From Paracoccaceae bacterium (GTDB lineage Bacteria; Pseudomonadota; Alphaproteobacteria; Rhodobacterales; Rhodobacteraceae): DNA of 64,000 nucleotides. A program made the translations under genes and the position numbers. Shown piece after piece: positions 1 through 64,000 of the stretch (position 1 is the stretch's first letter; every line of letters begins with the position of its first letter). The DNA is taken from assembly GCA_024742405.1 (NCBI GenBank), contig JANSYP010000004.1, positions 310,001-374,000 on the forward strand. The letters run 5' to 3'. The notes under the pieces were generated by a model. The model was not told the origin of the DNA. It worked only from the letters and a program-made list of their open reading frames with translations, and did no database searches.

Positions 1-598
1 CTGGACCGACAGCCATAGCTACCCCGAACTCGCCGCGGATCTGGCCGAGGTCATCGATGCCCATGGCGGCCGCGCCGATGTGCTGGGTCACTCCATGGGC
101 GGCAAGGCGGCGATGGTGCTCGCCTGCACGCAGCCTGCGCGCGTGAACCGCCTGATCATCGCCGATATCGCGCCGGTCGCTTATGAGCACAGCCAGATCC
201 AGTTCGCCGACGCCATGCGGGGGCTGGACCTGACCGGCGTGACGACCCGGACCGAAGCCGACGCGCGGCTTGCCGAGACGGTGGAGGACAAGGGCATCCG
301 CGCCTTTCTTCTCCAGAGCCTCGATGTCGCCGGGGGGCGCTGGCGGCTCAATCTCGATGTGCTGGCTCGCGACATGCCGGGGATCGTGGGCTTCGTGCCA
401 CTCGATGGTGCCTTCGACGGCCCGACGCTCTTTCTCTCGGGTGCTGCCTCCGACTATGTGCTGCCCGCACACCGGGCCGAGATCAAACGGCTCTTCCCCA
501 AGGCCCGTTTCGTCAAGATCCCCGGCGCGGGTCATTGGCTCCACGCCGAAAAGCCGCGCGAGTTCGAGGCGGCCGCGCGGGTCTTTCTCGACGCCTAG
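1..598 (+). CDS. alpha/beta-fold hydrolase, esterase-like (5' end outside window)
   Basis: The reading frame is open from base 2 to the stop at 598, so the start codon lies left of the window. The visible protein has the nucleophile-elbow motif GHSMGG right after the window edge and the late GAGHWLHAEKP segment carrying the catalytic histidine, with an acidic residue in SDYVLP before it. This is the Ser-Asp-His arrangement of small cytoplasmic esterases of the YbfF type. The substrate cannot be read from the sequence. It lies on the same strand 240 bases upstream of rplO, where rpmD is often found in bacteria, so it may have been inserted in the ribosomal-protein cluster. Family confident, function open. 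Confidence 0.8.
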   Translation, partial: WTDSHSYPELAADLAEVIDAHGGRADVLGHSMGGKAAMVLACTQPARVNRLIIADIAPVAYEHSQIQFADAMRGLDLTGVTTRTEADARLAETVEDKGIRAFLLQSLDVAGGRWRLNLDVLARDMPGIVGFVPLDGAFDGPTLFLSGAASDYVLPAHRAEIKRLFPKARFVKIPGAGHWLHAEKPREFEAAARVFLDA

Positions 599-838
599 AG
601 GCGCCGGGCGTCCGCGCACCGGTTGTCCCGCACGATCGTAGCGGCGCGGCGCCCGGGATCACCGGGTGTTGATGTGGGTGTTTCCTGGGGGCGCGCCCTC
701 ACACCCCACGGCCCCGCTTGCCCGGCGCTGAAAATCGCTGTAAGCGGCAGCCTTCCGGTCGGGCAGTGACTCGACCCTCACGCCGTGGCCGTCCCTTTTC
801 GTCGCTGACGGGGCGCGTCCGGCAATAGGAGAAGCGAC

Positions 839-1324
839 ATGAAATTACATGAGTTGCGGGACAATCCCGGCGCCACCAAGAAACCCAAGCGAGTCGGCCG
901 CGGCCCGGGTTCGGGCACCGGCAAGACCGCCGGACGTGGCATCAAGGGTCAGAAATCCCGCTCGGGTGTGGCGATTAAGGGCTTCGAGGGCGGCCAGATG
1001 CCGCTCTACCAGCGTCTGCCGAAGCGCGGCTTCAACAAGCCAAACCGCAAGCAGTACGCCGTGGTCAACCTTGGCCTGATCCAGAAATTCGTCGACGCGG
1101 GCAAGATCGACGCCGCCCAGCCGGTGGACGAGGATGTGCTCGTCGACTGCGGTCTGGTGCGTCGCAAGCGCGACGGCGTGCGGGTGCTGGCCAAGGGCGA
1201 GATTTCGTCCGCGCTGTCGCTGACCGTGACCGGTGCGAGCCAGGCCGCGGTCGACGCTGTGGCCAAGGCGGGTGGAACACTCACGGTCACGAAGCCGGCA
1301 AAGGTGGCCGACGCGACCGCGTAA
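839..1324 (+). CDS. rplO: 50S ribosomal protein L15
   Basis: L15 is a late-assembling protein of the large ribosomal subunit that binds 23S rRNA. The 161-residue product opens with [20 protein letters not shown] and the Gly/Arg/Lys-rich stretch [20 protein letters not shown], diagnostic of bacterial L15; the slightly long C-terminal tail (about 10-15 residues beyond the E. coli protein) is common in alphaproteobacteria. A good ribosome binding site, AGGAGAAG, lies eight bases before the ATG. It heads the segment rplO-secY-adk of the spc operon, all on the plus strand. No feature is unusual. Confidence 0.97.
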
Positions 1325-1423
1325 CCGGTTGTGAGCGGGCGCGGCCCGGCTTACATCTTCCCTTAGGTTCAGCGCCGTCGGTCGGACCCCCGCCCGGCGG
1401 CGCATTTGCGAAAGAGGATGCGC

Positions 1424-2779
1424 ATGGCATCGGCAGCGGAACAGATGGCCGCCAACATGAGCTGGGGGGCCTTTGGCAAGGCCACCGAGCTCCGGCAGCG
1501 GATCATTTTCACCCTCGGGCTCCTAATCGTCTATCGCCTGGGGACGTACATTCCCGTCCCGGGCATCGACGGCGCCGAACTGCGCGCCTTCATGGAGCAG
1601 GCGGCGGCCGGGATCGGCGGCATTCTCAACATGTTCACCGGCGGCGCGATCAGCCGCATGGGCATCTTCGCCCTCGGGATCATGCCCTATATTTCGGCCT
1701 CGATCATCGTGCAGCTTCTGGGCGCGATGTGGGAGCCGCTGAAAAACCTCAAGAAAGAGGGCGAGGCCGGTCGCAAGAAGCTCAACCAGTACACCCGCTA
1801 CGGCACCGTGTTCCTGGCGACCTTCCAGGCCTACGGGCTGGCGGTCAGCCTCGAATCCGGCGGGCTCGTCACCGATCCGGGCTGGTTCTTCCGCGCAGCC
1901 TGCGTGATCACGCTGGTCGGCGGCACGATGTTCCTGATGTGGCTGGGCGAACAGATCACCCAGCGGGGCATCGGCAACGGCATCTCGCTGATCATCTTCG
2001 TGGGCATCATCGCCGAAGTCCCCGCCGCCCTGGCGCAGTTCTTCTCCCAGGGCCGTTCGGGCGTCATCAGCCCCGTGGTCATCCTCGGCGTGCTGGTCAT
2101 GGTCGTCGTGACCATCGGCTTCGTGGTCTTCATGGAGCGGGCGCTTCGAAAGATCACGATCCAGTATCCACGCCGACAGGTCGGCATGAAGGTCTATGAC
2201 GGCGGCTCCAGCCATCTGCCGATCAAGGTCAACCCCGCAGGTGTGATCCCGGCGATCTTCGCCTCGTCACTGCTGTTGCTGCCCACCACCCTGGCCACGT
2301 TCAACGCGGGCCAAAGCGGGCCGGTGATGTCCACCATCCTGGCCTATTTCGGGCCCGGTCAGCCGCTTTATCTGCTGTTTTTCGCGGTGATGATCATCTT
2401 CTTCACCTATTTCTACACGGAAAACGTCTCCTTCAAGACCGAGGACGTGGCCGAAAACCTCAAGAATCAGAACGGCTTCATCCCCGGCATCCGGCCCGGA
2501 AAACGCACGCAGGAGTATCTCGACTATGTCGTGACCCGGATTCTCGTCCTCGGATCGGGCTATCTGACGCTCGTCTGCCTGCTGCCCGAGGTCTTAAGGT
2601 CGCAACTGGCCATTCCGTTCTATTTCGGCGGCACCTCGGTCCTTATTGTCGTCTCCGTTACGATGGACACGATACAACAGGTCCAGTCACACCTGCTCGC
2701 GCACCAGTACGAAGGGCTGATCGAGAAATCGCAGCTCCGGGGCAAGAAGCGGGGTAAGAAGGGGACAGCACGACGATGA
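1424..2779 (+). CDS. secY: preprotein translocase subunit SecY
   Basis: SecY is the ten-helix channel of the Sec translocase in the inner membrane. The product has the typical N-terminus [20 protein letters not shown], alternating hydrophobic segments throughout, and the cytosolic loop with conserved basic residues before the C-terminal helices ([13 protein letters not shown]). In-frame upstream starts exist (TTG at 1406, ATG at 1418), but AGAGG at 1413-1417 is correctly spaced only for the ATG at 1424, and the resulting N-terminus matches alphaproteobacterial SecY; length is then 451 residues. The stop codon overlaps the adk start (ATGA), indicating translational coupling. Confidence 0.96.
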
Positions 2780-3351
2780 ACATCATTCTGCTTGGACCGC
2801 CCGGCGCGGGCAAAGGCACCCAGGCCGAGCGCCTGATCGACGCCCACGGGATGGTCCAGCTTTCCACCGGCGACATGCTGCGGGCCGCGGTCAAGGCGGG
2901 CTCCGAGGTGGGGCTCAAGGCCAAGGCCGTCATGGAAGCCGGCGATCTGGTCTCCGACGAGATCGTGATCGGTGTGGTCTCCGAACGGCTCGATGCGCCG
3001 GACGTGAAGGCGGGCGTGATCTTTGACGGGTTCCCGCGCACCACGGCCCAGGCCGAGGCGTTGGATGCGCTGCTGGTGGACAAGGGCATGGCGCTCGACG
3101 CCGTCGTCGAAATGCAGGTGCCCGACGAGCTTCTGATCGGCCGTATCGAGCAGCGCGCCAAGGAAACCGGCGGCACGCGGGCGGACGACAATGCCGAGAC
3201 TCTGAAAAAGCGGCTGGTGAACTATCACCGCGATACCGCGCCGCTCGTCGAGTATTATGACGGCACCGGAAAGCTGCGTACGGTGGACGGTGCACAGGAT
3301 ATCGACGATGTCACGTCGGCCATCGCCAAGGCACTCTCCGTCGACGCCTGA
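2776..3351 (+). CDS. adk: adenylate kinase, short-LID form
   Basis: Adenylate kinase interconverts ATP + AMP and 2 ADP in the cytosol. The P-loop [10 protein letters not shown] begins at residue 7, followed by STGDMLRAA of the AMP-binding site and [13 protein letters not shown]. At 191 residues it is the short type: the region between [12 protein letters not shown] and the next helix lacks the long zinc-type LID insertion with its four cysteines found in about 215-residue enzymes. The ATG overlaps the secY stop by four bases, and no separate ribosome binding site is needed beyond the purine-rich secY 3' end. The position between secY and rpsM is the normal one. Confidence 0.96.
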
Positions 3352-3376
3352 GCGGACATCTTAAAAAACTCTTGAC

Positions 3377-3422
3377 AGGGCCCGTTCGGGCCCTTGACGC
3401 TATTGGAACTTAGCCTTATCTC
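3377..3422 (+). promoter_or_regulatory. hairpin and candidate sigma-70 promoter upstream of rpsM
   Basis: After adk there is a perfect 7-bp stem AGGGCCC/GGGCCCT with a GTTC loop (3377-3394), not followed by a T-run. Overlapping its end is TTGACG (3394-3399), 17 bases, then TATCTC (3417-3422), a plausible housekeeping promoter for rpsM-rpsK-rpoA. The leader to the rpsM start would be about 145 nt. Stem is seen directly; promoter activity is inferred. Confidence 0.4.
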
Positions 3423-3573
3423 GCATGCTCCGATGGGAATCGGGTCGGGCGCGGGTTCCCCCTCACCAACGACGCATATCTGACCGAACGCAGCCCACGG
3501 CGCGCGCGCCGAGGGCTTTGTTGTGAAAAAAGGTTCTGGGGCTACGGAACCGCAACGATAAAGGAAAAGCCAC

Positions 3574-3942
3574 GTGGCACGTATCGCCGGCGTCAACATT
3601 CCGACGCACAAGCGCGTTCCGATCGCGCTCACCTACATCCACGGGATCGGTCCCGCCGCGGCCAGCAGCATCTGCGAGTCCGTGGGAATCGACAGCGCCC
3701 GCCGGGTCAACGAGCTCAGCGACGCCGAGGTTCTGAAGATCCGCGAGTATATCGATGCCAGTCTGACGGTCGAAGGCGATCTGCGCCGCGAAGTGCAGAT
3801 GAACATCAAGCGTCTGATGGACCTGGGCTGCTACCGTGGCCTGCGCCACCGTCGCAACCTGCCCGTGCGCGGCCAGCGCACCCATACCAATGCCCGCACC
3901 CGCAAAGGCCCTGCCCGCGCGATTGCCGGCAAGAAGAAGTAA
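3574..3942 (+). CDS. rpsM: 30S ribosomal protein S13
   Basis: S13 sits in the head of the small subunit and contacts tRNA and the large subunit. The 122-residue product begins [20 protein letters not shown] and ends in the strongly basic tail [20 protein letters not shown], both diagnostic. The start is GTG, preceded by AAAGGAAAA at good spacing. It is 14 bases upstream of rpsK and starts the rpsM-rpsK-rpoA-rplQ segment. A long 222-base leader separates it from adk, so it may have its own promoter. Confidence 0.97.
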
Positions 3943-3957
3943 GGGAGGGCACAGGAC

Positions 3958-4353
3958 ATGGCACGCGATACCCGCCGCGCGAGCGGCAAGAAAAAAGAAC
4001 GCAAGAACATTGCCGCCGGCGTGGCGCATGTGAACAGCTCGTTCAACAACACCAAGATCCTTATCTCCGACGTGCAGGGCAATGCGATCGCTTGGTCGTC
4101 CGCCGGCACGATGGGCTTCAAGGGGTCCCGGAAATCAACGCCTTATGCGGCCCAGATGGCCGCAGAGGATGCCGGAAAGAAAGCGCAGGAACATGGCGTC
4201 AAGACCCTTGAGGTCGAGGTGCAGGGGCCGGGTTCGGGCCGCGAAAGCGCGCTGCGCGCGCTTGCCGCGGTCGGGTTCAACATCACGTCCATTCGCGACG
4301 TGACCCCCATCGCCCACAATGGTTGCCGCCCGCCCAAGCGCCGCCGCGTCTGA
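3958..4353 (+). CDS. rpsK: 30S ribosomal protein S11
   Basis: S11 forms part of the platform of the 30S subunit, near the E site. The 131-residue product has a basic N-terminal tail ([17 protein letters not shown]) and the family-defining core [20 protein letters not shown] followed by [14 protein letters not shown], ending with the typical PPKRRRV tail. AGGGAGG precedes the ATG. It is co-directional and closely spaced with rpsM, and 118 bases before rpoA. Confidence 0.97.
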
Positions 4354-4471
4354 GGCTAGCCAATTAGGTCGGCCGGTGTCCCCCAGGGACCGGCCAGCCC
4401 ATTGATTTTTTTCCCTCGGGAGTTCCCGCCTTCCGATCATGGGACGGGAACGGGCATGGAGGCGCACACGC

Positions 4472-5488
4472 ATGATCCAGAAGAATTGGCAGGAACTCAT
4501 CAAGCCCACGCAGCTTGATGTGAAGCCCGGCAACGATCCCACCCGCCAGGCGACGGTCGTCGCCGAACCGCTCGAGCGCGGCTTTGGTCTGACCATGGGC
4601 AATGCCCTGCGCCGGGTTCTGATGAGCTCGCTCCAGGGCGCGGCCATCACCAGTGTCCAGATCGACAATGTGCTGCACGAATTCTCGTCCGTCGCCGGCG
4701 TGCGGGAAGACGTCACCGACATCGTCCTGAACCTCAAGGGCGTGGCGATGCGCATGGATGGCGAAGGTCCCAAGCGGGTGACCGTCCAGGCCGAAGGCCC
4801 GGGCGTTGTGACCGCGGGCGACATCTCGGAGACCGCCGGGATCGAGCTGCTCAACCGGGACCACGTGATCTGCCATCTCGATGACGGCGCGAACCTCTAC
4901 ATGGAGCTCACCGTCAACACCGGCAAAGGCTATATCGCGGCGGACAAGAACCGTCCCGAGGACAGCCCGATCGGTCTGATCCCGATCGACGCGATCTACT
5001 CGCCGGTGCGCAAGGTGTCCTACGACGTGCAGCCGACCCGCGAGGGCCAGGTTCTCGACTATGACAAGCTGACGCTGAAGCTGGAGACCGACGGCTCGGT
5101 CACGCCCGACGACGCCGTGGCCTACGCCGCGCGCATCCTGCAGGACCAGCTCCAGATCTTCGTCAACTTCGAAGAGCCGGAGCAGGCCCGCGCCGAGACC
5201 GAAGAGGACGGGCTGGAGTTCAACCCGCTCCTTCTGAAGAAGGTCGACGAGCTGGAACTGTCTGTGCGGTCCGCGAACTGCCTGAAGAACGACAATATCG
5301 TCTATATCGGCGACCTGATCCAGAAGACCGAGGCAGAAATGCTCCGGACCCCGAACTTCGGACGCAAGTCGCTCAACGAGATCAAGGAAGTGCTTTCGGG
5401 CATGGGTCTGCATCTCGGGATGGATGTCGAGGACTGGCCGCCGGACAATATCGAAGACCTGGCCAAGAAGTTCGAGGATCAGTTCTGA
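4472..5488 (+). CDS. rpoA: DNA-directed RNA polymerase subunit alpha
   Basis: The alpha subunit dimerises to nucleate RNA polymerase assembly, and its C-terminal domain contacts UP elements and activators. The product has the N-terminal assembly domain (start [40 protein letters not shown] at about 45-65) and a C-terminal helix-hairpin-helix domain ([18 protein letters not shown] at about 293-310). An in-frame ATG at 4439 would add 11 residues not found in relatives; GGAGG at 4458-4462 is well placed for 4472, giving the usual 338 residues. Confidence 0.96.
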
Positions 5489-5496
5489 TCTGACGG

Positions 5497-5581
5497 GCGC
5501 GGCGGGACTCCCGCCGCCTCCACCCCCCGGCCGATCCGGGTCTGCGGTAACCACCGACGTTTTACCGACGTGATACCGACG
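5497..5581 (+). repeat. intergenic hairpin and three tandem 11-bp repeats between rpoA and rplQ
   Basis: Two elements lie in the 202-base rpoA-rplQ spacer. First, a perfect 8-bp stem GCGGCGGG/CCCGCCGC with a 3-nt loop at 5497-5515, without a T-run. Second, ACCGACG occurs at 5553, 5564 and 5575, exactly 11 bases apart, so three copies face the same side of the helix. No function is known to me; a protein-binding site or leader structure for rplQ is possible. Confidence 0.5.
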
Positions 5582-5690
5582 CTTTGCAGACACAGGATTT
5601 TGGGCCAACAGCCTGGGCAATCCCGCCCCACCAAGGAGCGCGGTTCCAACGCAGGACCGCCGGACAAAGTATGAAATTCGGAGAAACACC

Positions 5691-6110
5691 ATGCGTCACG
5701 CTCGCGGCTACCGCCGACTGAATCGCACCCACGAACACCGCAAGGCGCTGTTCGCCAACATGGCCGGATCGCTCATCGAACATGAGCAGATCAAGACCAC
5801 GCTGCCCAAGGCCAAGGAATTGCGCCGGGTGGCCGAGAAGCTCATCACGCTGGCCAAGCGCGGCGATCTTCATGCCCGCCGTCAGGCTGCAAGCCGGCTC
5901 AAGCAGGACGCCTACGTGGCGAAACTGTTCGAGGTCCTCGGCCCACGCTATGCCGAGCGCAATGGCGGCTATGTCCGTGTTCTGAGGGCGGGTTTCCGCA
6001 CCGGTGACATGGCGCCCATGGCCATCATCGAATTCGTCGACCGCGACCCGGACGCAAAAGGCGCCGGAGACCGTGCCCGCGTAGAGGCCGAGGACGCCGC
6101 CGAGGCGTGA
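5691..6110 (+). CDS. rplQ: 50S ribosomal protein L17
   Basis: L17 lines the polypeptide exit region of the large subunit. The 139-residue product begins [20 protein letters not shown] and contains the family signature [18 protein letters not shown], followed by the EFVDRD segment and an acidic alanine-rich tail typical of alphaproteobacteria. The ATG is preceded by CGGAGAAA. It is the last gene of the ribosomal cluster, followed 24 bases later by a strong intrinsic terminator. Confidence 0.97.
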
Positions 6111-6134
6111 TCCTCCGCCAAGGTGACAGGTTCG

Positions 6135-6165
6135 GGGCCGTAGCGATCCGCTGCGGCCCTTTTTC
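6135..6165 (+). terminator. intrinsic terminator after rplQ
   Basis: A 10-bp stem (GGGCCGTAGC 6135-6144 with GCTGCGGCCC 6150-6159, one G-T wobble), five-base loop GATCC, then five Ts. This is a textbook rho-independent terminator closing the alpha operon, and it faces the convergent VOC gene. Confidence 0.9.
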
Positions 6166-6174
6166 ATGGCACTG

Positions 6175-6675
6175 TCAGCCGGCGTAGGCGCCCGCGGAAT
6201 AAGTCAGCTCGTAGCTGTGGCTGTAGATCTCAAACACGATCCCGAACGGGTCTTCGACATAGACCATCCTGTAGGGTTTTTCGCCGGGGTAATACTTCCG
6301 GATCGGCATGCGCTGCTTGCCCCCCGCCGCGACGATCTTCTCGGTCAGCCCTTCGATATCCGGGTCCTGAATGCAAAAATGAAACGTCCCGTGCCGGCGG
6401 TGATCGAGGTTCGCGTCGGGGCTGCGCGCGTCGGCGAACTCGAACAGCTCGATCCCGATGCGATCCCCTGTGGCGAGATGGGCGATGCGGAACTTGCCCC
6501 AGTCCGATCCGAAGACATCGGTGCACATCTCACCGATCGCGCTTTCGTCTTCGCTGACATCGGTTGGTGGCATGATGACGTAGAAGCCTAGGACTTCTGA
6601 GTAGAACGCCACGGCGGCATCCAGATCTGGCACCGACAGCCCGATATGCGAGAACGTCCTGGGGGTGGTGGTCAT
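6175..6675 (-). CDS. VOC family (glyoxalase/dioxygenase-fold) protein
   Basis: The 166-residue product has two beta-alpha-beta-beta-beta halves of the vicinal-oxygen-chelate fold: the first opens FSHIGLSVPDLDAAVAFYSE (residues about 8-27), the second carries HRRHGTFHFCIQDPD and ends VYVEDPFGIVFEIYSHSY. Candidate metal ligands are His10, the glutamate of GIELFEF, the histidine of TFHFC and the glutamate of FEIYS, as in metal-dependent members. Family members include glyoxalase I, fosfomycin-resistance and ring-cleavage enzymes; the exact reaction cannot be assigned. GGAGT seven bases before the ATG at 6675 decides the start over an upstream in-frame ATG at 6726. Confidence 0.75.
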   Translation of the reverse strand: MTTTPRTFSHIGLSVPDLDAAVAFYSEVLGFYVIMPPTDVSEDESAIGEMCTDVFGSDWGKFRIAHLATGDRIGIELFEFADARSPDANLDHRRHGTFHFCIQDPDIEGLTEKIVAAGGKQRMPIRKYYPGEKPYRMVYVEDPFGIVFEIYSHSYELTYSAGAYAG

Positions 6676-6815
6676 AAAGCAGTACTCCTGAGATTTCGCG
6701 GCGAGGGTGGCAACGCGCGTCGCCACCCTATTGCGTCTGCGGCCCGGCTGTACAATGCCGAGCCTTGCCTACGGCCCCCATTCAACGTCATCGCAAAGCG
6801 GACTAAGGTGCGGGA

Positions 6816-8144
6816 ATGGATCTGTTCGATACGCATGCCTCCGGCACGCCGAAAGACACCGCAACCGAGACGCAGGGGCCCCGCCCGCTGGCGGACCGGT
6901 TGCGCCCCGCCACTCTGAAGGACGTGATCGGACAGGACGAGGTGCTGGGTCCGGATGCGCCGCTCGGCGCGATGCTGGCGTCAAAACGGCTGTCGTCGAT
7001 TATCCTCTGGGGACCGCCGGGGGTCGGCAAGACCACCATCGCGCGGCTGCTCGCGGCGGAAACGGACCTCACTTTTGTGCAGATCAGCGCGATTTTCACC
7101 GGCGTTTCGGACCTGAAGAAGATCTTCGAGGCCGCCCGCCTGCGCCGCGCGAACGGCCGCGGCACGCTGCTCTTCGTCGACGAAATCCACCGCTTCAACA
7201 AGGCACAGCAGGACGGTTTCCTGCCGCACATGGAAGAGGGCACCATCGTGCTCGTGGGGGCCACAACCGAAAACCCGTCCTTTGAGCTCAACGCCGCTGT
7301 GCTGTCGCGCGCTCAGGTCATGGTGCTGCAACGTCTTGACGACATGGCCCTTGGAAAGCTGCTCGACCGTGCCGAGACCGCCATCGGTCATAGCCTGCCG
7401 CTCACTGATGCTGCGCGCGCGGCGTTGATCGGGATGGCCGATGGGGACGGGCGCGCCATTCTGAACCTCACGGAAACCGTGCTCGACTGGGGGCTCACCG
7501 AGCCGATCGGGACCGAGGCGCTCTCGGCCCGGCTCTCCCGCCGGGCAGCGCAGTACGACAAGTCGGGCGATGCGCATTTCAACCTGATCTCCGCGCTGCA
7601 CAAATCGGTGCGCGGCTCGGACCCGGATGCGGCGCTCTACTGGCTCGCACGGATGCTCGAAGGCGGCGAGGATCCTCGCTATCTGGCGCGGCGCATCACC
7701 CGCATGGCCATCGAAGATATCGGGCTCGCGGACCCGGATGCGCAGCGCCACTGCCTGGATGCCTGGGCGACCTACGAGCGGCTCGGCAGCCCGGAAGGCG
7801 AGCTGGCACTGGCTCAGGCGATCATCTATCTTGCGCTCGCGCCGAAATCGAACGCCGCCTATGCGGCCTACAAGACCGCGCGGGCCGCGGCGCGCGACAC
7901 AGGTTCACTGGCGCCACCCAAACACATCCTGAACGCGCCGACATCGTTGATGAAAGACCAGGGTTATGGCGCAGGCTATGCCTATGACCACGATGCCGAG
8001 GACGGGTTTTCGGGGCAGGACTATTTCCCCGATACCATGGACCGCGCGACCTTCTATGCCCCGGTGGAGCGGGGCCACGAACGCGAGCTGGCCAAGCGCG
8101 TGGCCTATTTCGCAAAGCTTCGGACGCAACGGCAGGGCAGTTGA
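6816..8144 (+). CDS. rarA: replication-associated recombination protein A (AAA+ ATPase)
   Basis: RarA (MgsA) is a clamp-loader-like AAA+ ATPase acting at stalled replication forks. The 442-residue product has the Walker A motif GPPGVGKTT at residues 66-74, Walker B with LLFVDEIHRF near 122, sensor segment GATTENPSF, and the C-terminal RarA/MgsA domain (SAVRGSDPDAALYWLARML-like segment, then ARDTGSLAPPKHI and LMKDQGYGAGYAY). Full length for the family. It starts a run of tightly packed same-strand genes (crcB, rluC, HAD, ATP12). Confidence 0.94.
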   Translation: MDLFDTHASGTPKDTATETQGPRPLADRLRPATLKDVIGQDEVLGPDAPLGAMLASKRLSSIILWGPPGVGKTTIARLLAAETDLTFVQISAIFTGVSDLKKIFEAARLRRANGRGTLLFVDEIHRFNKAQQDGFLPHMEEGTIVLVGATTENPSFELNAAVLSRAQVMVLQRLDDMALGKLLDRAETAIGHSLPLTDAARAALIGMADGDGRAILNLTETVLDWGLTEPIGTEALSARLSRRAAQYDKSGDAHFNLISALHKSVRGSDPDAALYWLARMLEGGEDPRYLARRITRMAIEDIGLADPDAQRHCLDAWATYERLGSPEGELALAQAIIYLALAPKSNAAYAAYKTARAAARDTGSLAPPKHILNAPTSLMKDQGYGAGYAYDHDAEDGFSGQDYFPDTMDRATFYAPVERGHERELAKRVAYFAKLRTQRQGS

Positions 8145-8175
8145 CAAGCCCCGGCGCCCACGGGAAAGAGCCGGC

Positions 8176-8553
8176 ATGCTTGCCACCCTCGCTCAGGTCG
8201 CCCTCGGCGGCGCGCTCGGCGCCTGCGCTCGCCATCTCACGGGCGTCGCGACACGTCATCTGTTCGGCCTGGGCTTTCCCTGGGGCACACTCACTGTGAA
8301 CATATTCGGATCGGCGCTCATGGGCCTGCTGGTCGTGGTGCTGGCCAAGAAGGGCGGGATGCATTTGGCACCCTTCCTGATGATCGGGGTCCTGGGCGGC
8401 TTCACCACCTTTTCGAGCTTTTCCCTCGACGCCGTTGCCTTGTGGGAGCGGGGCGAAACCGGGATCGCCGCGGCCTATGTGCTGAGCTCTGTCGTGCTGT
8501 CGATCCTCGCGCTGTTCGCGGGAATGGCACTGATGCGCTGGTGGCTGGCATGA
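8176..8553 (+). CDS. crcB: fluoride channel CrcB/Fluc
   Basis: CrcB exports fluoride as a dual-topology dimer in the inner membrane. The 125-residue product has four hydrophobic segments and the family motifs NIFGSALMG (residues about 40-48) and GVLGGFTTFSSFS (about 71-83), which holds the polar track and phenylalanine box residues. The ATG at 8176 follows AAAGAG and gives the normal length; the open frame upstream overlaps rarA and is not coding. The stop overlaps the rluC start by four bases. No fluoride riboswitch-like leader is visible because only 31 bases separate it from rarA. Confidence 0.93.
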   Translation: MLATLAQVALGGALGACARHLTGVATRHLFGLGFPWGTLTVNIFGSALMGLLVVVLAKKGGMHLAPFLMIGVLGGFTTFSSFSLDAVALWERGETGIAAAYVLSSVVLSILALFAGMALMRWWLA

Positions 8554-9602
8554 GCGGCGGTGTCCAGACGCGGCAGGTGGGTGTGGACGAGCCGGACCAG
8601 CGGCTCGACCGATGGTTCCGGCGGCATTTTCCCCATGTCGGGCAGGGCCGGATCGAGAAGATGTGCCGCAAGGGCGAGATCCGCGTCGATGGCGGCCGGG
8701 TGAAGGCGTCGACCCGGATCACGCCCGGCCAGACCGTGCGTATCCCGCCGCTGCCCTCGGCCGAGAGCCGGCCACCGCCGCCGCGACTCCCGCGCGACAC
8801 TCCCTCCATGACCGATGCAGACATGATCCGCAGTGCCGTGATCTGGCGCGACGACCATTTTCTGGCGCTGAACAAACCACCGGGCCTGCCGAGCCAGGGC
8901 GGCAGCGGGCAGGGCAACCGCCATGTCGCGGGGCTCGCCGATGCGCTCTGCTTCGACCGCGATGAGCCGCCGCGGCTGGTTCACCGGCTGGACAAGGACA
9001 CCTCGGGCGTCCTGCTGATGGCGCGTACCGGGCGGGTGGCAAGCGCCCTCGCCCGCGCATTCCAGGCACGCCAGACGCGCAAGATCTACTGGGCCGCCGC
9101 GGCAGGTGTGCCAAGTCCCGCCATGGGCACCATTCGTTACGGGCTGATCAAGTCCGGGGCACCGGGCGGGGGCAGCGAAAAGATGCGCTGCGTCCTCCCG
9201 TCTGAGGTCAACGCCACTCCGGGCGCCAAGCGCGCCACGACCGATTACGCTGTGCTGTCGTCGCTGGCCAAAAGAGCCTCATGGCTTGCACTTGTGCCGG
9301 TGACGGGCCGGACCCACCAACTTCGTGCCCACATGGCCGAGCTGGGGCACCCGATCGTCGGAGACGGCAAGTATGGCGGCTCGGGCCAGGACAATGCGGG
9401 CGACGGCTGGGGTGCGCAGCTGGGCGGAGAGATCTCGCGCAAGCTGCATCTGCACGCGCGATCCTTGCGGTTCGTGCATCCAGTAACCGGGGCCGTCGTA
9501 TCGCTGACCGCGCCCTTGCCCGATCACATGGCCCGGACCTGGGACGCATTCGACTGGCGGGCCTCGGACGTGCCGGCCGATCCGTTCGAGGACATCGAAT
9601 GA
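8550..9602 (+). CDS. rluC: RluA-family pseudouridine synthase, RluC type
   Basis: This enzyme converts uridines of 23S rRNA to pseudouridine. The 350-residue product has an N-terminal S4 RNA-binding domain (about 17-70, RLDRWFRRHFPHVGQGRIEK) and a catalytic domain with HRLDKDTSGVLL, where Asp148 is the catalytic aspartate. The later GRTHQLRAHMAELGHPIVGD motif is also conserved. The S4 domain and length fit RluC or RluD; RluC is preferred because RLDRWFRR and the overall start are RluC-like. The ATG overlaps the crcB stop and its stop overlaps the next start (ATGA). Confidence 0.87.
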   Translation: MSGGVQTRQVGVDEPDQRLDRWFRRHFPHVGQGRIEKMCRKGEIRVDGGRVKASTRITPGQTVRIPPLPSAESRPPPPRLPRDTPSMTDADMIRSAVIWRDDHFLALNKPPGLPSQGGSGQGNRHVAGLADALCFDRDEPPRLVHRLDKDTSGVLLMARTGRVASALARAFQARQTRKIYWAAAAGVPSPAMGTIRYGLIKSGAPGGGSEKMRCVLPSEVNATPGAKRATTDYAVLSSLAKRASWLALVPVTGRTHQLRAHMAELGHPIVGDGKYGGSGQDNAGDGWGAQLGGEISRKLHLHARSLRFVHPVTGAVVSLTAPLPDHMARTWDAFDWRASDVPADPFEDIE

Positions 9603-10297
9603 CACGCTCCGAAACAACGCCGCTCAAGCTCGCGATTTTCGATGTCGACGGGACGCTGGTGGACAGTCAGGGCCATATCCTTGCAGCAATGACCGCTGCC
9701 TTTGAGGGCGAGGGGATGGCGCCGCCGGACCGGCCGGAGGTCTTGGCTATCGTCGGGCTGTCGCTCCCCCAGGCGATCGGCCGGCTTGTTCCGGATCAGC
9801 CCGAGGCGCGCATCCTGCGCCTCGTGGCCGGTTACAAGGATGCGTATTCGCAGGTGCGTGCGGCGGACAGCGCGGCTTCCTCGCCGCTTTATCCGGGCAT
9901 TCAGGCGGTACTGGACGCGCTTTTTGCGCGCGATGACCTGCTGGTCGCGGTGGCGACCGGCAAATCGCGGCGCGGGCTCGACCACGTGCTGGCGATGCAC
10001 GGGCTGACCGGACGGTTCGTGTCCGAACAGGTCGCCGATCACCATCCGTCCAAGCCGCATCCCGCGATGCTGGAAGCGGTCCTGTCAGAAACCGGCGTGC
10101 AGGCCCGCGACGCTGTCATGATCGGCGACACCAGCTTTGACATGGAAATGGGCCACGCCGCGGGCTGCCGCACGCTGGCGGTGAGCTGGGGCTACCATCC
10201 GACACCGGTGCTGGAACAGTGCCGCCCCCATGGGGTCGCCGAGACAGTCCCGGCGCTGGAACGACATGTGCTGGATCTTCTGGAGTTGCGGGCATGA
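9599..10297 (+). CDS. HAD-superfamily phosphatase, phosphoglycolate phosphatase-like
   Basis: The 232-residue product has the four HAD motifs: FDVDGTLVDS (nucleophile Asp15, acid Asp17), the VATGKS threonine/serine motif, a lysine in HPSKPHPAM, and the metal-binding VMIGDTSFDMEMG. The helical cap between motifs I and II is that of subfamily IA, shared by Gph and beta-phosphoglucomutase. The substrate is not determinable; in Rhodobacterales this position next to rluC and the ATP12 gene is common. It overlaps both neighbours by four bases, so the set is probably translated as one operon. Confidence 0.85.
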   Translation: MTRSETTPLKLAIFDVDGTLVDSQGHILAAMTAAFEGEGMAPPDRPEVLAIVGLSLPQAIGRLVPDQPEARILRLVAGYKDAYSQVRAADSAASSPLYPGIQAVLDALFARDDLLVAVATGKSRRGLDHVLAMHGLTGRFVSEQVADHHPSKPHPAMLEAVLSETGVQARDAVMIGDTSFDMEMGHAAGCRTLAVSWGYHPTPVLEQCRPHGVAETVPALERHVLDLLELRA

Positions 10298-11007
10298 GCG
10301 AATGGACGGCGAGGCGTTTCTGGGACGACGTGACCGTTGCCCCCGACGCAGTGGGGCACGCCATTCTTCTTGACGGCAAACCGCTGCACACCCCGGCCAA
10401 GGCGCCTCTGGTCCTGCCAAGCCGTGCATTGGCCGACGCCGTCGCCGCCGAGTGGGCGGCGCAGGAAGACATGGTTGCGCCGCACACCATGCCCTTCACC
10501 CGCACGGCGAACTCCGCCATCGACAATGTCGCGCTGAACCATGCCGAGATCGCCGCCATGATCGCCGAGTACGGAGAGACCGATCTGCTGTGCTATCGCG
10601 CCGAAGGGCCGGCGGAGCTCATCGCCCGCCAGTGCGCCGATTGGGACCCGCTGCTGGATTGGGCGGCCGAGGCGCTGGACGCGCCACTGGCGACCGGCGT
10701 GGGCGTCATCCATGTGCCGCAGCCGCACGAGAGCCTGGCGCGCATGTCCGCGCGGGTGCACGCGCTTGATCCGTTCCGGCTGGCGGCCCTGCACGATCTC
10801 GTGGCGCTGTCGGGGTCGCTGGTCATCGGATTGGCCGCGCTGACGCGTCATCGGCCGCCGGACGCCTTGTGGGCGCTGTCGCGTATCGATGAGAATTGGC
10901 AGGCCGAACAGTGGGGCGAGGATGACATCGCGGCAGCGGACGCTGCGGCCAAGCGGACTGCCTTCCTCCATGCGGCGCAGGTTCTGGAGCGTCTGGAGTC
11001 GACGTGA
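10294..11007 (+). CDS. ATP12-family F1-ATPase assembly chaperone
   Basis: ATP12 binds the F1 alpha subunit and helps assemble the F1 sector of ATP synthase; bacterial homologues are mostly alphaproteobacterial, as expected for the mitochondrial ancestry of the eukaryotic protein. The 237-residue product shows the family opening (RRFWDDVTV, then LLDGKPLHTPAKAPLVLPS) and the conserved EWAAQ and TRTANSAIDNV segments, with YGETDLLCYRAEGP in the core. It is the last gene of the rarA operon; ATG overlaps the previous stop. Confidence 0.9.
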   Translation: MSEWTARRFWDDVTVAPDAVGHAILLDGKPLHTPAKAPLVLPSRALADAVAAEWAAQEDMVAPHTMPFTRTANSAIDNVALNHAEIAAMIAEYGETDLLCYRAEGPAELIARQCADWDPLLDWAAEALDAPLATGVGVIHVPQPHESLARMSARVHALDPFRLAALHDLVALSGSLVIGLAALTRHRPPDALWALSRIDENWQAEQWGEDDIAAADAAAKRTAFLHAAQVLERLEST

Positions 11008-11226
11008 TTCTCCAATATCGCCCGTTTGGGGTGCAACTGACGATAATATCAGCGTGCCGTAGCGTAGATCGGCATAAAACCGCTAGAACCGGCCTTGACC
11101 TGACCAGCCGGATTTGTCCACCCTCCGGGTGGTGAGGGGTTCACCAGACATTTGGCGCAACTCCGTGGCCTAGAACTGGCCGGGAAAATAACGCTGTAAC
11201 CAGCTATCCAGCAGGATGAGGTAATC

Positions 11227-12246
11227 ATGAAAAATTCGCTACTCCTTGGCGCAATCGCCGTGACCGGCATGGTCGCTGGCGCGGCGACCGCCGACACGCT
11301 TCAAGAGGTCAAGGATCGCGGGGTCCTAAATTGCGGTATATCGACCGGTTTGGTCGGCTTCGCATCCCAGAACGCCAACGGCGATTGGCAGGGCTTCGAT
11401 GTGGCGATCTGTCAGGCAGTCGCCGCCGCCATCTTTGGCGACGCGAACGCGGTCGAGTACAACCCGGTGACCAATCAGGTCCGGTTCGAGATCCTGAACT
11501 CCGGCGAGATCGACATGCTGTCGCGGAACACCACCTGGACGTTCTCGCGCGATGTCGACCTCAAGCTCGATTTCCTGGGCGTGAATTACTATGACGGCCA
11601 GGGCTTCCTGATCCCGACAGAACTGGGCGTGTCCTCTGCCAAGGAGCTCGATGGCGCAAAGGTGTGCATCCAGAAGGGCACCACGACCGAACTGAATGTC
11701 GCGGATTTCTTCCGCGTCAACAATATCGAGTACGAGCCCGTGCCGATCTCGACCGCTTCGGAGGCGCAACAGGCGTATCTGGCCGGAACGTGCCAAGTCT
11801 ATACCACGGACGCGTCGGGCCTTGCTGCGACCCGTGCCTCGTTCGAGGATCCCTCGGCGCATGTCATTCTGCCCGAGATCATTTCCAAGGAACCGCTCGG
11901 CCCGCTGGTGCGCCATGGCGACGACGACTGGGGCGATGTGGTTCGTTGGAGCCTCAACGCGCTGATCGCGGCCGAAGAGCTCGGCATCACCTCGGCCAAT
12001 GTCGACGATCTGGCCGCCGCACCGACCGACAACCCCGAGATCAATCGCCTGCTCGGCACCGAGGGCACGCTGGGCGAGATGCTCGGCCTGCCGGCGGACT
12101 GGGGCGTGAACGTCATCAAGGCCAACGGCAACTACGGCGAGATCTTCGAGAAATTCATCGGAGAGAACACCCCGATCGGTCTTGCACGGGGCCTGAACGC
12201 CCAGTGGACCGACGGCGGACTGCTCTACGCACCGCCGTTCCGGTAA
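11227..12246 (+). CDS. aapJ: general L-amino acid ABC transporter, periplasmic binding protein
   Basis: AapJ delivers a broad range of L-amino acids to the AapQMP permease. The 339-residue product has a signal peptide (MKNSLLLGAIAVTGMVAGAA, cleavage near residue 22), then VKDRGVLNCGI and the family stretch GFDVAICQAVAAAIFGDAN. Length matches AapJ rather than the shorter (about 260) specific amino-acid binders. It is preceded by AGGATGAGG and followed by a strong hairpin before aapQ. High expression relative to the permease is expected from that arrangement. Confidence 0.93.
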   Translation: MKNSLLLGAIAVTGMVAGAATADTLQEVKDRGVLNCGISTGLVGFASQNANGDWQGFDVAICQAVAAAIFGDANAVEYNPVTNQVRFEILNSGEIDMLSRNTTWTFSRDVDLKLDFLGVNYYDGQGFLIPTELGVSSAKELDGAKVCIQKGTTTELNVADFFRVNNIEYEPVPISTASEAQQAYLAGTCQVYTTDASGLAATRASFEDPSAHVILPEIISKEPLGPLVRHGDDDWGDVVRWSLNALIAAEELGITSANVDDLAAAPTDNPEINRLLGTEGTLGEMLGLPADWGVNVIKANGNYGEIFEKFIGENTPIGLARGLNAQWTDGGLLYAPPFR

Positions 12247-12256
12247 AACACAGGAG

Positions 12257-12280
12257 GGGCGCGGACCTGGGTCCGCGCCC
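12257..12280 (+). other. U-less intercistronic hairpin between aapJ and aapQ
   Basis: GGGCGCGGACC (12257-12267) and GGTCCGCGCCC (12270-12280) form a perfect 11-bp stem with a minimal loop and no T-run after it. Such structures after binding-protein genes protect the 3' end of the upstream message and allow partial read-through, giving excess binding protein. Confidence 0.65.
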
Positions 12281-12361
12281 TCACTTCATGGCGAACAGCC
12301 ATGACCAGACGCCCAGCCCGCGCCGCGCCCCCCATCTGACGCGAAAGAGGAACTCCCCTGC

Positions 12362-13576
12362 ATGAGCACACTGAGCGAGCCCCCGAAGCAGAGTTTCCAT
12401 ATGGGGATGCTGCTGAACGATACGCGCTACAGGGGATACACGTTTCAGTTCATCGCTCTGCTTGCCCTCGTGGCGCTGTTTGGCTGGATGGTGTCGAACG
12501 CTGTCGCCAACCTCGCGGCGCTTGGTCAGGATATCAATTTCGGCTTTCTGAGCGATCAGGCCGGCTATGATATCAACCAGCAGATCATTCCCTACGAAAG
12601 CACCGACACCCATATGCGCGCGGCGTTTGTGGGGGTGCTCAACACCCTGCTCGTCGCCGTTCTAGGCTGTATCCTGGCGACCATCGTGGGTGTGGTCGTC
12701 GGCGTGCTGCGCCTGTCCAACAACTGGCTGATCGCCCGGCTGATGTCGGTTTATGTCGAGATCTTCCGCAATGTCCCGGTTCTGATCTGGATTCTGATCG
12801 TTTTCAACGTCATGGCCAACGCCCTGCCATCGCCGAGCACCTTCCGGGGGGATGATGCCACGGCGTCGATGCTGTTGGGGGCCTTCGCCTTTACCAATAG
12901 CGGGGTCTATCTGCCGCTCCCGCTCTGGCTTGAGGGGTCGATTGTCGTCGTGGGCGTGTTTGTTGTGTCTCTCATCGCGATCTGGGCGCTGCGTCGCTAC
13001 GCGCGTCACCTGCTCTATTCCGAAGGCCGGGTGATCCCGACCCTCCCGATCGGCCTGGCGCTCTTCGTGGTGCCGACACTGCTGGCCTTTTTCATAATGG
13101 GCCGACCGATTGCGCTGGAGTACCCGGAAATGGGTCGCTTCAATTTCCAGAACGGTATCCAGGTGCGCGGCTCGTTCATCGCGCTCTGGCTCGCTCTGTC
13201 GCTCTATACCGGGGCCTTCATCGCCGAAAACGTGCGCGGCGCGATCCAGGCGGTCAGCAAGGGTCAGACCGAGGCCGCCGCGTCGCTGGGGTTGCGCCCG
13301 GGCCGGATCATGAGCCTCGTCGTGCTGCCCCAGGCGCTGCGCGTGATGATCCCGCCCAACATCTCGCAATATCTCAATCTGACCAAGAACAGCTCGCTTG
13401 CTGCCGCCGTGGGCTACATGGACATCACCGGCACGCTCGGGGGCGTCACGCTGAACCAGACCGGCCGGAGCTTTGAGGCGATCCTGCTGCTGATGGCATT
13501 CTACCTCGCCATCTCGCTCGCGATCTCGGGGATTATGAACCTCTACAATAACTCCGTGAAGCTGAAGGAGCGCTGA
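12362..13576 (+). CDS. aapQ: general L-amino acid ABC transporter permease AapQ
   Basis: Inner-membrane permease of the Aap system, pairing with AapM. The 404-residue product has about eight hydrophobic segments and the characteristic long insertion between the first two, with the binding-protein-dependent transport signature (EAAASLGLRPGRIMSLVVLP, EAA loop) near residue 305-325. HisM-type permeases are about 230 residues; the extra length is typical for AapQ. It begins 115 bases after aapJ and ends one base before the aapM start. Confidence 0.92.
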   Translation: MSTLSEPPKQSFHMGMLLNDTRYRGYTFQFIALLALVALFGWMVSNAVANLAALGQDINFGFLSDQAGYDINQQIIPYESTDTHMRAAFVGVLNTLLVAVLGCILATIVGVVVGVLRLSNNWLIARLMSVYVEIFRNVPVLIWILIVFNVMANALPSPSTFRGDDATASMLLGAFAFTNSGVYLPLPLWLEGSIVVVGVFVVSLIAIWALRRYARHLLYSEGRVIPTLPIGLALFVVPTLLAFFIMGRPIALEYPEMGRFNFQNGIQVRGSFIALWLALSLYTGAFIAENVRGAIQAVSKGQTEAAASLGLRPGRIMSLVVLPQALRVMIPPNISQYLNLTKNSSLAAAVGYMDITGTLGGVTLNQTGRSFEAILLLMAFYLAISLAISGIMNLYNNSVKLKER

Positions 13577-13577
13577 G

Positions 13578-14876
13578 ATGTCCACGCATCCCGATACCGC
13601 CGCCTTCGTACGTCACGACGCGCTGCCGCCACAGGATCCGCCCGCCTCCGAGGTCGGCATGGTCCACTGGCTCCGCGTCAATCTGTTTTCCTCGATCGGC
13701 CACGGCATCATGACGCTGGTGGCGCTCTACTGCATCTATGCGCTGCTCGCCGCGGTCGTGCCCTGGCTCGTCAACGGGGTCTGGGACGCCGACTCCATCC
13801 GCCAGTGCCGCGAGAAGCTCGACGGCGCACGCGGGGGGTGCTTCGCGGTGATCGCGGAGCGTTGGCCGCAATTGCTGTTCGGCAACTACCCGTCAGAGCA
13901 TTATGACCGCGCCTCGCTTGCCTTCGTGCTGCTTTTCGTGGCGATTGCGCCGGTGCTGTTTTTCGACCTGCCGCGCAAGATGCTGTGGTTCACCGGTCTG
14001 TTTCCCTTCATCGCCTACTGGCTGATCTGGGGGGGATCGATCTGGGTCCCGGTTCTGGCGCTCGCCGGGGTGGTTTTGGGATTTTTCGTGTATCGCGCGT
14101 TGGCCGGCCGATCTTTCTTCGGAGCGATCATCGCAGGCATTGCCGCGACGATGATCTTCGGGTTCGTGATGCTCGGTCCGATCGCCGGCCTGCTGAACTC
14201 GGTGCTCAACATCTCGCTCGATCCGGTGGAAAGCCGCCAGATCGGTGGGTTCATGATCAACTTCATCCTCGGCACCACTTGCATCGCCCTTTCGCTGCCA
14301 CTCGGCATCGCACTCGCGCTCGGGCGTCAATCCAACCTGCCGATCATCAAGACGATCTGTGTGGTCTTTATCGAGTTCATCCGCGGCGTGCCGCTGATCA
14401 CGCTTCTGTTCGTGGCCTCGGTGATGCTGGCCTACTTCCTGCCGCCGGGCACGAACTTCGACCTGATCCTGCGGGTGATCATCATGATCACGCTCTTTGC
14501 GGCCGCCTATATGGCGGAGGCGATCCGTGGGGGGCTGGCCGCCCTACCCACGGGGCAGTACGAGGCCGGGGCATCGCTCGGGCTCGACTACTGGCAGTCG
14601 ATGCGGCTGATCATTCTGCCCCAGGCGCTCAAGATCTCGATCCCGTCGATCGTGAACATCGCCATCGGGCTCTTCAAGGACACCACGCTGGTGTCGATCA
14701 TCTCCATGTTCGACATGGTGGGCATGATCCAGGGACCGATCCTGTCCTCGACCGAATGGTTCGGGGTGTACTGGGAACTGCTGGGCTTTGCCGCGCTGCT
14801 GTTCTTCGTCTTCTGCTACGGGATCAGCCAGTATTCCCAGTATCTCGAACGCAAACTCGCCACAGACCACCACTGA
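13578..14876 (+). CDS. aapM: general L-amino acid ABC transporter permease AapM
   Basis: Second membrane subunit of the Aap transporter. The 432-residue product has a hydrophilic N-terminus, about eight to nine membrane segments, and the EAA-loop sequence [20 protein letters not shown] that contacts the ATPase near residue 330. The length and N-terminal extension are diagnostic of AapM. GAGCGCTGAG of the aapQ end provides the Shine-Dalgarno region. Followed 11 bases later by aapP. Confidence 0.92.
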
Positions 14877-14887
14877 GGACGCTTGAC

Positions 14888-15682
14888 ATGACTGACGTGA
14901 GCCTTGAGACCACCGCCCCCAAGCCGTCCCAGATGGAGGTTTCCGACGAGGTCGCCATCGAGATCGTGAACATGAACAAATGGTACGGGGCCTTCCATGT
15001 GCTCCGCTCCATCGACCTCACGGTTTATCGCGGCGAGCGGATCGTGATCTGCGGCCCATCGGGATCGGGCAAATCCACGCTGATCCGCTGCATCAACGCG
15101 CTCGAGGAACATCAGGAGGGGCGGATCACGGTCGACGGCACGGTGCTGTCGTCGGACCTCAAGAACATCGACAGGATCCGGTCCGAGGTCGGGATGTGCT
15201 TTCAGCATTTCAACCTCTTCCCGCATCTGACGATCCTGGAAAACTGTACCCTGGCGCCGATCTGGGTGCGCAAGACACCCAAGAAAGAGGCCGAGGAAAC
15301 GGCGATGCATTTCCTCACCAAGGTCAAGATCCCGGAACAGGCCGACAAATATCCCGGCCAGCTTTCGGGCGGGCAACAGCAGCGCGTGGCCATTGCCCGG
15401 TCGCTCTGCATGCGGCCGCGGATCATGCTGTTCGACGAGCCGACCTCCGCGCTCGATCCCGAGATGATCAAGGAAGTGCTCGACACGATGATCGAGCTCG
15501 CCGAGGAGGGCATGACGATGCTCTGCGTCACCCATGAAATGGGGTTCGCCCGGCAGGTCGCGAACCGTGTGATCTTCATGGATCAGGGACAGATCGTGGA
15601 GCAGAACAAGCCCGAGCCGTTCTTTGACAACCCCCAGAGCGAGCGGACCAAACTGTTCCTCAGCCAGATCCTGGGCCACTGA
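14888..15682 (+). CDS. aapP: general L-amino acid ABC transporter ATP-binding protein
   Basis: ATPase subunit energising Aap uptake (and in rhizobia also efflux) of amino acids. The 264-residue product has Walker [11 protein letters not shown]-loop [14 protein letters not shown], signature LSGGQQQR, Walker [15 protein letters not shown] and the switch histidine in CVTHEMGFA. The ATG at 14888 gives the N-terminal tail [13 protein letters not shown] seen in AapP-type proteins. It is the last gene of aapJQMP and converges on the SixA-like gene with 30 bases between stops. Confidence 0.94.
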
Positions 15683-15712
15683 TACGGGCGGCCGTGGCGG
15701 CGGCGCGTCGGC

Positions 15713-16222
15713 TCAGAGCCCGGGCAGGTCCCTCGGCACCACGAAATCCACCACCGTGCCACTGGAGGGTGTGACAGCACCCCAGTCCTGCACCTCGAAA
15801 TCGAGCACCGCCGTCGCGCCGGTCGGGTAGTTCTCGAACCTCGGATGCGCCGGAGCGGCCATGGCCATTCGTGCGGCGAATGCGGCGATGCCCGGATTGT
15901 GGGCGATCACCATCACACATCGCCCCGTTGCCCGGTCCAGGGCAGCCCTCAGGGTTTCGGGCTCGGCCAGGTAAAGCGCGCGGTCGTAGTCGACGGCGGC
16001 CTCCGGCAAGTGGGGCGCGATGCCGTCCCAGGTTTCCTTGGTGCGCAGCGCACTGGAGCACAGCACCTGGTCGGGCGTGTATTCATTCTGAGCCAGCCAC
16101 TTGCCGATCACGTCGCAGGATCTCCGGCCGCGGTCGTTCAAGGCACGGTCGTGATCGCTGAGCGACGGATTTCCCCAGGCGGATTTGGCATGACGCATCA
16201 GGATCAGGCGCAGGGCTGACAT
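15713..16222 (-). CDS. SixA-like phosphohistidine phosphatase (histidine phosphatase family)
   Basis: The 169-residue product has the branch-2-type RHG motif in the form LILMRHAKSAWG, where His11 is the phospho-acceptor, followed by DHDRALNDRGRR and the second catalytic region VMVIAHNPGI. These are the SixA hallmarks; SixA removes phosphate from histidine in phosphorelay or PTS proteins. The actual partner here is unknown. It is a single gene convergent with aapP, and 160 bases separate its start from the divergent lipase-fold gene. Confidence 0.82.
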   Translation of the reverse strand: MSALRLILMRHAKSAWGNPSLSDHDRALNDRGRRSCDVIGKWLAQNEYTPDQVLCSSALRTKETWDGIAPHLPEAAVDYDRALYLAEPETLRAALDRATGRCVMVIAHNPGIAAFAARMAMAAPAHPRFENYPTGATAVLDFEVQDWGAVTPSSGTVVDFVVPRDLPGL

Positions 16223-16382
16223 CGTCGCAGGCTCCGGTCTGTGTCACGGCCCTTTCAGCCTAACCGGCAAAACCACTCCCGGCCAGAGCGGTGCGCGCTG
16301 TGTCATGGGACACGGACGATCCAATTCGCAGGGCCATTCTGGTAAACAGTCCGCACCTCTCTTTCGTGAAAGGCCAGATCTC

Positions 16383-17414
16383 ATGAGCTATCCCGCTGAA
16401 ATCGCCGCGCGCGCCATGTACGCATCGGTGTGCGCTTACCAGATCCACGCCAAGGGCACGACCACGACCCCCAAGGTTCCCGTCCAGCGGCGCGCAGAGA
16501 GCACCGATGGCAGCTTCTTCTACGATGTGGCGCCGGACTACCAGAACCCGGTCGGGTTCGTGCAGGACGCGGCGGAGTTCACACCGGCCTTTTTCGCCAC
16601 TGGTCCCGATCTGATCCACGCAGCCCTCATCGGGCTGACCGGCGATGGTTATGTCGTCGTCGCCCTGCGCGGGACGATTGCGCCGAACATGACCGGCAAC
16701 GACTTCCGCGGCTGGGTGGCCGACTGGGCCAACGACGCCGATGCCGAGCCGGTGAAATGGACGCCCTACGGCGGGGACTGGGGCCAGATCGCTACCGGCT
16801 TTGGGAAGGGTGCGATACTGCTCTGGTCCTGGATCGAAGAGACACTGGCCGGGCTGATCGGCCGCGCCCCCAAGGGGATCATCATCTGTGGTCACGGCAA
16901 GGGCGCAGCAATGACCTTTCTGATTGCGTCCCTGGTCGCAACCCGCTGGCCCAAGCGCGCCGATGACATTCAGGTCCACGCCTTCGCCGCCCCGGTCATC
17001 GGCGATGCCGGGTTTGTGGCGGGCTATGAGGCGGTGGGCCTCGCGCCGAACACCTATCGCTACCAGGTCGAAAATGACCTCGTGCCCTTCCTGCCGATCT
17101 GGAACGGGGCCGATGTCTGGCAGGCGATCACCTTTTCCAAGATGTCCGATGAGGTCGCGTGGCTGATCTTTGTCGAATCGATCCGGTTCGGCTGTCTCGA
17201 TGGTGGCTACTTTTCCGTGGGCAGCTTCCACTATTTCACGTCGGCCCATCGGGGCGTGCCGGGTGCAAAGGTCGGCGGCTCCGCACTGCCCGCTGTGGTC
17301 GCCAAGATTGAAGCCGAGGATTTCGAGACCGTGGTTTCGGCCCACAGCGCAGTGATGAGCTATCTGCCCTGTTTCGCGCCCACCCCGGCGCCGTCGCAAA
17401 CGCGGGTGAGCTGA
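16383..17414 (+). CDS. class 3 lipase-fold protein lacking the nucleophile serine
   Basis: The 343-residue product looks like a fungal-type class 3 lipase: VVALRGTIAPN (oxyanion region) near residue 93, the nucleophile-elbow position IICGHGKGAAM near 165, FAAPVIGDAGF, and the acid-bearing VENDLVPFLP; histidines are available in GSFHYFTSAHR. At the elbow the normal G-H-S-x-G reads GHGKG (codons GGT CAC GGC AAG GGC), so the serine is a glycine. The protein is probably not a classical esterase, unless another serine substitutes. No signal peptide is visible. The ATG at 16383 follows AAAGG; an earlier in-frame ATG at 16305 is less likely. Confidence 0.7.
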   Translation: MSYPAEIAARAMYASVCAYQIHAKGTTTTPKVPVQRRAESTDGSFFYDVAPDYQNPVGFVQDAAEFTPAFFATGPDLIHAALIGLTGDGYVVVALRGTIAPNMTGNDFRGWVADWANDADAEPVKWTPYGGDWGQIATGFGKGAILLWSWIEETLAGLIGRAPKGIIICGHGKGAAMTFLIASLVATRWPKRADDIQVHAFAAPVIGDAGFVAGYEAVGLAPNTYRYQVENDLVPFLPIWNGADVWQAITFSKMSDEVAWLIFVESIRFGCLDGGYFSVGSFHYFTSAHRGVPGAKVGGSALPAVVAKIEAEDFETVVSAHSAVMSYLPCFAPTPAPSQTRVS

Positions 17415-17420
17415 GCCGGC

Positions 17421-18206
17421 CTAGTTCTTGGCATGCGCCGGCGTCAGCCGTTTGCGGGCAATGGCCTCGCGGCGGCTGTCGTCATGGCCCTTTCGGAACG
17501 AGGCCTCGACGAAATCGAGATGTGCTGTGGCCGCGTCGCGCGCATCTTCCGCGTGGCCTTCCAGGATCGCTGATCCGATGGCGATATGCTGGTCGAGCAG
17601 TGCGCGGCCGGTGCCGTCGATGGTCCGCAAGTAATGCCGATTGTAGAACAGGCCCTGCTGGGTCAGGTCGTAGATCGAGCCCATCATATGGATCAGCGTC
17701 GCGTTGTGGCTGGCATCGACGATGGCCGAGTGAAACCGGATATCGGCCTCGCGCGAGGTCATATCGTCGCCCAGATCCCAGGCGGTCTGGAGCTGGTCGA
17801 GGAATTTCGTGATGCGTTCCCGGTCCGACGGTGTGGCCCTCTGGGCGGCAAGCCAGGCTGCAAAGGCCTCCTGCGCGCGGCGATATTCGAGGTAGTCGAA
17901 GAACGCTTCACCATGGCGCGAATAGAGGCTCATCAGGGCCGGTGACATGGCAGCGCCCGTCAGGCGGGCGACGAACGAGCCCTCGCCATGGCGGACCTCG
18001 ACCAGGCCGCGGGTCTCCAGGGCTTTCAGCGCTTCGCGAATCTTGGGGCGCGACACATCAAGCGCGTCGGCCAGATCACGCTCTGACGGCAGCCGGTCAC
18101 CCTGCTTGAGAACTCCGGCCACCAGCATGTCCTCGATCTGGTGCACGACGGCATCCGCGACCGAAATATGATCAATGGGATCGAACAGAGGAAGGGTGGC
18201 GGTCAT
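17421..18206 (-). CDS. GntR-family regulator, FadR/FCD subfamily
   Basis: The 261-residue product has an N-terminal winged helix (residues about 15-80; RLPSERDLADALDVSRPKIR, then GLVEVRHGEGSFV) and a C-terminal all-helical FCD ligand domain with metal-binding-type residues in DIRFHSAIVDASHN and the downstream HLDFVE. This is the class of LldR, PdhR and FadR, which sense lactate, pyruvate or acyl-CoA. It is divergent from the TRAP/D-lactate dehydrogenase genes and likely controls them. The ATG at 18206 is preferred over a TTG at 18242; neither has a strong ribosome binding site. Confidence 0.85.
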   Translation of the reverse strand: MTATLPLFDPIDHISVADAVVHQIEDMLVAGVLKQGDRLPSERDLADALDVSRPKIREALKALETRGLVEVRHGEGSFVARLTGAAMSPALMSLYSRHGEAFFDYLEYRRAQEAFAAWLAAQRATPSDRERITKFLDQLQTAWDLGDDMTSREADIRFHSAIVDASHNATLIHMMGSIYDLTQQGLFYNRHYLRTIDGTGRALLDQHIAIGSAILEGHAEDARDAATAHLDFVEASFRKGHDDSRREAIARKRLTPAHAKN

Positions 18207-18538
18207 GACATAAAGATAGTGTCGTGCCCCCATAGTGGTCAATAAAATGCGCCAATTCTAGGCGAGACGCAGTTTTCGTAATGCGCATGCTGCAGGCGCA
18301 GCGTTCTGATTAAGTTGGAAAACAAAGCGATCAGCGCCGAAATCCGCGAATTTTGCACGCGCAGCATTGGTTGGCTTGCCGCAGCCGCATGGCCGGTTTG
18401 CGCTGAGAGAGATTGTCGCACCCTTAAAGGAATCCTAGCCGGATGGCGTGGTCAACTTTATGAACCACTCCTGTAAGCGGGTGCCCAACACGCTCGCATC
18501 CCCGCCTCTCTGGCCGGGACATGCTTTGGAGGAGCATA
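18207..18538. other. 332-base divergent regulatory region, GntR gene / TRAP operon
   Basis: No gene here. GTGGTCAA occurs twice in the same orientation, at 18235-18242 next to the regulator start and at 18448-18455 before dctP. The second copy opens an inverted repeat GTGGT (18448-18452) / ACCAC (18464-18468) with an 11-base spacer. TGGTC is also a half-site of FadR-type operators (family knowledge), so these are candidate binding sites of the adjacent GntR protein. No clear -35/-10 pair was found. Confidence 0.4.
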
Positions 18539-19600
18539 ATGAAAACCACGATTACTGGCCTTGCTGTTGCTGCGACCCTTGCAGCCGCGGCGTTCCCGGC
18601 AGCCGCCGACGACCTGCGTTGGAAAATGCCGATTGCGTTTTCCTCGAACCTGCCCGGCCTCGGCTCGCCGGCGCCGTGGGTCGCTGACAAGCTCACCGAA
18701 GCCTCTGACGGCAGCATCCAGATGCGGATCTACGAGCCCGGCAAGCTGGTCCCGCCGTTCGACATCCTGCAGTCGGTCAGCGACGGCAAGGTCGAGGCCG
18801 GCTACACCTGGATCGGCTACGACCAGGGCAAGGTCCCTGCCGTTCCGCTCTTTGCGGCCGTGCCTTTCGGGCTGAAGCCCTGGGCCTTCACCGGCTGGTA
18901 CTATTACGGCGGCGGCCACGACATGCTGCAGGAAGTCTATGCCAACAAGGGCTTCAACGTGCACGCTCAGCTCTGCGGGATCATCGGGCCGGAAACGGCG
19001 GGCTGGTTCGCGGAGCCGATCGAAAGCCTGTCGGACTACGAGGGTCTCAAGATCCGTTTCGCCGGTCTCGGCGGCAAGGTGATGGAGCGTCTCGGCGCAT
19101 CGGTCACAATGATGCCCGGCGGCGAGCTATTCCAGGCGCTGGAAAAGGGCACCATCGACGCGACCGAGTTCTCGATGCCCGCCATCGACCAGATCCTCGG
19201 CTTCGACCAGATCGTGAAGTACAACCTCTTCCCCGGCTGGCACCAGCCCTTCACGGCTCAGTACATGCTGATCAACAAGGACGAATGGGAAAAGGCCACC
19301 GCCGCCCAGAAAGCGCTTGTCGAAGCGGTCTGCACGGCTGCCGTAACGCGCGCCCTGGCTGAGGGTGAGTACAAGAACGGCGCCGTTATCGCGGGCTTCC
19401 AGGAAGGTGGCGTGAACGCGACGCAGATCCCGGAAGAGATCCTTCTAGAGCTCAAGGCGATCACCGCCGAAGTTCTGGCCGAAGAGGCGGCCAACGACGA
19501 GGACTTCGCCCGGATCTACGAGAGCCAGCAGGCGTTCCAGAACGACTACGCCATCTGGGACACGCGGGCCTATCTGCCCGCCGATCTCGGCGCGGAATAA
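18539..19600 (+). CDS. TRAP transporter substrate-binding protein, DctP family
   Basis: Periplasmic receptor that hands an organic acid to the QM permease. The 353-residue product has a signal peptide (MKTTITGLAVAATLAAAAF, cleavage after AAA near 25) and the family segment SDYEGLKIRFAGLGGKVMER, whose arginine binds the substrate carboxylate. The sequence resembles TakP/LakP receptors for 2-oxo and 2-hydroxy acids. With a D-lactate dehydrogenase in the same operon, lactate or a related 2-hydroxy acid is the best guess. GGAGGAG five bases before ATG 18539 fixes the start. Confidence 0.88.
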   Translation: MKTTITGLAVAATLAAAAFPAAADDLRWKMPIAFSSNLPGLGSPAPWVADKLTEASDGSIQMRIYEPGKLVPPFDILQSVSDGKVEAGYTWIGYDQGKVPAVPLFAAVPFGLKPWAFTGWYYYGGGHDMLQEVYANKGFNVHAQLCGIIGPETAGWFAEPIESLSDYEGLKIRFAGLGGKVMERLGASVTMMPGGELFQALEKGTIDATEFSMPAIDQILGFDQIVKYNLFPGWHQPFTAQYMLINKDEWEKATAAQKALVEAVCTAAVTRALAEGEYKNGAVIAGFQEGGVNATQIPEEILLELKAITAEVLAEEAANDEDFARIYESQQAFQNDYAIWDTRAYLPADLGAE

Positions 19601-19620
19601 TCCGCACCTCATGACACAGT

Positions 19621-19643
19621 AGCCGGCCTTTAGCGGGCCGGCT
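19621..19643 (+). other. U-less intercistronic hairpin between dctP and dctQ genes
   Basis: AGCCGGCC (19621-19628) and GGCCGGCT (19636-19643) form a perfect 8-bp stem with a seven-base loop, followed by GCCAACAG and not a T-run. It is in the same position relative to the receptor gene as the hairpin after aapJ and probably serves the same differential-expression role. Confidence 0.6.
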
Positions 19644-19709
19644 GCCAACAGATCAAAACATGCGACCGGACCCGCCGGCGCGAGGGACATCATACAGGGA
19701 GGGCACGGG

Positions 19710-20336
19710 ATGCAGGGACCGGACTTCAAAAGCTCGGAACAAGACCAGATGCACATCGCAGACGCCGACGAGCTTCTGCATCATCACACCGAACTGCCGC
19801 AAACCGCCATCAGCCAAAAGATCGACGCCGGGCTGGCCTTCATCGGCAAATCCGTTTCCTGGCTCTGGGTCATCACCGTAGGCGTGATCATCTATGCGGT
19901 GGTCGGGCGCTATGCCTTCGGGCAGGGCTCGGTCACGCTGGAGGAATGGCAATGGCACATTGCCGGAGCCGCATGGCTCATCGGGCTGTCCTACACGCTC
20001 TCCGTCGACGACCATGTGCGCGTCGACGTGATACATGAGCGTCTGAGCGTCAAAGCCCAGGGCTGGATCGAACTGCTCGGAATGCTTTGCCTGCTGCTTC
20101 CGTTCCTCGGCTTCGCGCTTTGGGAGGCCATCCCCTACGCCTACAGCTCCTTCACCCAGGGTGAGACGAGCCAGGCACCCGCCGGTCTCGCCAACCGCTG
20201 GATCCTGAAATCCATTGTCGCGCTGTCCTTTGCCCTGCTGATCGTCGCTGCCCTGTCGCGGCTGTTGCGCGTCACGGCACTGCTGTTCGGCGCGCCCCAT
20301 CCCATCAAGATCAAGAAGTCCGAGGAAGCCGCATAA
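19710..20336 (+). CDS. TRAP transporter small permease, DctQ family
   Basis: Small four-helix membrane subunit of the TRAP carrier. The 208-residue product has a hydrophilic N-terminus of about 45 residues, then segments including VSWLWVITVGVIIYAVVGRY and GAAWLIGLSYTLSVDDHVRV; EEWQWHIAGA with the DDHVRVDV loop is typical of DctQ. It is longer than many DctQ proteins because of the N-terminal extension. GGAGGG precedes the ATG; the stop overlaps the DctM start by one base (TAATG). Confidence 0.85.
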   Translation: MQGPDFKSSEQDQMHIADADELLHHHTELPQTAISQKIDAGLAFIGKSVSWLWVITVGVIIYAVVGRYAFGQGSVTLEEWQWHIAGAAWLIGLSYTLSVDDHVRVDVIHERLSVKAQGWIELLGMLCLLLPFLGFALWEAIPYAYSSFTQGETSQAPAGLANRWILKSIVALSFALLIVAALSRLLRVTALLFGAPHPIKIKKSEEAA

Positions 20337-21697
20337 TGTCCACCGAGCAGATTTTCGTCATCGGCATGTTCGGCACCTTCGGTGCGCTGCTAATGACAGG
20401 TTTCCCCGTCGCCTGGGTTTTGGGTGGCACGGCAGTGATCTGGACGCTCATCGGGGTCGTCTCGGTCGAAAACTTCGGCGCCGACCTGTGGTTCGACTAT
20501 CCGTCCTCACTGGCCCTGGTGCCCGAACGTGTCTGGGACCTCGTTCAGAGCGAGACGCTGGTCGCCCTGCCGATGTTCATCTTCATGGGCATCATGCTCG
20601 ACCAGTCCGGCATCGCCGAAAAGCTGATGAACAACATGGTCAAGCTCTTCGGCGCGGTGCGCGGCGGCTATGCAGTGACCGTGATCATCATCGGTGTCCT
20701 GCTTGCCGCCACCACCGGCATCATCGGGGCCTCGGTCGTCCTGCTGGGTATGCTGTCGCTGCCGGTGATGATGGAGAACAACTACGACAAGGGGTTTGCT
20801 GTGGGGACGGCCTGTGCCACCGGCACGCTGGGCATCCTCATTCCACCCTCGATCATGCTGGTGCTGATGGCCGACCGTCTGGCCGTGCCCGAGGCGAGCG
20901 TGGGTGACCTGTTCATGGGCGCTTTCTTTCCCGGGCTGATGCTGGGCGCACTCTATGTGTGCTACGCGCTGATCCGGCCGGCGTTGCAGCCCTCCATCGC
21001 GCCGGTTCCCAAGGATCTGCCCAAGATCGACGGGCGCGTGATCTGGGACGTCATCATGGCTGTGATTCCGACCGCGGCACTGATCCTCGGCGTGCTGGGT
21101 TCGATCTTTGCAGGGCTTGCCACCCCGACCGAAGCCTCCGGTGTCGGCGCCCTGGGTGCGATGATGCTGGCGGCGGCGGCGGGGCGACTAACCCTGCCGG
21201 TGATGAGCGAATCGCTCTACTCCACCACGCGCACAGCGTCATTCATCTTCGCGATCTTCCTCGGCGCCACTGCCTTTTCGGTGGTGCTGCGGGGATTGGG
21301 CGGTGACGAGGTGATCGAAGAGATGCTCCTGGCGCTGCCTTTCGAGGCCTCGGGCATCGTGATCGCGATCCTCGTCGGGGTGTTCCTGCTGGGCTTCTTC
21401 CTCGACTGGGTGGAGATCACGCTGATCATCCTGCCGCTGGTCGCCCCGGTGGTGCAGACGCTGGGCTTCGATCTGGTCTGGTTCACCATCCTCTTCGCGA
21501 TGTGCCTGCAGACCTCGTTCCTGACCCCGCCGGTCGGCTTCGCGCTCTTCTACATCAAGGGCGTCGCACCGCCGGAGATCAAGGTGACCGACATCTATCG
21601 CGGCGTGGCGCCCTTCATCGCGATCCAGCTTCTGGCGCTCACTCTGGTCTTCTTACTGCCGGCGATCGCACTCTGGCTGCCATCGGTCGCCTACTGA
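20336..21697 (+). CDS. TRAP transporter large permease, DctM family
   Basis: Twelve-helix, sodium-coupled transport subunit of the TRAP system. The 453-residue product shows GFPVAWVLGG, ALPMFIFMGIMLDQSG, the glycine-rich ATTGIIGASVVLLG and GTLGILIPPSIMLVL motifs, and the C-terminal half repeat with LGFFLDWVEITLIILPL and TSFLTPPVGFALFY. All are hallmarks of DctM. It overlaps dctQ by one base and precedes dld by 27 bases, so receptor, permease and dehydrogenase form one transcription unit. Confidence 0.93.
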   Translation: MSTEQIFVIGMFGTFGALLMTGFPVAWVLGGTAVIWTLIGVVSVENFGADLWFDYPSSLALVPERVWDLVQSETLVALPMFIFMGIMLDQSGIAEKLMNNMVKLFGAVRGGYAVTVIIIGVLLAATTGIIGASVVLLGMLSLPVMMENNYDKGFAVGTACATGTLGILIPPSIMLVLMADRLAVPEASVGDLFMGAFFPGLMLGALYVCYALIRPALQPSIAPVPKDLPKIDGRVIWDVIMAVIPTAALILGVLGSIFAGLATPTEASGVGALGAMMLAAAAGRLTLPVMSESLYSTTRTASFIFAIFLGATAFSVVLRGLGGDEVIEEMLLALPFEASGIVIAILVGVFLLGFFLDWVEITLIILPLVAPVVQTLGFDLVWFTILFAMCLQTSFLTPPVGFALFYIKGVAPPEIKVTDIYRGVAPFIAIQLLALTLVFLLPAIALWLPSVAY

Positions 21698-21724
21698 TCC
21701 GAATCCGCACGGGGAACGCTTGTC

Positions 21725-23443
21725 ATGACCGACAAAGATCTGATCGCAGAACTCAGAACCATCGTCGGCAAGAGCCATGTTCTGACCGGCGAGAGCGAAA
21801 CCGAGCGGTTCCGGAAAGGGTTCCGCTCGGGCGAGGGGGACGCGCTCGCCGTGGTGCGACCCGGGTCCCTCCTGGAGCAGTGGAAGATCCTGGAGGCCTG
21901 CGTGAAGGCCGACAAGATCGTCATCATGCAGGCCGCCAATACCGGGCTGACCGAGGGCTCCACCCCGAGCGGCAGCTACGATCGCGACGTCGTACTGATC
22001 AATACCAAGCGGATGGACGGCATCCATGCCATCGATGGTGGCAAGCAGGTGGTGGGGTTTCCGGGCGCCACGCTATTTTCTCTGGAAAAGCTGCTCGCGC
22101 CGCTCGGCCGCCAGCCCCATTCGGTGATCGGTTCGTCCTGCATCGGTGCGTCGATCATGGGCGGCGTATGCAACAATTCCGGCGGCTCCCTGATCGAGCG
22201 GGGGCCGAGCTATACCGAATTGTCGCTGTTTGCGCGGATCACCGAGGCGGGCAAGCTGGAGCTGGTCAACCATCTGGGCATCCGCCTGGGCGAAACGCCT
22301 GACGAGATCCTGACACGCCTGGAAGCGGGCGATTTCACTGACGCGGACCTTGAATCCAGCAACCGCAAGGCCTCCGACACAGACTATGTCACCCGCGTGC
22401 GCGACATCGATGCCGACACGCCGGCGCGGTTCAACGCCGACAAATCGCGTCTCTACGAGGCTGCGGGGTGTGCGGGCAAGCTTGCGGTCTTCGCCGTCAG
22501 GCTGGATACCTATCCGATGAACAACGCTGAACAGGTGTTTTACATCGGAACCGACGATCCCGCGGAGCTGACCGATTTGCGCCGGCATGTTCTGGCCAAC
22601 TTCGAGACCTTGCCGGTGAGTGGCGAGTACATCGAGGCCGAGTGCTACGACATCGCCGAACGCTACGGCAAAGACACGGTGGCGATGATCGACAAGCTGG
22701 GTACCGATCGGCTGCCGGGGATCTTTGCCCTGAAAGGCGCCGTCGATGCGCGGCTGGGCAAGATCCCGGGCCTGCGCCACTTCACCGACCGGTTCATGCA
22801 GATCGCGATCAAGGCCTACCCGAACGTTCTACCCAAGCGCATGACCGCGTTTCGCAAACGGTTTCAGCACCACCTGATTCTGAAGATGCGCGACGGCGGC
22901 ATCGACGAGGCGCGTGCTTATCTGAGCGAGCATTTCTCGGACCGAGGCGGCGACTTCTTCGAATGCACGCCGCGCGAGGCCAAGATCGCGGGGCTGCACC
23001 GGTTTGCCGCCGCAGGGGCCGCGATCCGCTATCACGCGGTCCATTCCGACAAGGTCGAGGATATCCTCGCTCTCGACATCGCGCTGCGCCGCAACGACCG
23101 GGACTGGCTCGAAGTGCTGCCGCCCGAGATCGAGGACAAGCTGCTCGGCAAGCTCTACTATGGGCATTTCTTCTGCCATGTCCTGCACCAGGACTATATC
23201 GTCAAAAAGGGTGAAGACCCGAAAGCGATCAAAGCCGCGATGCTGGCCCTTCTAGATGAACGCGGCGCCGAATATCCCGCCGAACACAATGTCGGGCATC
23301 TCTACAAGGCCAAGCCCGACCTCGCGGCGCATTACAAGGCCTGCGATCCGACGAACAGCCTGAACCCGGGCATCGGCAAGATGTCCCGCGAGAAATTCTA
23401 TGGCGTAACCGGTGGTGATACCGCCGGCCATGCAGCAGAGTAG
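21725..23443 (+). CDS. dld: quinone-dependent D-lactate dehydrogenase
   Basis: Dld oxidises D-lactate to pyruvate on the inner face of the membrane and passes electrons to quinone; it is an FAD enzyme. The 572-residue product matches E. coli Dld almost end to end: RKGFRSGEGDALAVVRPGSL, MQAANTGLTEGSTP, the FAD-binding VIGSSCIGASIMGGVCNNSG, HRFAAAGAAIRYHAVHSDKV, LYYGHFFCHVLHQDYIVKKG and the C-terminal NPGIGK. Length and domains (PCMH-type FAD domain, cap, membrane-binding domain) are complete. It follows the TRAP genes in the same orientation. Confidence 0.95.
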   Translation: MTDKDLIAELRTIVGKSHVLTGESETERFRKGFRSGEGDALAVVRPGSLLEQWKILEACVKADKIVIMQAANTGLTEGSTPSGSYDRDVVLINTKRMDGIHAIDGGKQVVGFPGATLFSLEKLLAPLGRQPHSVIGSSCIGASIMGGVCNNSGGSLIERGPSYTELSLFARITEAGKLELVNHLGIRLGETPDEILTRLEAGDFTDADLESSNRKASDTDYVTRVRDIDADTPARFNADKSRLYEAAGCAGKLAVFAVRLDTYPMNNAEQVFYIGTDDPAELTDLRRHVLANFETLPVSGEYIEAECYDIAERYGKDTVAMIDKLGTDRLPGIFALKGAVDARLGKIPGLRHFTDRFMQIAIKAYPNVLPKRMTAFRKRFQHHLILKMRDGGIDEARAYLSEHFSDRGGDFFECTPREAKIAGLHRFAAAGAAIRYHAVHSDKVEDILALDIALRRNDRDWLEVLPPEIEDKLLGKLYYGHFFCHVLHQDYIVKKGEDPKAIKAAMLALLDERGAEYPAEHNVGHLYKAKPDLAAHYKACDPTNSLNPGIGKMSREKFYGVTGGDTAGHAAE

Positions 23444-23610
23444 GGGCGGTTATGCAGGGAGACCTGTAGGCAGGGCCCTGGGGATAAGGTAGGTAACAAG
23501 TGCTGACGCGGATGTCCGCAAGACGCTGAAACAACGGAAGAAATAGGGAGAGAGACGGTAAGATTCTTGCGCGCACAATCCTGAGCAGAACAACAAGAAG
23601 CGCGCAATTT

Positions 23611-23663
23611 TCTGACCTACTCGTGAAACTGAGGCCGCGGATGTCAGGCGATCTGACCTGCTC
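23611..23663 (+). promoter_or_regulatory. candidate operator region upstream of aceE
   Basis: TCTGACCTACTC (23611-23622) recurs as TCTGACCTGCTC (23652-23663), 11 of 12 identical, 41 bases apart. The second copy overlaps an inverted repeat GTCAG (23643-23647)-GCGAT-CTGAC (23653-23657). The region lies 70-120 bases before the aceE start in a 289-base spacer after dld. Regulator unknown; the site does not match the E. coli PdhR operator. Confidence 0.4.
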
Positions 23664-23732
23664 CGGGGCGATCTGCACGGAGAGACCGCCAGCGGTGCTT
23701 CTCTGCGCGCCTGAGTGACGGGAACAGACGCA

Positions 23733-26393
23733 ATGAAAGACCAACCAGACATCGATCCGGTAGAAAGCCAGGAATGGCAGGAGGCGGTCGCCGACGTGAT
23801 CGAGCGCGATGGCGCCGACCGGGCGCACTTCCTGCTCGACAAGGCCGTGCAACAGGCCCGCGCGGCGGGCGCCATGCTGCCGTTTTCGGCCACCACTCCC
23901 TACCAGAACACCATTCCCGTCGACGATCAGGCGGAGTTTCCGGGCGACATGGAGATGGAATGGCGGATCCGCACCATCAACCGCTGGAACGCCATGGCCA
24001 CGGTCGTCCGCCGCAACAAGGAAAGCAGCGAATATGGCGGCCATATCGCCAGCTTTGCGTCCTCCGCCGCGCTCTATGACATCGGGCTGAACCATTTCTG
24101 GCGCTCGCGCTCGTCGATGCATGGCGGCGATCTGGTCTTTTTCCAGGGCCATGTGATCCCGGGCATCTATGCGCGCTCCTTCATGGAAGGCCGCATCAGC
24201 GAGGAAGAGCTGGAAAACTTCCGCTCCGAGGTTTCGGGCAGCGGGCTGTCCTCTTATCCGCACCCTTGGCTGATGCCGGACTACTGGCAGTTCCCGACCG
24301 TCTCCATGGGGCTCGGGCCCCTTTGCGCGATCTACCAGGCGCGCTTCATGAAATACATGCACAACCGCGGGCTCATCGACATGGGCGACCGCAAGGTCTG
24401 GTGCTTCCTCGGCGATGGCGAGATGGACGAGCCCGAGAGCCTCGGCGCCATCGGGCTGGCCTCCCGCGAGGGGCTCGACAACCTGATCTTCGTCATCAAC
24501 TGCAACCTGCAGCGGCTCGACGGGCCGGTGCGCGGCAACTCCAAGATCGTGCAGGAGCTCGAAGGCGAGTTCCGCGGCGCGGGCTGGGAAGTGATCAAGC
24601 TGCTCTGGGGCCGTGGCTGGGACGAATTGCTCGAGAAAGACACCTCGGGCCGGTTGCGCCAGCTCATGGATGAGACGCTCGACGGTGACTATCAGACCTT
24701 CAAGTCCCGCGATGGCGCGTATATCCGCGAGCACTTCTTCGGCAAGTATCCCGAAACCGCGGCACTGGTCGAAGACTGGTCGGACGAGCAGATCTGGGAC
24801 CTGCGGCGCGGCGGGCATGATGTGCAAAAGGTCTATACCGCTTTCAAGCGCGCGACCGAGATCAAAGGCCAGCCGACATGTCTGCTGGTCAAGACGGTCA
24901 AGGGTTACGGGATGGGCAGCGCCGGCGAAGGCCAGAACACCACCCACCAGCAAAAGAAGATGGCCGAGGATCAGCTCCGTGCCATGCGCGACCGGTTCCA
25001 GATCCCGGTCAGTGACGAGGACCTGCCCAAGGCGCCCTTCGTCAAGCTCAACAACGCGCAGAAGGCCTATCTGGCCGACCGGCGCAAGGCGCTCGGGGGC
25101 GAGTTCCCGAAGCGCCACTGGCGCGATGCGCCAAAGCTGGAAATCCCCGCGCTCGACAAGTTCGACAAGGAGCTCAAGGGTACCGGCAAGCGCGAAATCT
25201 CCACCACCATGGCCTTTGTGCGCATCCTGACGACGCTCTTGCGCGACAAGAATATCGGCAAGCAGGTCGTGCCGATCGTGCCGGACGAGAGCCGCACCTT
25301 CGGGATGGAGGGGCTCTTCCGTTCCGTCGGCATCTACAATCCCAAGGGCCAGAAATACGTGCCCCAGGATGCCGACCAGATGATGTTCTACAAGGAAAGC
25401 GAGACCGGCCAGGTCCTGCAGGAGGGCATCAACGAGGCCGGCGCCATGGCCGACTGGATGGCTGCGGCCACCAGCTATTCGGTCCACGGCGTGCCGATGA
25501 TCCCGTTCTACATCTACTACTCTATGTTCGGCTTCCAGCGGATCGGCGATCTGGCCTGGGCGGCGGGCGACAGCCGGGCGCGCGGCTTCATGCTGGGCGG
25601 CACTGCGGGGCGCACCACGTTGAACGGCGAGGGGCTCCAGCACGAGGACGGGCACAGCCATGTCCTGGCCAGCACGATCCCGAACTGCATCACCTACGAT
25701 CCGACCTTCCAGTATGAGGTCGCGGTGATCGTCCAGAACGGTCTGCAGCGGATGTTCGTCGATCAGGAAGACGTGTTCTTCTACCTGACGCTGATGAATG
25801 AAAACTACAGCCACCCCGACATGCCGATGGGCGTCGAGGAGGACATCATCAAGGGCCTCTACAAGCTCTCGGGTCCGTCCAAGCCGCTGAAAAAGCATGT
25901 CACGCTGATGGGCTCGGGCACGATCCTGGTGCAGGCGATGCAGGCGGCCGAGATGCTGAAGGAAGATTTCGGCGTCAGCGCCGAGATCTGGTCGGCGACC
26001 TCGCTCAACGAACTGGCCCGCAACGGTCAGGACGTGGCGCGGTTCAACCGGCTCAATCCGCTGGCCGAGCCGCGCAAGGCCTTTGTCACCGAGCAGCTGG
26101 AGAAATCCACAGGCCCGATCATCTCGGCGACCGACTACATGAAGATCTACTCCGACCAGGTGCGGGCCTTCATCCCCGAGGGCCGCAGCTTCACCGCGCT
26201 CGGCACGGACGGGTTCGGACGATCGGACAGCCGGGTGAACCTGAGGCGCTTCTTTGAGGTCGATGCCAATCACATCGCGGCGACAGCGATGGTGGACCTC
26301 TACCGGGACGGCAAGGTCACCAAGACCGACCTGACCAAGGCGCTCAAGAAATACAACATCGACGGCGACAAGCCGAACCCCCGGTTGGCGTAA
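23733..26393 (+). CDS. aceE: pyruvate dehydrogenase E1 component, homodimeric AceE type
   Basis: E1 decarboxylates pyruvate with thiamine diphosphate and acetylates the lipoyl group of E2. The 886-residue product is the gammaproteobacterial-style single-chain E1: FQGHVIPGIYARSFMEGRIS, the ThDP motif starting GDGEMDEPESLGAI and closing with FVINCNLQRLDGPV near residue 230-265, and VPDESRTFGMEGLF in the transketolase-like second half. Many alphaproteobacteria use a two-subunit PdhAB instead, so this form is notable. The ATG at 23733 is chosen; a GTG at 23715 would add six residues. Followed by aceF after 24 bases. Confidence 0.96.
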   Translation: MKDQPDIDPVESQEWQEAVADVIERDGADRAHFLLDKAVQQARAAGAMLPFSATTPYQNTIPVDDQAEFPGDMEMEWRIRTINRWNAMATVVRRNKESSEYGGHIASFASSAALYDIGLNHFWRSRSSMHGGDLVFFQGHVIPGIYARSFMEGRISEEELENFRSEVSGSGLSSYPHPWLMPDYWQFPTVSMGLGPLCAIYQARFMKYMHNRGLIDMGDRKVWCFLGDGEMDEPESLGAIGLASREGLDNLIFVINCNLQRLDGPVRGNSKIVQELEGEFRGAGWEVIKLLWGRGWDELLEKDTSGRLRQLMDETLDGDYQTFKSRDGAYIREHFFGKYPETAALVEDWSDEQIWDLRRGGHDVQKVYTAFKRATEIKGQPTCLLVKTVKGYGMGSAGEGQNTTHQQKKMAEDQLRAMRDRFQIPVSDEDLPKAPFVKLNNAQKAYLADRRKALGGEFPKRHWRDAPKLEIPALDKFDKELKGTGKREISTTMAFVRILTTLLRDKNIGKQVVPIVPDESRTFGMEGLFRSVGIYNPKGQKYVPQDADQMMFYKESETGQVLQEGINEAGAMADWMAAATSYSVHGVPMIPFYIYYSMFGFQRIGDLAWAAGDSRARGFMLGGTAGRTTLNGEGLQHEDGHSHVLASTIPNCITYDPTFQYEVAVIVQNGLQRMFVDQEDVFFYLTLMNENYSHPDMPMGVEEDIIKGLYKLSGPSKPLKKHVTLMGSGTILVQAMQAAEMLKEDFGVSAEIWSATSLNELARNGQDVARFNRLNPLAEPRKAFVTEQLEKSTGPIISATDYMKIYSDQVRAFIPEGRSFTALGTDGFGRSDSRVNLRRFFEVDANHIAATAMVDLYRDGKVTKTDLTKALKKYNIDGDKPNPRLA

Positions 26394-26417
26394 GCAGCGG
26401 GACGAGGAGACAAAGAC

Positions 26418-27695
26418 ATGGCACTAGACGTAACGGTCCCCGATATCGGCGATTTCACCGATGTTCCGGTGGTCAGCATTCTCGTCAGCGTGGGCGACAC
26501 GGTCGCCGAAGAAGACCCGTTGATCGAACTGGAGAGCGACAAGGCGACGATGGAGGTCCCCTCGCCCTCTGCCGGCGTGGTCAAGGAGATCAAGGTCGCA
26601 GAAGGCGACTCGGTCAGCGAAGGCACCCTGATCATCGTGCTGGAAGCGGACGGGGCAGGCGATGCGCCTGCCGCAGAGGCCGAAAAGCCCGCCGAGGCCG
26701 CCGCTCCGGCTGCACCGGCAGCAGCACCGGCGCCCGCTGCGGCCCCCGCTCCGGCGGCAGTCACCGATGCGGGCTTTGGCAAGGCCCACGCCTCGCCCTC
26801 CGTGCGCGCCTTCGCGCGCAGCCTTGAAATCGACCTGACCAAGGTGAACGGGACCGGACGCAAGGGCCGCATCCTGCGCGAGGACGTCACCAAGTTCTTC
26901 AAATCGACCCAGGCGCCGGCGGCGGCGTCGGGTGGTGCCGTCTCGGGCGGCATGGGCATCCCGCCGATCCCGGCGGTGGACTTCTCCAAGTTCGGCCCCA
27001 TCGAAGAGGTGGAGATGAGCCGGATCAAGAAGATCTCCGGCCCCGCGCTGCACCGCTCCTGGCTCAACATTCCCCACGTCACCCACAATGACGAGGCCGA
27101 CATCACCGATCTGGACAAGTACCGGAAGGAGATGGACACAATGGCCAAGGAGGAGGGCTACCGCGTCACGCTGCTGAGCTTCGTGATCAAGGCGTCCGTT
27201 TCCGCACTGAAGACCCACTGGGAGTTCAACAGCTCGATCCATCCCGACGGCGACAAGCTGATCAAGAAGGACTACTACAATATCGGCTTTGCCGCGGATA
27301 CGCCCAACGGCTTGATGGTGCCGGTGATCAAGGATGCCGACCGCAAGGGTCTGGTAGAGATCTCCAAGGAGCTTGGGGAGCTTTCGGCAAAGGCGCGCGC
27401 GGGCGAGCTCAAGGGCGGCGACATGCAGGGCGCGACCTTCACGATCTCGTCCCTCGGCGGGATCGGCGGGACCAGCTTCACCCCCATCGTCAACGCGCCC
27501 GAGGTGGCGATCCTGGGCCTGACCCGCTCCAAGATCGCGCCGGTCTGGGACAAGGCGAGCGAGAGCTTCGTGCCGCGCATGATGCAGCCGCTGTCGCTGA
27601 GTTACGATCACCGTGCCGTCGACGGTGCCTTGGCCGCGCGCTTCTGCGTGACGCTCAAGACACTGCTCGGCGATATGCGCAAGTTGATGTGGTAA
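26418..27695 (+). CDS. aceF: pyruvate dehydrogenase E2, dihydrolipoamide acetyltransferase
   Basis: E2 is the core of the complex and transfers acetyl from lipoyl-lysine to CoA. The 425-residue product has one lipoyl domain (residues about 5-77; lysine in ELESDKATMEVPS), an Ala/Pro linker (about 80-115), a peripheral-subunit-binding domain (HASPSVRAFARSLEIDL through KGRILREDVTKF, about 118-155) and the catalytic domain ending with YDHRAVDGALAARF, which carries the HxxxDG active site. E. coli has three lipoyl domains; one is present here, with another on E3. GAGGAGA precedes the ATG. Confidence 0.95.
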   Translation: MALDVTVPDIGDFTDVPVVSILVSVGDTVAEEDPLIELESDKATMEVPSPSAGVVKEIKVAEGDSVSEGTLIIVLEADGAGDAPAAEAEKPAEAAAPAAPAAAPAPAAAPAPAAVTDAGFGKAHASPSVRAFARSLEIDLTKVNGTGRKGRILREDVTKFFKSTQAPAAASGGAVSGGMGIPPIPAVDFSKFGPIEEVEMSRIKKISGPALHRSWLNIPHVTHNDEADITDLDKYRKEMDTMAKEEGYRVTLLSFVIKASVSALKTHWEFNSSIHPDGDKLIKKDYYNIGFAADTPNGLMVPVIKDADRKGLVEISKELGELSAKARAGELKGGDMQGATFTISSLGGIGGTSFTPIVNAPEVAILGLTRSKIAPVWDKASESFVPRMMQPLSLSYDHRAVDGALAARFCVTLKTLLGDMRKLMW

Positions 27696-27707
27696 GGAGA
27701 CGAACGG

Positions 27708-29453
27708 ATGGACGTCAAAGTACCCGATATCGGTGATTTCACCGACGTACCCGTGATCTCGATCCTCGTCGCCGTTGGCGACGAGGTGGCCGCAGAAGAC
27801 CCTTTGATCGAGCTGGAAAGCGACAAGGCCACGATGGAAGTGCCGAGCCCCGCCGCGGGCAAGGTCACCGCCATCACTGTCAAGGAAGGCGACTCGGTTT
27901 CCGAAGGCTCGGTGATCCTGTCCCTTGAGGCCGCTGCGGACGCGGACGATGGGGCCGTTGAGACCCCGGCGCCCGCGGCTGCGCCGGCGGCACCAGCCGC
28001 CGTCGCAGCCAGTGGCACCGCAACCGGTCCCGGCGATATCCATGCCGAGGTGGTCGTTCTGGGCTCCGGCCCCGGCGGCTACACGGCGGCCTTCCGCGCC
28101 GCGGATCTGGGCAAACAGACCGTGCTGATCGAGAAATACTCGACACTGGGCGGCGTCTGCCTGAATGTCGGCTGCATCCCGTCCAAGGCGCTCTTGCATG
28201 TCGCCAAGGTGATCACCGAGGCCGAAGAAATGGCCGGTCACGGGATCAGTTTCGGCAAGCCCAAGATCGACCTCGACGGGTTGCGCGACTGGAAGAACAG
28301 CGTCGTCGGTCAGCTTACGGGCGGACTGACGGGGCTCGCCAAGGGCCGCAAGGTCCAGACCTTGGAAGGCTACGGCAAGTTCACCGGACCCAACATGATC
28401 GAGGTGGAGACCGCCGACGGCACCAAGACCGTGAGCTTCGACCAGTGCATCATCGCGGCGGGGTCGGAACCTGTGGAGCTGCCCTTCCTGCCCCATGACG
28501 ACCCGCGCGTGATCGACTCAACCGGCGCGCTCGAACTGGCCGATATTCCCAAACGGATGCTGATCCTCGGCGGCGGCATCATCGGATTGGAGATGGCCTG
28601 CGTCTATGACGCGCTCGGCGCCAAGATCTCGGTCGTCGAATTCATGGATCAGCTCATGCCCGGCGCCGACAAGGATATCGTCAAGCCGCTCCACAAGCGC
28701 ATCGAGGGCCGCTACGAGAACATCTGGCTCAAGACCAAAGTGACGGCAATGGAAGCCCAAAAGAAGGGACTCAAGGTCACTTTCGAGAAAGAGGGCGGCG
28801 AAACCTTCACGGACACGTTCGACAAGGTCCTGGTTGCCGTGGGCCGCAAGCCCAACGGAAAGCTGATCGATGCCGAGAAGGCGGGCGTCGCGGTCGATGA
28901 GCGCGGCTTCATCGCCGTGGACAGCCAGCAGCGCACCGGGCAGGCTCATATCTATGCCATCGGCGATGTGGTCGGCCAGCCGATGCTGGCACACAAGGCC
29001 GTGCATGAGGGCAAGGTCGCGGCCGAGGCCGCCGCCGGGCAGAACCGCCATTTCGATGCGCGGATCATCCCCTCGGTCGCCTATACCGATCCGGAGGTCG
29101 CCTGGGCCGGCGTGACGGAAACCGAAGCCAAGGCCAAGGGCATCAAGATCGGCAAGGGCGTCTTCCCCTGGGCCGCCTCGGGCCGCTCGCTCAGCAACGG
29201 GCGCAGCGAAGGGATCACCAAGGTCATCTTCGATCCCGACGACGACCGAGTGATCGGCGCGGCCATTGTCGGCACCAATGCGGGCGATCTGATCTCGGAA
29301 GTGGCGCTCGCCATCGAGATGGGGGCGGACGCCGTGGATCTGGGCCACACGATCCACCCGCACCCGACCCTGTCTGAGACGGTGAACTTCGCCGCCGAAA
29401 TGTTCGAGGGCACCATTACCGACCTGATGCCGCCGAAGAAAAAGAAAGCCTAG
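27708..29453 (+). CDS. lpdA: dihydrolipoamide dehydrogenase (E3) with N-terminal lipoyl domain
   Basis: E3 reoxidises dihydrolipoamide with NAD+. The 581-residue product is a fusion: a lipoyl domain (residues about 1-75, lysine again in ELESDKATMEVPS), an Ala/Pro linker (about 85-105), then full-length E3 with the FAD motif GSGPGGYTAAFRAADLG, redox cysteines in GGVCLNVGCIPSKALLH, NAD motif GGGIIGLEMA and the C-terminal HPHPTLSE base. The lipoyl domain is about 80% identical to that of the adjacent E2 by hand alignment. The start lies 12 bases after aceF, with AAGGAGA before the ATG. Confidence 0.95.
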   Translation: MDVKVPDIGDFTDVPVISILVAVGDEVAAEDPLIELESDKATMEVPSPAAGKVTAITVKEGDSVSEGSVILSLEAAADADDGAVETPAPAAAPAAPAAVAASGTATGPGDIHAEVVVLGSGPGGYTAAFRAADLGKQTVLIEKYSTLGGVCLNVGCIPSKALLHVAKVITEAEEMAGHGISFGKPKIDLDGLRDWKNSVVGQLTGGLTGLAKGRKVQTLEGYGKFTGPNMIEVETADGTKTVSFDQCIIAAGSEPVELPFLPHDDPRVIDSTGALELADIPKRMLILGGGIIGLEMACVYDALGAKISVVEFMDQLMPGADKDIVKPLHKRIEGRYENIWLKTKVTAMEAQKKGLKVTFEKEGGETFTDTFDKVLVAVGRKPNGKLIDAEKAGVAVDERGFIAVDSQQRTGQAHIYAIGDVVGQPMLAHKAVHEGKVAAEAAAGQNRHFDARIIPSVAYTDPEVAWAGVTETEAKAKGIKIGKGVFPWAASGRSLSNGRSEGITKVIFDPDDDRVIGAAIVGTNAGDLISEVALAIEMGADAVDLGHTIHPHPTLSETVNFAAEMFEGTITDLMPPKKKKA

Positions 29454-29465
29454 AAATCAGATTGC

Positions 29466-29491
29466 CCGGGCCGGTGTACGCGCCGGCCCGG
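29466..29491. terminator. strong hairpin between lpdA and the convergent sugar dehydrogenase gene
   Basis: CCGGGCCGG (29466-29474) and CCGGCCCGG (29483-29491) form a perfect 9-bp stem with an eight-base loop. There is no T-run on either side, so it may act as a barrier or rho-assisted end for both convergent genes. Confidence 0.5.
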
Positions 29492-29497
29492 CGCATT

Positions 29498-30793
29498 CTA
29501 AGCGGCTGTGACCCGCCAGATCACGTCGCCCACATCGTCGGCCACCAGCAGCGATCCATCCGGTCCGATGCTCACGCCGACCGGCCGCCCGTAGGAGACT
29601 TTCTCGTCGGGCGCGAGGAAGCCCCAAAGAATGTCACGCATCGGCCCGGCGGGTTTCCCGTTCTCGAAGGGCACGAACACCACCTTGTAGCCGCTCAGAT
29701 TGCTGCGGTTCCACGAGCCATGCTGGCCGATCACCATCCCGTCCGAAAAACCCGGCAGCGTTCCCGCCGGCATCCAGCAGAGGCCGAGCGACGCGGTGTG
29801 CCCGCCGAGCGCATAGTCCGGCTTGATCGCGCTGGCCACGAGGGCGGCATCCTGCGGCACCCGGTCATCGACGATCTGGCCCCAATAGCAGTAGGGCCAG
29901 CCATAGAAGCCGCCCTCCTGCACCGAGGTGAGATAGTCGGGAGGCGTCTCATCGCCCAGCCCATCGCGTTCGTTGACCACCGTCCAGAGCGCCTCGGTCG
30001 TGGGCTCCCAGGCGAGGCCCACCGGGTTGCGCAGCCCGCCGGCAAATATCCGGCTGTCGCCGCTTGCAAGATCCACCTCGTAGATCGCCGCGCGGCCCTC
30101 TTCCGCCGCCATGCCCTTGTCGCCGATATTGCTCAGCGAGCCGACACCGACATAGAGCCTTGTGCCCTCGGGGTTGGACAGCAGGCTGCGCGTCCAATGC
30201 CCTGCGGGTTTGAATTCCACCAGCCTCGTGCCCTCGCCGGTGATCTCGTTCGCGCCCTCGGCGTAAGGGTAGGCCACCAGCCCGTCGGTCACGCCGACAT
30301 AGAAGGTGCCGTCGAGCATGGCCATGCCGAACGGGTGATTGAGCCTCTCCATGAAGGTGTGGCGCTCTTCCGCCACGCCATCGCCATCCCTGTCGCGCAG
30401 CAGCGTGATGCGGTTCGGACTGTCGCCGATAGCCGCCGCCCGCTTCATCGTGCTGTACATCGCATAATCGAAGGGTGTCTCGATGCGCCCGCCGGGCACG
30501 CCGAGGGCCTCGGAGGTCAGTACATCGCCGTTGGGCAGCACATGGATCCAGCGCGGATGTTTCAGCCCCGCGGCGAAGGCGTTCACCTTCAGCCCTTCGG
30601 CGGCGACCGGCATATGCCCTTCTGGCCAGCCCTTCGCGGTGGGCATCTTCAGGGTCATGATGCCTTGCGCCTTGGCCTCGGGCACCTCGGGCGCCGTGCC
30701 CACGGCGGGGGCCTCGGGGGTTTTGCCCCAACGGCGCATCAGGATCATCGCCGCGCCGATCATGGCGACGATCCGCGCAAAGATTGCGGACAT
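29498..30793 (-). CDS. PQQ-dependent sugar dehydrogenase family, L-sorbosone dehydrogenase-like
   Basis: The 431-residue product has an N-terminal hydrophobic segment (MSAIFARIVAMIGAAMILMR) that probably anchors or exports it, then a six-bladed beta-propeller of the soluble glucose/sorbosone dehydrogenase family: LKHPRWIHVLPNGDVLTSEA, GLRNPVGLAWEP, YGWPYCYWGQ and LGLCWMPAGTLPGFSDGMV, ending with SIGPDGSLLVADDVGDVIWR. Members oxidise aldoses or related sugars in the periplasm and pass electrons to the respiratory chain through PQQ. The exact substrate and true PQQ use are inferred from family. Its neighbours do not define a pathway. Confidence 0.82.
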   Translation of the reverse strand: MSAIFARIVAMIGAAMILMRRWGKTPEAPAVGTAPEVPEAKAQGIMTLKMPTAKGWPEGHMPVAAEGLKVNAFAAGLKHPRWIHVLPNGDVLTSEALGVPGGRIETPFDYAMYSTMKRAAAIGDSPNRITLLRDRDGDGVAEERHTFMERLNHPFGMAMLDGTFYVGVTDGLVAYPYAEGANEITGEGTRLVEFKPAGHWTRSLLSNPEGTRLYVGVGSLSNIGDKGMAAEEGRAAIYEVDLASGDSRIFAGGLRNPVGLAWEPTTEALWTVVNERDGLGDETPPDYLTSVQEGGFYGWPYCYWGQIVDDRVPQDAALVASAIKPDYALGGHTASLGLCWMPAGTLPGFSDGMVIGQHGSWNRSNLSGYKVVFVPFENGKPAGPMRDILWGFLAPDEKVSYGRPVGVSIGPDGSLLVADDVGDVIWRVTAA

Positions 30794-30882
30794 GTCTTGC
30801 TCCCACCCTAGAGATTTGCGCGGACAATACCTGTTCCGCGCGTCGGGTATAGGTGCAAACGCCCGGCGCGCGGGGCGCCTAT

Positions 30883-32001
30883 CTACACCCGTTCGACAAG
30901 CGCCGAGCCAACGGAGTAGCCCGCACCAAAGGAACAGATCAGCCCCATCGCCCCGGGGGCGAGATCGTCCGAATGCTGGGCAAAGGCGATGATAGAGCCC
31001 GCCGAGGAGGTGTTGGCATAGTCCTTGAGGATATTGGGTTGCTCCTCGGGCGCGGGCGTCCGGCCCATCACCTTGCGGCCGATATAGTCGTTCATCGTCT
31101 GGTTCGCCTGGTGCAGCCAGAGCCGCTTGAGGCTATCGGCTGCGACGCCCTCGCTCTCCAGATGGTTCTGGATATGGGCGCTGACCATCGGCAGCACTTC
31201 CTTGAAGACCTTGCGCCCGTTCTGGACGAACTGCATGTCGCGCCGGTCCTCCATCTGGTCATGGGTGCGGCGCAGGAACCCGTCATTATTGCGGATATTG
31301 TTGGAAAACTGCGTCGCGCAGCGGGTGGATTGCAGCCTGAAGTAAGGCGCCGCGGCCTGATCGGCGTCTTCCAGCACCACCGCCGTCGCCACATCGCCGA
31401 AGATGAAATGGCAGTCCCGGTCGCGCCATTCCAGATGCGCCGAACAGATCTCGGGGTTCACGACCAGCGCCCGCCGCACGCTGCCTGTTCGGATCATGTC
31501 GGCCGCCGCCTGAATTCCGAAGGTTGCCGAGGAGCAGGCGACATTCATGTCGAAGGCAAACCCGCCTGCGCCGAGGAGCTGCTGGATCTCGACGGCGATT
31601 GCGGGATAGGCGCGTTCATGGTTCGACGCGGCGCAGAGCACGCAATCGATATCGCCGCCTTCCAGCCCCGCCATCGCCAGCGCCTCGCCCGCGGCGGACA
31701 AGGCCATCTCGGCCATGATGCTCGGCTGGTCATCGGGTCGTGGCACGAGACGCGGAAACATCCGGTCGGGATCGAGCACCCCGGTCTTGTCCATGACATA
31801 GCGCTGTTCGATGCCCGAGGCCGAGGTGATGAACTCCGTCGAGGACGGTGCCTTGGCGGCGATGGTCCCGGCCGCGATCTCTTCGGCATGGGCGGCATTG
31901 AACCGCTCCGCATAGGCATTGAAGGTGGCGACGAGCTCGTCATTTGTCACGATTTGCTGCGGCGTGAACACTCCGCAGCCGCTTATCACCACGTTTTTCA
32001 T
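30883..32001 (-). CDS. beta-ketoacyl-ACP synthase III-like protein
   Basis: The 372-residue product has the thiolase fold of KAS III with the complete triad: Cys in DMNVACSSATFG, His in WLHQANQTMND and Asn in YANTSSAGSII. It starts MKNVVISGCGVFTPQQIVTN and is about 55 residues longer than housekeeping FabH (about 317), with an insertion near residues 25-60. This points to a specialised condensing enzyme for another acyl primer or lipid product. GGAGG five bases before the ATG at 32001 decides the start. It is downstream of the metallo-hydrolase gene on the same strand, 78 bases away, so co-transcription is possible. Confidence 0.83.
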   Translation of the reverse strand: MKNVVISGCGVFTPQQIVTNDELVATFNAYAERFNAAHAEEIAAGTIAAKAPSSTEFITSASGIEQRYVMDKTGVLDPDRMFPRLVPRPDDQPSIMAEMALSAAGEALAMAGLEGGDIDCVLCAASNHERAYPAIAVEIQQLLGAGGFAFDMNVACSSATFGIQAAADMIRTGSVRRALVVNPEICSAHLEWRDRDCHFIFGDVATAVVLEDADQAAAPYFRLQSTRCATQFSNNIRNNDGFLRRTHDQMEDRRDMQFVQNGRKVFKEVLPMVSAHIQNHLESEGVAADSLKRLWLHQANQTMNDYIGRKVMGRTPAPEEQPNILKDYANTSSAGSIIAFAQHSDDLAPGAMGLICSFGAGYSVGSALVERV

Positions 32002-32079
32002 CTGCCGCCTCCCGTTGCGGCGCAACCTTGGGCGGGCGGCGCCCGACTGTCCAGTGCGCCGCCGCGTTGCGGGGTGGGT

Positions 32080-32769
32080 TCAGAGGCTGATCGGCTCCAT
32101 CACCGCCGGTTCGATCACATCGACGTCGGGCAGGCCCGCGATCAGCGTTTCGGCCGACTGCTCCAGGATCGGGAAGGTCTTGTAGTGGCAGGGGATCACC
32201 GTCTTGAAGGTGAAGAACCGCTTGGCCGCATAGGCCGCTCGCGCCATGTCCATGGTGAAATGCCCGCCCGCGCAGAGGATGCCGATCTCGGGGCGGTGAA
32301 GCTCCTGGATCAGCTCCATGTCCATCATCACGTCTGTGTCGCCGCTGACATAGATCGTGCGTCCGTCATGGCTGATGACAAAGCCCGCCTCGCTGCCCGT
32401 GTACATCGGGCCGTGGTCCGTGACGATGGCGGAGGAGTGCACCGCGTTGACCATGGTGACCGCCACATCGCCCAGCATGACCGTGCCGCCCTTGTTGAAG
32501 CCGACAACCTGGATGCCCTCGGACGCTTCCCAGTAGCTCATGATGTCGAACATGCCGACCAGCGGCACATCGCATTCCTTCGTCAGCCCCACCACGTCGC
32601 CGGCATGGTCGAAATGGCCATGGGTCAGCAGGATATGGGTCGCACCGGCGATCGCCTCGGCCCTTTTGCCTTCCGGGAAGAGCGGATTTGTCAGCCAGGG
32701 GTCCAGCAACAGAACCTGATTGCCTATTTCGATGCGAAATCCCGAATGTCCGAACCATGTTATTTTCAT
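32080..32769 (-). CDS. metallo-beta-lactamase-fold hydrolase, UPF0173 type
   Basis: The 229-residue product has the metal-binding motif THGHFDHAGD near residues 50-59 (HxHxDH), further ligands in AVHSSA, VSGDTDV and CHYKTF, and the family opening MKITWFGHSGFRIEIGNQVL, with the GHS motif of the UPF0173 group. It is cytoplasmic by lack of a signal. The substrate of this group is not established. It begins 51 bases from the divergent ceramidase-like gene and precedes the KAS III-like gene on the same strand. Confidence 0.85.
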   Translation of the reverse strand: MKITWFGHSGFRIEIGNQVLLLDPWLTNPLFPEGKRAEAIAGATHILLTHGHFDHAGDVVGLTKECDVPLVGMFDIMSYWEASEGIQVVGFNKGGTVMLGDVAVTMVNAVHSSAIVTDHGPMYTGSEAGFVISHDGRTIYVSGDTDVMMDMELIQELHRPEIGILCAGGHFTMDMARAAYAAKRFFTFKTVIPCHYKTFPILEQSAETLIAGLPDVDVIEPAVMEPISL

Positions 32770-32820
32770 GTGTCACTCCCTAGGTGAATCCAGTGGCAGG
32801 GTAGTAGGGGCAAAGGCCAA

Positions 32821-33480
32821 ATGGAACTCACGCAATATATCGACGGCTACTGCGAGCGGACCGATTTCACGTATTGGGCGGAGCCCGTGAACGCGGTGAC
32901 GAACGCGGCTTTCTTGATTGCCGCCCTGATCATGTGGCGCCGGACTGCCGGCCTGCCGCTCGGGCGCGCGCTGTGCGTCGTACTGGGGATGATCGGGGTC
33001 GGAAGCTACCTCTTTCACACCCATGCGCAGGTCTGGTCGGCCATTGCCGACACAACGCCGATCGCCGCGTTCATCCTGCTCTATGTCTATGTCGCGAACA
33101 GGCATTTCCTCGAGTTCCGGACCTTGCCCGCGCTCGGTCTGACGGCGATGTTCATTCCTTACGTGCTGGTGACCTACCCGGTGTTTTCGCGTCTGCCGTT
33201 CTTCGAGGTTTCGGCGGGCTATTGGCCGGTGCCGTTGTTGATCGCGATCTATGCGGTCCTGCTGCGCAGCCGGGCGCCGGACACCGCCCGCGGACTGGCC
33301 ATCGGCGTGGGTATCCTGGTGCTCTCGCTCACTTTCCGCACCGCGGACATGCCGGTGTGCGAAAGCTTCCCGCTCGGCACTCATTTCCTGTGGCATATCC
33401 TGAATGGGGTCATGCTGGGCTGGATGATCGAGGTCTATGCCCGCCATCGCCGCGGTGTCCGGTCCGAGGCGGTCGCCTGA
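32821..33480 (+). CDS. ceramidase-like membrane hydrolase (CREST superfamily)
   Basis: The 219-residue product has about seven hydrophobic segments and the three motifs of alkaline ceramidases and relatives: DGYCERTDFTYWAEPVNAVT at the N-terminus, GSYLFHTHAQVWSAIADTTP near residues 60-80, and GTHFLWHILNG near 190, supplying the Zn-binding histidines, an aspartate and a serine-type residue. Eukaryotic members cleave the amide of ceramide. In bacteria without sphingolipids the substrate may be an N-acyl amino lipid, such as the ornithine or glutamine lipids of Roseobacters; that is inference. Confidence 0.8.
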   Translation: MELTQYIDGYCERTDFTYWAEPVNAVTNAAFLIAALIMWRRTAGLPLGRALCVVLGMIGVGSYLFHTHAQVWSAIADTTPIAAFILLYVYVANRHFLEFRTLPALGLTAMFIPYVLVTYPVFSRLPFFEVSAGYWPVPLLIAIYAVLLRSRAPDTARGLAIGVGILVLSLTFRTADMPVCESFPLGTHFLWHILNGVMLGWMIEVYARHRRGVRSEAVA

Positions 33481-33641
33481 AGGGTGGCGCGGCATCCTTC
33501 GCGGTCCTGGCTCGGGCGGGTGTTCGAAAACGGTCCGGAAAACGCGATTGGCGGCGCGAAGCCGGGGCGCCGGCACAACCCGTGATCTGCGACCGGTGCG
33601 AAAGGCGGGGGCCGCCTCTCGCGCAATTCCCTTTGCCCGGG

Positions 33642-34691
33642 TTACTGCGGTAGGACCTCGGCGGTCGGCCGCGGCGTGCTGCCGGTTTCCGGGGGCAGCA
33701 ACGGGTACTCAATGCTCGGCAGGTCGCCGGTCAGGCTGTCGAGGAACGCGACGATCTGATCGGCGGCTTCATCGGAGATCTCTTCGCCGAGCTGGCTTTC
33801 CGCCATGATCTGCACCGCGACTTTGAGGTCCCAGACCTTGCCGGAGTGAAAATAGGGGGCCGTGACCGAGATGTTGCGCAGTGGCGAGGCGCGGAACACA
33901 TACTCGTCGTCGATCGTTTCGGTGACGGCAAACCGTCCCTTGTCGCCCTCCGGCAGGATCTCCGCCCCAGGCTTTTCGATCAGACCGAACGGATAGTAGC
34001 CATGACCGCCGACATTGACGCCCGAATGGCAGGCGGCACAGCCGAGATCTATGAACTGCTCAAGTCCGGCGATTTGCTGCTCGCTCATGGCGTTGTCGTC
34101 GCCGTTTAACCACGTGTCGAAGGGCGCGGGTGTGATCAGCGTAGCCTCGAACGCCTCGATCGCCTTGGCGAAATTGTCGAATGTGACCGGATCGTCCTCG
34201 CCCTCGAAGGCTTCGGCAAACCATTCTTCATATTGCGGCATGGACTTCAGGGTGGCGACCACATTTTCGGGGGTGTTGGCCATTTCCACACCGGCCTGTA
34301 CCGGGCCCTTGGCCTGCTCGGCCAGATCGGCGGCACGGCCATCCCAGAACTGCGCTTCATTGAAGACCGAGTTGAGCACCGTCGGCGAATTGCGCGGACC
34401 CTTTTGCCAGCCATGCCCGATCGACGTCTCCAGGTTGTCATCGCCCCCGGTCGCCAGATTATGGCACGAGTTGCAAGAGAACACGCCTGAGGCAGACATC
34501 CGCGGATCGAAAAACAGCGCCTTGCCCAACGCGATCTTCGCGTCGGTGATGGGATTGTCATTCAATGAGGGAATGGTGGAGGGCAGGGGCGTGAACATGT
34601 CCAGGGCAATGTCCCGGAGTTCGCTTGCCAGAGTGGTGTGCGCTGCTGTGATCAGCAGGGCGCTCGTCAGCGCCAGCTTGCATGGCATCAT
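33642..34691 (-). CDS. ccp: di-haem cytochrome c peroxidase
   Basis: Periplasmic enzyme that reduces hydrogen peroxide with electrons from cytochrome c. The 349-residue product has a signal peptide (cleavage after TLAS near 23) and two haem c motifs, CNSCH (73-77) and CAACH (218-222), plus the GHGWQKGPRNSPTVLN and GPVQAGVEM segments typical of the MauG/CcpA family. No tyrosine-tryptophylquinone maturase context is present, so a peroxidase is preferred over MauG. An FNR-type box lies 59-73 bases upstream of its start, matching low-oxygen induction known for such peroxidases. Confidence 0.88.
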   Translation of the reverse strand: MMPCKLALTSALLITAAHTTLASELRDIALDMFTPLPSTIPSLNDNPITDAKIALGKALFFDPRMSASGVFSCNSCHNLATGGDDNLETSIGHGWQKGPRNSPTVLNSVFNEAQFWDGRAADLAEQAKGPVQAGVEMANTPENVVATLKSMPQYEEWFAEAFEGEDDPVTFDNFAKAIEAFEATLITPAPFDTWLNGDDNAMSEQQIAGLEQFIDLGCAACHSGVNVGGHGYYPFGLIEKPGAEILPEGDKGRFAVTETIDDEYVFRASPLRNISVTAPYFHSGKVWDLKVAVQIMAESQLGEEISDEAADQIVAFLDSLTGDLPSIEYPLLPPETGSTPRPTAEVLPQ

Positions 34692-34750
34692 TTCATTCTC
34701 CCGATGTGTGTGTGCGGCCAGATCCTAGAAAACGGGGTGCTCACGCAGCT

Positions 34751-34764
34751 TTGATTTATATCAA
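34751..34764 (-). promoter_or_regulatory. FNR/FnrL box upstream of cytochrome c peroxidase
   Basis: TTGATTTATATCAA matches the FNR-family consensus TTGAT-N4-ATCAA in all ten defined positions. It lies 59-73 bases before the ccp ATG, so activation from about -41.5 would place transcription start near 34716. It is also in the intergenic space before gatC, on the far side. Confidence 0.85.
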
Positions 34765-34927
34765 TTCTAAGTCGCATGTGAGCCGAAAAACGTAGACTGT
34801 TGCACGATACCGCTCGAAATCGGCCGCGCTGGAATGCGCCGCCGCAAGTCCTCGCGTCCAGTTGGTTGCAGGCGCGGGGGTGCGGGGGTAAATCGGCGAC
34901 CATTCTGATCCACGGAGGGGCAGTCTG

Positions 34928-35215
34928 ATGTCCATCGATTCTGAGACTGCCGCCAAGGTGGCCAAGCTCGCGCGGATCCGCGTCGAGGACGACGCACTGC
35001 CTGCGCTCGCGGCGGAGTTCAACACGATCCTGGGTTTCATCGAACAGCTTGGCGAGGTCGATGTAGATGGGGTCGAGCCGATGGTCAGCGTCACGCCGAT
35101 GCGGCTGAAACGGCGCGAGGATGTCGTCACCGATGGGGATATCCAGGCCAAGATCCTGTCGAACGCGCCGGACGCGCGCGAGGGGTTCTTTGCCGTGCCG
35201 AAGGTGGTGGAGTGA
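34928..35215 (+). CDS. gatC: Asp-tRNA(Asn)/Glu-tRNA(Gln) amidotransferase subunit C
   Basis: GatC stabilises the GatAB amidotransferase that converts misacylated Glu-tRNA(Gln) or Asp-tRNA(Asn). The 95-residue product has the short helical pattern [20 protein letters not shown] and [20 protein letters not shown], with [19 protein letters not shown], the standard GatC elements. GGAGGGG precedes the ATG. The stop overlaps gatA by one base. The partner gatB is not in the window. Confidence 0.95.
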
Positions 35216-36705
35216 TGGCAGATCTGGGCACCCTGACCATCGCCGAGGCCCGCGACCGTCTGCGCGCGGGCGACCTTACGGCGGCGGATCTGACCGAGAG
35301 CTGTCTCGCGGCCGTCGAGGCGGCGGGCGCACTCAACGCATTTGTCCACCATACGCCTGAGATCGCGCGCGAGCAGGCCGCAGCCGCCGATGCGCGGCTG
35401 CAGGCCGGCGATGCGCCGGATCTCTGCGGCATTCCGCTGGGGATCAAGGATCTCTTCTGCACGCGGGGCGTGGCAAGCCAGGCGGGCTCGCGCATCCTCG
35501 AAGGCTTTTTGCCGGAATACGAGAGCACCGTGACCACCCGGCTCTGGGATCAGGGCGCGGTGATGCTGGGTAAGCTGAACATGGACGAGTTCGCCATGGG
35601 CTCCAGCAACGAAACCTCGACCTATGGCGATGTGGTCAGCCCATGGCGGCGCGGCAACGACGCCACGCCGTTGACACCCGGCGGCTCTTCGGGCGGCTCT
35701 GCGGCCGCGGTGGCGGCGGACCTCTGCCTTGCGGCCACCGGAACAGACACCGGCGGCTCGATCCGCCAGCCCGCGGCCTTTGTCGGGATCGTCGGGCTGA
35801 AGCCGACCTACGGGCGTTGCTCCCGCTGGGGGATCGTGGCTTTTGCCTCGTCGCTCGATCAGGCCGGGCCGATGACCAAGACGGTGCAGGACGCGGCAAT
35901 CATGCTGGGGGCCATGGCCGGTCACGACCCCAAGGACAGCACATCCGCGGATCTGGCGGTGCCGGACTTCGAGGCGGCACTCACCGGCGATGTCCGCGGC
36001 AAGCGCATCGGTCTGCCGCGCGAATACCGCATGGAAGGCATGCCCGAAGAGATCGAGACGCTCTGGCATCAGGGCGCCGAGATGCTGCGTGATGCGGGCG
36101 CCGAAATCGTCGATATCACGCTGCCCCACACGAAATACGCGCTCCCCGCCTATTATGTGATCGCACCGGCGGAGGCGTCCTCGAACCTCGCGCGCTATGA
36201 TGGGGTGCGCTACGGCCACCGGGCGGCGCTCTCTCAGGGCGACGGCGTGACCGAGATGTATGAAAAGACCCGTGCTGAAGGCTTCGGCCACGAGGTCCAG
36301 CGCCGCGTGATGATCGGCACCTATGTGCTCTCGGCGGGGTTCTACGACGCCTACTACAACCGCGCCCGCAAGGTTCGCACGCTCATCAAGCGCGACTTCG
36401 AGACGGTGTTCGCCGACGGGATCGACGCGATCCTGACCCCGGCGACGCCGTCTGCAGCCTTCGGGCTGGGCGAGATGGGCCAAGCCGATCCGGTGCAGAT
36501 GTATCTCAACGACGTTTTCACGGTGACGGTGAACCTGGCCGGGCTGCCCGCGATTTCCGTGCCCGCCGGGCTCGACCGGCAGGGGCTGCCGCTGGGCCTG
36601 CAGCTCATCGGCCGTCCCTGGGAAGAGGCGGATCTGCTGAACGACGCCCATGTTCTGGAGCGGGCGGCGGGCTTTGACGCGAAACCGGCGCGGTGGTGGG
36701 CATGA
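35215..36705 (+). CDS. gatA: Asp-tRNA(Asn)/Glu-tRNA(Gln) amidotransferase subunit A
   Basis: GatA releases ammonia from glutamine for transamidation. The 496-residue amidase-family product has the Ser-cisSer-Lys triad: Lys78 in LGIKDLFC, Ser158 in [14 protein letters not shown] and Ser182 in [13 protein letters not shown]. The rest is colinear with bacterial GatA ([20 protein letters not shown]). The ATG at 35215 shares its first base with the gatC stop; the GTG three bases earlier is an alternative. The stop overlaps the next gene by four bases. Confidence 0.96.
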
Positions 36706-37253
36706 GCCTGCTGCCGGTCGCGTTGGCCCTGATCGGTGCGCTGGCACTCGCCGGCTGCGATCCGGCAGGGCCGGCGGGCGTACGACTGATCCCAATCGGT
36801 ACGCCCGGCGACGCGGGGGAGGCCGCTCCGACCGGCGATGGCGCGCCGCTCGATGCGATGCGGCCCGACGCCTCGCCGCTGGCTGGGCCTACACCGGAGG
36901 CTGCGGCTGTGCCCGCCCCCGAGTCGGACGGCTCGGTCGACCTGGCGGCGGCGGCGACCGCCGCGGTGTCGGATGCGCCCGCAAGTACCGCGGTCACCAC
37001 GGATAGTGCGGCGCTCGCTGCCTATGCTCAGGCGAACACCCACGCGGTTGGCACATCCGTTCATTCCCGCGACTTTGCCTCGCCCGAACGGGCGGCGCGC
37101 GCCTGCGCCCGCTACGCCAGCGCCGACCAGGCACAAAGCGCGTTTCTGGCTGCGGGCGGCCCGGCACAGGATCCCCGCGGGTTGGACCCGGACGGCGACG
37201 GCTATGCCTGCGCCTGGGACCCCGCGAGCGCGCGGGGCGGAAGTGCAGGCTGA
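36702..37253 (+). CDS. lipoprotein with C-terminal Excalibur-type calcium-binding motif
   Basis: The 183-residue product begins [20 protein letters not shown], a lipoprotein signal with lipobox LAGC (lipidated Cys near 19). A low-complexity Pro/Ala/Asp-rich stretch (about 25-110) follows, then a C-terminal segment [20 protein letters not shown] and [13 protein letters not shown], which fits the Excalibur calcium-binding motif (DxDxDGxxC) usually found in extracellular proteins. The role is unknown; the cell envelope is likely. Its ATG overlaps the gatA stop, and its 3' end overlaps the downstream amidase start, so it could couple wall-related functions. Confidence 0.72.
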
Positions 37254-37947
37254 AACATCCGGGGCGCTCTGGCACCCGTCTCCCAATTTCGGTCCGCGCC
37301 GGAATGGGGCGAAGGCCTCTCTGATCGTGCTCCACTACACCGCAATGGAAAGTGCCGAAGCCGCGTTGGAGCGGCTCTGCGATCCGGCGTTCGAGGTGTC
37401 GGCGCACTATCTGATCGGCGCGGACGGGACGCTCTGGCAGATGGTGCGCGAGGCCGACCGTGCCTGGCATGCGGGACAGGGCAGTTGGGGCGGGCTTGGG
37501 GATGTGAACTCCCGCGCCATCGGCATCGAGCTCGACAATCTCGGCGACCGGCCCTTCCCGGTCGCCCAGGTGGCTCGGCTGCGGGAGCTTCTGACAGAGC
37601 TGGTTGTGCGGCACGCCTTGGCACCCGAAACGGTGATCGGCCATTCCGACATGGCGCCGGGGCGCAAGAACGATCCCGGGCGGCTCTTTGACTGGCGGTC
37701 TCTGGCGGTGGACGGACTTGCCGTCTGGCCGTCGGAGCACTGTGCGCCGGCAGAACCCGACCCCGATCGTTTTCTGGCCGATGCGCAGGCCTTCGGCTAC
37801 CCGGACACGGATCTGACGACGCTTCTCGATGCCGTGCGCCAGCGCTTTCGCCCGCAGGCCGAGGGACCTCTCCAGGCCGAGGATATGGCCGTAATCGCCG
37901 ATCTCGCCCGGCGCTTCCCCGTTGACCGGGCGGCTGCGACGTCCTAG
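37243..37947 (+). CDS. AmpD-like N-acetylmuramoyl-L-alanine amidase
   Basis: The 234-residue product is an amidase_2 domain protein: zinc ligand His31 in IVLHYTAMES, the later VIGHSDMAPGRKNDPG with the second His and the Asp, and VNSRAIGIELDNLG in the core. A C-terminal region (about 165-230; DADAQAFGYPDT-like and LLDAVRQRFRP) resembles a short peptidoglycan-binding helix bundle. Such enzymes cleave the lactyl-amide bond of anhydro-muropeptides in recycling. No signal peptide is seen, consistent with a cytosolic AmpD role. The GTG at 37243 is the best start; it overlaps the preceding gene by 11 bases. Confidence 0.82.
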   Translation: MQAETSGALWHPSPNFGPRRNGAKASLIVLHYTAMESAEAALERLCDPAFEVSAHYLIGADGTLWQMVREADRAWHAGQGSWGGLGDVNSRAIGIELDNLGDRPFPVAQVARLRELLTELVVRHALAPETVIGHSDMAPGRKNDPGRLFDWRSLAVDGLAVWPSEHCAPAEPDPDRFLADAQAFGYPDTDLTTLLDAVRQRFRPQAEGPLQAEDMAVIADLARRFPVDRAAATS

Positions 37948-37956
37948 GCCGTGCTC

Positions 37957-38330
37957 CGCGCGGATGGCTGGATGGCCGCGGTCTGGCAACAGGTCGAGGA
38001 AAGTCCGGACTCCACGAAGCAACGGTGCCGGGTAACGCCCGGCCGGGGTAACCCGAGGGAAAGCGCCACAGAGAACAGACCGCCCGTCACCTGACGGGTA
38101 AGGGTGAAACGGTGGGGTAAGAGCCCACCGCGGGACTGGCAACAGGACCGGCAAGGCAAGCCCCACCTGGAGCAATGCCGAATAGGGATCCCGCGCGTTC
38201 GCGCAGGCCGCTTCAGCCCAGGGATCCGGGTTGGCAGCTAGATCCCGTCAGCAATGGCGGGGGCAGAGGAATGGTCATCCAGGGGGCGCAAGCCTCCGGA
38301 CAGAATCCGGCTTACAGGCCATCCGCGCAT
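37957..38330 (+). ncRNA. rnpB: RNase P RNA, bacterial class A
   Basis: RNase P RNA is the catalytic subunit that trims tRNA 5' ends. The conserved region GAGGAAAGTCCGG is at 37996-38008 and ACAGAATCCGGCTTAC at 38300-38315. Helix P1 forms from CGGATGGC near 37961 and GCCATCCG near 38318. Other core elements (GGGTAACCCGAGGGAAAGCGCCACAGAGAA spread over 38046-38075, and GGTGAAACGGTGGGGTAAGAG around 38103) are in order. Length is about 374 nt. Ends are estimated from P1. It starts about 10 bases after the amidase stop. Confidence 0.93.
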
Positions 38331-38472
38331 CTCGGCCCACACTTCCGGCTTTTCGCGTTGCGACAAGGCCCGGCCTGGGACACGCTCTTGGGGCCTACGG
38401 GCGTTCGAGCGGAATATGTCGCGCGCGCGGCCTGTCCTGCCCGGGCCAGTCCGCGACCATACGAGGTTCAAA

Positions 38473-39033
38473 ATGAACGCCGCAAAGCCCCTTCTTTTTT
38501 CCATGCTCACCAGTCTCGCTCTAACCGCCAGTGCCTGGGGCGACATCGCCGCCGGCCCGGAGGGTATGGTGATCCTGACGGTCGGCGGGGATGTCGCCCA
38601 CCCGAATCGCGGTGCTGCCAGCGAGGAGGACGCGACGATCCTGGGCAAGCTCGGCGTCTCCTTCGACAAGGCGGTGGAGTTCGACCTCGCCGGGCTCGAC
38701 GCCCTGGAACAAGGGTTCTTCGAGCAGTCCTACAACGATGGCATGTTTGCCGGCACGTTCACTGGCCCCAGGATTTCGGCGATCCTCGACGCCGTGGGCC
38801 TGCCTGGTTCGACGGTCTACGCCATGGCGCTTGACGGATATGAGGCCGAGATTCCCGGCGCATATATCGCAAGATATGAGCCGATCCTGGCCACGCATCT
38901 GAATGGACGTCCGCTCGGGCTCGGCGGTTTCGGTCCGACGACGGTGGTGTTCCCCGAGGTGGACGATCCGGACGAGACCGAAGCGATCAACAGCATGCTG
39001 CCCTGGGCGACGATCTATCTGGACGTGGAGTAG
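38473..39033 (+). CDS. secreted protein related to SUOX-type molybdopterin-binding fold, cofactor use doubtful
   Basis: The 186-residue product has a signal peptide (MNAAKPLLFSMLTSLALTASA, cleavage near 22). The rest resembles small periplasmic relatives of the oxidoreductase molybdopterin-binding domain: VILTVGGDVAHPN at the start, FDLAGLDAL, FAGTFTGPRISAILDAVGL, and GYEAEIPGAYIA. I do not see the conserved Mo-coordinating cysteine of sulfite oxidase or MsrP, so it may be a non-catalytic member. AGG precedes the ATG at 38473. Single gene between rnpB and rpmG. Moderate confidence on the family. Confidence 0.55.
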   Translation: MNAAKPLLFSMLTSLALTASAWGDIAAGPEGMVILTVGGDVAHPNRGAASEEDATILGKLGVSFDKAVEFDLAGLDALEQGFFEQSYNDGMFAGTFTGPRISAILDAVGLPGSTVYAMALDGYEAEIPGAYIARYEPILATHLNGRPLGLGGFGPTTVVFPEVDDPDETEAINSMLPWATIYLDVE

Positions 39034-39128
39034 CGCCGGGAGACACTTGACAGCACCCCTAGCATCCCTGATAGACGCCGTTCATCGATTTTCCGGGCGG
39101 TCTGACCGACCCGTGTCAGGAGTGACCC

Positions 39129-39296
39129 ATGGCGAAACCGACCACGATCAAGATCCGCCTGAACTCGTCCGCGGGCACTGGCCATTTCTATGTTGCCAAA
39201 AAGAACGCCCGCACCATGACCGAGAAGATGGTGGTGAACAAGTACGACCCCGTCGTGCGCAAGCATGTCGAGTACAAGGAAGGCAAGATCAAGTAA
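39129..39296 (+). CDS. rpmG: 50S ribosomal protein L33
   Basis: The 55-residue product reads [20 protein letters not shown] followed by [14 protein letters not shown] and ends [10 protein letters not shown], the standard proteobacterial L33. It is the cysteine-free form (no CxxC pairs), so it does not bind zinc. The ATG at 39129 is preceded by AGGAGTGACCC. A terminator follows directly. Small but certain. Confidence 0.96.
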
Positions 39297-39323
39297 TCTG
39301 CCGCGCCTGTCGCGATGATCGAG

Positions 39324-39348
39324 GGCCGCGCCACCAGCGCGGCCTTTT
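39324..39348 (+). terminator. intrinsic terminator after rpmG
   Basis: GGCCGCGC (39324-39331) and GCGCGGCC (39337-39344) form a perfect 8-bp stem with a five-base loop, followed by four Ts. It lies 28 bases after the rpmG stop. Confidence 0.85.
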
Positions 39349-39365
39349 GCTGTTTGGAGGGACGG

Positions 39366-39854
39366 ATGAGCGGGTTTTCCGTGCGCCTTGCCGGTCCGGG
39401 CGATCTAGGTGCCGTCGATGCACTGCTGGCACGGGCCTATCCGCGGCTGCTCAAGGCCGACTACCCGCCCTCGGTTCTGGTGACGGCGCTGCCGCTGATC
39501 AGCCGCGCGCAGCCCGGGTTGGTGACTGGAGGCAGCTACTATGTGGCCGTGACGGACGTGGGCGACATCATCGGTGCGGGCGGCTGGACGCAGCGGCGCG
39601 GGGCGCCCGGGCTCGGTGATGTGCGCCACCTGGTGACCGACGACCGCCAGATACGCCGGGGCGTCGGCCGGGCGATCATGGCGGCAGCCCATGATCAGGC
39701 GCGGTCCGCGGGCGTTCGTTTGATGGATTGCAAGGCAACCCGCACGGCAGAGCCGTTCTATGCCGCCATGGGCTATCGCCGGCTGGGCGAGATCACGGTC
39801 GCCCTGCGCGCAGGGATCAGCTTTCCCGCGGTTCAGATGCAGCGACGGCTTTGA
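39366..39854 (+). CDS. GNAT-family N-acetyltransferase
   Basis: The 162-residue product is a GNAT protein: motif A is HLVTDDRQIRRGVGRAIMAA, with the pyrophosphate-binding R-x-x-G-x-G/A pattern near residue 100, and the C-terminal FYAAMGYRRLGEI is the usual motif B region. The acceptor substrate is not determinable. GGAGGGACGG before the ATG at 39366 fixes the start; the upstream in-frame ATG at 39315 would overlap the rpmG terminator. It is convergent with the VPLPA-CTERM gene. Confidence 0.82.
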   Translation: MSGFSVRLAGPGDLGAVDALLARAYPRLLKADYPPSVLVTALPLISRAQPGLVTGGSYYVAVTDVGDIIGAGGWTQRRGAPGLGDVRHLVTDDRQIRRGVGRAIMAAAHDQARSAGVRLMDCKATRTAEPFYAAMGYRRLGEITVALRAGISFPAVQMQRRL

Positions 39855-39916
39855 CGAACGCGCACAGGGCTTGGCCGGAGCGCGCCATTGCGTCCTAGAG
39901 CCTGCCTTGGGCAACG

Positions 39917-39940
39917 AAAAAAGGGGCCGCCTGCGGCCCC
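39917..39940 (-). terminator. intrinsic terminator for the VPLPA-CTERM gene
   Basis: GGGGCCGC (39923-39930) and GCGGCCCC (39933-39940) form an 8-bp stem. Read on the minus strand it is followed by six Ts (plus-strand A-run at 39917-39922). On the plus strand CTTT follows, so it may work both ways. Confidence 0.8.
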
Positions 39941-39967
39941 CTTTAACATCCGGAACACTTGCGCCCG

Positions 39968-40492
39968 TTAGGCGGTCTGTCTGCGGCGCACCAGTACGAG
40001 CCCGCCAAGGCCGGTCAACAGAAGCGCCCCCGCGAACGGGAGCGGCACAGGCGACACGGCGACTTCGATGCCGAAGCCGGCGCCGTCGAGAGAGTTGAGC
40101 CAGGACACCTGCAGGATCTGACTCAGTGTCCCCGGGGCCAGAAAGACCGAGCTCAGCGAGGTCTCGGTCGGAAGGACCGGAACAGAGGCCAGCAGGCTGT
40201 TGTCGGCAGCGTTCAACCAGGACAGGGTCAGGCCTTCGAATGTGCTGGCCACTATTCCGCCGATCGTCACGATCGCTTCGGCCGTCGCGTCACGGTTCGC
40301 TTCAAACGTCACGCTCCAGCTGCCGGGCCCGCCGAGCGCAGCTATGTTCCCGATGAACTGGGTTTCGAGTCCGGCACCTGTCGCATAGACACCGCCATCC
40401 GAAATCACGGTCACGGCGCTGGAGGCCGAGGCCGACAGGCCAAGCGCCAGAAGCGCAGCAGCGCCGAATTTCATGAGTGTGTTGATTACCAT
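39968..40492 (-). CDS. VPLPA-CTERM sorting-domain exported protein
   Basis: The 174-residue product begins with a signal peptide (MVINTLMKFGAAALLALGLS, cleavage near ASA) and ends with the sorting signal VPLPFAGALLLTGLGGLVLV plus RRR: the VPLPA-type motif, a membrane helix and an arginine tail. Such proteins are processed by exosortase/XrtD-type enzymes and placed on the cell surface or in the exopolysaccharide matrix. The middle is a beta-rich passenger of unknown function. GGAG precedes the ATG at 40492 by about 10 bases; ATG 40507 or 40474 are alternatives. No exosortase is in this window. Confidence 0.83.
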   Translation of the reverse strand: MVINTLMKFGAAALLALGLSASASSAVTVISDGGVYATGAGLETQFIGNIAALGGPGSWSVTFEANRDATAEAIVTIGGIVASTFEGLTLSWLNAADNSLLASVPVLPTETSLSSVFLAPGTLSQILQVSWLNSLDGAGFGIEVAVSPVPLPFAGALLLTGLGGLVLVRRRQTA

Positions 40493-41144
40493 AGAGGGAA
40501 ACTCCATTTACGATTAAATCTTCGTGCAAATCAGGCGCAATAGTCTCGCCTGCGTGGTTTTGAATCTTATTGCGCAACAATCGTCAATTGGATTTCGTGG
40601 TTCCTGAGGGTGCGTTGCGAAACTTTCACTGCATTGCGCGGAGAGGAGGGTTTTGGGGCGAACCTCTCGGATTTCATAAAGAATCCATCACACACGTTGG
40701 CGTTGACTTAGGCATCGCGCTGCCCTGTCCGACGGGCCGCGGCGGCGCGCGCCGGCCCTTGACGCCGCCTGAGTCAGAGGGCGTCCGGACGCGCCCGCAT
40801 CTGCATCCTTTCACGGCGTGCTGCCAGTAGACCTGAAGGTCCTGTGGCAGAGTGTGGCATTCGCACGAACGAAAGACCGCAGCGGTCCGCGATCACGCTT
40901 TCTCCTTCCCGGCTGTCGGTGCCGACAAGACGCATGATCTGATGATCTTGGGCGGTCCACGAAGGGCGGCGTGCCAAACGCTCTGTGAGCGGTTTCCGGG
41001 GCGGGGTCGAATGGGGAGCAGTATTCGCGCCTTGGAGGCTCGGGGCAAGCCTTGAGGCGTCCGGGACCGCTTCGTCCAGGCCCCTCCAAATGCAAAGGGG
41101 CCGGCGTCTCCGCCGGCCCCCTTGGTCAGTTATGCTGCTTCAGG
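40493..41144. other. 652-base gene-free stretch with an inverted repeat near the VPLPA-CTERM start
   Basis: No convincing gene is seen on either strand: short open frames lack ribosome binding sites and family features. Near the left end, GCGCAATA (40535-40542) and TATTGCGC (40568-40575) form a perfect inverted repeat whose arms are 33 bases apart, three helical turns, at 43 and 76 bases upstream of the exported-protein start. The right end holds the terminator of the Bax-inhibitor gene. The rest shows nothing I can interpret. Confidence 0.5.
41094..41120 (-). terminator. hairpin terminator of the Bax inhibitor-1 gene
   Basis: GGGGCCGGCG (41097-41106) and CGCCGGCCCC (41111-41120) form a perfect 10-bp stem with a TCTC loop. 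On the minus strand it is followed by TTTGCATTT, a weak T-run. Confidence 0.65.
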
Positions 41145-41921
41145 TCACTCGCGATTGCCGAGAAACTGGAGCAGGAACATGAACATGTTGATGAAGTCGA
41201 GGTAGAGGCTCAAGGCACCCATGATGGCGGCCTTGCCCAGCCATTCCTGATCGCCGGCGCTGGCCATCTGGATATAGGTGGTCTTGATCTTCTGCGTATC
41301 ATAGGCGGTGAGGCCCGCGAAGATCAGGACCCCGATCACCGAGATCGCGAATTGCATCGCCGAGGAAGCGATGAAGATGTTGATCACCATCGCCACGATC
41401 AGCCCGATAAGGCCCATCATGAGGAACGTCCCCATCGCGGAGAGATCTTTCTTCGTAGTGTAGCCATACAGGCTGAGCGACGCGAACGCGATCGCGGTCA
41501 CCAGGAAGGTCGTCACGATGGAGGCACCGGTGAAGACCAGGAAGATCGAGCTGATCGACAGCCCCATCACGGCGGCAAAGCTGTAGAATACCGTCTGCGC
41601 GGTCGCGGCCGACATCCGGTTGACGCCAGCAGCAAAGCCAAAGACGAAGAGCAAAGGCGCAAACATGATCAGCCATTTCAGCGGGGATGCGTAGATCGCT
41701 GCCCCGAGACCGGTCAGATAGGTGTCAGCGCCGATCTGAGCCGCGGCGCCCGACGGATCGGTCGTCACTGCAAGCCCGGAAATCGCCCAGGACGTTGCCG
41801 CCGTGATCAGCATGCCCACAGACATCGTGCTGTAGACTTTGTTCATGTGGGCGCGAAGGCCCTCGTCGATCTCTGCCGTCCGGACGCCGGACCCGGCACG
41901 GATCGTCTGATAGTCAGCCAT
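41145..41921 (-). CDS. Bax inhibitor-1/YccA family membrane protein
   Basis: The 258-residue product has seven hydrophobic segments and the BI-1 family pattern: AHMNKVYSTMSVGMLITAAT at the first segment, VNRMSAATAQTVFYSFAAVM in the middle, and FAGLTAYDTQKIK, with SLYLDFINMFMFLLQFLGNR at the C-terminus. Bacterial members are pH-sensitive calcium leak channels or FtsH-interacting proteins such as YccA. GGAGG before the ATG at 41921 fixes the start. Monocistronic. Confidence 0.92.
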   Translation of the reverse strand: MADYQTIRAGSGVRTAEIDEGLRAHMNKVYSTMSVGMLITAATSWAISGLAVTTDPSGAAAQIGADTYLTGLGAAIYASPLKWLIMFAPLLFVFGFAAGVNRMSAATAQTVFYSFAAVMGLSISSIFLVFTGASIVTTFLVTAIAFASLSLYGYTTKKDLSAMGTFLMMGLIGLIVAMVINIFIASSAMQFAISVIGVLIFAGLTAYDTQKIKTTYIQMASAGDQEWLGKAAIMGALSLYLDFINMFMFLLQFLGNRE

Positions 41922-42044
41922 AGGTTGCCTCCAAACAATGATTGCGGCGGAGCCCGAAGGGACCGCCGCCGTTGCAGTGAATATCGGCAAACCCTAGCAG
42001 TATTTCAAGCGATTGACCTCGCAGTTTATGTCAGTTTTTCGTGC

Positions 42045-42269
42045 TTAGTGTCGCCAATGGTCCGGGACATCCCAGATTGGGCGGCCCGCTTCGCGCCTTG
42101 CCGCCTCTTCCGTCAGGCCGATATCGCGCAGCTGGTGCGGGCTGAGATCGGCCAGCGTCCGGCGCTGACGCCTCAGTTCGAGATAATCCAGCAAGCTCCG
42201 CACCCGGTTGCGGGGACGCCCGAACGCCGCCGAGAGCACGCGTCTGGACCGCAGATCGAAGACAGGCAT
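42045..42269 (-). CDS. DUF1127 small protein
   Basis: The 74-residue product carries the short DUF1127 domain RSLLDYLELRRQRRTLADLS followed by HQLRDIGLTEEAARREA, here in the C-terminal two-thirds. Arginine-rich DUF1127 proteins in alphaproteobacteria affect phosphate and carbon homeostasis and RNA turnover. AAAGGATTTGCC precedes the ATG. It is convergent with nothing and divergent from the LysR gene, with about 120 bases between. Confidence 0.85.
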   Translation of the reverse strand: MPVFDLRSRRVLSAAFGRPRNRVRSLLDYLELRRQRRTLADLSPHQLRDIGLTEEAARREAGRPIWDVPDHWRH

Positions 42270-42390
42270 GGCAAATCCTTTCGCATTTCGTGATGGTTTT
42301 TTCCGTTTTGATCGCTTTGCTTGATATGTATGCCGGGAGCTGATAGATTTTTAAAACGAATGATTTTGAAGTAACACATCAGGAGGCGTG

Positions 42391-43308
42391 ATGCGGACCC
42401 TTGATCTTACGGCCCTGCGCGCGTTGGTCGCCGTAGCCGATTCCGGCGGCGTCACTCGCGCGGCCAATCTGCTGAACCTCACCCAATCGGCGGTGTCCAT
42501 GCAGATGAAGCGGCTGGAGCAGGCCGTGGGGCTGCCCCTGCTTGAACGTGCCGGGCGCCATGTCATCCTGACGTCGGCCGGGGAGCAGCTGCTGGGCTAC
42601 GCACGGCGGATGATCGCGCTGAATGACGAGGCGGTGACGCGGCTGACCGAGCCGTCCTTTGAGGGCGAACTGGTCCTCGGTGTGCCCCATGACATCGTCT
42701 ATCCGCACATTCCGAGTGTTTTGAAGCGTTTCTCTGCGGAGTTTCCACGGGTGAAGGTGAACCTGCTGTCGTCCTATACGACGGCGCTCAAGGCGCAATT
42801 CGAAGAGGGCAGCTGCGACATCATCCTGGCCACAGAAGACACCCGGCCCGAGGGTGCCGAAGTGCTGGCAACGCTGCCGCTGGTGTGGGTGGGAGCACCG
42901 GGTGGCACGGCCTGGCGCGCGCGGCCCCTGCGGCTGGCGTTCGAGCGCAACTGCATGTTCCGGCCCCTGTCGCAAGCCGCGCTGGATCGCGTCGACATCC
43001 CTTGGGAACTGGCCGTGGAATCCGACAGTTCGCGCAGCATCGCGGCAACGGTCAGCGCGGATCTGGCGGTGCATGTGGCGATCGCCGGCACGACAGACGT
43101 CCATTTCGAAGAGATTTGCCATGGCGATACGCTGCCGGACCTGAGCAGCACCCACATCAACCTCTATGTGCGGGATCTGCCGGACGTGAAGCGGGCTCCC
43201 GGCCAGGAGCGGATGGCAGAAATGATCCGCGGGGCCTACCTGTCGCGCCCGCTGCAACGCAGTGCGGCGCCAGGGCAGTCCGTGACGGCCGCGGCTCTGG
43301 CGAGCTAA
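42391..43308 (+). CDS. LysR-family transcriptional regulator
   Basis: The 305-residue product has an N-terminal winged helix (DLTALRALVAVADSGGVTRA, then LLNLTQSAVSMQMKRLEQAV) and a substrate-binding domain that begins at about residue 90 with GELVLGVPHDIVYPHIPSVL. The DNA-binding part resembles the PecT/LrhA group. The target is unknown. GGAGG precedes the ATG at 42391; a GTG three bases earlier is possible. It points toward the convergent quinone oxidoreductase and away from DUF1127. Confidence 0.87.
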   Translation: MRTLDLTALRALVAVADSGGVTRAANLLNLTQSAVSMQMKRLEQAVGLPLLERAGRHVILTSAGEQLLGYARRMIALNDEAVTRLTEPSFEGELVLGVPHDIVYPHIPSVLKRFSAEFPRVKVNLLSSYTTALKAQFEEGSCDIILATEDTRPEGAEVLATLPLVWVGAPGGTAWRARPLRLAFERNCMFRPLSQAALDRVDIPWELAVESDSSRSIAATVSADLAVHVAIAGTTDVHFEEICHGDTLPDLSSTHINLYVRDLPDVKRAPGQERMAEMIRGAYLSRPLQRSAAPGQSVTAAALAS

Positions 43309-43320
43309 GGCGGGTGCCCG

Positions 43321-44286
43321 CTAGGGGGTCACGACGACCTTGCCTGTGGATTTGCGGCTGCGGATCAGGTCGAGCGCCTCTTCGGCACGCGACAGCGGCA
43401 GGCTTTGGCTGATATGGGGGCGGATGCGGCCGTCTTCGAACCAGTGCAGCAGTTCTTTCAGGCTGCCGGTCAGGACCTCGGGGGCGAAGTTCAGATACCC
43501 GCCCCACCAGAATCCAATCACATCGATATTCTTGACCAGCAGGATGTTTGCCGGGATCTGGGGCACCTCGCCGCCGGCAAAGCCGATGGTCAGGTAACGG
43601 CCCTCCGGCGCGCAGGTACGCAAGGCGGGGGTGAAGAGCGGCTCGCCGATCGTGTCATAGACGACATCGAGGCCGCCAAAGCCCTTGAACGCGGCCTTGA
43701 GCGCTTCCGGGTCCTGATCGCTGTCGATCAGGTGATCGGCACCCGCAGCTTCGGCCACCCGCAGCTTTTCTGACCCTCGTGCGCTGGCGATCACCGTCGC
43801 CCCGCAGGCTTTGGCGACCTCCACGGCGGTGAGCCCAGCGCCGCCCGCCGCGCCCAGCACCAGCACGGTCTCGCCTGCGGCCAGCCGCGCGCGGTGCACC
43901 AGGGCCAGATGTGCGCTGCCATAGGTGATCTGAAACGCGGCCGCCTGCTCGAAACGCATCGACTCGGGGATCTTGAGGCAGCGCGCGGCCGGGGCGCAGG
44001 CGATCTCGGCCATCCCGCCATGTCCCGCGTAGGCGGCCACGCGGTCGCCGACCGCAAACCCAGTGACACCGTCGCCTAGGGCCGTGACCGTTCCGGCGAT
44101 CTCCATGCCCAGCGTCATCGGCGGCGCCGGCATCTCCTGATACTTGCCGCGGATCATCAGCGTGTCGGCAAAGTTGAGCCCGCAGGCGCCGACGGCGATC
44201 TGGACTTCCCCCGTGGCCGGGGCGGGCGCCGGACAGTCGATCAGAACGGGCGGCGTGTCGAAGCTTTGCAATCGGTAGGCCAGCAT
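43321..44286 (-). CDS. NADPH:quinone oxidoreductase (zinc-free MDR family)
   Basis: The 321-residue product belongs to the medium-chain dehydrogenase superfamily: GACGLNFADTLMIRGKYQEM, GMEIAGTVTALGDGVTGFAV at the catalytic domain, and the Rossmann motif VLVLGAAGGAGLTAVEVAKA near residue 145. The zinc-binding cysteines of alcohol dehydrogenases are absent, as in quinone oxidoreductases (QOR), which reduce quinones or enones with NADPH. GGAG seven bases before the ATG supports the start. The stop is 12 bases from the LysR stop (convergent). Confidence 0.86.
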   Translation of the reverse strand: MLAYRLQSFDTPPVLIDCPAPAPATGEVQIAVGACGLNFADTLMIRGKYQEMPAPPMTLGMEIAGTVTALGDGVTGFAVGDRVAAYAGHGGMAEIACAPAARCLKIPESMRFEQAAAFQITYGSAHLALVHRARLAAGETVLVLGAAGGAGLTAVEVAKACGATVIASARGSEKLRVAEAAGADHLIDSDQDPEALKAAFKGFGGLDVVYDTIGEPLFTPALRTCAPEGRYLTIGFAGGEVPQIPANILLVKNIDVIGFWWGGYLNFAPEVLTGSLKELLHWFEDGRIRPHISQSLPLSRAEEALDLIRSRKSTGKVVVTP

Positions 44287-44615
44287 TCATGTGCTCCTGT
44301 TCACTCATGGCGCCGTGTGGTTATGCGCATGCCGCAGAGCGGCGTAAATGTCGTTCGCCTTTGCAAAATGCGAAAAGCGTGCAAAATGATCGTGGCAAAT
44401 TGCAAAATCCCGTACATGGACACGCTCAGGGATATGTTGCAGCTGCAGAATGTGACATAAATCTTACCGAGACGCGTCACAAAGCTTGGTTTTTTCGTAA
44501 TAATTAACAGAGTATTGAGAGGTTGAGAAAAAAATCGCGTGGCTGAATTCGCCGGTCTCCCCGACTTGGCACGGTTATTGCTTCTCTCAACCGTAAGATA
44601 GAACGGAGTCCGACC
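44287..44615 (+). promoter_or_regulatory. 329-base regulatory region before the XRE gene with TGCAAAAT repeats and TGTGAC inverted repeat
   Basis: TGCAAAAT occurs three times in the same orientation at 44362-44369, 44380-44387 and 44401-44408 (steps of 18 and 21 bases, close to two helical turns); the first sits inside TTTGCAAA. About 43 bases further, TGTGAC (44451-44456) and GTCACA (44476-44481) form a perfect inverted repeat with a 19-base spacer, 86-116 bases before the sigma-54 promoter. The inverted repeat is a good candidate enhancer. No gene is seen in the gap. Confidence 0.55.
44567..44582 (+). promoter_or_regulatory. sigma-54 (RpoN) promoter
   Basis: TGGCACG (44567-44573), GTTA, TTGCT (44578-44582) matches the -24/-12 consensus TGGCACG-N4-TTGCW without mismatch, with ten bases between the invariant GG and GC. 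It ends 33 bases before the XRE start codon, leaving a leader of about 23 nt. Confidence 0.85.
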
Positions 44616-44987
44616 ATGAAACATCCCGTCGATATCCATGTTGGCAAGAAAGTCCGGCATCGCCGCTGGATGGTCGGAATGACCCAGCAACAGCTGGCCG
44701 ATCAGGTTGGCATCAAATTCCAGCAGATCCAGAAATACGAAACCGGCATGAACCGTATCAGCGCCTCGCGGCTGTGGGACATCGCCGAAACGCTGGCCGT
44801 GCCGGTTAGCTACTTCTTTGACGGTCTCGACCAGAAAGCGGTCGCGCACGCCGCAGGTGATCCGATGCCGGGCGACCTGCTTGCCGACAAGGAGGCGCTG
44901 GAGCTCGTGCGCTCCTACTATGCGATTCCCGAAAACCAGCGCCGGCGTCTGTTCGAACTGGCCCGGGTATTGAGCGACGCGGCGTAA
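44616..44987 (+). CDS. XRE-family helix-turn-helix regulator
   Basis: The 123-residue product has an N-terminal XRE/Cro-CI helix-turn-helix (residues 9-63; RRWMVGMTQQQLADQVGIKF followed by QIQKYETGMNRIS) and a short C-terminal region (AVPVSYFFDGLDQ, then ALELVRSYYAIPENQ) typical of small Rhodobacterales SinR-like regulators. No peptidase or ligand domain is present. GGAGT precedes the ATG. It lies under a consensus sigma-54 promoter, unusual for this family, and 55 bases upstream of the HisN-like gene, which may be in the same unit. Confidence 0.88.
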   Translation: MKHPVDIHVGKKVRHRRWMVGMTQQQLADQVGIKFQQIQKYETGMNRISASRLWDIAETLAVPVSYFFDGLDQKAVAHAAGDPMPGDLLADKEALELVRSYYAIPENQRRRLFELARVLSDAA

Positions 44988-45042
44988 GACCGCCTGACAG
45001 GGCAGGGTGACAGGGGCGCACGCCACGCCTAACGTCCCGGCC

Positions 45043-45873
45043 ATGAGCACAACCTCCAAGACCCGTGAGGACATGAACGTCCTCGGCGCCGAGATCCCGC
45101 CGATCGCCCATCGTCTGGCAGACGTCGCGCGCAAGGTCACGCTGGCCGGCTTTCGCGATCCCGACCTCAGTATGGACAATAAGGCCCGGACCGGGTTCGA
45201 CCCGGTGACCGAGGCCGACCGCGCCTGTGAACGGGCCATGCGCGACATTCTCGACGACATTCGCCCCCATGACGGCATACTCGGCGAGGAGTTCGGGCCC
45301 AAACCGTCCCGGTCGGGGCTGACCTGGGTGCTCGACCCGATCGACGGCACCCGCGCCTATATGGCCGGCGCGCCGACCTGGGGCGTGCTGATTGCGCTGC
45401 GCGATGCCACACGCCCGGTTTACGGCATCATCGACCAGCCCCACACGGCTGAGCGGTTCGAGGGGGGACTCGGGCGGGCCTGTCTGACCGGACCCCGCGG
45501 GACACAAGCGTTGCGCAGCCGCCCGGGCCGTCCCTTGTCGGAGGCGATCCTGTTCTCGACCTTTCCCGAGGTCGGCAGCGCGGCCGAGCGCGCGGCCTTC
45601 GAGCGGGTCGCGCGGCAGGTGCGCCTGACGCGGTTTGGTATGGACTGCTATGCTTACGGGCTGCTGGCGCTCGGCCAGATCGACCTGGTGATCGAGGCCG
45701 GGCTGCAGGCCTACGACATTCTCGCACCCATTGCGGTGATCGAGGCGGCCGGCGGGATCGTGACTGACTGGCAGGGTGGCCCGGCGTTCCACGGCGGCGC
45801 GGTCGTGGCCGCGGCGAACCCGGAGGTCCACGCCGCGGCGCTCGATCTGTTGCAGGGAGTGGAGCGTGCCTGA
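45043..45873 (+). CDS. hisN: HisN-like inositol monophosphatase-family phosphatase
   Basis: The 276-residue product has the metal-binding motifs of the family: GEEFG at 81-85, WVLDPIDGTRAYMAG with Asp98 and Asp101, and GLQAYDILAPIAVIEAAGG with the third acidic site. The exact tripeptide patterns are those of HisN histidinol phosphatases in actino- and alphaproteobacteria, but inositol-monophosphatase relatives act on other sugar or nucleotide phosphates. The ATG at 45043 follows a poor Shine-Dalgarno. It overlaps the 8-oxoguanine deaminase by eight bases, so a nucleotide-salvage role is an alternative to histidine synthesis. Confidence 0.78.
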   Translation: MSTTSKTREDMNVLGAEIPPIAHRLADVARKVTLAGFRDPDLSMDNKARTGFDPVTEADRACERAMRDILDDIRPHDGILGEEFGPKPSRSGLTWVLDPIDGTRAYMAGAPTWGVLIALRDATRPVYGIIDQPHTAERFEGGLGRACLTGPRGTQALRSRPGRPLSEAILFSTFPEVGSAAERAAFERVARQVRLTRFGMDCYAYGLLALGQIDLVIEAGLQAYDILAPIAVIEAAGGIVTDWQGGPAFHGGAVVAAANPEVHAAALDLLQGVERA

Positions 45874-47212
45874 GACGCTGATCCGCAATGCCGACGTTGT
45901 CGTGACGATGGACGGGGCGCGCCGTGAACTGCCCGGCGCGGATCTCCGGTGCCGAGACGGGGTCATTGCGGAGGTCGGGACCGGTTTGCCATCGGGCGAC
46001 GCCCACATCATCGAGGCATCCGGCTGCGTCGTCACACCGGGGCTGATCAACACCCATCACCATCTCTTTCAGTCACTGACCCGCGCGGTGCCCGGCGGCC
46101 AGGATGCGCTGCTCTTTGGATGGCTGCAGACGCTCTATCCGATCTGGGGACGGTTCGGACCGGAAGAGATCCGGGTCTCCGCTGCGCTTGGTCTGGCCGA
46201 GCTGGCGCTGTCGGGCTGCAGCTTAACCTCTGATCATCTGTACCTTTTTCCCAACGGTGCGCGGCTCGATGACAGCATAGACGGGGCCCGCCAGATCGGG
46301 GTCCGGCTGCTGGCCACCCGCGGGTCGATGAGCATCGGCGAGAGCGCCGGAGGCCTGCCTCCGGACGCGCTGGTGCAGCCCGAGGCCGCGATCCTGGAGG
46401 ATTGCATTCGGGTGATCGACACCCACCACGACCCCGCACCGGGGGCGATGATCCAGGTCGGTGTCGCGCCCTGTTCGCCCTTCTCGGTGAGCCGCGAGCT
46501 GATGCGCGACGCAGCCCTGCTGGCGCGGGACAAGGGCGTCCGGCTCCATACCCATCTGGCCGAGAATGACGAGGATATTGCCTATTCCGAGGCCCAGTTC
46601 GGCTGCCGGCCCGGGCAATATGCCGAGGATCTCGGCTGGACCGGTGATGACGTCTGGCATGCCCATTGCGTGAAGCTCGATGGCACGGAGATCGATCTGT
46701 TCGCGCGCAGCAGAACCAGTGTAAGCCATTGTCCTTGCTCAAATTGCCGGCTGGGCTCGGGCATCGCGCCGGTGCGGGCGATGCGCGATGCGGGCGTGCG
46801 CGTCGGGCTCGGCGTGGACGGCTCGGCCAGCAACGATGCGGGCAATCTGGTGCTGGAGGCGCGTCAGGCGATGCTTTTGCAGCGGGTGGCCAATGGTGCT
46901 GACGCCATGTCGGCGCGCGAGGCGCTGGAGATCGCCACGCGCGGCGGGGCGGACGTGCTTGGACGATCAGGGGATCTGGGATCGCTCGAGGTCGGCAAGC
47001 GCGCCGATATCGCGATCTGGGACGTCTCCGGCGTCGATGGAGCGGGGGCCTGGGATCCGGTGGCCGCGCTGCTGCTCTGCGGCCCGTCGCGGGTGCGCGA
47101 CCTGATCGTCGAAGGGCGCCCGGTGGTCTCCGGGGGGCGGCTGGCGACGGCGGACCTGGCCGCGCTGGTGGCCGAGGCGGGCCGGCTCACCGCCCGTCTG
47201 ATGGTCGGTTAA
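45866..47212 (+). CDS. 8-oxoguanine deaminase (amidohydrolase family)
   Basis: This amidohydrolase removes the exocyclic amino group of 8-oxoguanine to give urate, salvaging oxidised bases. The 448-residue product has metal ligands in NTHHHLFQS (His64 and His66), a histidine in RLHTHLAENDEDI, HAHCVKLDG and the aspartate in GVDGSASNDAGN. The sequence TRAVPGGQDALLFGWLQTLY and HCPCSNCRLGSG are shared with characterised 8-oxoguanine deaminases rather than with guanine deaminase or atrazine hydrolases. The GTG at 45866 follows GGGAGTGGA. It overlaps the upstream phosphatase gene by eight bases. Confidence 0.85.
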   Translation: MPETLIRNADVVVTMDGARRELPGADLRCRDGVIAEVGTGLPSGDAHIIEASGCVVTPGLINTHHHLFQSLTRAVPGGQDALLFGWLQTLYPIWGRFGPEEIRVSAALGLAELALSGCSLTSDHLYLFPNGARLDDSIDGARQIGVRLLATRGSMSIGESAGGLPPDALVQPEAAILEDCIRVIDTHHDPAPGAMIQVGVAPCSPFSVSRELMRDAALLARDKGVRLHTHLAENDEDIAYSEAQFGCRPGQYAEDLGWTGDDVWHAHCVKLDGTEIDLFARSRTSVSHCPCSNCRLGSGIAPVRAMRDAGVRVGLGVDGSASNDAGNLVLEARQAMLLQRVANGADAMSAREALEIATRGGADVLGRSGDLGSLEVGKRADIAIWDVSGVDGAGAWDPVAALLLCGPSRVRDLIVEGRPVVSGGRLATADLAALVAEAGRLTARLMVG

Positions 47213-47303
47213 CGATCCGGTCAGGAACGTACGAAACGTCCAAACGGACATTACGTACAAGTAAGTTCATGTTTTGATCTGTTTCGTGGCGGATACGTCG
47301 CCG

Positions 47304-47858
47304 CTACATCATCGCGGCCGGCGAGAGCGCGGTGAAGACGCGGATGTAGTCGCCGGGCGAGGAGCCCGCCCAATAGACCCAGAGCCGGTGGGGATCGTCC
47401 TCGTCGATCCAGACGCGGTCGCCGCGTTCGAGCCCGCGCAGCTCTTCGCTGATGTAGGTGACGTCCGTGTTGGCGAGGAAATCGGTCGCCGCCATCGTCT
47501 GCTGAAACGCCGCGATGCCGAGGATCGGCGCGTCGAACATCACATAGCCGTATTGGACCCCGTTATAGCTGTCGAAGAACACGTAGTGGGAGGCCACGAT
47601 CGAGCCCGCGGGGATCATCGGTTGAGCCCCGATATCGACGCGGATCGGCTCGATCAGCTCGATATTCTGGTCCTCGTCGAATGCGTAGAGATGGTCGGTG
47701 TTGAACGTGTCGTATCCCACCGAGAAGGGCGGGTCGGTGTCGAGCTTCACGAACTCGCCATTGCCGGTCTGGCGCAGGATCTCGCCGTCGATCACGGTCG
47801 CGGCGGCGGGGCTGTGCAGTGCGCCCAGAGTGGCCAATAGCAGGATCATGCGCCGCAT
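47304..47858 (-). CDS. secreted protein of unknown function
   Basis: The 184-residue product has a signal peptide (MRRMILLLATLGALHSPAAA) with a likely cleavage after AAA, then a beta-rich, acidic, tyrosine-containing domain (VASHYVFFDSYNGVQYGYVM, VWIDEDDPHRLWVYWAG). No motif is recognised; similar unannotated proteins are expected in Rhodobacterales. GGAG eight bases before ATG 47858 supports the start over an upstream ATG at 47873. Monocistronic, convergent with the deaminase gene. Confidence 0.6.
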   Translation of the reverse strand: MRRMILLLATLGALHSPAAATVIDGEILRQTGNGEFVKLDTDPPFSVGYDTFNTDHLYAFDEDQNIELIEPIRVDIGAQPMIPAGSIVASHYVFFDSYNGVQYGYVMFDAPILGIAAFQQTMAATDFLANTDVTYISEELRGLERGDRVWIDEDDPHRLWVYWAGSSPGDYIRVFTALSPAAMM

Positions 47859-48095
47859 CCGGGAGCTCCTCATCGTCAGGTTGACGGCAGCCTAGCGTGA
47901 AGCGGCGGTCAAGGGGGCGGCGAAGGGACGGGGATGACGCAGTCGTGACCCCTCTGAGGCCGTCAGGGGAGGTCCGGGGCGGAACCGGTACTGCACCGAA
48001 CCCAGTGCCGGGTCGCCGGAGCTAGGGAAGCGTTAAGTCACGTCCGCTATAGCAGGGCTGCGCCAATGGCCCGGGTCGGGCCGAAGGGAGTGTGC

Positions 48096-49979
48096 ATGAC
48101 GTTCTCGCCAGTGATCATCGGAGGCGGTCTGACCGGTTACAGGCTGTTGCAGAGCACGCAGGATGCGCAGATGCAGGCCTTTGCAAGGTCGCCGCAGCCC
48201 GCGCGGGACACCGAGTATTTCCAGCAGAAAATCGGGGGTGTTCAGACGGTTGACCAGTTGATGAACGACCGTGCCCTGCTCCGGGTGGCTCTGGGCGCCT
48301 TTGGTCTGGACGAGGATATCGACAATACCGCCTTCGTCCGGAACGTGCTGACCTCGGATCTCAACGATCCCGGCTCGACCGCCAACCGGCTGAGCGACAA
48401 GCGCTATCTCGCATTGGCGCAAACGTTCAATTTTTCCGGAAACGAGGGGGCGAACCTGCCGGGCGCGCGCGCCGCCGACACCATCCGCGGAGAGCTGAGC
48501 CAGGTCGCCAGCGTCGACGCGCTGCTGCAGAGCTCCAACCTGCTGGACCGGACGCTGGAAGCCTTTGGGCTGTCGCAATACAAGGCCCAGCCGGTCCTGC
48601 TGGAGCGGGTGCTGACATCGGATCTGAACGACGCCGACTCGCTCGCCAACCGCCTGGGCGACGCCAGTTTCGTGGATCTCGCACGCGCGTTCCAGGGTGG
48701 TGACAGCCATCTGTCCGCCTCGCTGATCTCTCGCGTCAGTCAGGACGTCGCCGCGCAGCTTCAGGCGCTGCAGAGCTCTGACGATCTGATGGCCGACCGG
48801 CGCCTGCTGGAAAGTGTGCTCAGCGTTTACGGGCTTGAGGACGATATCGACAACAGCCAGCTGATCCAGCGGGTGCTGGACAGCAATCTCGACGATCCGA
48901 CCTCGCTTGCGCGCAGCCTGCCGGACCCGCGCTATGCCGAGCTGTCCGAAGCGCTGGGCTTCGAGAGGTTGGCCGCGAACCAGACTTCGATTTTCGGGTT
49001 CGCCGATGCGTTCGATGGCAAGCTGGAGGGGCTGCGGAGCTCCGACGATCTTCTGGACGATCCCAGGCTGCTGCAGTCGGCGCTCGATGTGTTCGGGCTC
49101 CAGACGGAAGATCGCGATTTTCTCCAGGCGGTGCTCGATTCCGATCTGACCGATGAGACCTCTGTCGCCAACAGCGAAACGGATCTGCGCTACCGTGCGA
49201 TGGCCGAGGCGTTCGGGTTCGGCGCGATGTTGACCGGAACCGCGCAGGAGGACGCCCAGGACCAGCTGTCGGCCCTGGTCGACGCGGCCCAGTCCCGCCG
49301 CGGGCCGGTCACCGATGTGGCCGATTTCTTCAACGACATCAGATTGATGTTGGCTGCGACGGCGTTTTTCGACATCCCGCTGGGCGAAGATGAGGCGCGC
49401 TTTACCGGCCGCGTGCTCGAAGCCTACGGCACGGATCCCGACGCGCCGCTGCTGCAACTGAGCGACACGCGCTACGAGGCCTTGTTCAATGCGCTGAACT
49501 TCCGTCCCGAGAGCGACCAGCGCACCTATCCGTCGGGCTTTACCGAGGCGGTGACCGAACGCTACCTAGAGCGTCAGTTCGAGATCCGGGTCGGCGATAT
49601 CGATCCCGACCTGCGGATTGCCCTGTCCTTCGAACGGGAGCTGGGGGATGCGGTGGCCAGCGCGTCGAGCAACGATGCGCAATGGTTCAAGGTGATGGCT
49701 TCGCCACAACTGCGCACGGTGTTCGAGACTGCCTTCAGCCAGCCCTCCGCCTTTGCGACCCTGGATCTCGACCGGCAGCTCGCCGATTTCAAGAGCCGGT
49801 CCCAGAGCATGTTCGGCACCTCGGAGCTCGCGGAGCTCCTGACCCCCGACCGGATCGAGCAGATGCGCGAGCGCTTTCTGACGGTGGCCACGATCAACTC
49901 GACTGCCGGCTCCTCGCCGCTGGCCCTGCTGGCCAATGCCACAAGCTCGAACTCTCCGGTGCTGAACCTGTTGCTCTGA
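48096..49979 (+). CDS. five-repeat DUF1217 protein, flagellum-associated family
   Basis: The 627-residue product holds five tandem units of about 62 conserved residues at about 52-113, 139-200, 227-290, 315-376 and 407-470, spaced 88-92. Each has the pattern D-L-x(2)-D-x(2)-L-L-x(3)-L-x(2)-F-G-L, then R-V-L-x-S-D-L-x-D-x(2)-S-x-A-N and Y-x(2)-L-A-x-A-F-x-F. A distinct C-terminal region (about 485-595) ends with a Ser/Asn-rich tail. DUF1217 proteins are often coded in flagellar clusters of Rhodobacter relatives, but none is here. AGGGAG precedes the ATG at 48096; no signal peptide. Confidence 0.8.
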   Translation: MTFSPVIIGGGLTGYRLLQSTQDAQMQAFARSPQPARDTEYFQQKIGGVQTVDQLMNDRALLRVALGAFGLDEDIDNTAFVRNVLTSDLNDPGSTANRLSDKRYLALAQTFNFSGNEGANLPGARAADTIRGELSQVASVDALLQSSNLLDRTLEAFGLSQYKAQPVLLERVLTSDLNDADSLANRLGDASFVDLARAFQGGDSHLSASLISRVSQDVAAQLQALQSSDDLMADRRLLESVLSVYGLEDDIDNSQLIQRVLDSNLDDPTSLARSLPDPRYAELSEALGFERLAANQTSIFGFADAFDGKLEGLRSSDDLLDDPRLLQSALDVFGLQTEDRDFLQAVLDSDLTDETSVANSETDLRYRAMAEAFGFGAMLTGTAQEDAQDQLSALVDAAQSRRGPVTDVADFFNDIRLMLAATAFFDIPLGEDEARFTGRVLEAYGTDPDAPLLQLSDTRYEALFNALNFRPESDQRTYPSGFTEAVTERYLERQFEIRVGDIDPDLRIALSFERELGDAVASASSNDAQWFKVMASPQLRTVFETAFSQPSAFATLDLDRQLADFKSRSQSMFGTSELAELLTPDRIEQMRERFLTVATINSTAGSSPLALLANATSSNSPVLNLLL

Positions 49980-50051
49980 CTGATGTCGGCGGCCGGCCGG
50001 GCCGGCGAGACATGCAAAGGTGCGGGAGGCGCGGCCGGCAGGAAGCGCAGG

Positions 50052-50909
50052 TCAGGCTCGTCGCTGCATCTGATCCCGGATCAGTGCGGCGAACCGCGCC
50101 ATGTCCGCACTTGCCGCATCCGTGCTCCGGTAGAGCGACAGGGCGACGCTTTTCAACTTCGGCAGGGCCGCGGCCTTGTCCAGTATCTCGAGCGGTGGCT
50201 CGACGGTGATCCGGGGCATCACCGACAGCGCCAGACCGGCCTGCAGGATCGATCTGACCCCGATCGGATGGGGGCTGAGATGGGCGAGATAGCCCCGCCG
50301 CCCGGCCCGGTCGAGCGCGTCGAAGGCATAGCCGCGCAGATCGCGACCGTCGGTCAGGAAAACGAGCGGCAGGTCGCCCCGGAGCGCCTGCGGGTCGAGC
50401 CCGGGACCCGCCACCCAGACCAGATCCGTGCTTTCGACGAACTCGCGCCCGGGGCGCCGGCCCTGGTCCATCATGAAGGCAAGGTCGATCTCTCCGGCAT
50501 CGAGCATCGCGAGAAGCGCATCGCTGCGGTCGCACTGGATCTGGATCTGCACCTCCGGGGCGGCCGCCGCGTAGCGGCCGAGGGCCCGGGCGACGACGGA
50601 CATCGCCAGTGTCACCGTCGTTCCTAGCCGGATGGCGCGCCGGCCGCGCGCGCCGCGGATGGCCTTCACGGCCTCGTCGGACAGGCCCAGAATGCGGCGG
50701 GCATAGACGACGAAGGCGGTCCCTTCGGGGGTCAGCGTCATGGACCGGCCCCGGCCGCGGGAAAAGAGCAGGCAGCCCAGCTCCTCCTCCAGTTTGCGGA
50801 TATGAGTGCTGATCGCCGACTGGACGGTATTGCGCCGCTCCGCGGCCACGGAGAAATTCAGGGTTTCCGCGGCAATGACGAAGCTTTCAAGCGCATTGAG
50901 GTCCCGCAT
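50052..50909 (-). CDS. LysR-family transcriptional regulator
   Basis: The 285-residue product has a winged-helix domain (MRDLNALESFVIAAETLNFS, then NTVQSAISTHIRKLEEELGC) and a co-inducer domain from about residue 88 (RRAIRLGTTVTLAMSVVARA). It is divergent from the TauE/SafE exporter with about 100 bases between starts, the usual layout for a regulator and its target. The inducer could be a sulfur or organosulfonate compound, by analogy with TauE neighbours. A TTG at 50912 is an alternative start; ATG 50909 is preferred. Confidence 0.85.
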   Translation of the reverse strand: MRDLNALESFVIAAETLNFSVAAERRNTVQSAISTHIRKLEEELGCLLFSRGRGRSMTLTPEGTAFVVYARRILGLSDEAVKAIRGARGRRAIRLGTTVTLAMSVVARALGRYAAAAPEVQIQIQCDRSDALLAMLDAGEIDLAFMMDQGRRPGREFVESTDLVWVAGPGLDPQALRGDLPLVFLTDGRDLRGYAFDALDRAGRRGYLAHLSPHPIGVRSILQAGLALSVMPRITVEPPLEILDKAAALPKLKSVALSLYRSTDAASADMARFAALIRDQMQRRA

Positions 50910-51007
50910 CAAATATCTCGTTTTGGGATTTATAAAGCCGTTATAAATCGTTTCACCGATACAGGCCAGCGCGATAGATCCGGTCGGACGAAAGTCCGGG
51001 ACACACC

Positions 51008-51766
51008 ATGGATCTGACGATTTCCTTCTTTCTGGTCGCCTCCTGCGCCGTGCTGGTGACCGGGATCTCGAAGAGCGGGTTCGGCGGCGGGCTCGGCGTG
51101 ATGTCGGTGCCGCTGATGAGCCTCTATATCGCGCCGCAGCTCGCCGTCGCGATCCTGATGCCGATCCTGCTGGCGATGGATCTGCTGATCGTCTGGCAGT
51201 ACCGCCACCGCTGGAGCAAGCCGGTCGTCACCGCATTGCTGCCGGGAGCCGCCGTCGGTCTGGGCCTCGGCGCGCTGGCATTCCAATGGATGAGCGCGGA
51301 CCTCATCCGCTTTTGTGTGGGTCTGCTGGCGCTGTTTTTCGTGCTCCAGTATGTGCGAGGCCTGCGCCGCACCCAGACGGTGCCCGCCCCGGCCCGCGGG
51401 GTGGTGTTCCTGCTGGGTGGGCTCTCGGGTTTCGCGAGCTTCGTGGCCCATGCGGGCGGTCCGCCGGTCAAGGGCATCCTGCTGCGCGAGGGGCTGGAGA
51501 AGTCGGTCTTTGTCGGCACCAACACGATGTTTTTCTTTACGCTGAATGCGACCAAATCCGTGGCCTACAGCGCCATGGGCCAGCTGACCGCAGACAGTTT
51601 GCGGATCAGCTTGATGCTGGCGCCTCTGCTCTTTGTCGGGATCGGTCTGGGCCTGGTGCTGCACAGGACCGTTTCCCAGGCGATATTCACCCGGATCGTC
51701 TATGTGTTTCTGTCGATGGCGGGGTTGAAGCTGCTGTGGGACGGCCGGTCGGTGATCCTCGGCTAG
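51008..51766 (+). CDS. TauE/SafE-family sulfite or anion exporter
   Basis: The 252-residue product has about eight membrane helices in two repeats: SKSGFGGGLGVMSVPLMSLY (residues 20-39) and FVAHAGGPPVKGILLREGLE (about 140-159), the duplicated signature of TauE/SafE transporters. Members export sulfite, sulfoacetate or other small anions. With the divergent LysR gene it forms a two-gene set. No sulfonate catabolic gene is within the window, so the substrate stays open. Confidence 0.85.
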   Translation: MDLTISFFLVASCAVLVTGISKSGFGGGLGVMSVPLMSLYIAPQLAVAILMPILLAMDLLIVWQYRHRWSKPVVTALLPGAAVGLGLGALAFQWMSADLIRFCVGLLALFFVLQYVRGLRRTQTVPAPARGVVFLLGGLSGFASFVAHAGGPPVKGILLREGLEKSVFVGTNTMFFFTLNATKSVAYSAMGQLTADSLRISLMLAPLLFVGIGLGLVLHRTVSQAIFTRIVYVFLSMAGLKLLWDGRSVILG

Positions 51767-51870
51767 CACCCGACGCGGCACGAAACCGGGCAGCGCACGC
51801 CCTCGGGGCAGCTTGTCGCGGGTTCCGTCGGGTGCCGCGGATTGTGCAGAAATTTACCGCCTGCGTCCGG

Positions 51871-51899
51871 TTGACACAGAATTCCCGCCCCCTTATCTG
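51871..51899 (+). promoter_or_regulatory. promoter of groESL
   Basis: TTGACA (51871-51876), 17-base spacer, TATCTG (51894-51899). This is a near-consensus housekeeping promoter; transcription would start at about 51906, just before the CIRCE element, leaving a 5' leader of about 64 nt. Confidence 0.7.
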
Positions 51900-51906
51900 C
51901 CCGGTG

Positions 51907-51933
51907 TTGGCACTCGCTCCGGCAGAGTGACAA
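51907..51933 (+). promoter_or_regulatory. CIRCE operator (HrcA site)
   Basis: TTGGCACTC-N9-GAGTGACAA differs from the CIRCE consensus TTAGCACTC-N9-GAGTGCTAA in only a few positions and has the exact nine-base spacer. It lies at the predicted transcription start of groESL, so HrcA binding blocks initiation until heat shock. Confidence 0.93.
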
Positions 51934-51969
51934 CACAGGGATAACCTACAGAGCTAAGGAGACTCTGAG

Positions 51970-52281
51970 ATGTCATTCAAACCACTCCAAGACCGTGTAC
52001 TGGTTCGCCGCGTCGAAGGCGAAGAGAAGACCAAGGGTGGTCTGATCATCCCCGACAATGCCAAGGAAAAACCCGCAGAGGGCCTCGTGGTATCCTGCGG
52101 CGACGGCGCCCGCAAGGACAGCGGCGAGCTGATCGAGATGTCGGTCAAGCCCGGCGACAAGATCCTGTTCGGCAAATGGTCGGGGACCGAAGTTTCGATC
52201 AACGGCGAAGAGCTGCTGATCATGAAGGAAAGCGATATCCTCGGCATCATTGAGGACGAGGCCGCCGCCGCCGCTGCCTGA
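51970..52281 (+). CDS. groES: co-chaperonin GroES
   Basis: GroES caps the GroEL cavity during folding. The 103-residue product starts [20 protein letters not shown], has the mobile loop [19 protein letters not shown] and the conserved [17 protein letters not shown] ending, with an alanine-rich tail. AGGAGACTCTGAG is before the ATG. It is the first gene of groESL, under promoter 51871-51899 and CIRCE 51907-51933. Confidence 0.97.
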
Positions 52282-52334
52282 GAGGCAACTGCGCAGGTTA
52301 TTTCTTTCCCAAATCCCAATTCCTGAGGGAGTAA

Positions 52335-53984
<1,650 letters not shown>

Positions 53985-54015
53985 TCATCGCCATCCGGCT
54001 TTGGATGTTTACGGA

Positions 54016-54046
54016 AGGGGCGGTCCATCGGGCCGCCCCTTTTCTT
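54016..54046 (+). terminator. intrinsic terminator after groEL
   Basis: GGGGCGG (54017-54023) and CCGCCCC (54033-54039) form a 7-bp stem with a nine-base loop, followed by TTTTCTT. It closes groESL 32 bases after the stop. Confidence 0.85.
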
Positions 54047-54072
54047 GTGCCTGCCTGCGAGGAGTGTTCGGA

Positions 54073-54468
54073 ATGTCAGCCAAGGATCCGCGCCGTGCCA
54101 TCCTGTTGCGGGTGCCGCCCGCGCTGCGCCCGGCGCTGCGGCAGGTACGGGCGCACCAGCGCCGCCCGAGCACGGCGAACGCCCTGCGCCATCTGGTCAT
54201 TCTGGGCCTGCAGGCTCTGGTCCTGGCACGGGTAGCGGACCAGCCCGCCGCGGGGCGGCTGCTGCGGCTGCAACTCGATCCGCGTACGCGCGCCCGGGTC
54301 GCAGCCCTTGCGGCGGCCCATGGGCTGTCATCCGCCAGCGTCGTTTTGTGCCTCGCCGCGGAAGCGGCAGCCACCATGCCGCTGGACAGATCTACGCCGG
54401 CCCCGCTACCATCTGCAGAGCGCGGCGGGCCGGGGTCCCAGACCGCGCAGCCGACAGACCGAATTTGA
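54073..54468 (+). CDS. small protein with two ribbon-helix-helix-like repeats
   Basis: The 131-residue product is basic and hydrophobic and has two similar strand-helix-helix units: RAILLRVPPALRPALRQVRA with following LRHLVILGLQAL (residues about 8-50), and LLRLQLDPRTRARVAALAAA with VVLCLAAEAA (about 62-105). This looks like two fused Arc/CopG-type ribbon-helix-helix domains on one chain, which would be an unusual monomeric DNA binder; the tail is Pro/Ser-rich. AGGAGT eight bases before the ATG at 54073 supports translation. The family is not certain. It lies just after groEL and before a GNAT gene. Confidence 0.6.
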   Translation: MSAKDPRRAILLRVPPALRPALRQVRAHQRRPSTANALRHLVILGLQALVLARVADQPAAGRLLRLQLDPRTRARVAALAAAHGLSSASVVLCLAAEAAATMPLDRSTPAPLPSAERGGPGSQTAQPTDRI

Positions 54469-54490
54469 ATGCACTCCCGAAAGCAAAGCC

Positions 54491-54976
54491 GTGATCACGA
54501 TCCGCAATGTCGCCCCTGAGGATGCGACAGCCATCTCCATCCTCCTCGTCACTGCCTTTGACCAACCCAACGAATCCCGCCTGATCGATGCGCTGCGCGC
54601 CGAGGGCAGCGTCGCCCATGAACTCGTGGCGCTTCGCGATGGCGAGATCATCGGCCATGCCTGCCTGTCACATCTGCGCCGGCCCGAGGGCTGGCTGGCG
54701 CTGGGACCGGTCAGCGTGCGGATGGATCTGCAGGGGCAGGGCTATGGCGCGGAACTGATCCGCTATGGGCTGGACGCGGCGCGCCAGAACCATGCCAAGG
54801 CGGTCGTGGTGGTGGGCGATCCGCTCTATCACCACCGGTTCGGCTTTGTCTTCGACGGTCCGGCGGAGCTGAGCTCGCCCTACCCCGCGCAATATACCGG
54901 GCTCTACCCGATCGCGCCGGAGACGGCGGTGGCGCGCGTCGAACTGGTTTATCCGGTTCCCTTCGCCGAAGTATGA
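54491..54976 (+). CDS. YhbS-type GNAT N-acetyltransferase
   Basis: The 161-residue product fits the COG3153 (YhbS) group of predicted acetyltransferases: TIRNVAPEDATAISILLVTA at the start, ALGPVSVRMDLQGQGYGAEL with the acetyl-CoA loop (QGQGYG, residues about 84-89), and YHHRFGFVFDGP near the C-terminus. The start is most likely GTG at 54491, with weak Shine-Dalgarno. Its stop overlaps the next gene by four bases. Acceptor unknown. Confidence 0.82.
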   Translation: MITIRNVAPEDATAISILLVTAFDQPNESRLIDALRAEGSVAHELVALRDGEIIGHACLSHLRRPEGWLALGPVSVRMDLQGQGYGAELIRYGLDAARQNHAKAVVVVGDPLYHHRFGFVFDGPAELSSPYPAQYTGLYPIAPETAVARVELVYPVPFAEV

Positions 54977-55827
54977 CACTCCGCCTGCTGCCCCCGCTCA
55001 TCGTGGTGCTGATCGCATTCGCGGCCAATTCGGTGCTCAACCGCATGGCGCTGGCCGAGACGGCGACCGGGCCGGCGAGCTTTGCCGCGCTGCGGCTGGC
55101 CTCGGGCGCGCTGGTGCTGGGACTGCTGGTCGCGGCACGCACCGGGACCCGACCGAGCCGGGCCGATCTGCGGGGCAGCGTCGGGCCGGCGCTGGCGCTG
55201 CTGACTTACATGCTCTTCTTTTCCTTCGCTTATCTGAGCCTCGATGCGGGGATCGGGGCGCTGATCCTGTTCGGGGGCGTGCAGGTGACGATGTTCGCCG
55301 GCGCGCTTCTGGCCGGTGAGGCGATGCCGCAGCGCCGCTGGCTGGGCGCAGGGCTGGCCTTTGGCGGGCTGGCCTATCTGCTCTGGCCGGAGGGCGCCCA
55401 TGCGCCGGCGCTGCTGGGCTCGGTGATGATGCTGGCGGCGGCGGCGGGCTGGGGGATCTATTCGCTCCAGGGCCGGTCGCGGTCCGATCCGCTGCTGAGC
55501 ACGGCGCTTGCCTTTGCGCTGGCGCTGCCGGCGAGTGTGCTTCTGTGGGCGGTCCTGCGCGACGGGATGGACGCGCGAGGCGCGGTGCTGGCGGTGCTGT
55601 CGGGCGGGGTGACCTCGGCGCTGGGCTATGCGCTCTGGTACAGGTTGCTGCCATCGATGGCGGCGAGCACCGCCGGTGTCGCGCAGCTCACGGTGCCGGT
55701 GATCGCGCTGTTGGGCGGGATGTTGTTGCTGGCCGAGCCGGTCACGCTGCGCTTTGTCATCGCCGCGGTGCTGGTGCTGGGGGGCGTCGGCTGGGCGCTG
55801 GTGCCGCCGCGCGTGCCTGTGCGCTGA
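54973..55827 (+). CDS. EamA/DMT-family transporter
   Basis: The 284-residue product has ten hydrophobic segments in two halves of five, each an EamA unit: the first with LLPPLIVVLIAFAANSVLNR and ALLTYMLFFSFAYLSLDAGI, the second with LALPASVLLWAVLRDG and VAQLTVPVIALLGGMLLLAE. Drug/metabolite transporters export amino acids or small metabolites; the substrate is not readable here. The ATG overlaps the upstream acetyltransferase stop, suggesting co-expression. Confidence 0.87.
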   Translation: MTLRLLPPLIVVLIAFAANSVLNRMALAETATGPASFAALRLASGALVLGLLVAARTGTRPSRADLRGSVGPALALLTYMLFFSFAYLSLDAGIGALILFGGVQVTMFAGALLAGEAMPQRRWLGAGLAFGGLAYLLWPEGAHAPALLGSVMMLAAAAGWGIYSLQGRSRSDPLLSTALAFALALPASVLLWAVLRDGMDARGAVLAVLSGGVTSALGYALWYRLLPSMAASTAGVAQLTVPVIALLGGMLLLAEPVTLRFVIAAVLVLGGVGWALVPPRVPVR

Positions 55828-55847
55828 CCGGGGCGCCGACCGGGTGG

Positions 55848-56297
55848 TCAGGGCGGGGCGATCCGCTCCAGCCCGCTCAATGTCACCAGCGCTGCGGAAC
55901 CAAAGGCGACCTCCGCAAGCCGGTCGGGCTTCAGCCGCAGATCGGGGAGCGTCGCGCGGGGCACGAAGCGCTGCTCGGTCACCACGCCGGCGGGATCGGT
56001 CCAGGGCCCGGCGGGCGGCGGCGCCGTGAGCCGGGCACGGAAGAACAGATCGACCTGGTGAAAGCCGCGGTCCGGGTCGTGAAACTCGTTGATCAGGCAG
56101 AGCGCGCCGACCGAGATGGCGCAGCCTGTCTCCTCATGGACCTCGCGGACGAGATTGTCGGTCAGGCTTGCGCCCGCATCGACACCGCCGCCCGGCGCGC
56201 ACCACAGATCGCTGATCCCGCCGGGATAGGCATTGACCAGCAGGAGCCGCCCGTTCTCCACGATCACGGCGCGGACGGCGAGCCGGGGTCTGCTCAC
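55848..56297 (-). CDS. Nudix hydrolase
   Basis: The 149-residue product has a Nudix box GGVDAGASLTDNLVREVHEE followed by TGC (residues about 38-60). The consensus first glutamate (GX5E) is alanine here, but the catalytic REVHEETG core is intact. Members cleave nucleoside diphosphate-linked compounds such as oxidised nucleotides or ADP-ribose; substrate unknown. The start overlaps the purK stop by four bases on the same strand, so it is the last gene of purE-purK-Nudix. Confidence 0.82.
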   Translation of the reverse strand: MSRPRLAVRAVIVENGRLLLVNAYPGGISDLWCAPGGGVDAGASLTDNLVREVHEETGCAISVGALCLINEFHDPDRGFHQVDLFFRARLTAPPPAGPWTDPAGVVTEQRFVPRATLPDLRLKPDRLAEVAFGSAALVTLSGLERIAPP

Positions 56298-57373
56298 CCG
56301 GCCGGTCCAGTGATCCGGTTCACATGGCCCATCTTGCGGCCCGGGCGGGTCTCGGCCTTGCCATAGAGATGGAGTGCGGTGGCGGGCTCGGACCGGAGCC
56401 CTGCCAGACGGTCCATATCGTCGCCGATGAGGTTCTCCATCGTCACGTCGCTGTGGCGCGTGCCGTCGCCGAGCGGCCAGCCTGCCACGGCGCGGATATG
56501 TTGTTCGAACTGGCAGATGGTGCAGCCGTTCTGGGTCCAGTGGCCGGAATTGTGCACCCTCGGCGCGATCTCGTTGACGATGAGGCCGCCGGGCGTGACG
56601 AAGAGCTCCACCCCCAACACACCGATATAGTCGAGCGCGTTCAGGATCTTGCCGGTGAGCAGTACCGCGTCCGTGCGCTGGGCGACGCTGAGCCGGGCAG
56701 GGATGGTGGTGGTGCGCAGGATGCCGCCCTCGTGGACATTCTCGCCGGGGTCGAAACAGGCGATGGCGCCGTCGAGACCGCGGGCGCCTATGACGGAGAC
56801 CTCACGTTCGAACGCGACATGGCCTTCGGCGATTGCGGCGGCGCCCTGCAGGCTGGCGAGTGCGGCTTCGGCGACGTCTGGGTCCGCGATGCGCGCCTGG
56901 CCCTTGCCGTCATAACCGAAGCGGCGGGTTTTCAGGATCGCGGGGACACCGGTTTCGGCGAGTGCGCCGTCCAGATCACCCGGCCCGTCGATGGGGGCGA
57001 ACGGCGCGGTGGCGAGGCCGAGGTCGCGCAGGAAACGTTTCTCGGTCAGCCGGTCCTGGGAGACTTCCAGCGCGCGGCGGCCGGGACGGATCTGGCGTGC
57101 GGCCCCCAGCCGGTCGAGCGTGCCGGTGGGGATGTTTTCGAACTCGTAGGTGATGACGTCGACGGAGGCCGCGAAAGCGTCGAGGGCCGCGGCGTCGTCC
57201 CAGGCGGCAGTGGTCGCACTGTCGGCGACCTGGGCCGCGGGTCCGCTTGCGGCGGCGGGGTCGTAGATATGGGCGCGCAGGCCGAGGCGCGCGGCGGCGA
57301 GAGCGAGCATCCGGCCGAGCTGTCCGCCGCCCAGAATGCCGATGGCCGCGCCCGGGGCGAGCGGGTCACTCAT
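56294..57373 (-). CDS. purK: N5-carboxyaminoimidazole ribonucleotide synthase
   Basis: PurK uses ATP and bicarbonate to carboxylate AIR in purine synthesis. The 359-residue ATP-grasp product begins [20 protein letters not shown], followed by [15 protein letters not shown]; it contains [11 protein letters not shown], the ATP-binding [15 protein letters not shown] and the [20 protein letters not shown] active-site loop with NSGHWTQ. ATG 57373 is chosen; an in-frame extension upstream to 57580 overlaps purE and is not coding. It overlaps purE by eight bases. Confidence 0.94.
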
Positions 57374-57848
57374 CCTTGGGGGCCTCCGGGATGCTGTCGC
57401 TGAGCGCGCTGCGCCATGCGTCGAGCCGGTCGGCCAAGGCGGGGTCCGAGAGCGCGAGGATGCCAGCGGCCATGAGCCCGGCATTGGCGGCACCCGGTTC
57501 GCCGATGGCCATGGTCGCGACGGGGTAGCCGCGGGGCATCTGGACGATGGAATAGAGTGAATCGACGCCTGAGAGCGCACGGGTCTGGACAGGCACGCCG
57601 ATCACGGGGATGCGGGTCTTGGAGGCCATCATGCCGGGCAGATGCGCCGCCCCGCCGGCGCCCGCGATGATGCATTTCAGTCCGCGTTCGGCCGCGGTCC
57701 GGCCATAGTCCCAGAGCCGGTCCGGGGTGCGGTGGGCCGAGACGATGCGCGCCTCGTGGGCGACGCCGAGCTCATCGAGGATCTCGGCGGCCTTTCGCAG
57801 GGTGGGCCAGTCGGACTGGCTGCCCATGATGATGCCGACGTCTGCCAT
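57366..57848 (-). CDS. purE: N5-carboxyaminoimidazole ribonucleotide mutase
   Basis: PurE moves the carboxylate of N5-CAIR to C4 to give CAIR. The 160-residue product has [20 protein letters not shown] at the start, the catalytic-histidine loop [13 protein letters not shown], and the glycine-rich [20 protein letters not shown]. Length is that of class I PurE. The ATG at 57848 is preceded by GAAGAGATGG. Followed by purK with an eight-base overlap. Confidence 0.95.
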
Positions 57849-58051
57849 CTCTTCGGCCTCGCTTGCCGGGGGATCCGCGGCCCGCTGCCGCAGAGGAAGC
57901 GGTGTTATAGCGATTGGCGAAGGCGAGGCAATGGCGGCGCGCGCCAACGGGCGGACAGGGGGGTGGGCGCGTTGGAGCGGCCCGGCCGAGAGGTTGCCCG
58001 GTGCGGTCGAGGAGGCGCGCTGCGGATCGGCGACGCGCAGGACGTCGGGGC

Positions 58052-58270
58052 TCAGGCGATGATGTCGGGCGTCAGCCGGTCCTCGATCTGCCGGATACGG
58101 TCGCGCAGCTGGAGTTTCTGCTTTTTCAGCCGCCGCAGGGTGAGCTGATCGGCGCGGCCCGTATCCTCGAGCGCGTGGATGGCATCGTCCAGATCACGAT
58201 GTTCGCGCTGCATGACCTTAAGCTCGACGCGGAGCACTTCCTGGCTGTCCATCTCGAACTTTGCGTTCAT
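58052..58270 (-). CDS. YdcH/DUF465 small coiled-coil protein
   Basis: The 72-residue product is almost wholly helical with heptad-like leucine spacing ([20 protein letters not shown], then [20 protein letters not shown]), which is the DUF465/YdcH pattern. The function of this family is unknown. It often sits next to purE in Rhodobacterales, as here, about 200 bases upstream on the same strand. It is divergent from hsp20, with 172 bases between starts. Confidence 0.8.
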
Positions 58271-58354
58271 GGAAATCTGGATCCCTCACCCGTAACCAAG
58301 GCGTGAAACCTAGCAAAACCGCTTCAAGCTGCAAAGAGATTTCGAAGGCGATTT

Positions 58355-58383
58355 CTTGTAAGTGCCATCTATCGCCACCATGT
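58355..58383 (+). promoter_or_regulatory. candidate heat-shock (sigma-32) promoter of hsp20
   Basis: CTTGTA (58355-58360), 14 bases, CCACCATGT (58375-58383). It resembles the sigma-32 pattern CTTGAA-N13-15-CCCCATNT with two or three mismatches. A start near 58390 would begin the leader exactly at the first hairpin of the thermometer. Confidence 0.4.
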
Positions 58384-58390
58384 TTCCTGT

Positions 58391-58443
58391 GAGGGGTGCC
58401 TCAAGGGGCCCCGCACACAGTCGCTTGTTCAAGGACGTGTCGA
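58391..58443 (+). promoter_or_regulatory. ROSE-like RNA thermometer in the hsp20 leader
   Basis: Two hairpins can form in the leader. Hairpin 1 uses 394-396 with 410-412 and 398-401 with 406-409 (offset 58000). Hairpin 2 pairs G58420-C58436, T58421-A58435, C58422-G58434, C58424-G58433, T58425-A58432, T58426-A58431 with G58423 bulged, closing GTTC. TCGCT (58421-58425) is the ROSE UYGCU box, and the masked AAGGA (58431-58435) is the Shine-Dalgarno, 7 bases before the ATG. This is the ROSE arrangement known for rhizobial small heat-shock genes. Confidence 0.75.
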
Positions 58444-58862
58444 TGACGAAACTGACTTTGGGTGCCCACCCCTATCTGCTGGGCTTTGATCAGCTTGAGC
58501 GTCTCGTCGAGCGCACCGCAAAGAGCGGGAATGAGGGCTATCCGCCCTACAATATCGAACAGACGAGCGAGACATCCTATCGCATCACCCTCGCGGTGGC
58601 AGGATTTCGCGAGGGCGACCTGGATATCACCGTGGAGGACCGCCAGCTGGTGATCCGCGGCGCCCAGGCCGAAGAGGCCGGCGACCGGGTGTACCTGCAT
58701 CGCGGGATCGCAGCGCGGCAATTCCAGCGCAGCTTCGTTCTGGCCGAAGGGGTCGAGGTCGAGGCCGCACAGCTCGAAAACGGCCTGCTGCATGTCGATT
58801 TGCGCAGATCCGCCCCGGAAACCGTATTGCAGCGTATCGAAATCAAGACGGGAGAGGCATGA
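58443..58862 (+). CDS. Hsp20-family small heat-shock protein
   Basis: Hsp20 proteins form oligomers that hold unfolding proteins. The 139-residue product has the alpha-crystallin domain (residues about 35-130): NIEQTSETSYRITLAVAGFR, GDLDITVEDRQLVIRGAQ, and the A-x-x-n-G-L motif LENGLLHVDLRR. The N-terminal arm (MTKLTLGAHPYLLGFDQLER) matches the IbpA/HspA class, and the C-terminal I-x-I motif is IEI. The upstream leader contains a ROSE-like thermometer with its Shine-Dalgarno paired. The stop overlaps the DUF1150 start. Confidence 0.93.
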   Translation: MTKLTLGAHPYLLGFDQLERLVERTAKSGNEGYPPYNIEQTSETSYRITLAVAGFREGDLDITVEDRQLVIRGAQAEEAGDRVYLHRGIAARQFQRSFVLAEGVEVEAAQLENGLLHVDLRRSAPETVLQRIEIKTGEA

Positions 58863-59101
58863 TGGACCAGAAATTCAGCCCCGACACATCGCAAGAGGCC
58901 GAAAACGCGCGCCAGATCGTCTATGTGCGCCCGGTCAGCCCCGATGATTTGCCCGACGAATTGCGTGCCCAGGCCGAAGGGATCACGGATCTCTATGCTG
59001 TGCATGCGCCCGACGGGCAGCGGCTCGCGCTGGTGCAGGACCGCAAGCTTGCCTTCACCCTGGCGCGGCGCAACAACTTTGCGCCCGTGTCGGTGCACTG
59101 A
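58859..59101 (+). CDS. DUF1150 small protein
   Basis: The 80-residue product has the DUF1150 stretch QIVYVRPVSPDDLPDELRAQ and ends LAFTLARRNNFAPVSVH. The family is restricted mainly to alphaproteobacteria and is often coded directly after hsp20, as here (ATGA overlap, or ATG at 58862). Function unknown; co-expression with the heat-shock protein suggests a stress role. Confidence 0.83.
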   Translation: MMDQKFSPDTSQEAENARQIVYVRPVSPDDLPDELRAQAEGITDLYAVHAPDGQRLALVQDRKLAFTLARRNNFAPVSVH

Positions 59102-59179
59102 CCTCCTTCCGTCCGGTACCTCGTTCCAATGCATCGTTCGGATGCGCCCAGCAGCCTTAAGCTATCGTATGATGTGACC

Positions 59180-59219
59180 GCGCCCGCGGGCTCCCCCATC
59201 TGGAGGGTCCCGCGGGCGC
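59180..59219. terminator. large hairpin between DUF1150 and a convergent gene
   Basis: GCGCCCGCGGG (59180-59190) and CCCGCGGGCGC (59209-59219) form a perfect 11-bp stem, extended inside by CTCC and GGAG. No T-run on either strand. Position fits a shared convergent terminator. Confidence 0.6.
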
Positions 59220-59316
59220 AGCCCATTCAAGAGCGGGCAAACTGAAAAGACGCCCTGGTCGGGTTCATGATGCCGGCACGCCCCCCGCGGGCCGGGTCGG
59301 TTTGCCCCGGGCCTCC

Positions 59317-59658
59317 TTAGCGGATCGTCCCTTCGACCGGCGGAATGTCCAGTTCCGGTGTGGGGATCTCCGCCTGGGGCAGGTCGCCGACATCGACCGG
59401 GGGGCCCAGAAGCTCGTTGAGATAGTCCAGCAGGCTCGTCCCGGCGGGCGACAGCGCTTCGGGCGAGGTCGGCGTTTCGAGGGGGGTGGCCTCCAGCGGC
59501 GCGGAGTCCAGTGGTGCGATCAGCTCCCCCATGTCGCAGTCCGGATGGCAGTTCGAGAGCGACGGCGAGAGCGTCGCCGCCCCGGCCCCTGCCGCCCACA
59601 GCACCCCAACCGCTGCAATCGGCCAGGCGGACCGATATCGCAGCGGCCGGCCGGTCAC
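59317..59658 (-). CDS. putative secreted proline-rich protein
   Basis: The 113-residue product has an N-terminal hydrophobic segment (YRSAWPIAAVGVLWAAGAGA) fitting a signal peptide, followed by a two-cysteine segment (LSNCHPDCDMGEL) and a Pro/Leu-rich acidic tail (PLDSAPLEATPLETPTSPEA and further). No family is recognised. Coding status is moderately supported by a good start region and codon pattern. It lies 36 bases downstream of trxB on the same strand and may be its operon partner. Confidence 0.45.
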   Translation of the reverse strand: MTGRPLRYRSAWPIAAVGVLWAAGAGAATLSPSLSNCHPDCDMGELIAPLDSAPLEATPLETPTSPEALSPAGTSLLDYLNELLGPPVDVGDLPQAEIPTPELDIPPVEGTIR

Positions 59659-59694
59659 CGGGTTTCCCTTCGAGGGGCCGCGTTGTGCCGGGAT

Positions 59695-60675
59695 CTAGGC
59701 CGTCGCACGGGCCGCAACGGGGGTTTCGGGCGCGCTGGCCGTCTCGGCGAGATATTTTTCGGCCTCCAGCGCCGCCATGCACCCCATGCCCGCACTGGTC
59801 ACCGCCTGGCGGTAGATATGGTCGGTCAGGTCGCCCGCCGCGAAGACGCCCGGGATCGAGGTCGCGGTACTGTCGGGCGCGGTGACGACATAGCCGCCCG
59901 AGTGGGTTTCGAGCTGATCCTTGACCAGTTCGGAGGCCGGGGCGTGGCCGATGGCCGTAAAGAAGCCCGCGCAGGGCACGGTGCGGGTCTCGCCGCTGGT
60001 GACATGGCGCAGGATGACGCCCTCGACGCCGAGCGGGTCTTCGGTACCGATGATTTCCTCGACGGTATGGTCCCAGATCACCTCGACCTTGGGATTGTCG
60101 AAGAGGCGCTTTTGCAGGATCTTCTCGGCCCGCAGGCTGTCGCGCCGGTGCACGAGCGTGACCTTGGAGGCGAAGTTGGTCAGGAAGAGTGCTTCTTCGA
60201 CGGCCGTGTTGCCGCCGCCGATCACGACGACATCCTTGCCGCGGTAGAAGAACCCGTCGCAGGTCGCGCAGGCCGAAACGCCGAAGCCCTTGAACTTCTC
60301 CTCTGATGGCAGCCCGAGCCATTTGGCCTGGGCGCCGGTGGCCAGGATCACCGCGTCCGCGGTGTAGGTGGTGCCGCTGTCGGCATAGGCGGCGAAGGGG
60401 CGCGCGGACAGATCGAGCCGGTTGATATGGTCCGAGATCACTTCGGCCCCCATCTCGCGGGCGTGGGCCTCCATCCGGACCATCAGGTCGGGGCCCATGA
60501 CGGAGCTGTCGCCGGGCCAGTTTTCCACGTCCGTGGTGATGGTGAGCTGCCCGCCGGGCTGGATGCCCTGCACCAGGATCGGCGAGAGCATTGCGCGGGC
60601 CGCATAGACCGCCGCTGTATAGCCGGCGGGTCCCGATCCGATGATCAGTGCCGGCGTGTGTCGTGTGGGCGCCAT
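59695..60675 (-). CDS. trxB: thioredoxin reductase
   Basis: TrxB transfers electrons from NADPH through FAD to thioredoxin. The 326-residue product has the FAD motif [18 protein letters not shown] at 11-28, the redox pair CATC at 136-139 inside [10 protein letters not shown], the NADPH motif [15 protein letters not shown] and the closing [20 protein letters not shown]. Standard low-molecular-weight type. ATG 60675 is preceded by AAGGGA; upstream in-frame extension to 60873 overlaps the divergent Lrp gene and is not coding. Divergent from the Lrp-type regulator. Confidence 0.95.
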
Positions 60676-60860
60676 TGGAGTGTCCCTTCTTCTGGTAGGC
60701 TCGACATAGTCCTTTGCCGAGACCTGCGAAACCCTGTCCGACAATGCCGGCGGATCGCAAAAGCGCGAGATTTTTTGCAAAGCCTCCGGGTGGTTCTTGA
60801 AAGAATATTGCGCGAGATGCCGCGACCGACTAGGGTCCGCTGAAAGTTCGGAGTATCCAC

Positions 60861-61361
60861 ATGGCAGGCGCAAAGCTCGATCCGATTGATCGCAAGATCC
60901 TTGCGGAATTGCAGCGCGACGGACGCATGACGAATGTGGAGCTTGCCAAGCGCGTGGGCATCTCCGCGCCGCCCTGCCTGCGCCGGATGCGCACGCTCGA
61001 AGAGCAAGGCTATATCCGCGGCTACCACGCCGATGTCGATGTCCGCGAGCTCGGGTTCGAGGTTCTGGTCTTTGCCATGGTCGGGCTGCGCAGCCAGGCC
61101 GAGGCCGATCTGAGCGCGTTCGAGGAACAGTGCCGGAACTGGCCGCTCGTCCGCGAATGCCACATGCTGAACGGCGAGGTTGACTTTATCCTGAAATGCG
61201 TGGCGCCGGATCTGTCGTCGTTCCAGAATTTCCTGACCGGCGATCTGACCGCGGCACCCAATGTCGGGAGCGTTAAGACTTCTTTAGTAATTCGTGCGGC
61301 CAAGAATGAAGCCGGCGTACCCTTTGAGGTTTTGGAGGACAGACTGAGCCAATCGGCTTGA
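60861..61361 (+). CDS. Lrp/AsnC-family transcriptional regulator
   Basis: The 166-residue product has an N-terminal helix-turn-helix ([20 protein letters not shown], then [20 protein letters not shown]) and a C-terminal RAM ligand domain ([40 protein letters not shown]). Lrp-family proteins sense amino acids and act globally or on one neighbour. It is divergent from trxB with 185 bases between starts; trxB could be a target. Confidence 0.9.
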
Positions 61362-61368
61362 TAGAATG

Positions 61369-61405
61369 AAAAAACGGCCGGGAGGTGCCGCACACCGCCC
61401 GACCG
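61369..61405 (-). terminator. intrinsic terminator of pgeF operon
   Basis: On the minus strand an 11-bp stem with one mismatch and one G-T pair (arms near 61395-61405 and 61375-61385) with a nine-base loop is followed by six Ts (plus-strand A-run 61369-61374). It lies 150 bases after the pgeF stop and directly after the convergent Lrp stop. Confidence 0.75.
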
Positions 61406-61549
61406 CGAACCACTTACTTTTACACAGAACTCGCTAATCTCACGAACAATACCGATATGGCTTCGGAAATGGATCGAAGCCATCGGCAGAAAAGCGCCTA
61501 TTCGCGTAAAATGGAATCAGAATACGCTCCGACGTGGCGGAAAACCGCC

Positions 61550-62308
61550 TTATAGACGGATGAGTGAGATCAATCTGCCATAGTCTGCCTCTTTTTTGTG
61601 CACACTTCGGCGATATGAGAAGAATCTTTGGGGGTCAGAGTAGGTGCAGTGGCGTGTCCACTCCGCATGACTGATTCGCGCCTCGCGCAGCCGGTGGAGA
61701 ATGAAGGCCGGAAGGTCGAAATGAAGACGGTCGCCGCTGCCGTTGGCAAAAAACCGCCCATTGACCTGATCTTCGGTCAGGAAGGTGTCGAGAAACTCCG
61801 GCCCGACCTCGTAGACGCGCTGGCTGATCGTCGGGCCGATCACGGCGTTGATCGCACCGCGGTCCGCGCCGAGCGTCTCCATCGCGTCCAGCGTCGCCTC
61901 CAGTACGCCGGCGAGCGCACCGCGCCAGCCGGCATGGGCCGCGCCGATCACGCCGGCCTCGGTGTCGGCGAAGAGCACCGGCGCGCAATCCGCGGTGAGC
62001 ACCGACAGGACCAGATCCGGGGTGCGGGTCACGAGCGCATCCGCATCCGGCCAGGGCCGGTGGATCGGCGCATCCACGGTGATCGCGTGCGGGGAATGGG
62101 TCTGATTGATGCCCACTAGATGGTCCAGCGGGCTGCCCACGACATGGACCGCGCGGGCCCGGTTTATTTCGACGATATTGGCCTGATCCGACGAGCCATA
62201 GCCGCAGTTCAGCCCTTCGAAAATACCCGAAGACGCGCCACCCTTGCGGGTGAAGAAACCGTGGCGGAGAGGCGTCAGCGCATCGGCGGTGATCGTCTCT
62301 AGGGTCAT
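61550..62308 (-). CDS. pgeF: peptidoglycan editing factor / multicopper polyphenol oxidase-like PgeF
   Basis: PgeF removes wrongly incorporated residues from peptidoglycan precursors (E. coli YfiH); relatives bind copper or zinc. The 252-residue product has the three metal ligands His71 in GINQTHSPH, Cys108 in LTADCAPVLF and His125 in GAAHAGWRG. Standard length and the family start LRHGFFTRKGGASSGIFEGL. The ATG at 62308 shares four bases with the upstream midA stop. Last gene of lgt-midA-pgeF. Confidence 0.9.
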   Translation of the reverse strand: MTLETITADALTPLRHGFFTRKGGASSGIFEGLNCGYGSSDQANIVEINRARAVHVVGSPLDHLVGINQTHSPHAITVDAPIHRPWPDADALVTRTPDLVLSVLTADCAPVLFADTEAGVIGAAHAGWRGALAGVLEATLDAMETLGADRGAINAVIGPTISQRVYEVGPEFLDTFLTEDQVNGRFFANGSGDRLHFDLPAFILHRLREARISHAEWTRHCTYSDPQRFFSYRRSVHKKEADYGRLISLIRL

Positions 62309-63387
62309 ACTGACAATCCGGCAATCGTGGCGGCCGCCGACGGGGCGACACCTAGGACCTTGAAGACCGTCCCCATTTCGTCCGCGTGGGTCAAGCGGCG
62401 ATGTGCGCCGACAAGGTCTGTGAGGGCCGCGCCGGAGAGCCGTCCGGCCAGCGCCTGGGCCCGTGTCGTGATGCCCAGACGCTCCAAAAACACGCCTTGG
62501 GGCGTCATCGGGCTGATGTGGAGCGTCGGCGCGGCGGTTTTGGCGGCCCGTGCCAAGGCTTCGAAATCGACATGGGCGGTCAGGTCGGCCTGCCCGGGCT
62601 GCGTCAAAAGGTCGGCCGGAGCGTGCGCCCTGACCGCCTGCAAAGTGTCGCCGAGCGAGTGCCAGCCGCCATAATCGACGATGAGCGCAGCACCGCCATG
62701 GGCCGCGATGCGCATGGCGAGAACTGCCGCGATGGGGCCGGCGGCGGGACAGATCTCCACGATATCGCCGGGGCGCGTGTCGGTGAGACGCGCCTGAAGG
62801 TCGGGGTGGTCGGCGGGACCACCGAGCCCGAAGCTGAGCGCGCCATTCGCGGCGCCGACCATGCGTTCGTGCCAGCCGGCGCCCTCGCGCTGGAACTGGC
62901 GGATCGGCAGCGCGTCGAAGAACTCGTTGGCCACAAGAAACAGCGGCTGTTCGGGCAAGGTATCGGCGCTGTCGTGCCACAACACGGGGGCGGCGGGACC
63001 GAGCCGGTCCGCCTGGACCGCGCGCAGCGTAGGAGAGGCCTCGACCAGATGGAGCTCCGCGGCCTCTGTGAAGCCCGGGACCCTGGCTGCTGCGCGCAGG
63101 ATATCGGCCATGAGCGTGCCGCGGCCGGGGCCAAGCTCCGCCAAGGTGAAGGGTGCGGGGCGGCCCTGGTCGCGCCAGGCTTGCGCCAGCGCGAGGCCGA
63201 TCAGCTCGCCGAACATCTGGCTGATCTCGGGCGCGGTGGTGAAATCGCCGGCCGCGCCGAAAGGATCGCGGGTCGCGTAATAGCCATGCTCGGGATGGAG
63301 CAGGGCCTCTGCCATATAGTCCGCCACCGTGATCGGTCCCGCGGCCGCGATGCGCCGCAGCAGGATCTCGGTCAGCGGGGTGGTCAC
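62305..63387 (-). CDS. SAM-dependent methyltransferase, MidA/NDUFAF7 family
   Basis: The mitochondrial relative NDUFAF7 methylates an arginine of a complex I subunit. The 360-residue product has the family start [20 protein letters not shown], then [20 protein letters not shown], and the SAM-binding [18 protein letters not shown] near residues 82-99. Other parts ([15 protein letters not shown]) hold the DUF185 pattern. The bacterial substrate is likely an arginine of complex I or another target; unproven. It overlaps both lgt and pgeF by four bases. Confidence 0.87.
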
Positions 63388-64000
63388 GAGGTCTGGGGGA
63401 GCGGTCTGCGCGAGAGCGCGATGAGCACCAGGCCGAGCACGATCATCGGCAGCGACAGGGTCTGGCCCATGGTGATGCCGAATTCGGCGCCGCCGAGCAC
63501 ATGCCCCCAGGGATTGTCGGGCGTGACGAATTGCGGATCCGCCTGGCGGAAGAGCTCCACGACGAAGCGTGCGAGCCCGTAGCCGAGGAAGAAGACCCCC
63601 GCGACGCGGCCCGGGAACTGCAGCGCGCGGCCACGATAGACCATCCAGAGCAGGACGAGGCCGAGCAGCAGCCCTTCGAGCCCGGCCTGATAGAGCTGCG
63701 AGGGGTGGCGGGCGCAGGGCACGGCCTCCCAGCCGGGGCAGTCCTGGGCGCGCGCGCCGGGAAAGATCACGCCCCAGGGCCGGTCGGTCGGGCGGCCCCA
63801 GAGCTCCGCGTTGATGAAGTTGGCGAGCCGCCCGAGCATCAGGCCAGGCGGGGTCGCGAGGGCCATCAGGTCGGCGAGCTGCAGCCGGGGGACGTTGTTC
63901 TTGCGCGCAAAGAGCCAGGCCGCGACGACCACACCCAACAGCCCGCCATGGAAGGCCATGCCGCCCTGCCAGACCTTGAGGATGTCGAGCGGGTGGGCGA
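63384..64000 (-). CDS. lgt: prolipoprotein diacylglyceryl transferase (5' end outside window)
   Basis: Lgt attaches diacylglycerol to the lipobox cysteine of prolipoproteins. The visible C-terminal part starts within the conserved [20 protein letters not shown], followed by [20 protein letters not shown] (Lgt signature with essential Arg and Glu), [16 protein letters not shown] and the C-terminal helices ([17 protein letters not shown]). The start codon lies beyond base 64000. An internal ATG at 63959 would miss the conserved HPLDI segment. First visible gene of lgt-midA-pgeF on the minus strand. Confidence 0.94.

Follow-up and report, generated by a model that had tools for sequence, protein, structure and literature searches.

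A probable short ROSE-type RNA thermometer in the hsp20 leader of Rhodobacteraceae

In a Paracoccaceae bacterium, the mRNA leader of the small heat-shock gene hsp20 is very probably a short RNA thermometer of the ROSE type, standing behind an RpoH-type promoter and carrying a GC-rich first hairpin as companion to the one that covers the Shine-Dalgarno sequence. The basis is the sequence itself, its conservation across the family, a conserved bulged G and covariation in hairpin 1. The thermometer mechanism would in all likelihood hold, judging by the likeness of plan to ROSE elements studied elsewhere. These are a known kind of RNA thermometer; the present element is widely distributed in the family, and ROSE-like motifs were mentioned earlier for one Roseobacter. 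Our counts indicate that the short two-hairpin ROSE worked out in Pseudomonas is also the usual hsp20-DUF1150 leader in the sampled Rhodobacteraceae.

The hsp20 locus and its leader

We call the whole stretch of 64,000 nucleotides that was analysed the window, and give positions within it. A first-pass annotation had placed here a heat-shock promoter and a leader of about 53 nt with two hairpins; this layout is borne out by the following features.

58355..58383, + strand: RpoH (sigma-32)-type heat-shock promoter, CTTGTA-N14-CCACCATGT, from the sequence
58388..58417, + strand: hairpin 1, with outer stem UGUG/CACA, then GGGG/CCCC, the pair U58397-G58408 and CC/GG, from the minimum-energy fold
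58390..58442, + strand: predicted 5' untranslated leader, about 53 nt, its start placed from the -10 box
58420..58436, + strand: hairpin 2, the ROSE hairpin, GUC-g-CUU GUUC AAGGAC, with G58423 bulged and loop 58427-58430, from the alignment
58421..58425, + strand: ROSE box UCGCU (anti-Shine-Dalgarno), present in 110/110 leaders, window included
58431..58435, + strand: Shine-Dalgarno AAGGA of hsp20, 7 nt ahead of the ATG at 58443, from the sequence
58443..58862, + strand: hsp20, IbpA-type small heat-shock protein of 139 aa (PF00011, E 1.6e-18)
58850..58857, + strand: the own, strong Shine-Dalgarno of DUF1150, GGGAGAGG, from the sequence
58859..59101, + strand: DUF1150 gene (PF06620, E 5.6e-21), overlapping the hsp20 stop

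The promoter consists of CTTGTA at 58355-58360, 14 nt, and then CCACCATGT at 58375-58383, with a CTTG-to-CCAT spacing of 19 nt. Judged by the sigma-32 consensus, its sigma factor would probably be RpoH. Among 110 leaders, the window's included, the spacing is 19 nt in 100, 18 in 8 and 15 in one, and one has none; CTTG-N18/19-CCAT is present in 108/110, and all 110 have CCATN[TAC] upstream. A promoter pattern that was composed once the site had been seen occurs once in the window, compared with 0.04 occurrences expected; an earlier pattern, with the wrong spacing, had no match in the window. From the predicted start near 58390 to the ATG of the PF00011 gene the leader measures about 53 nt, and predicted lengths in 109 loci are 50-69 nt with a single exception of 86 nt. 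That long leader is probably the one of Thalassobius sp. Cn5-15 (L031), in which a further hairpin, GGGTTGG..CAACCC, separates hairpin 1 from hairpin 2.

In hairpin 2, positions 58420-58422 pair with 58434-58436 and 58424-58426 with 58431-58433, so that UCGCU and AAGGA are joined around the unpaired G58423 at exactly the positions first claimed. The helix can optionally be extended by A58415-C58418 with G58437-U58440, A58419 then being bulged; this extension and the one of hairpin 1 (58388-58391/58414-58417) are mutually exclusive. Hairpin 1 appears both in the minimum-energy fold, where it is predicted to persist from 15 to 55 C, and in the leader alignment. Its G58398 is bulged or mismatched to G58407, and a YGCC bulged-G motif is found within this GC-rich hairpin as well.

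The stop of hsp20 and the start of DUF1150 overlap as ATGA at 58859-58862, which had suggested that the second gene is translationally coupled to the first and heat-controlled through it. DUF1150 lies near hsp20 in 110/110 loci. The overlap claimed for the window is there, whereas by a crude test only 15/110 loci (the window's included) have it; since DUF1150 also has its own Shine-Dalgarno, GGGAGAGG, coupling need not be strict. Thermal control of DUF1150 through coupling is possible from the arrangement of the two genes, and would bring a gene of unknown function under heat control. After DUF1150, a long GC-rich inverted repeat at 59171-59228, with sub-threshold matches to microRNA models, is possibly the operon terminator.

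Conservation and pairing across the family

An hsp20 homologue is present in 196/198 genomes of the window's family (own genome included). The leader sample was made from the best 80 of 502 confirmed loci of hsp20 homologues in named public genomes, titled nearly all Rhodobacteraceae or Paracoccaceae, to which the best 30 hsp20 loci of family genomes were added, giving 110 leaders with the window among them (107 distinct by their last 60 nt). TCGCT lies at most 45 nt from the start codon in every one of them. The first-pass annotation had named the absence of 58420-58426/58431-58436 pairing from related leaders as the observation that would speak against the element; what we found is a bulged-G hairpin over the Shine-Dalgarno in 102/110 leaders, compared with a mean of 0.9 and a maximum of 4 in 200 shuffles that kept the last 18 nt fixed and shuffled the remainder. 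The motif counted (a2-x-Y-G-C-Y, loop 3-9, R-G-G-x'-b2, with GG 6-20 nt before the start) was defined after hsp20 and clpB leaders had been seen.

From 20 relatives, the window excluded, we built a covariance model, R1, whose training alignment (A2) also contains one stray 3-nt row (L099:1-3). The window's leader scores 42.3 bits against it (E 3.6e-10 in the window, 2.8e-8 over its 5 Mb genome). Scoring covered 150 of the 2907 first-look candidates in that genome, and none of them did better; the next matches, at 21.9 and 20.9 bits, were judged to be chance after their surroundings had been inspected. Under strict filters at E<=1e-3, R1 matches 142/198 family genomes, a count that includes the own genome and at least two training members (G181 = L093, G027 = L104). 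Almost all matches, 141/144, adjoin hsp20. The match ends within -5..+10 nt of the hsp20 start in 127 cases and at -8 in one; of another 14, tblastn places 13 directly before hsp20, and the three matches that lie elsewhere are the fourteenth of these and the second ones in G015 and G085. At the same threshold 56/198 family genomes have no match, and at least three of these (G034, G045 and G084, equal to L096, L085 and L103) carry the element at lower scores. Across the class R1 matches 5/289 genomes, four of them from the window's family (own included); the match in the one from another family lies some 50 nt upstream of where an Hsp20 with 45% identity is predicted to start.

All 100 sources that entered the R1 alignment have a match at the leader at E<=1. 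The alignment took these 100 out of 112 and gave 105 rows; with five chance matches removed, standard pairs occupy 1318/1374 cells of 14 pairs. With the five chance rows kept, the observed pair values are reached by 0/500 shuffles and by no slid version on any measure, and sliding the pair partners lowers pairing from 95.9% to 63.5% or less; this alignment was fitted to the structure and is biased in its favour. The sources left out (L003, L031, L039, L048, L054, L078, L080, L081, which is the window, L082, a paralogue, L087, L097 and L102) are mostly close relatives of kept rows, L031 being an outlier with its extra hairpin; the model misaligned hairpin 1 in three rows, L025, L052 and L055.

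In the model-aligned rows the four core pairs between box and Shine-Dalgarno are standard in 100/100, with U-A to U-G as the sole change, and the bulged G is kept in 100/100, which is more than plain selection for Shine-Dalgarno pairing would require. Loop length in hairpin 2 ranges between 3 and 9 nt. The same-genus genome G125 (L083, one such in the draw) is identical to the window in box, loop and Shine-Dalgarno. Because the ROSE core is nearly invariant, little covariation can come from hairpin 2. Its closing pair in the 110 raw leaders is GC in 101, AU in 8 and A-C in 1; the switch from G-C to A-U happened just once on the tree, and we dropped it as proof. Covariance of the UYGCU/Shine-Dalgarno pair had been put forward as support; the pairing is kept family-wide, with one compensatory event only.

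Hairpin 1 supplies many pair-preserving changes. Its pair x12-r25 is standard in 95/99 cases among the 100 leaders (UG 48, UA 21, CG 17, GC 7, AU 1, GU 1, other 4), the pair Y13-G24 in 96/96 rows, and its bulged G is kept in 97/97 rows with a letter, three rows being gapped. Three pairs of hairpin 1 changed state no fewer than 33, 9 and 7 times when followed over a quick tree built from hsp20 coding sequences; sign tests for independent pair changes were underpowered, with 1, 1 and 6 supported pairs on starred branches. We had earlier used a register that pairs Y13 with r25 and leaves a G-G mismatch, and gave it up for the ROSE-like bulged-G register x12-r25 plus Y13-G24. What decided this was chiefly the pairing of G12 with C25 in L089 and in the GGGUGCC group; the majority of rows are compatible with both registers, which are not cleanly separable. 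Pair scoring in the earlier register placed hairpin 1 wrongly in L031 and L044.

Folding energies and rival explanations

Nearest-neighbour energy folding, which had been suggested as a check on the leader, gave an equivocal answer: hairpin 1 folds, the ROSE hairpin varies between 0.24 and 0.86 at 25 C, and sequestration of the Shine-Dalgarno is no better than in shuffled sequences. The 76-nt region does not exceed its shuffles in stability (z -0.95). For RNA ending at 58445, 58452, 58460, 58475 and 58500 the closing pair of the ROSE hairpin has probabilities of 0.61, 0.86, 0.27, 0.30 and 0.24 at 25 C. They differ because the coding sequence competes: with 18 nt of it the ROSE hairpin is a minority fold in the window, and the rival fold likewise covers the Shine-Dalgarno. 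In the 110 leaders the ROSE hairpin exceeds 50% probability in only 68, the probability of an open Shine-Dalgarno at 25 C is not below that of shuffled sequences (medians 0.0102 and 0.0077, p 0.57), and the rise to 42 C is not steeper in real leaders (median ratios 3.3 real, 4.3 shuffled). For the window itself, opening of the Shine-Dalgarno is predicted to rise about twofold between 25 and 42 C. An in-silico deletion of G58423 brings the opening calculated for 42 C down from 0.017 to 0.0002, and deletion of G39 in the Pseudomonas ROSE is reported to act in the same direction (PMC3669281). For rhizobial ROSE a syn-anti G-G pair is reported (PMC9450479); its absence from the energy model may explain part of the weak energy signal.

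A ROSE-like thermometer behind an RpoH-type promoter is the reading best supported by the sequence comparisons. By analogy with studied elements, we infer that it would work as follows. The RpoH-type promoter would give an hsp20-DUF1150 mRNA with a two-hairpin leader of about 53 nt. At growth temperature UCGCU would hold the Shine-Dalgarno AAGGA around the bulged G and keep ribosomes off; upon heat the weak, imperfect helix of hairpin 2 would loosen and translation could begin. Hairpin 1 most likely remains folded, and would then protect or insulate the 5' end.

Several other explanations can be weighed against this one. That the UCGCU/AGGA pairing is mere chance in a GC-rich genome has a negligible probability. 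TCGCTT-N2..9-AAGGA occurs once in the window with 0.17 expected, and at least once in 15/100 window shuffles, so the motif is unremarkable by itself; but the family-wide recurrence excludes chance, with the box in every leader, the Shine-Dalgarno hairpin in 102/110 where shuffles reach at most four, and nearly all R1 matches abutting hsp20. It seems improbable, too, that heat control is purely transcriptional, through RpoH, while the hairpins set mRNA stability or a low fixed level of translation. The promoter spacing kept in 108/110 leaders and the lack of any special sequestration by the energy models would agree with such control, yet a near-invariant box and bulged G next to a loop free to vary from 3 to 9 nt fits a tuned Shine-Dalgarno helix.

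We give a similarly small chance to the idea that the leader is conserved as a protein-binding site, for example for self-repression by Hsp20, temperature then being read through titration of the protein and not through melting of the RNA. A precedent is E. coli IbpA, reported to act through the 5' untranslated region of its mRNA as a repressor of that mRNA's translation (PMC10474464); moreover, hairpin 1 makes no contact with the Shine-Dalgarno yet is strongly conserved, and clpB leaders carry its motif again (see below). The invariant part of hairpin 2, however, is the UCGCU/Shine-Dalgarno pair with its bulged G, which is the signature of ROSE, and melting of the RNA and repression by a protein could coexist on one leader.

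Related leaders and known ROSE systems

The bulged-G hairpin recurs across heat-shock leaders. Its hairpin-1 motif, counted with two flanking pairs in leaders L154-L206, is found in the 90 nt before clpB in 17/19 family leaders (mean 0.4, maximum 3 in dinucleotide shuffles) and, outside the family, in 14/34 clpB leaders (mean 1.1, maximum 4). Control stretches taken 410-690 nt upstream give 2/104 (mean 2.5, maximum 5), and distinct hsp20 stretches 106/107 (mean 2.3, maximum 8). The clpB Shine-Dalgarno is itself covered by a bulged-G hairpin in 2/19 family and 5/34 other leaders, where shuffle maxima are 2 and 5; such a covering hairpin, rarer there than the hairpin-1 motif, is only suggestive. 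L189, L191, L197, L198 and L206 each have a UCGCC/GGG hairpin that is close to the clpB Shine-Dalgarno or covers it.

For clpB we aligned 16 of the 19 family leaders (alignment A4, including L163 1434-1503 on C18 from the own genome); L158, L160 and L180 were dropped for want of a GCU..AGGA pattern, and the 20th genome, G013, had no start-anchored match. The candidate structure comes from a MAFFT alignment and one of the sequences in it: AAGGCCC and GGGCGCUU, with a bulged G before CUU, form an outer helix that encloses an inner bulged-G hairpin resembling hairpin 1 of hsp20. In 16 of its 20 pairs 90.8% of cells are paired, compared with 76.6% in shuffles, two-sided changes occur in 9/16 pairs (reached by 2/500 shuffles), and the covariation score is reached by 0/500; this count flatters the structure, as it excludes the four worst-kept pairs of the L173 fold (11-74, 27-59, 28-58 and 41-46). 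Folded singly, four clpB leaders gained no stability over shuffles (z 1.12, 0.28, -1.50 and -0.52), and Rfam had no match at E<=5 at the clpB leaders of 12 loci. For the clpB CGCUU box two partners are available, the 5' AAGG and the AAGG of the Shine-Dalgarno, and it is possible from these sequences that the upstream copy, by occupying the box, acts as a decoy-type switch. Our literature search on clpB with RNA thermometers found no description of such a leader; in a Mesorhizobium study ROSE is tied to small heat-shock genes, and clpB is named there without one (PMC3989490).

The same genome has a second hsp20 (L120, C13 294400-295400), whose leader begins with a GGGGCGCC-GGAAC-CGGGCUCC hairpin of the same bulged-G form, followed by a middle hairpin and then AAUCGCUCUGAAGGAGGAU, in a longer ROSE-like plan. 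Here UCGCU adjoins GGAGGA, and the first hairpin scores 21.2 bits against ROSE_3, under the cut-off. Weak ROSE_3 matches in the class include two before genes that look ClpB-like by eye (L132, L133), where the matching part is hairpin 1, and L134 and L135 have a ROSE_3-like hairpin 1 before two other genes outside the family; an example of this hairpin is GGGAUGCCG..CGGGUCC. A common function of the recurring hairpin is conjecture: we consider it possible, though on balance unlikely, that hairpin 1 is a regulon-wide RNA tag of hsp20, the second hsp20 and clpB in this family, and of clpB in other alphaproteobacteria, for a shared factor or for coordinated folding. With the recurrence before clpB, it becomes testable whether heat-shock mRNAs of alphaproteobacteria have an RNA element in common.

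A match to the Rfam ROSE models had been put forward as support for the element, and this expectation failed: the window is recognised by none of them, although the element is real. The nearest is ROSE_3 (RF02523), a 69-position two-hairpin model whose hairpin 1, GAUGCC..CGGGUC, shares the bulged-G form; the present leader lies below its gathering score of 43. RF02523 has no match at E<=10 in 57900-59400, and its gathering score is reached in 0/120 family and 0/289 class genomes. The best score in the family is 28.8 bits, before a second hsp20 (L123). Among 20 relatives, one, L010, was reported at E<=5; it aligned end to end at 23.1 bits, below the cut-off. In the class 6/289 genomes have matches at E<=0.01, where about three are expected by chance, and three of the six lie before hsp20 or clpB. 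In the own genome at E<=1 there is no match to RF00435 (ROSE, gathering 45 bits), a weak test as no control genome matched either, nor to RF01832 (ROSE_2, gathering 65 bits), which matched four control genomes, E. coli among them. The leader reaches the threshold of none of the three and is assigned to no Rfam ROSE family. These results indicate that the Rfam ROSE models miss the hsp20 leaders of the sampled Rhodobacteraceae.

In the open-access literature, searched by title and abstract, one ROSE description comes from this group and we found no other from the family; the survey of Waldminghaus et al. 2005 may list such leaders. Nautella sp. R11, of the Roseobacter clade, is reported to have typical ROSE-like motifs upstream of ibpA and hspD (PMC3230580). 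It belongs to the same broad group and the genes are likewise small heat-shock genes; it is a single strain, and the excerpt of that paper gives the motifs without sequence, structure, alignment or distribution.

With the rhizobial ROSE of B. japonicum hspA (RF00435) the present leader shares the UYGCU box, the small heat-shock gene and a G opposite the Shine-Dalgarno that is placed in a bulge or a G-G pair (PMC9450479). The rhizobial element has four hairpins, whereas the leader described here has two. The geometry had been likened to that of rhizobial ROSE, which is right for the core motif; in having two hairpins the leader follows the short ROSE of Pseudomonas instead (PMC3669281). Nor is a ROSE this compact new, the short Pseudomonas form being already known (PMC3669281).

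It is this Pseudomonas ibpA ROSE (Krajewski et al. 2013, PMC3669281) that the leader resembles in plan. There, two hairpins occupy leaders of 61-62 nt behind a sigma-32 promoter, with a U(U/C)GCU box; hairpin II is reported to melt and to be enough for regulation alone, while hairpin I stays closed from 20 to 50 C (PMC3669281). The systems differ in bacterial class, and the Pseudomonas one was studied by experiment, whereas the Rhodobacteraceae leader is known through its sequence. The leader here is predicted to be about 53 nt long and carries a conserved YGCC bulged-G motif in hairpin 1. From the fold of hairpin 1 and the alignment of both, it has two hairpins only, with the Shine-Dalgarno in the second; it shares with the Pseudomonas element this arrangement, a GC-rich first hairpin, a promoter of the sigma-32 type, the U(U/C)GCU box and a small heat-shock gene downstream (PMC3669281).
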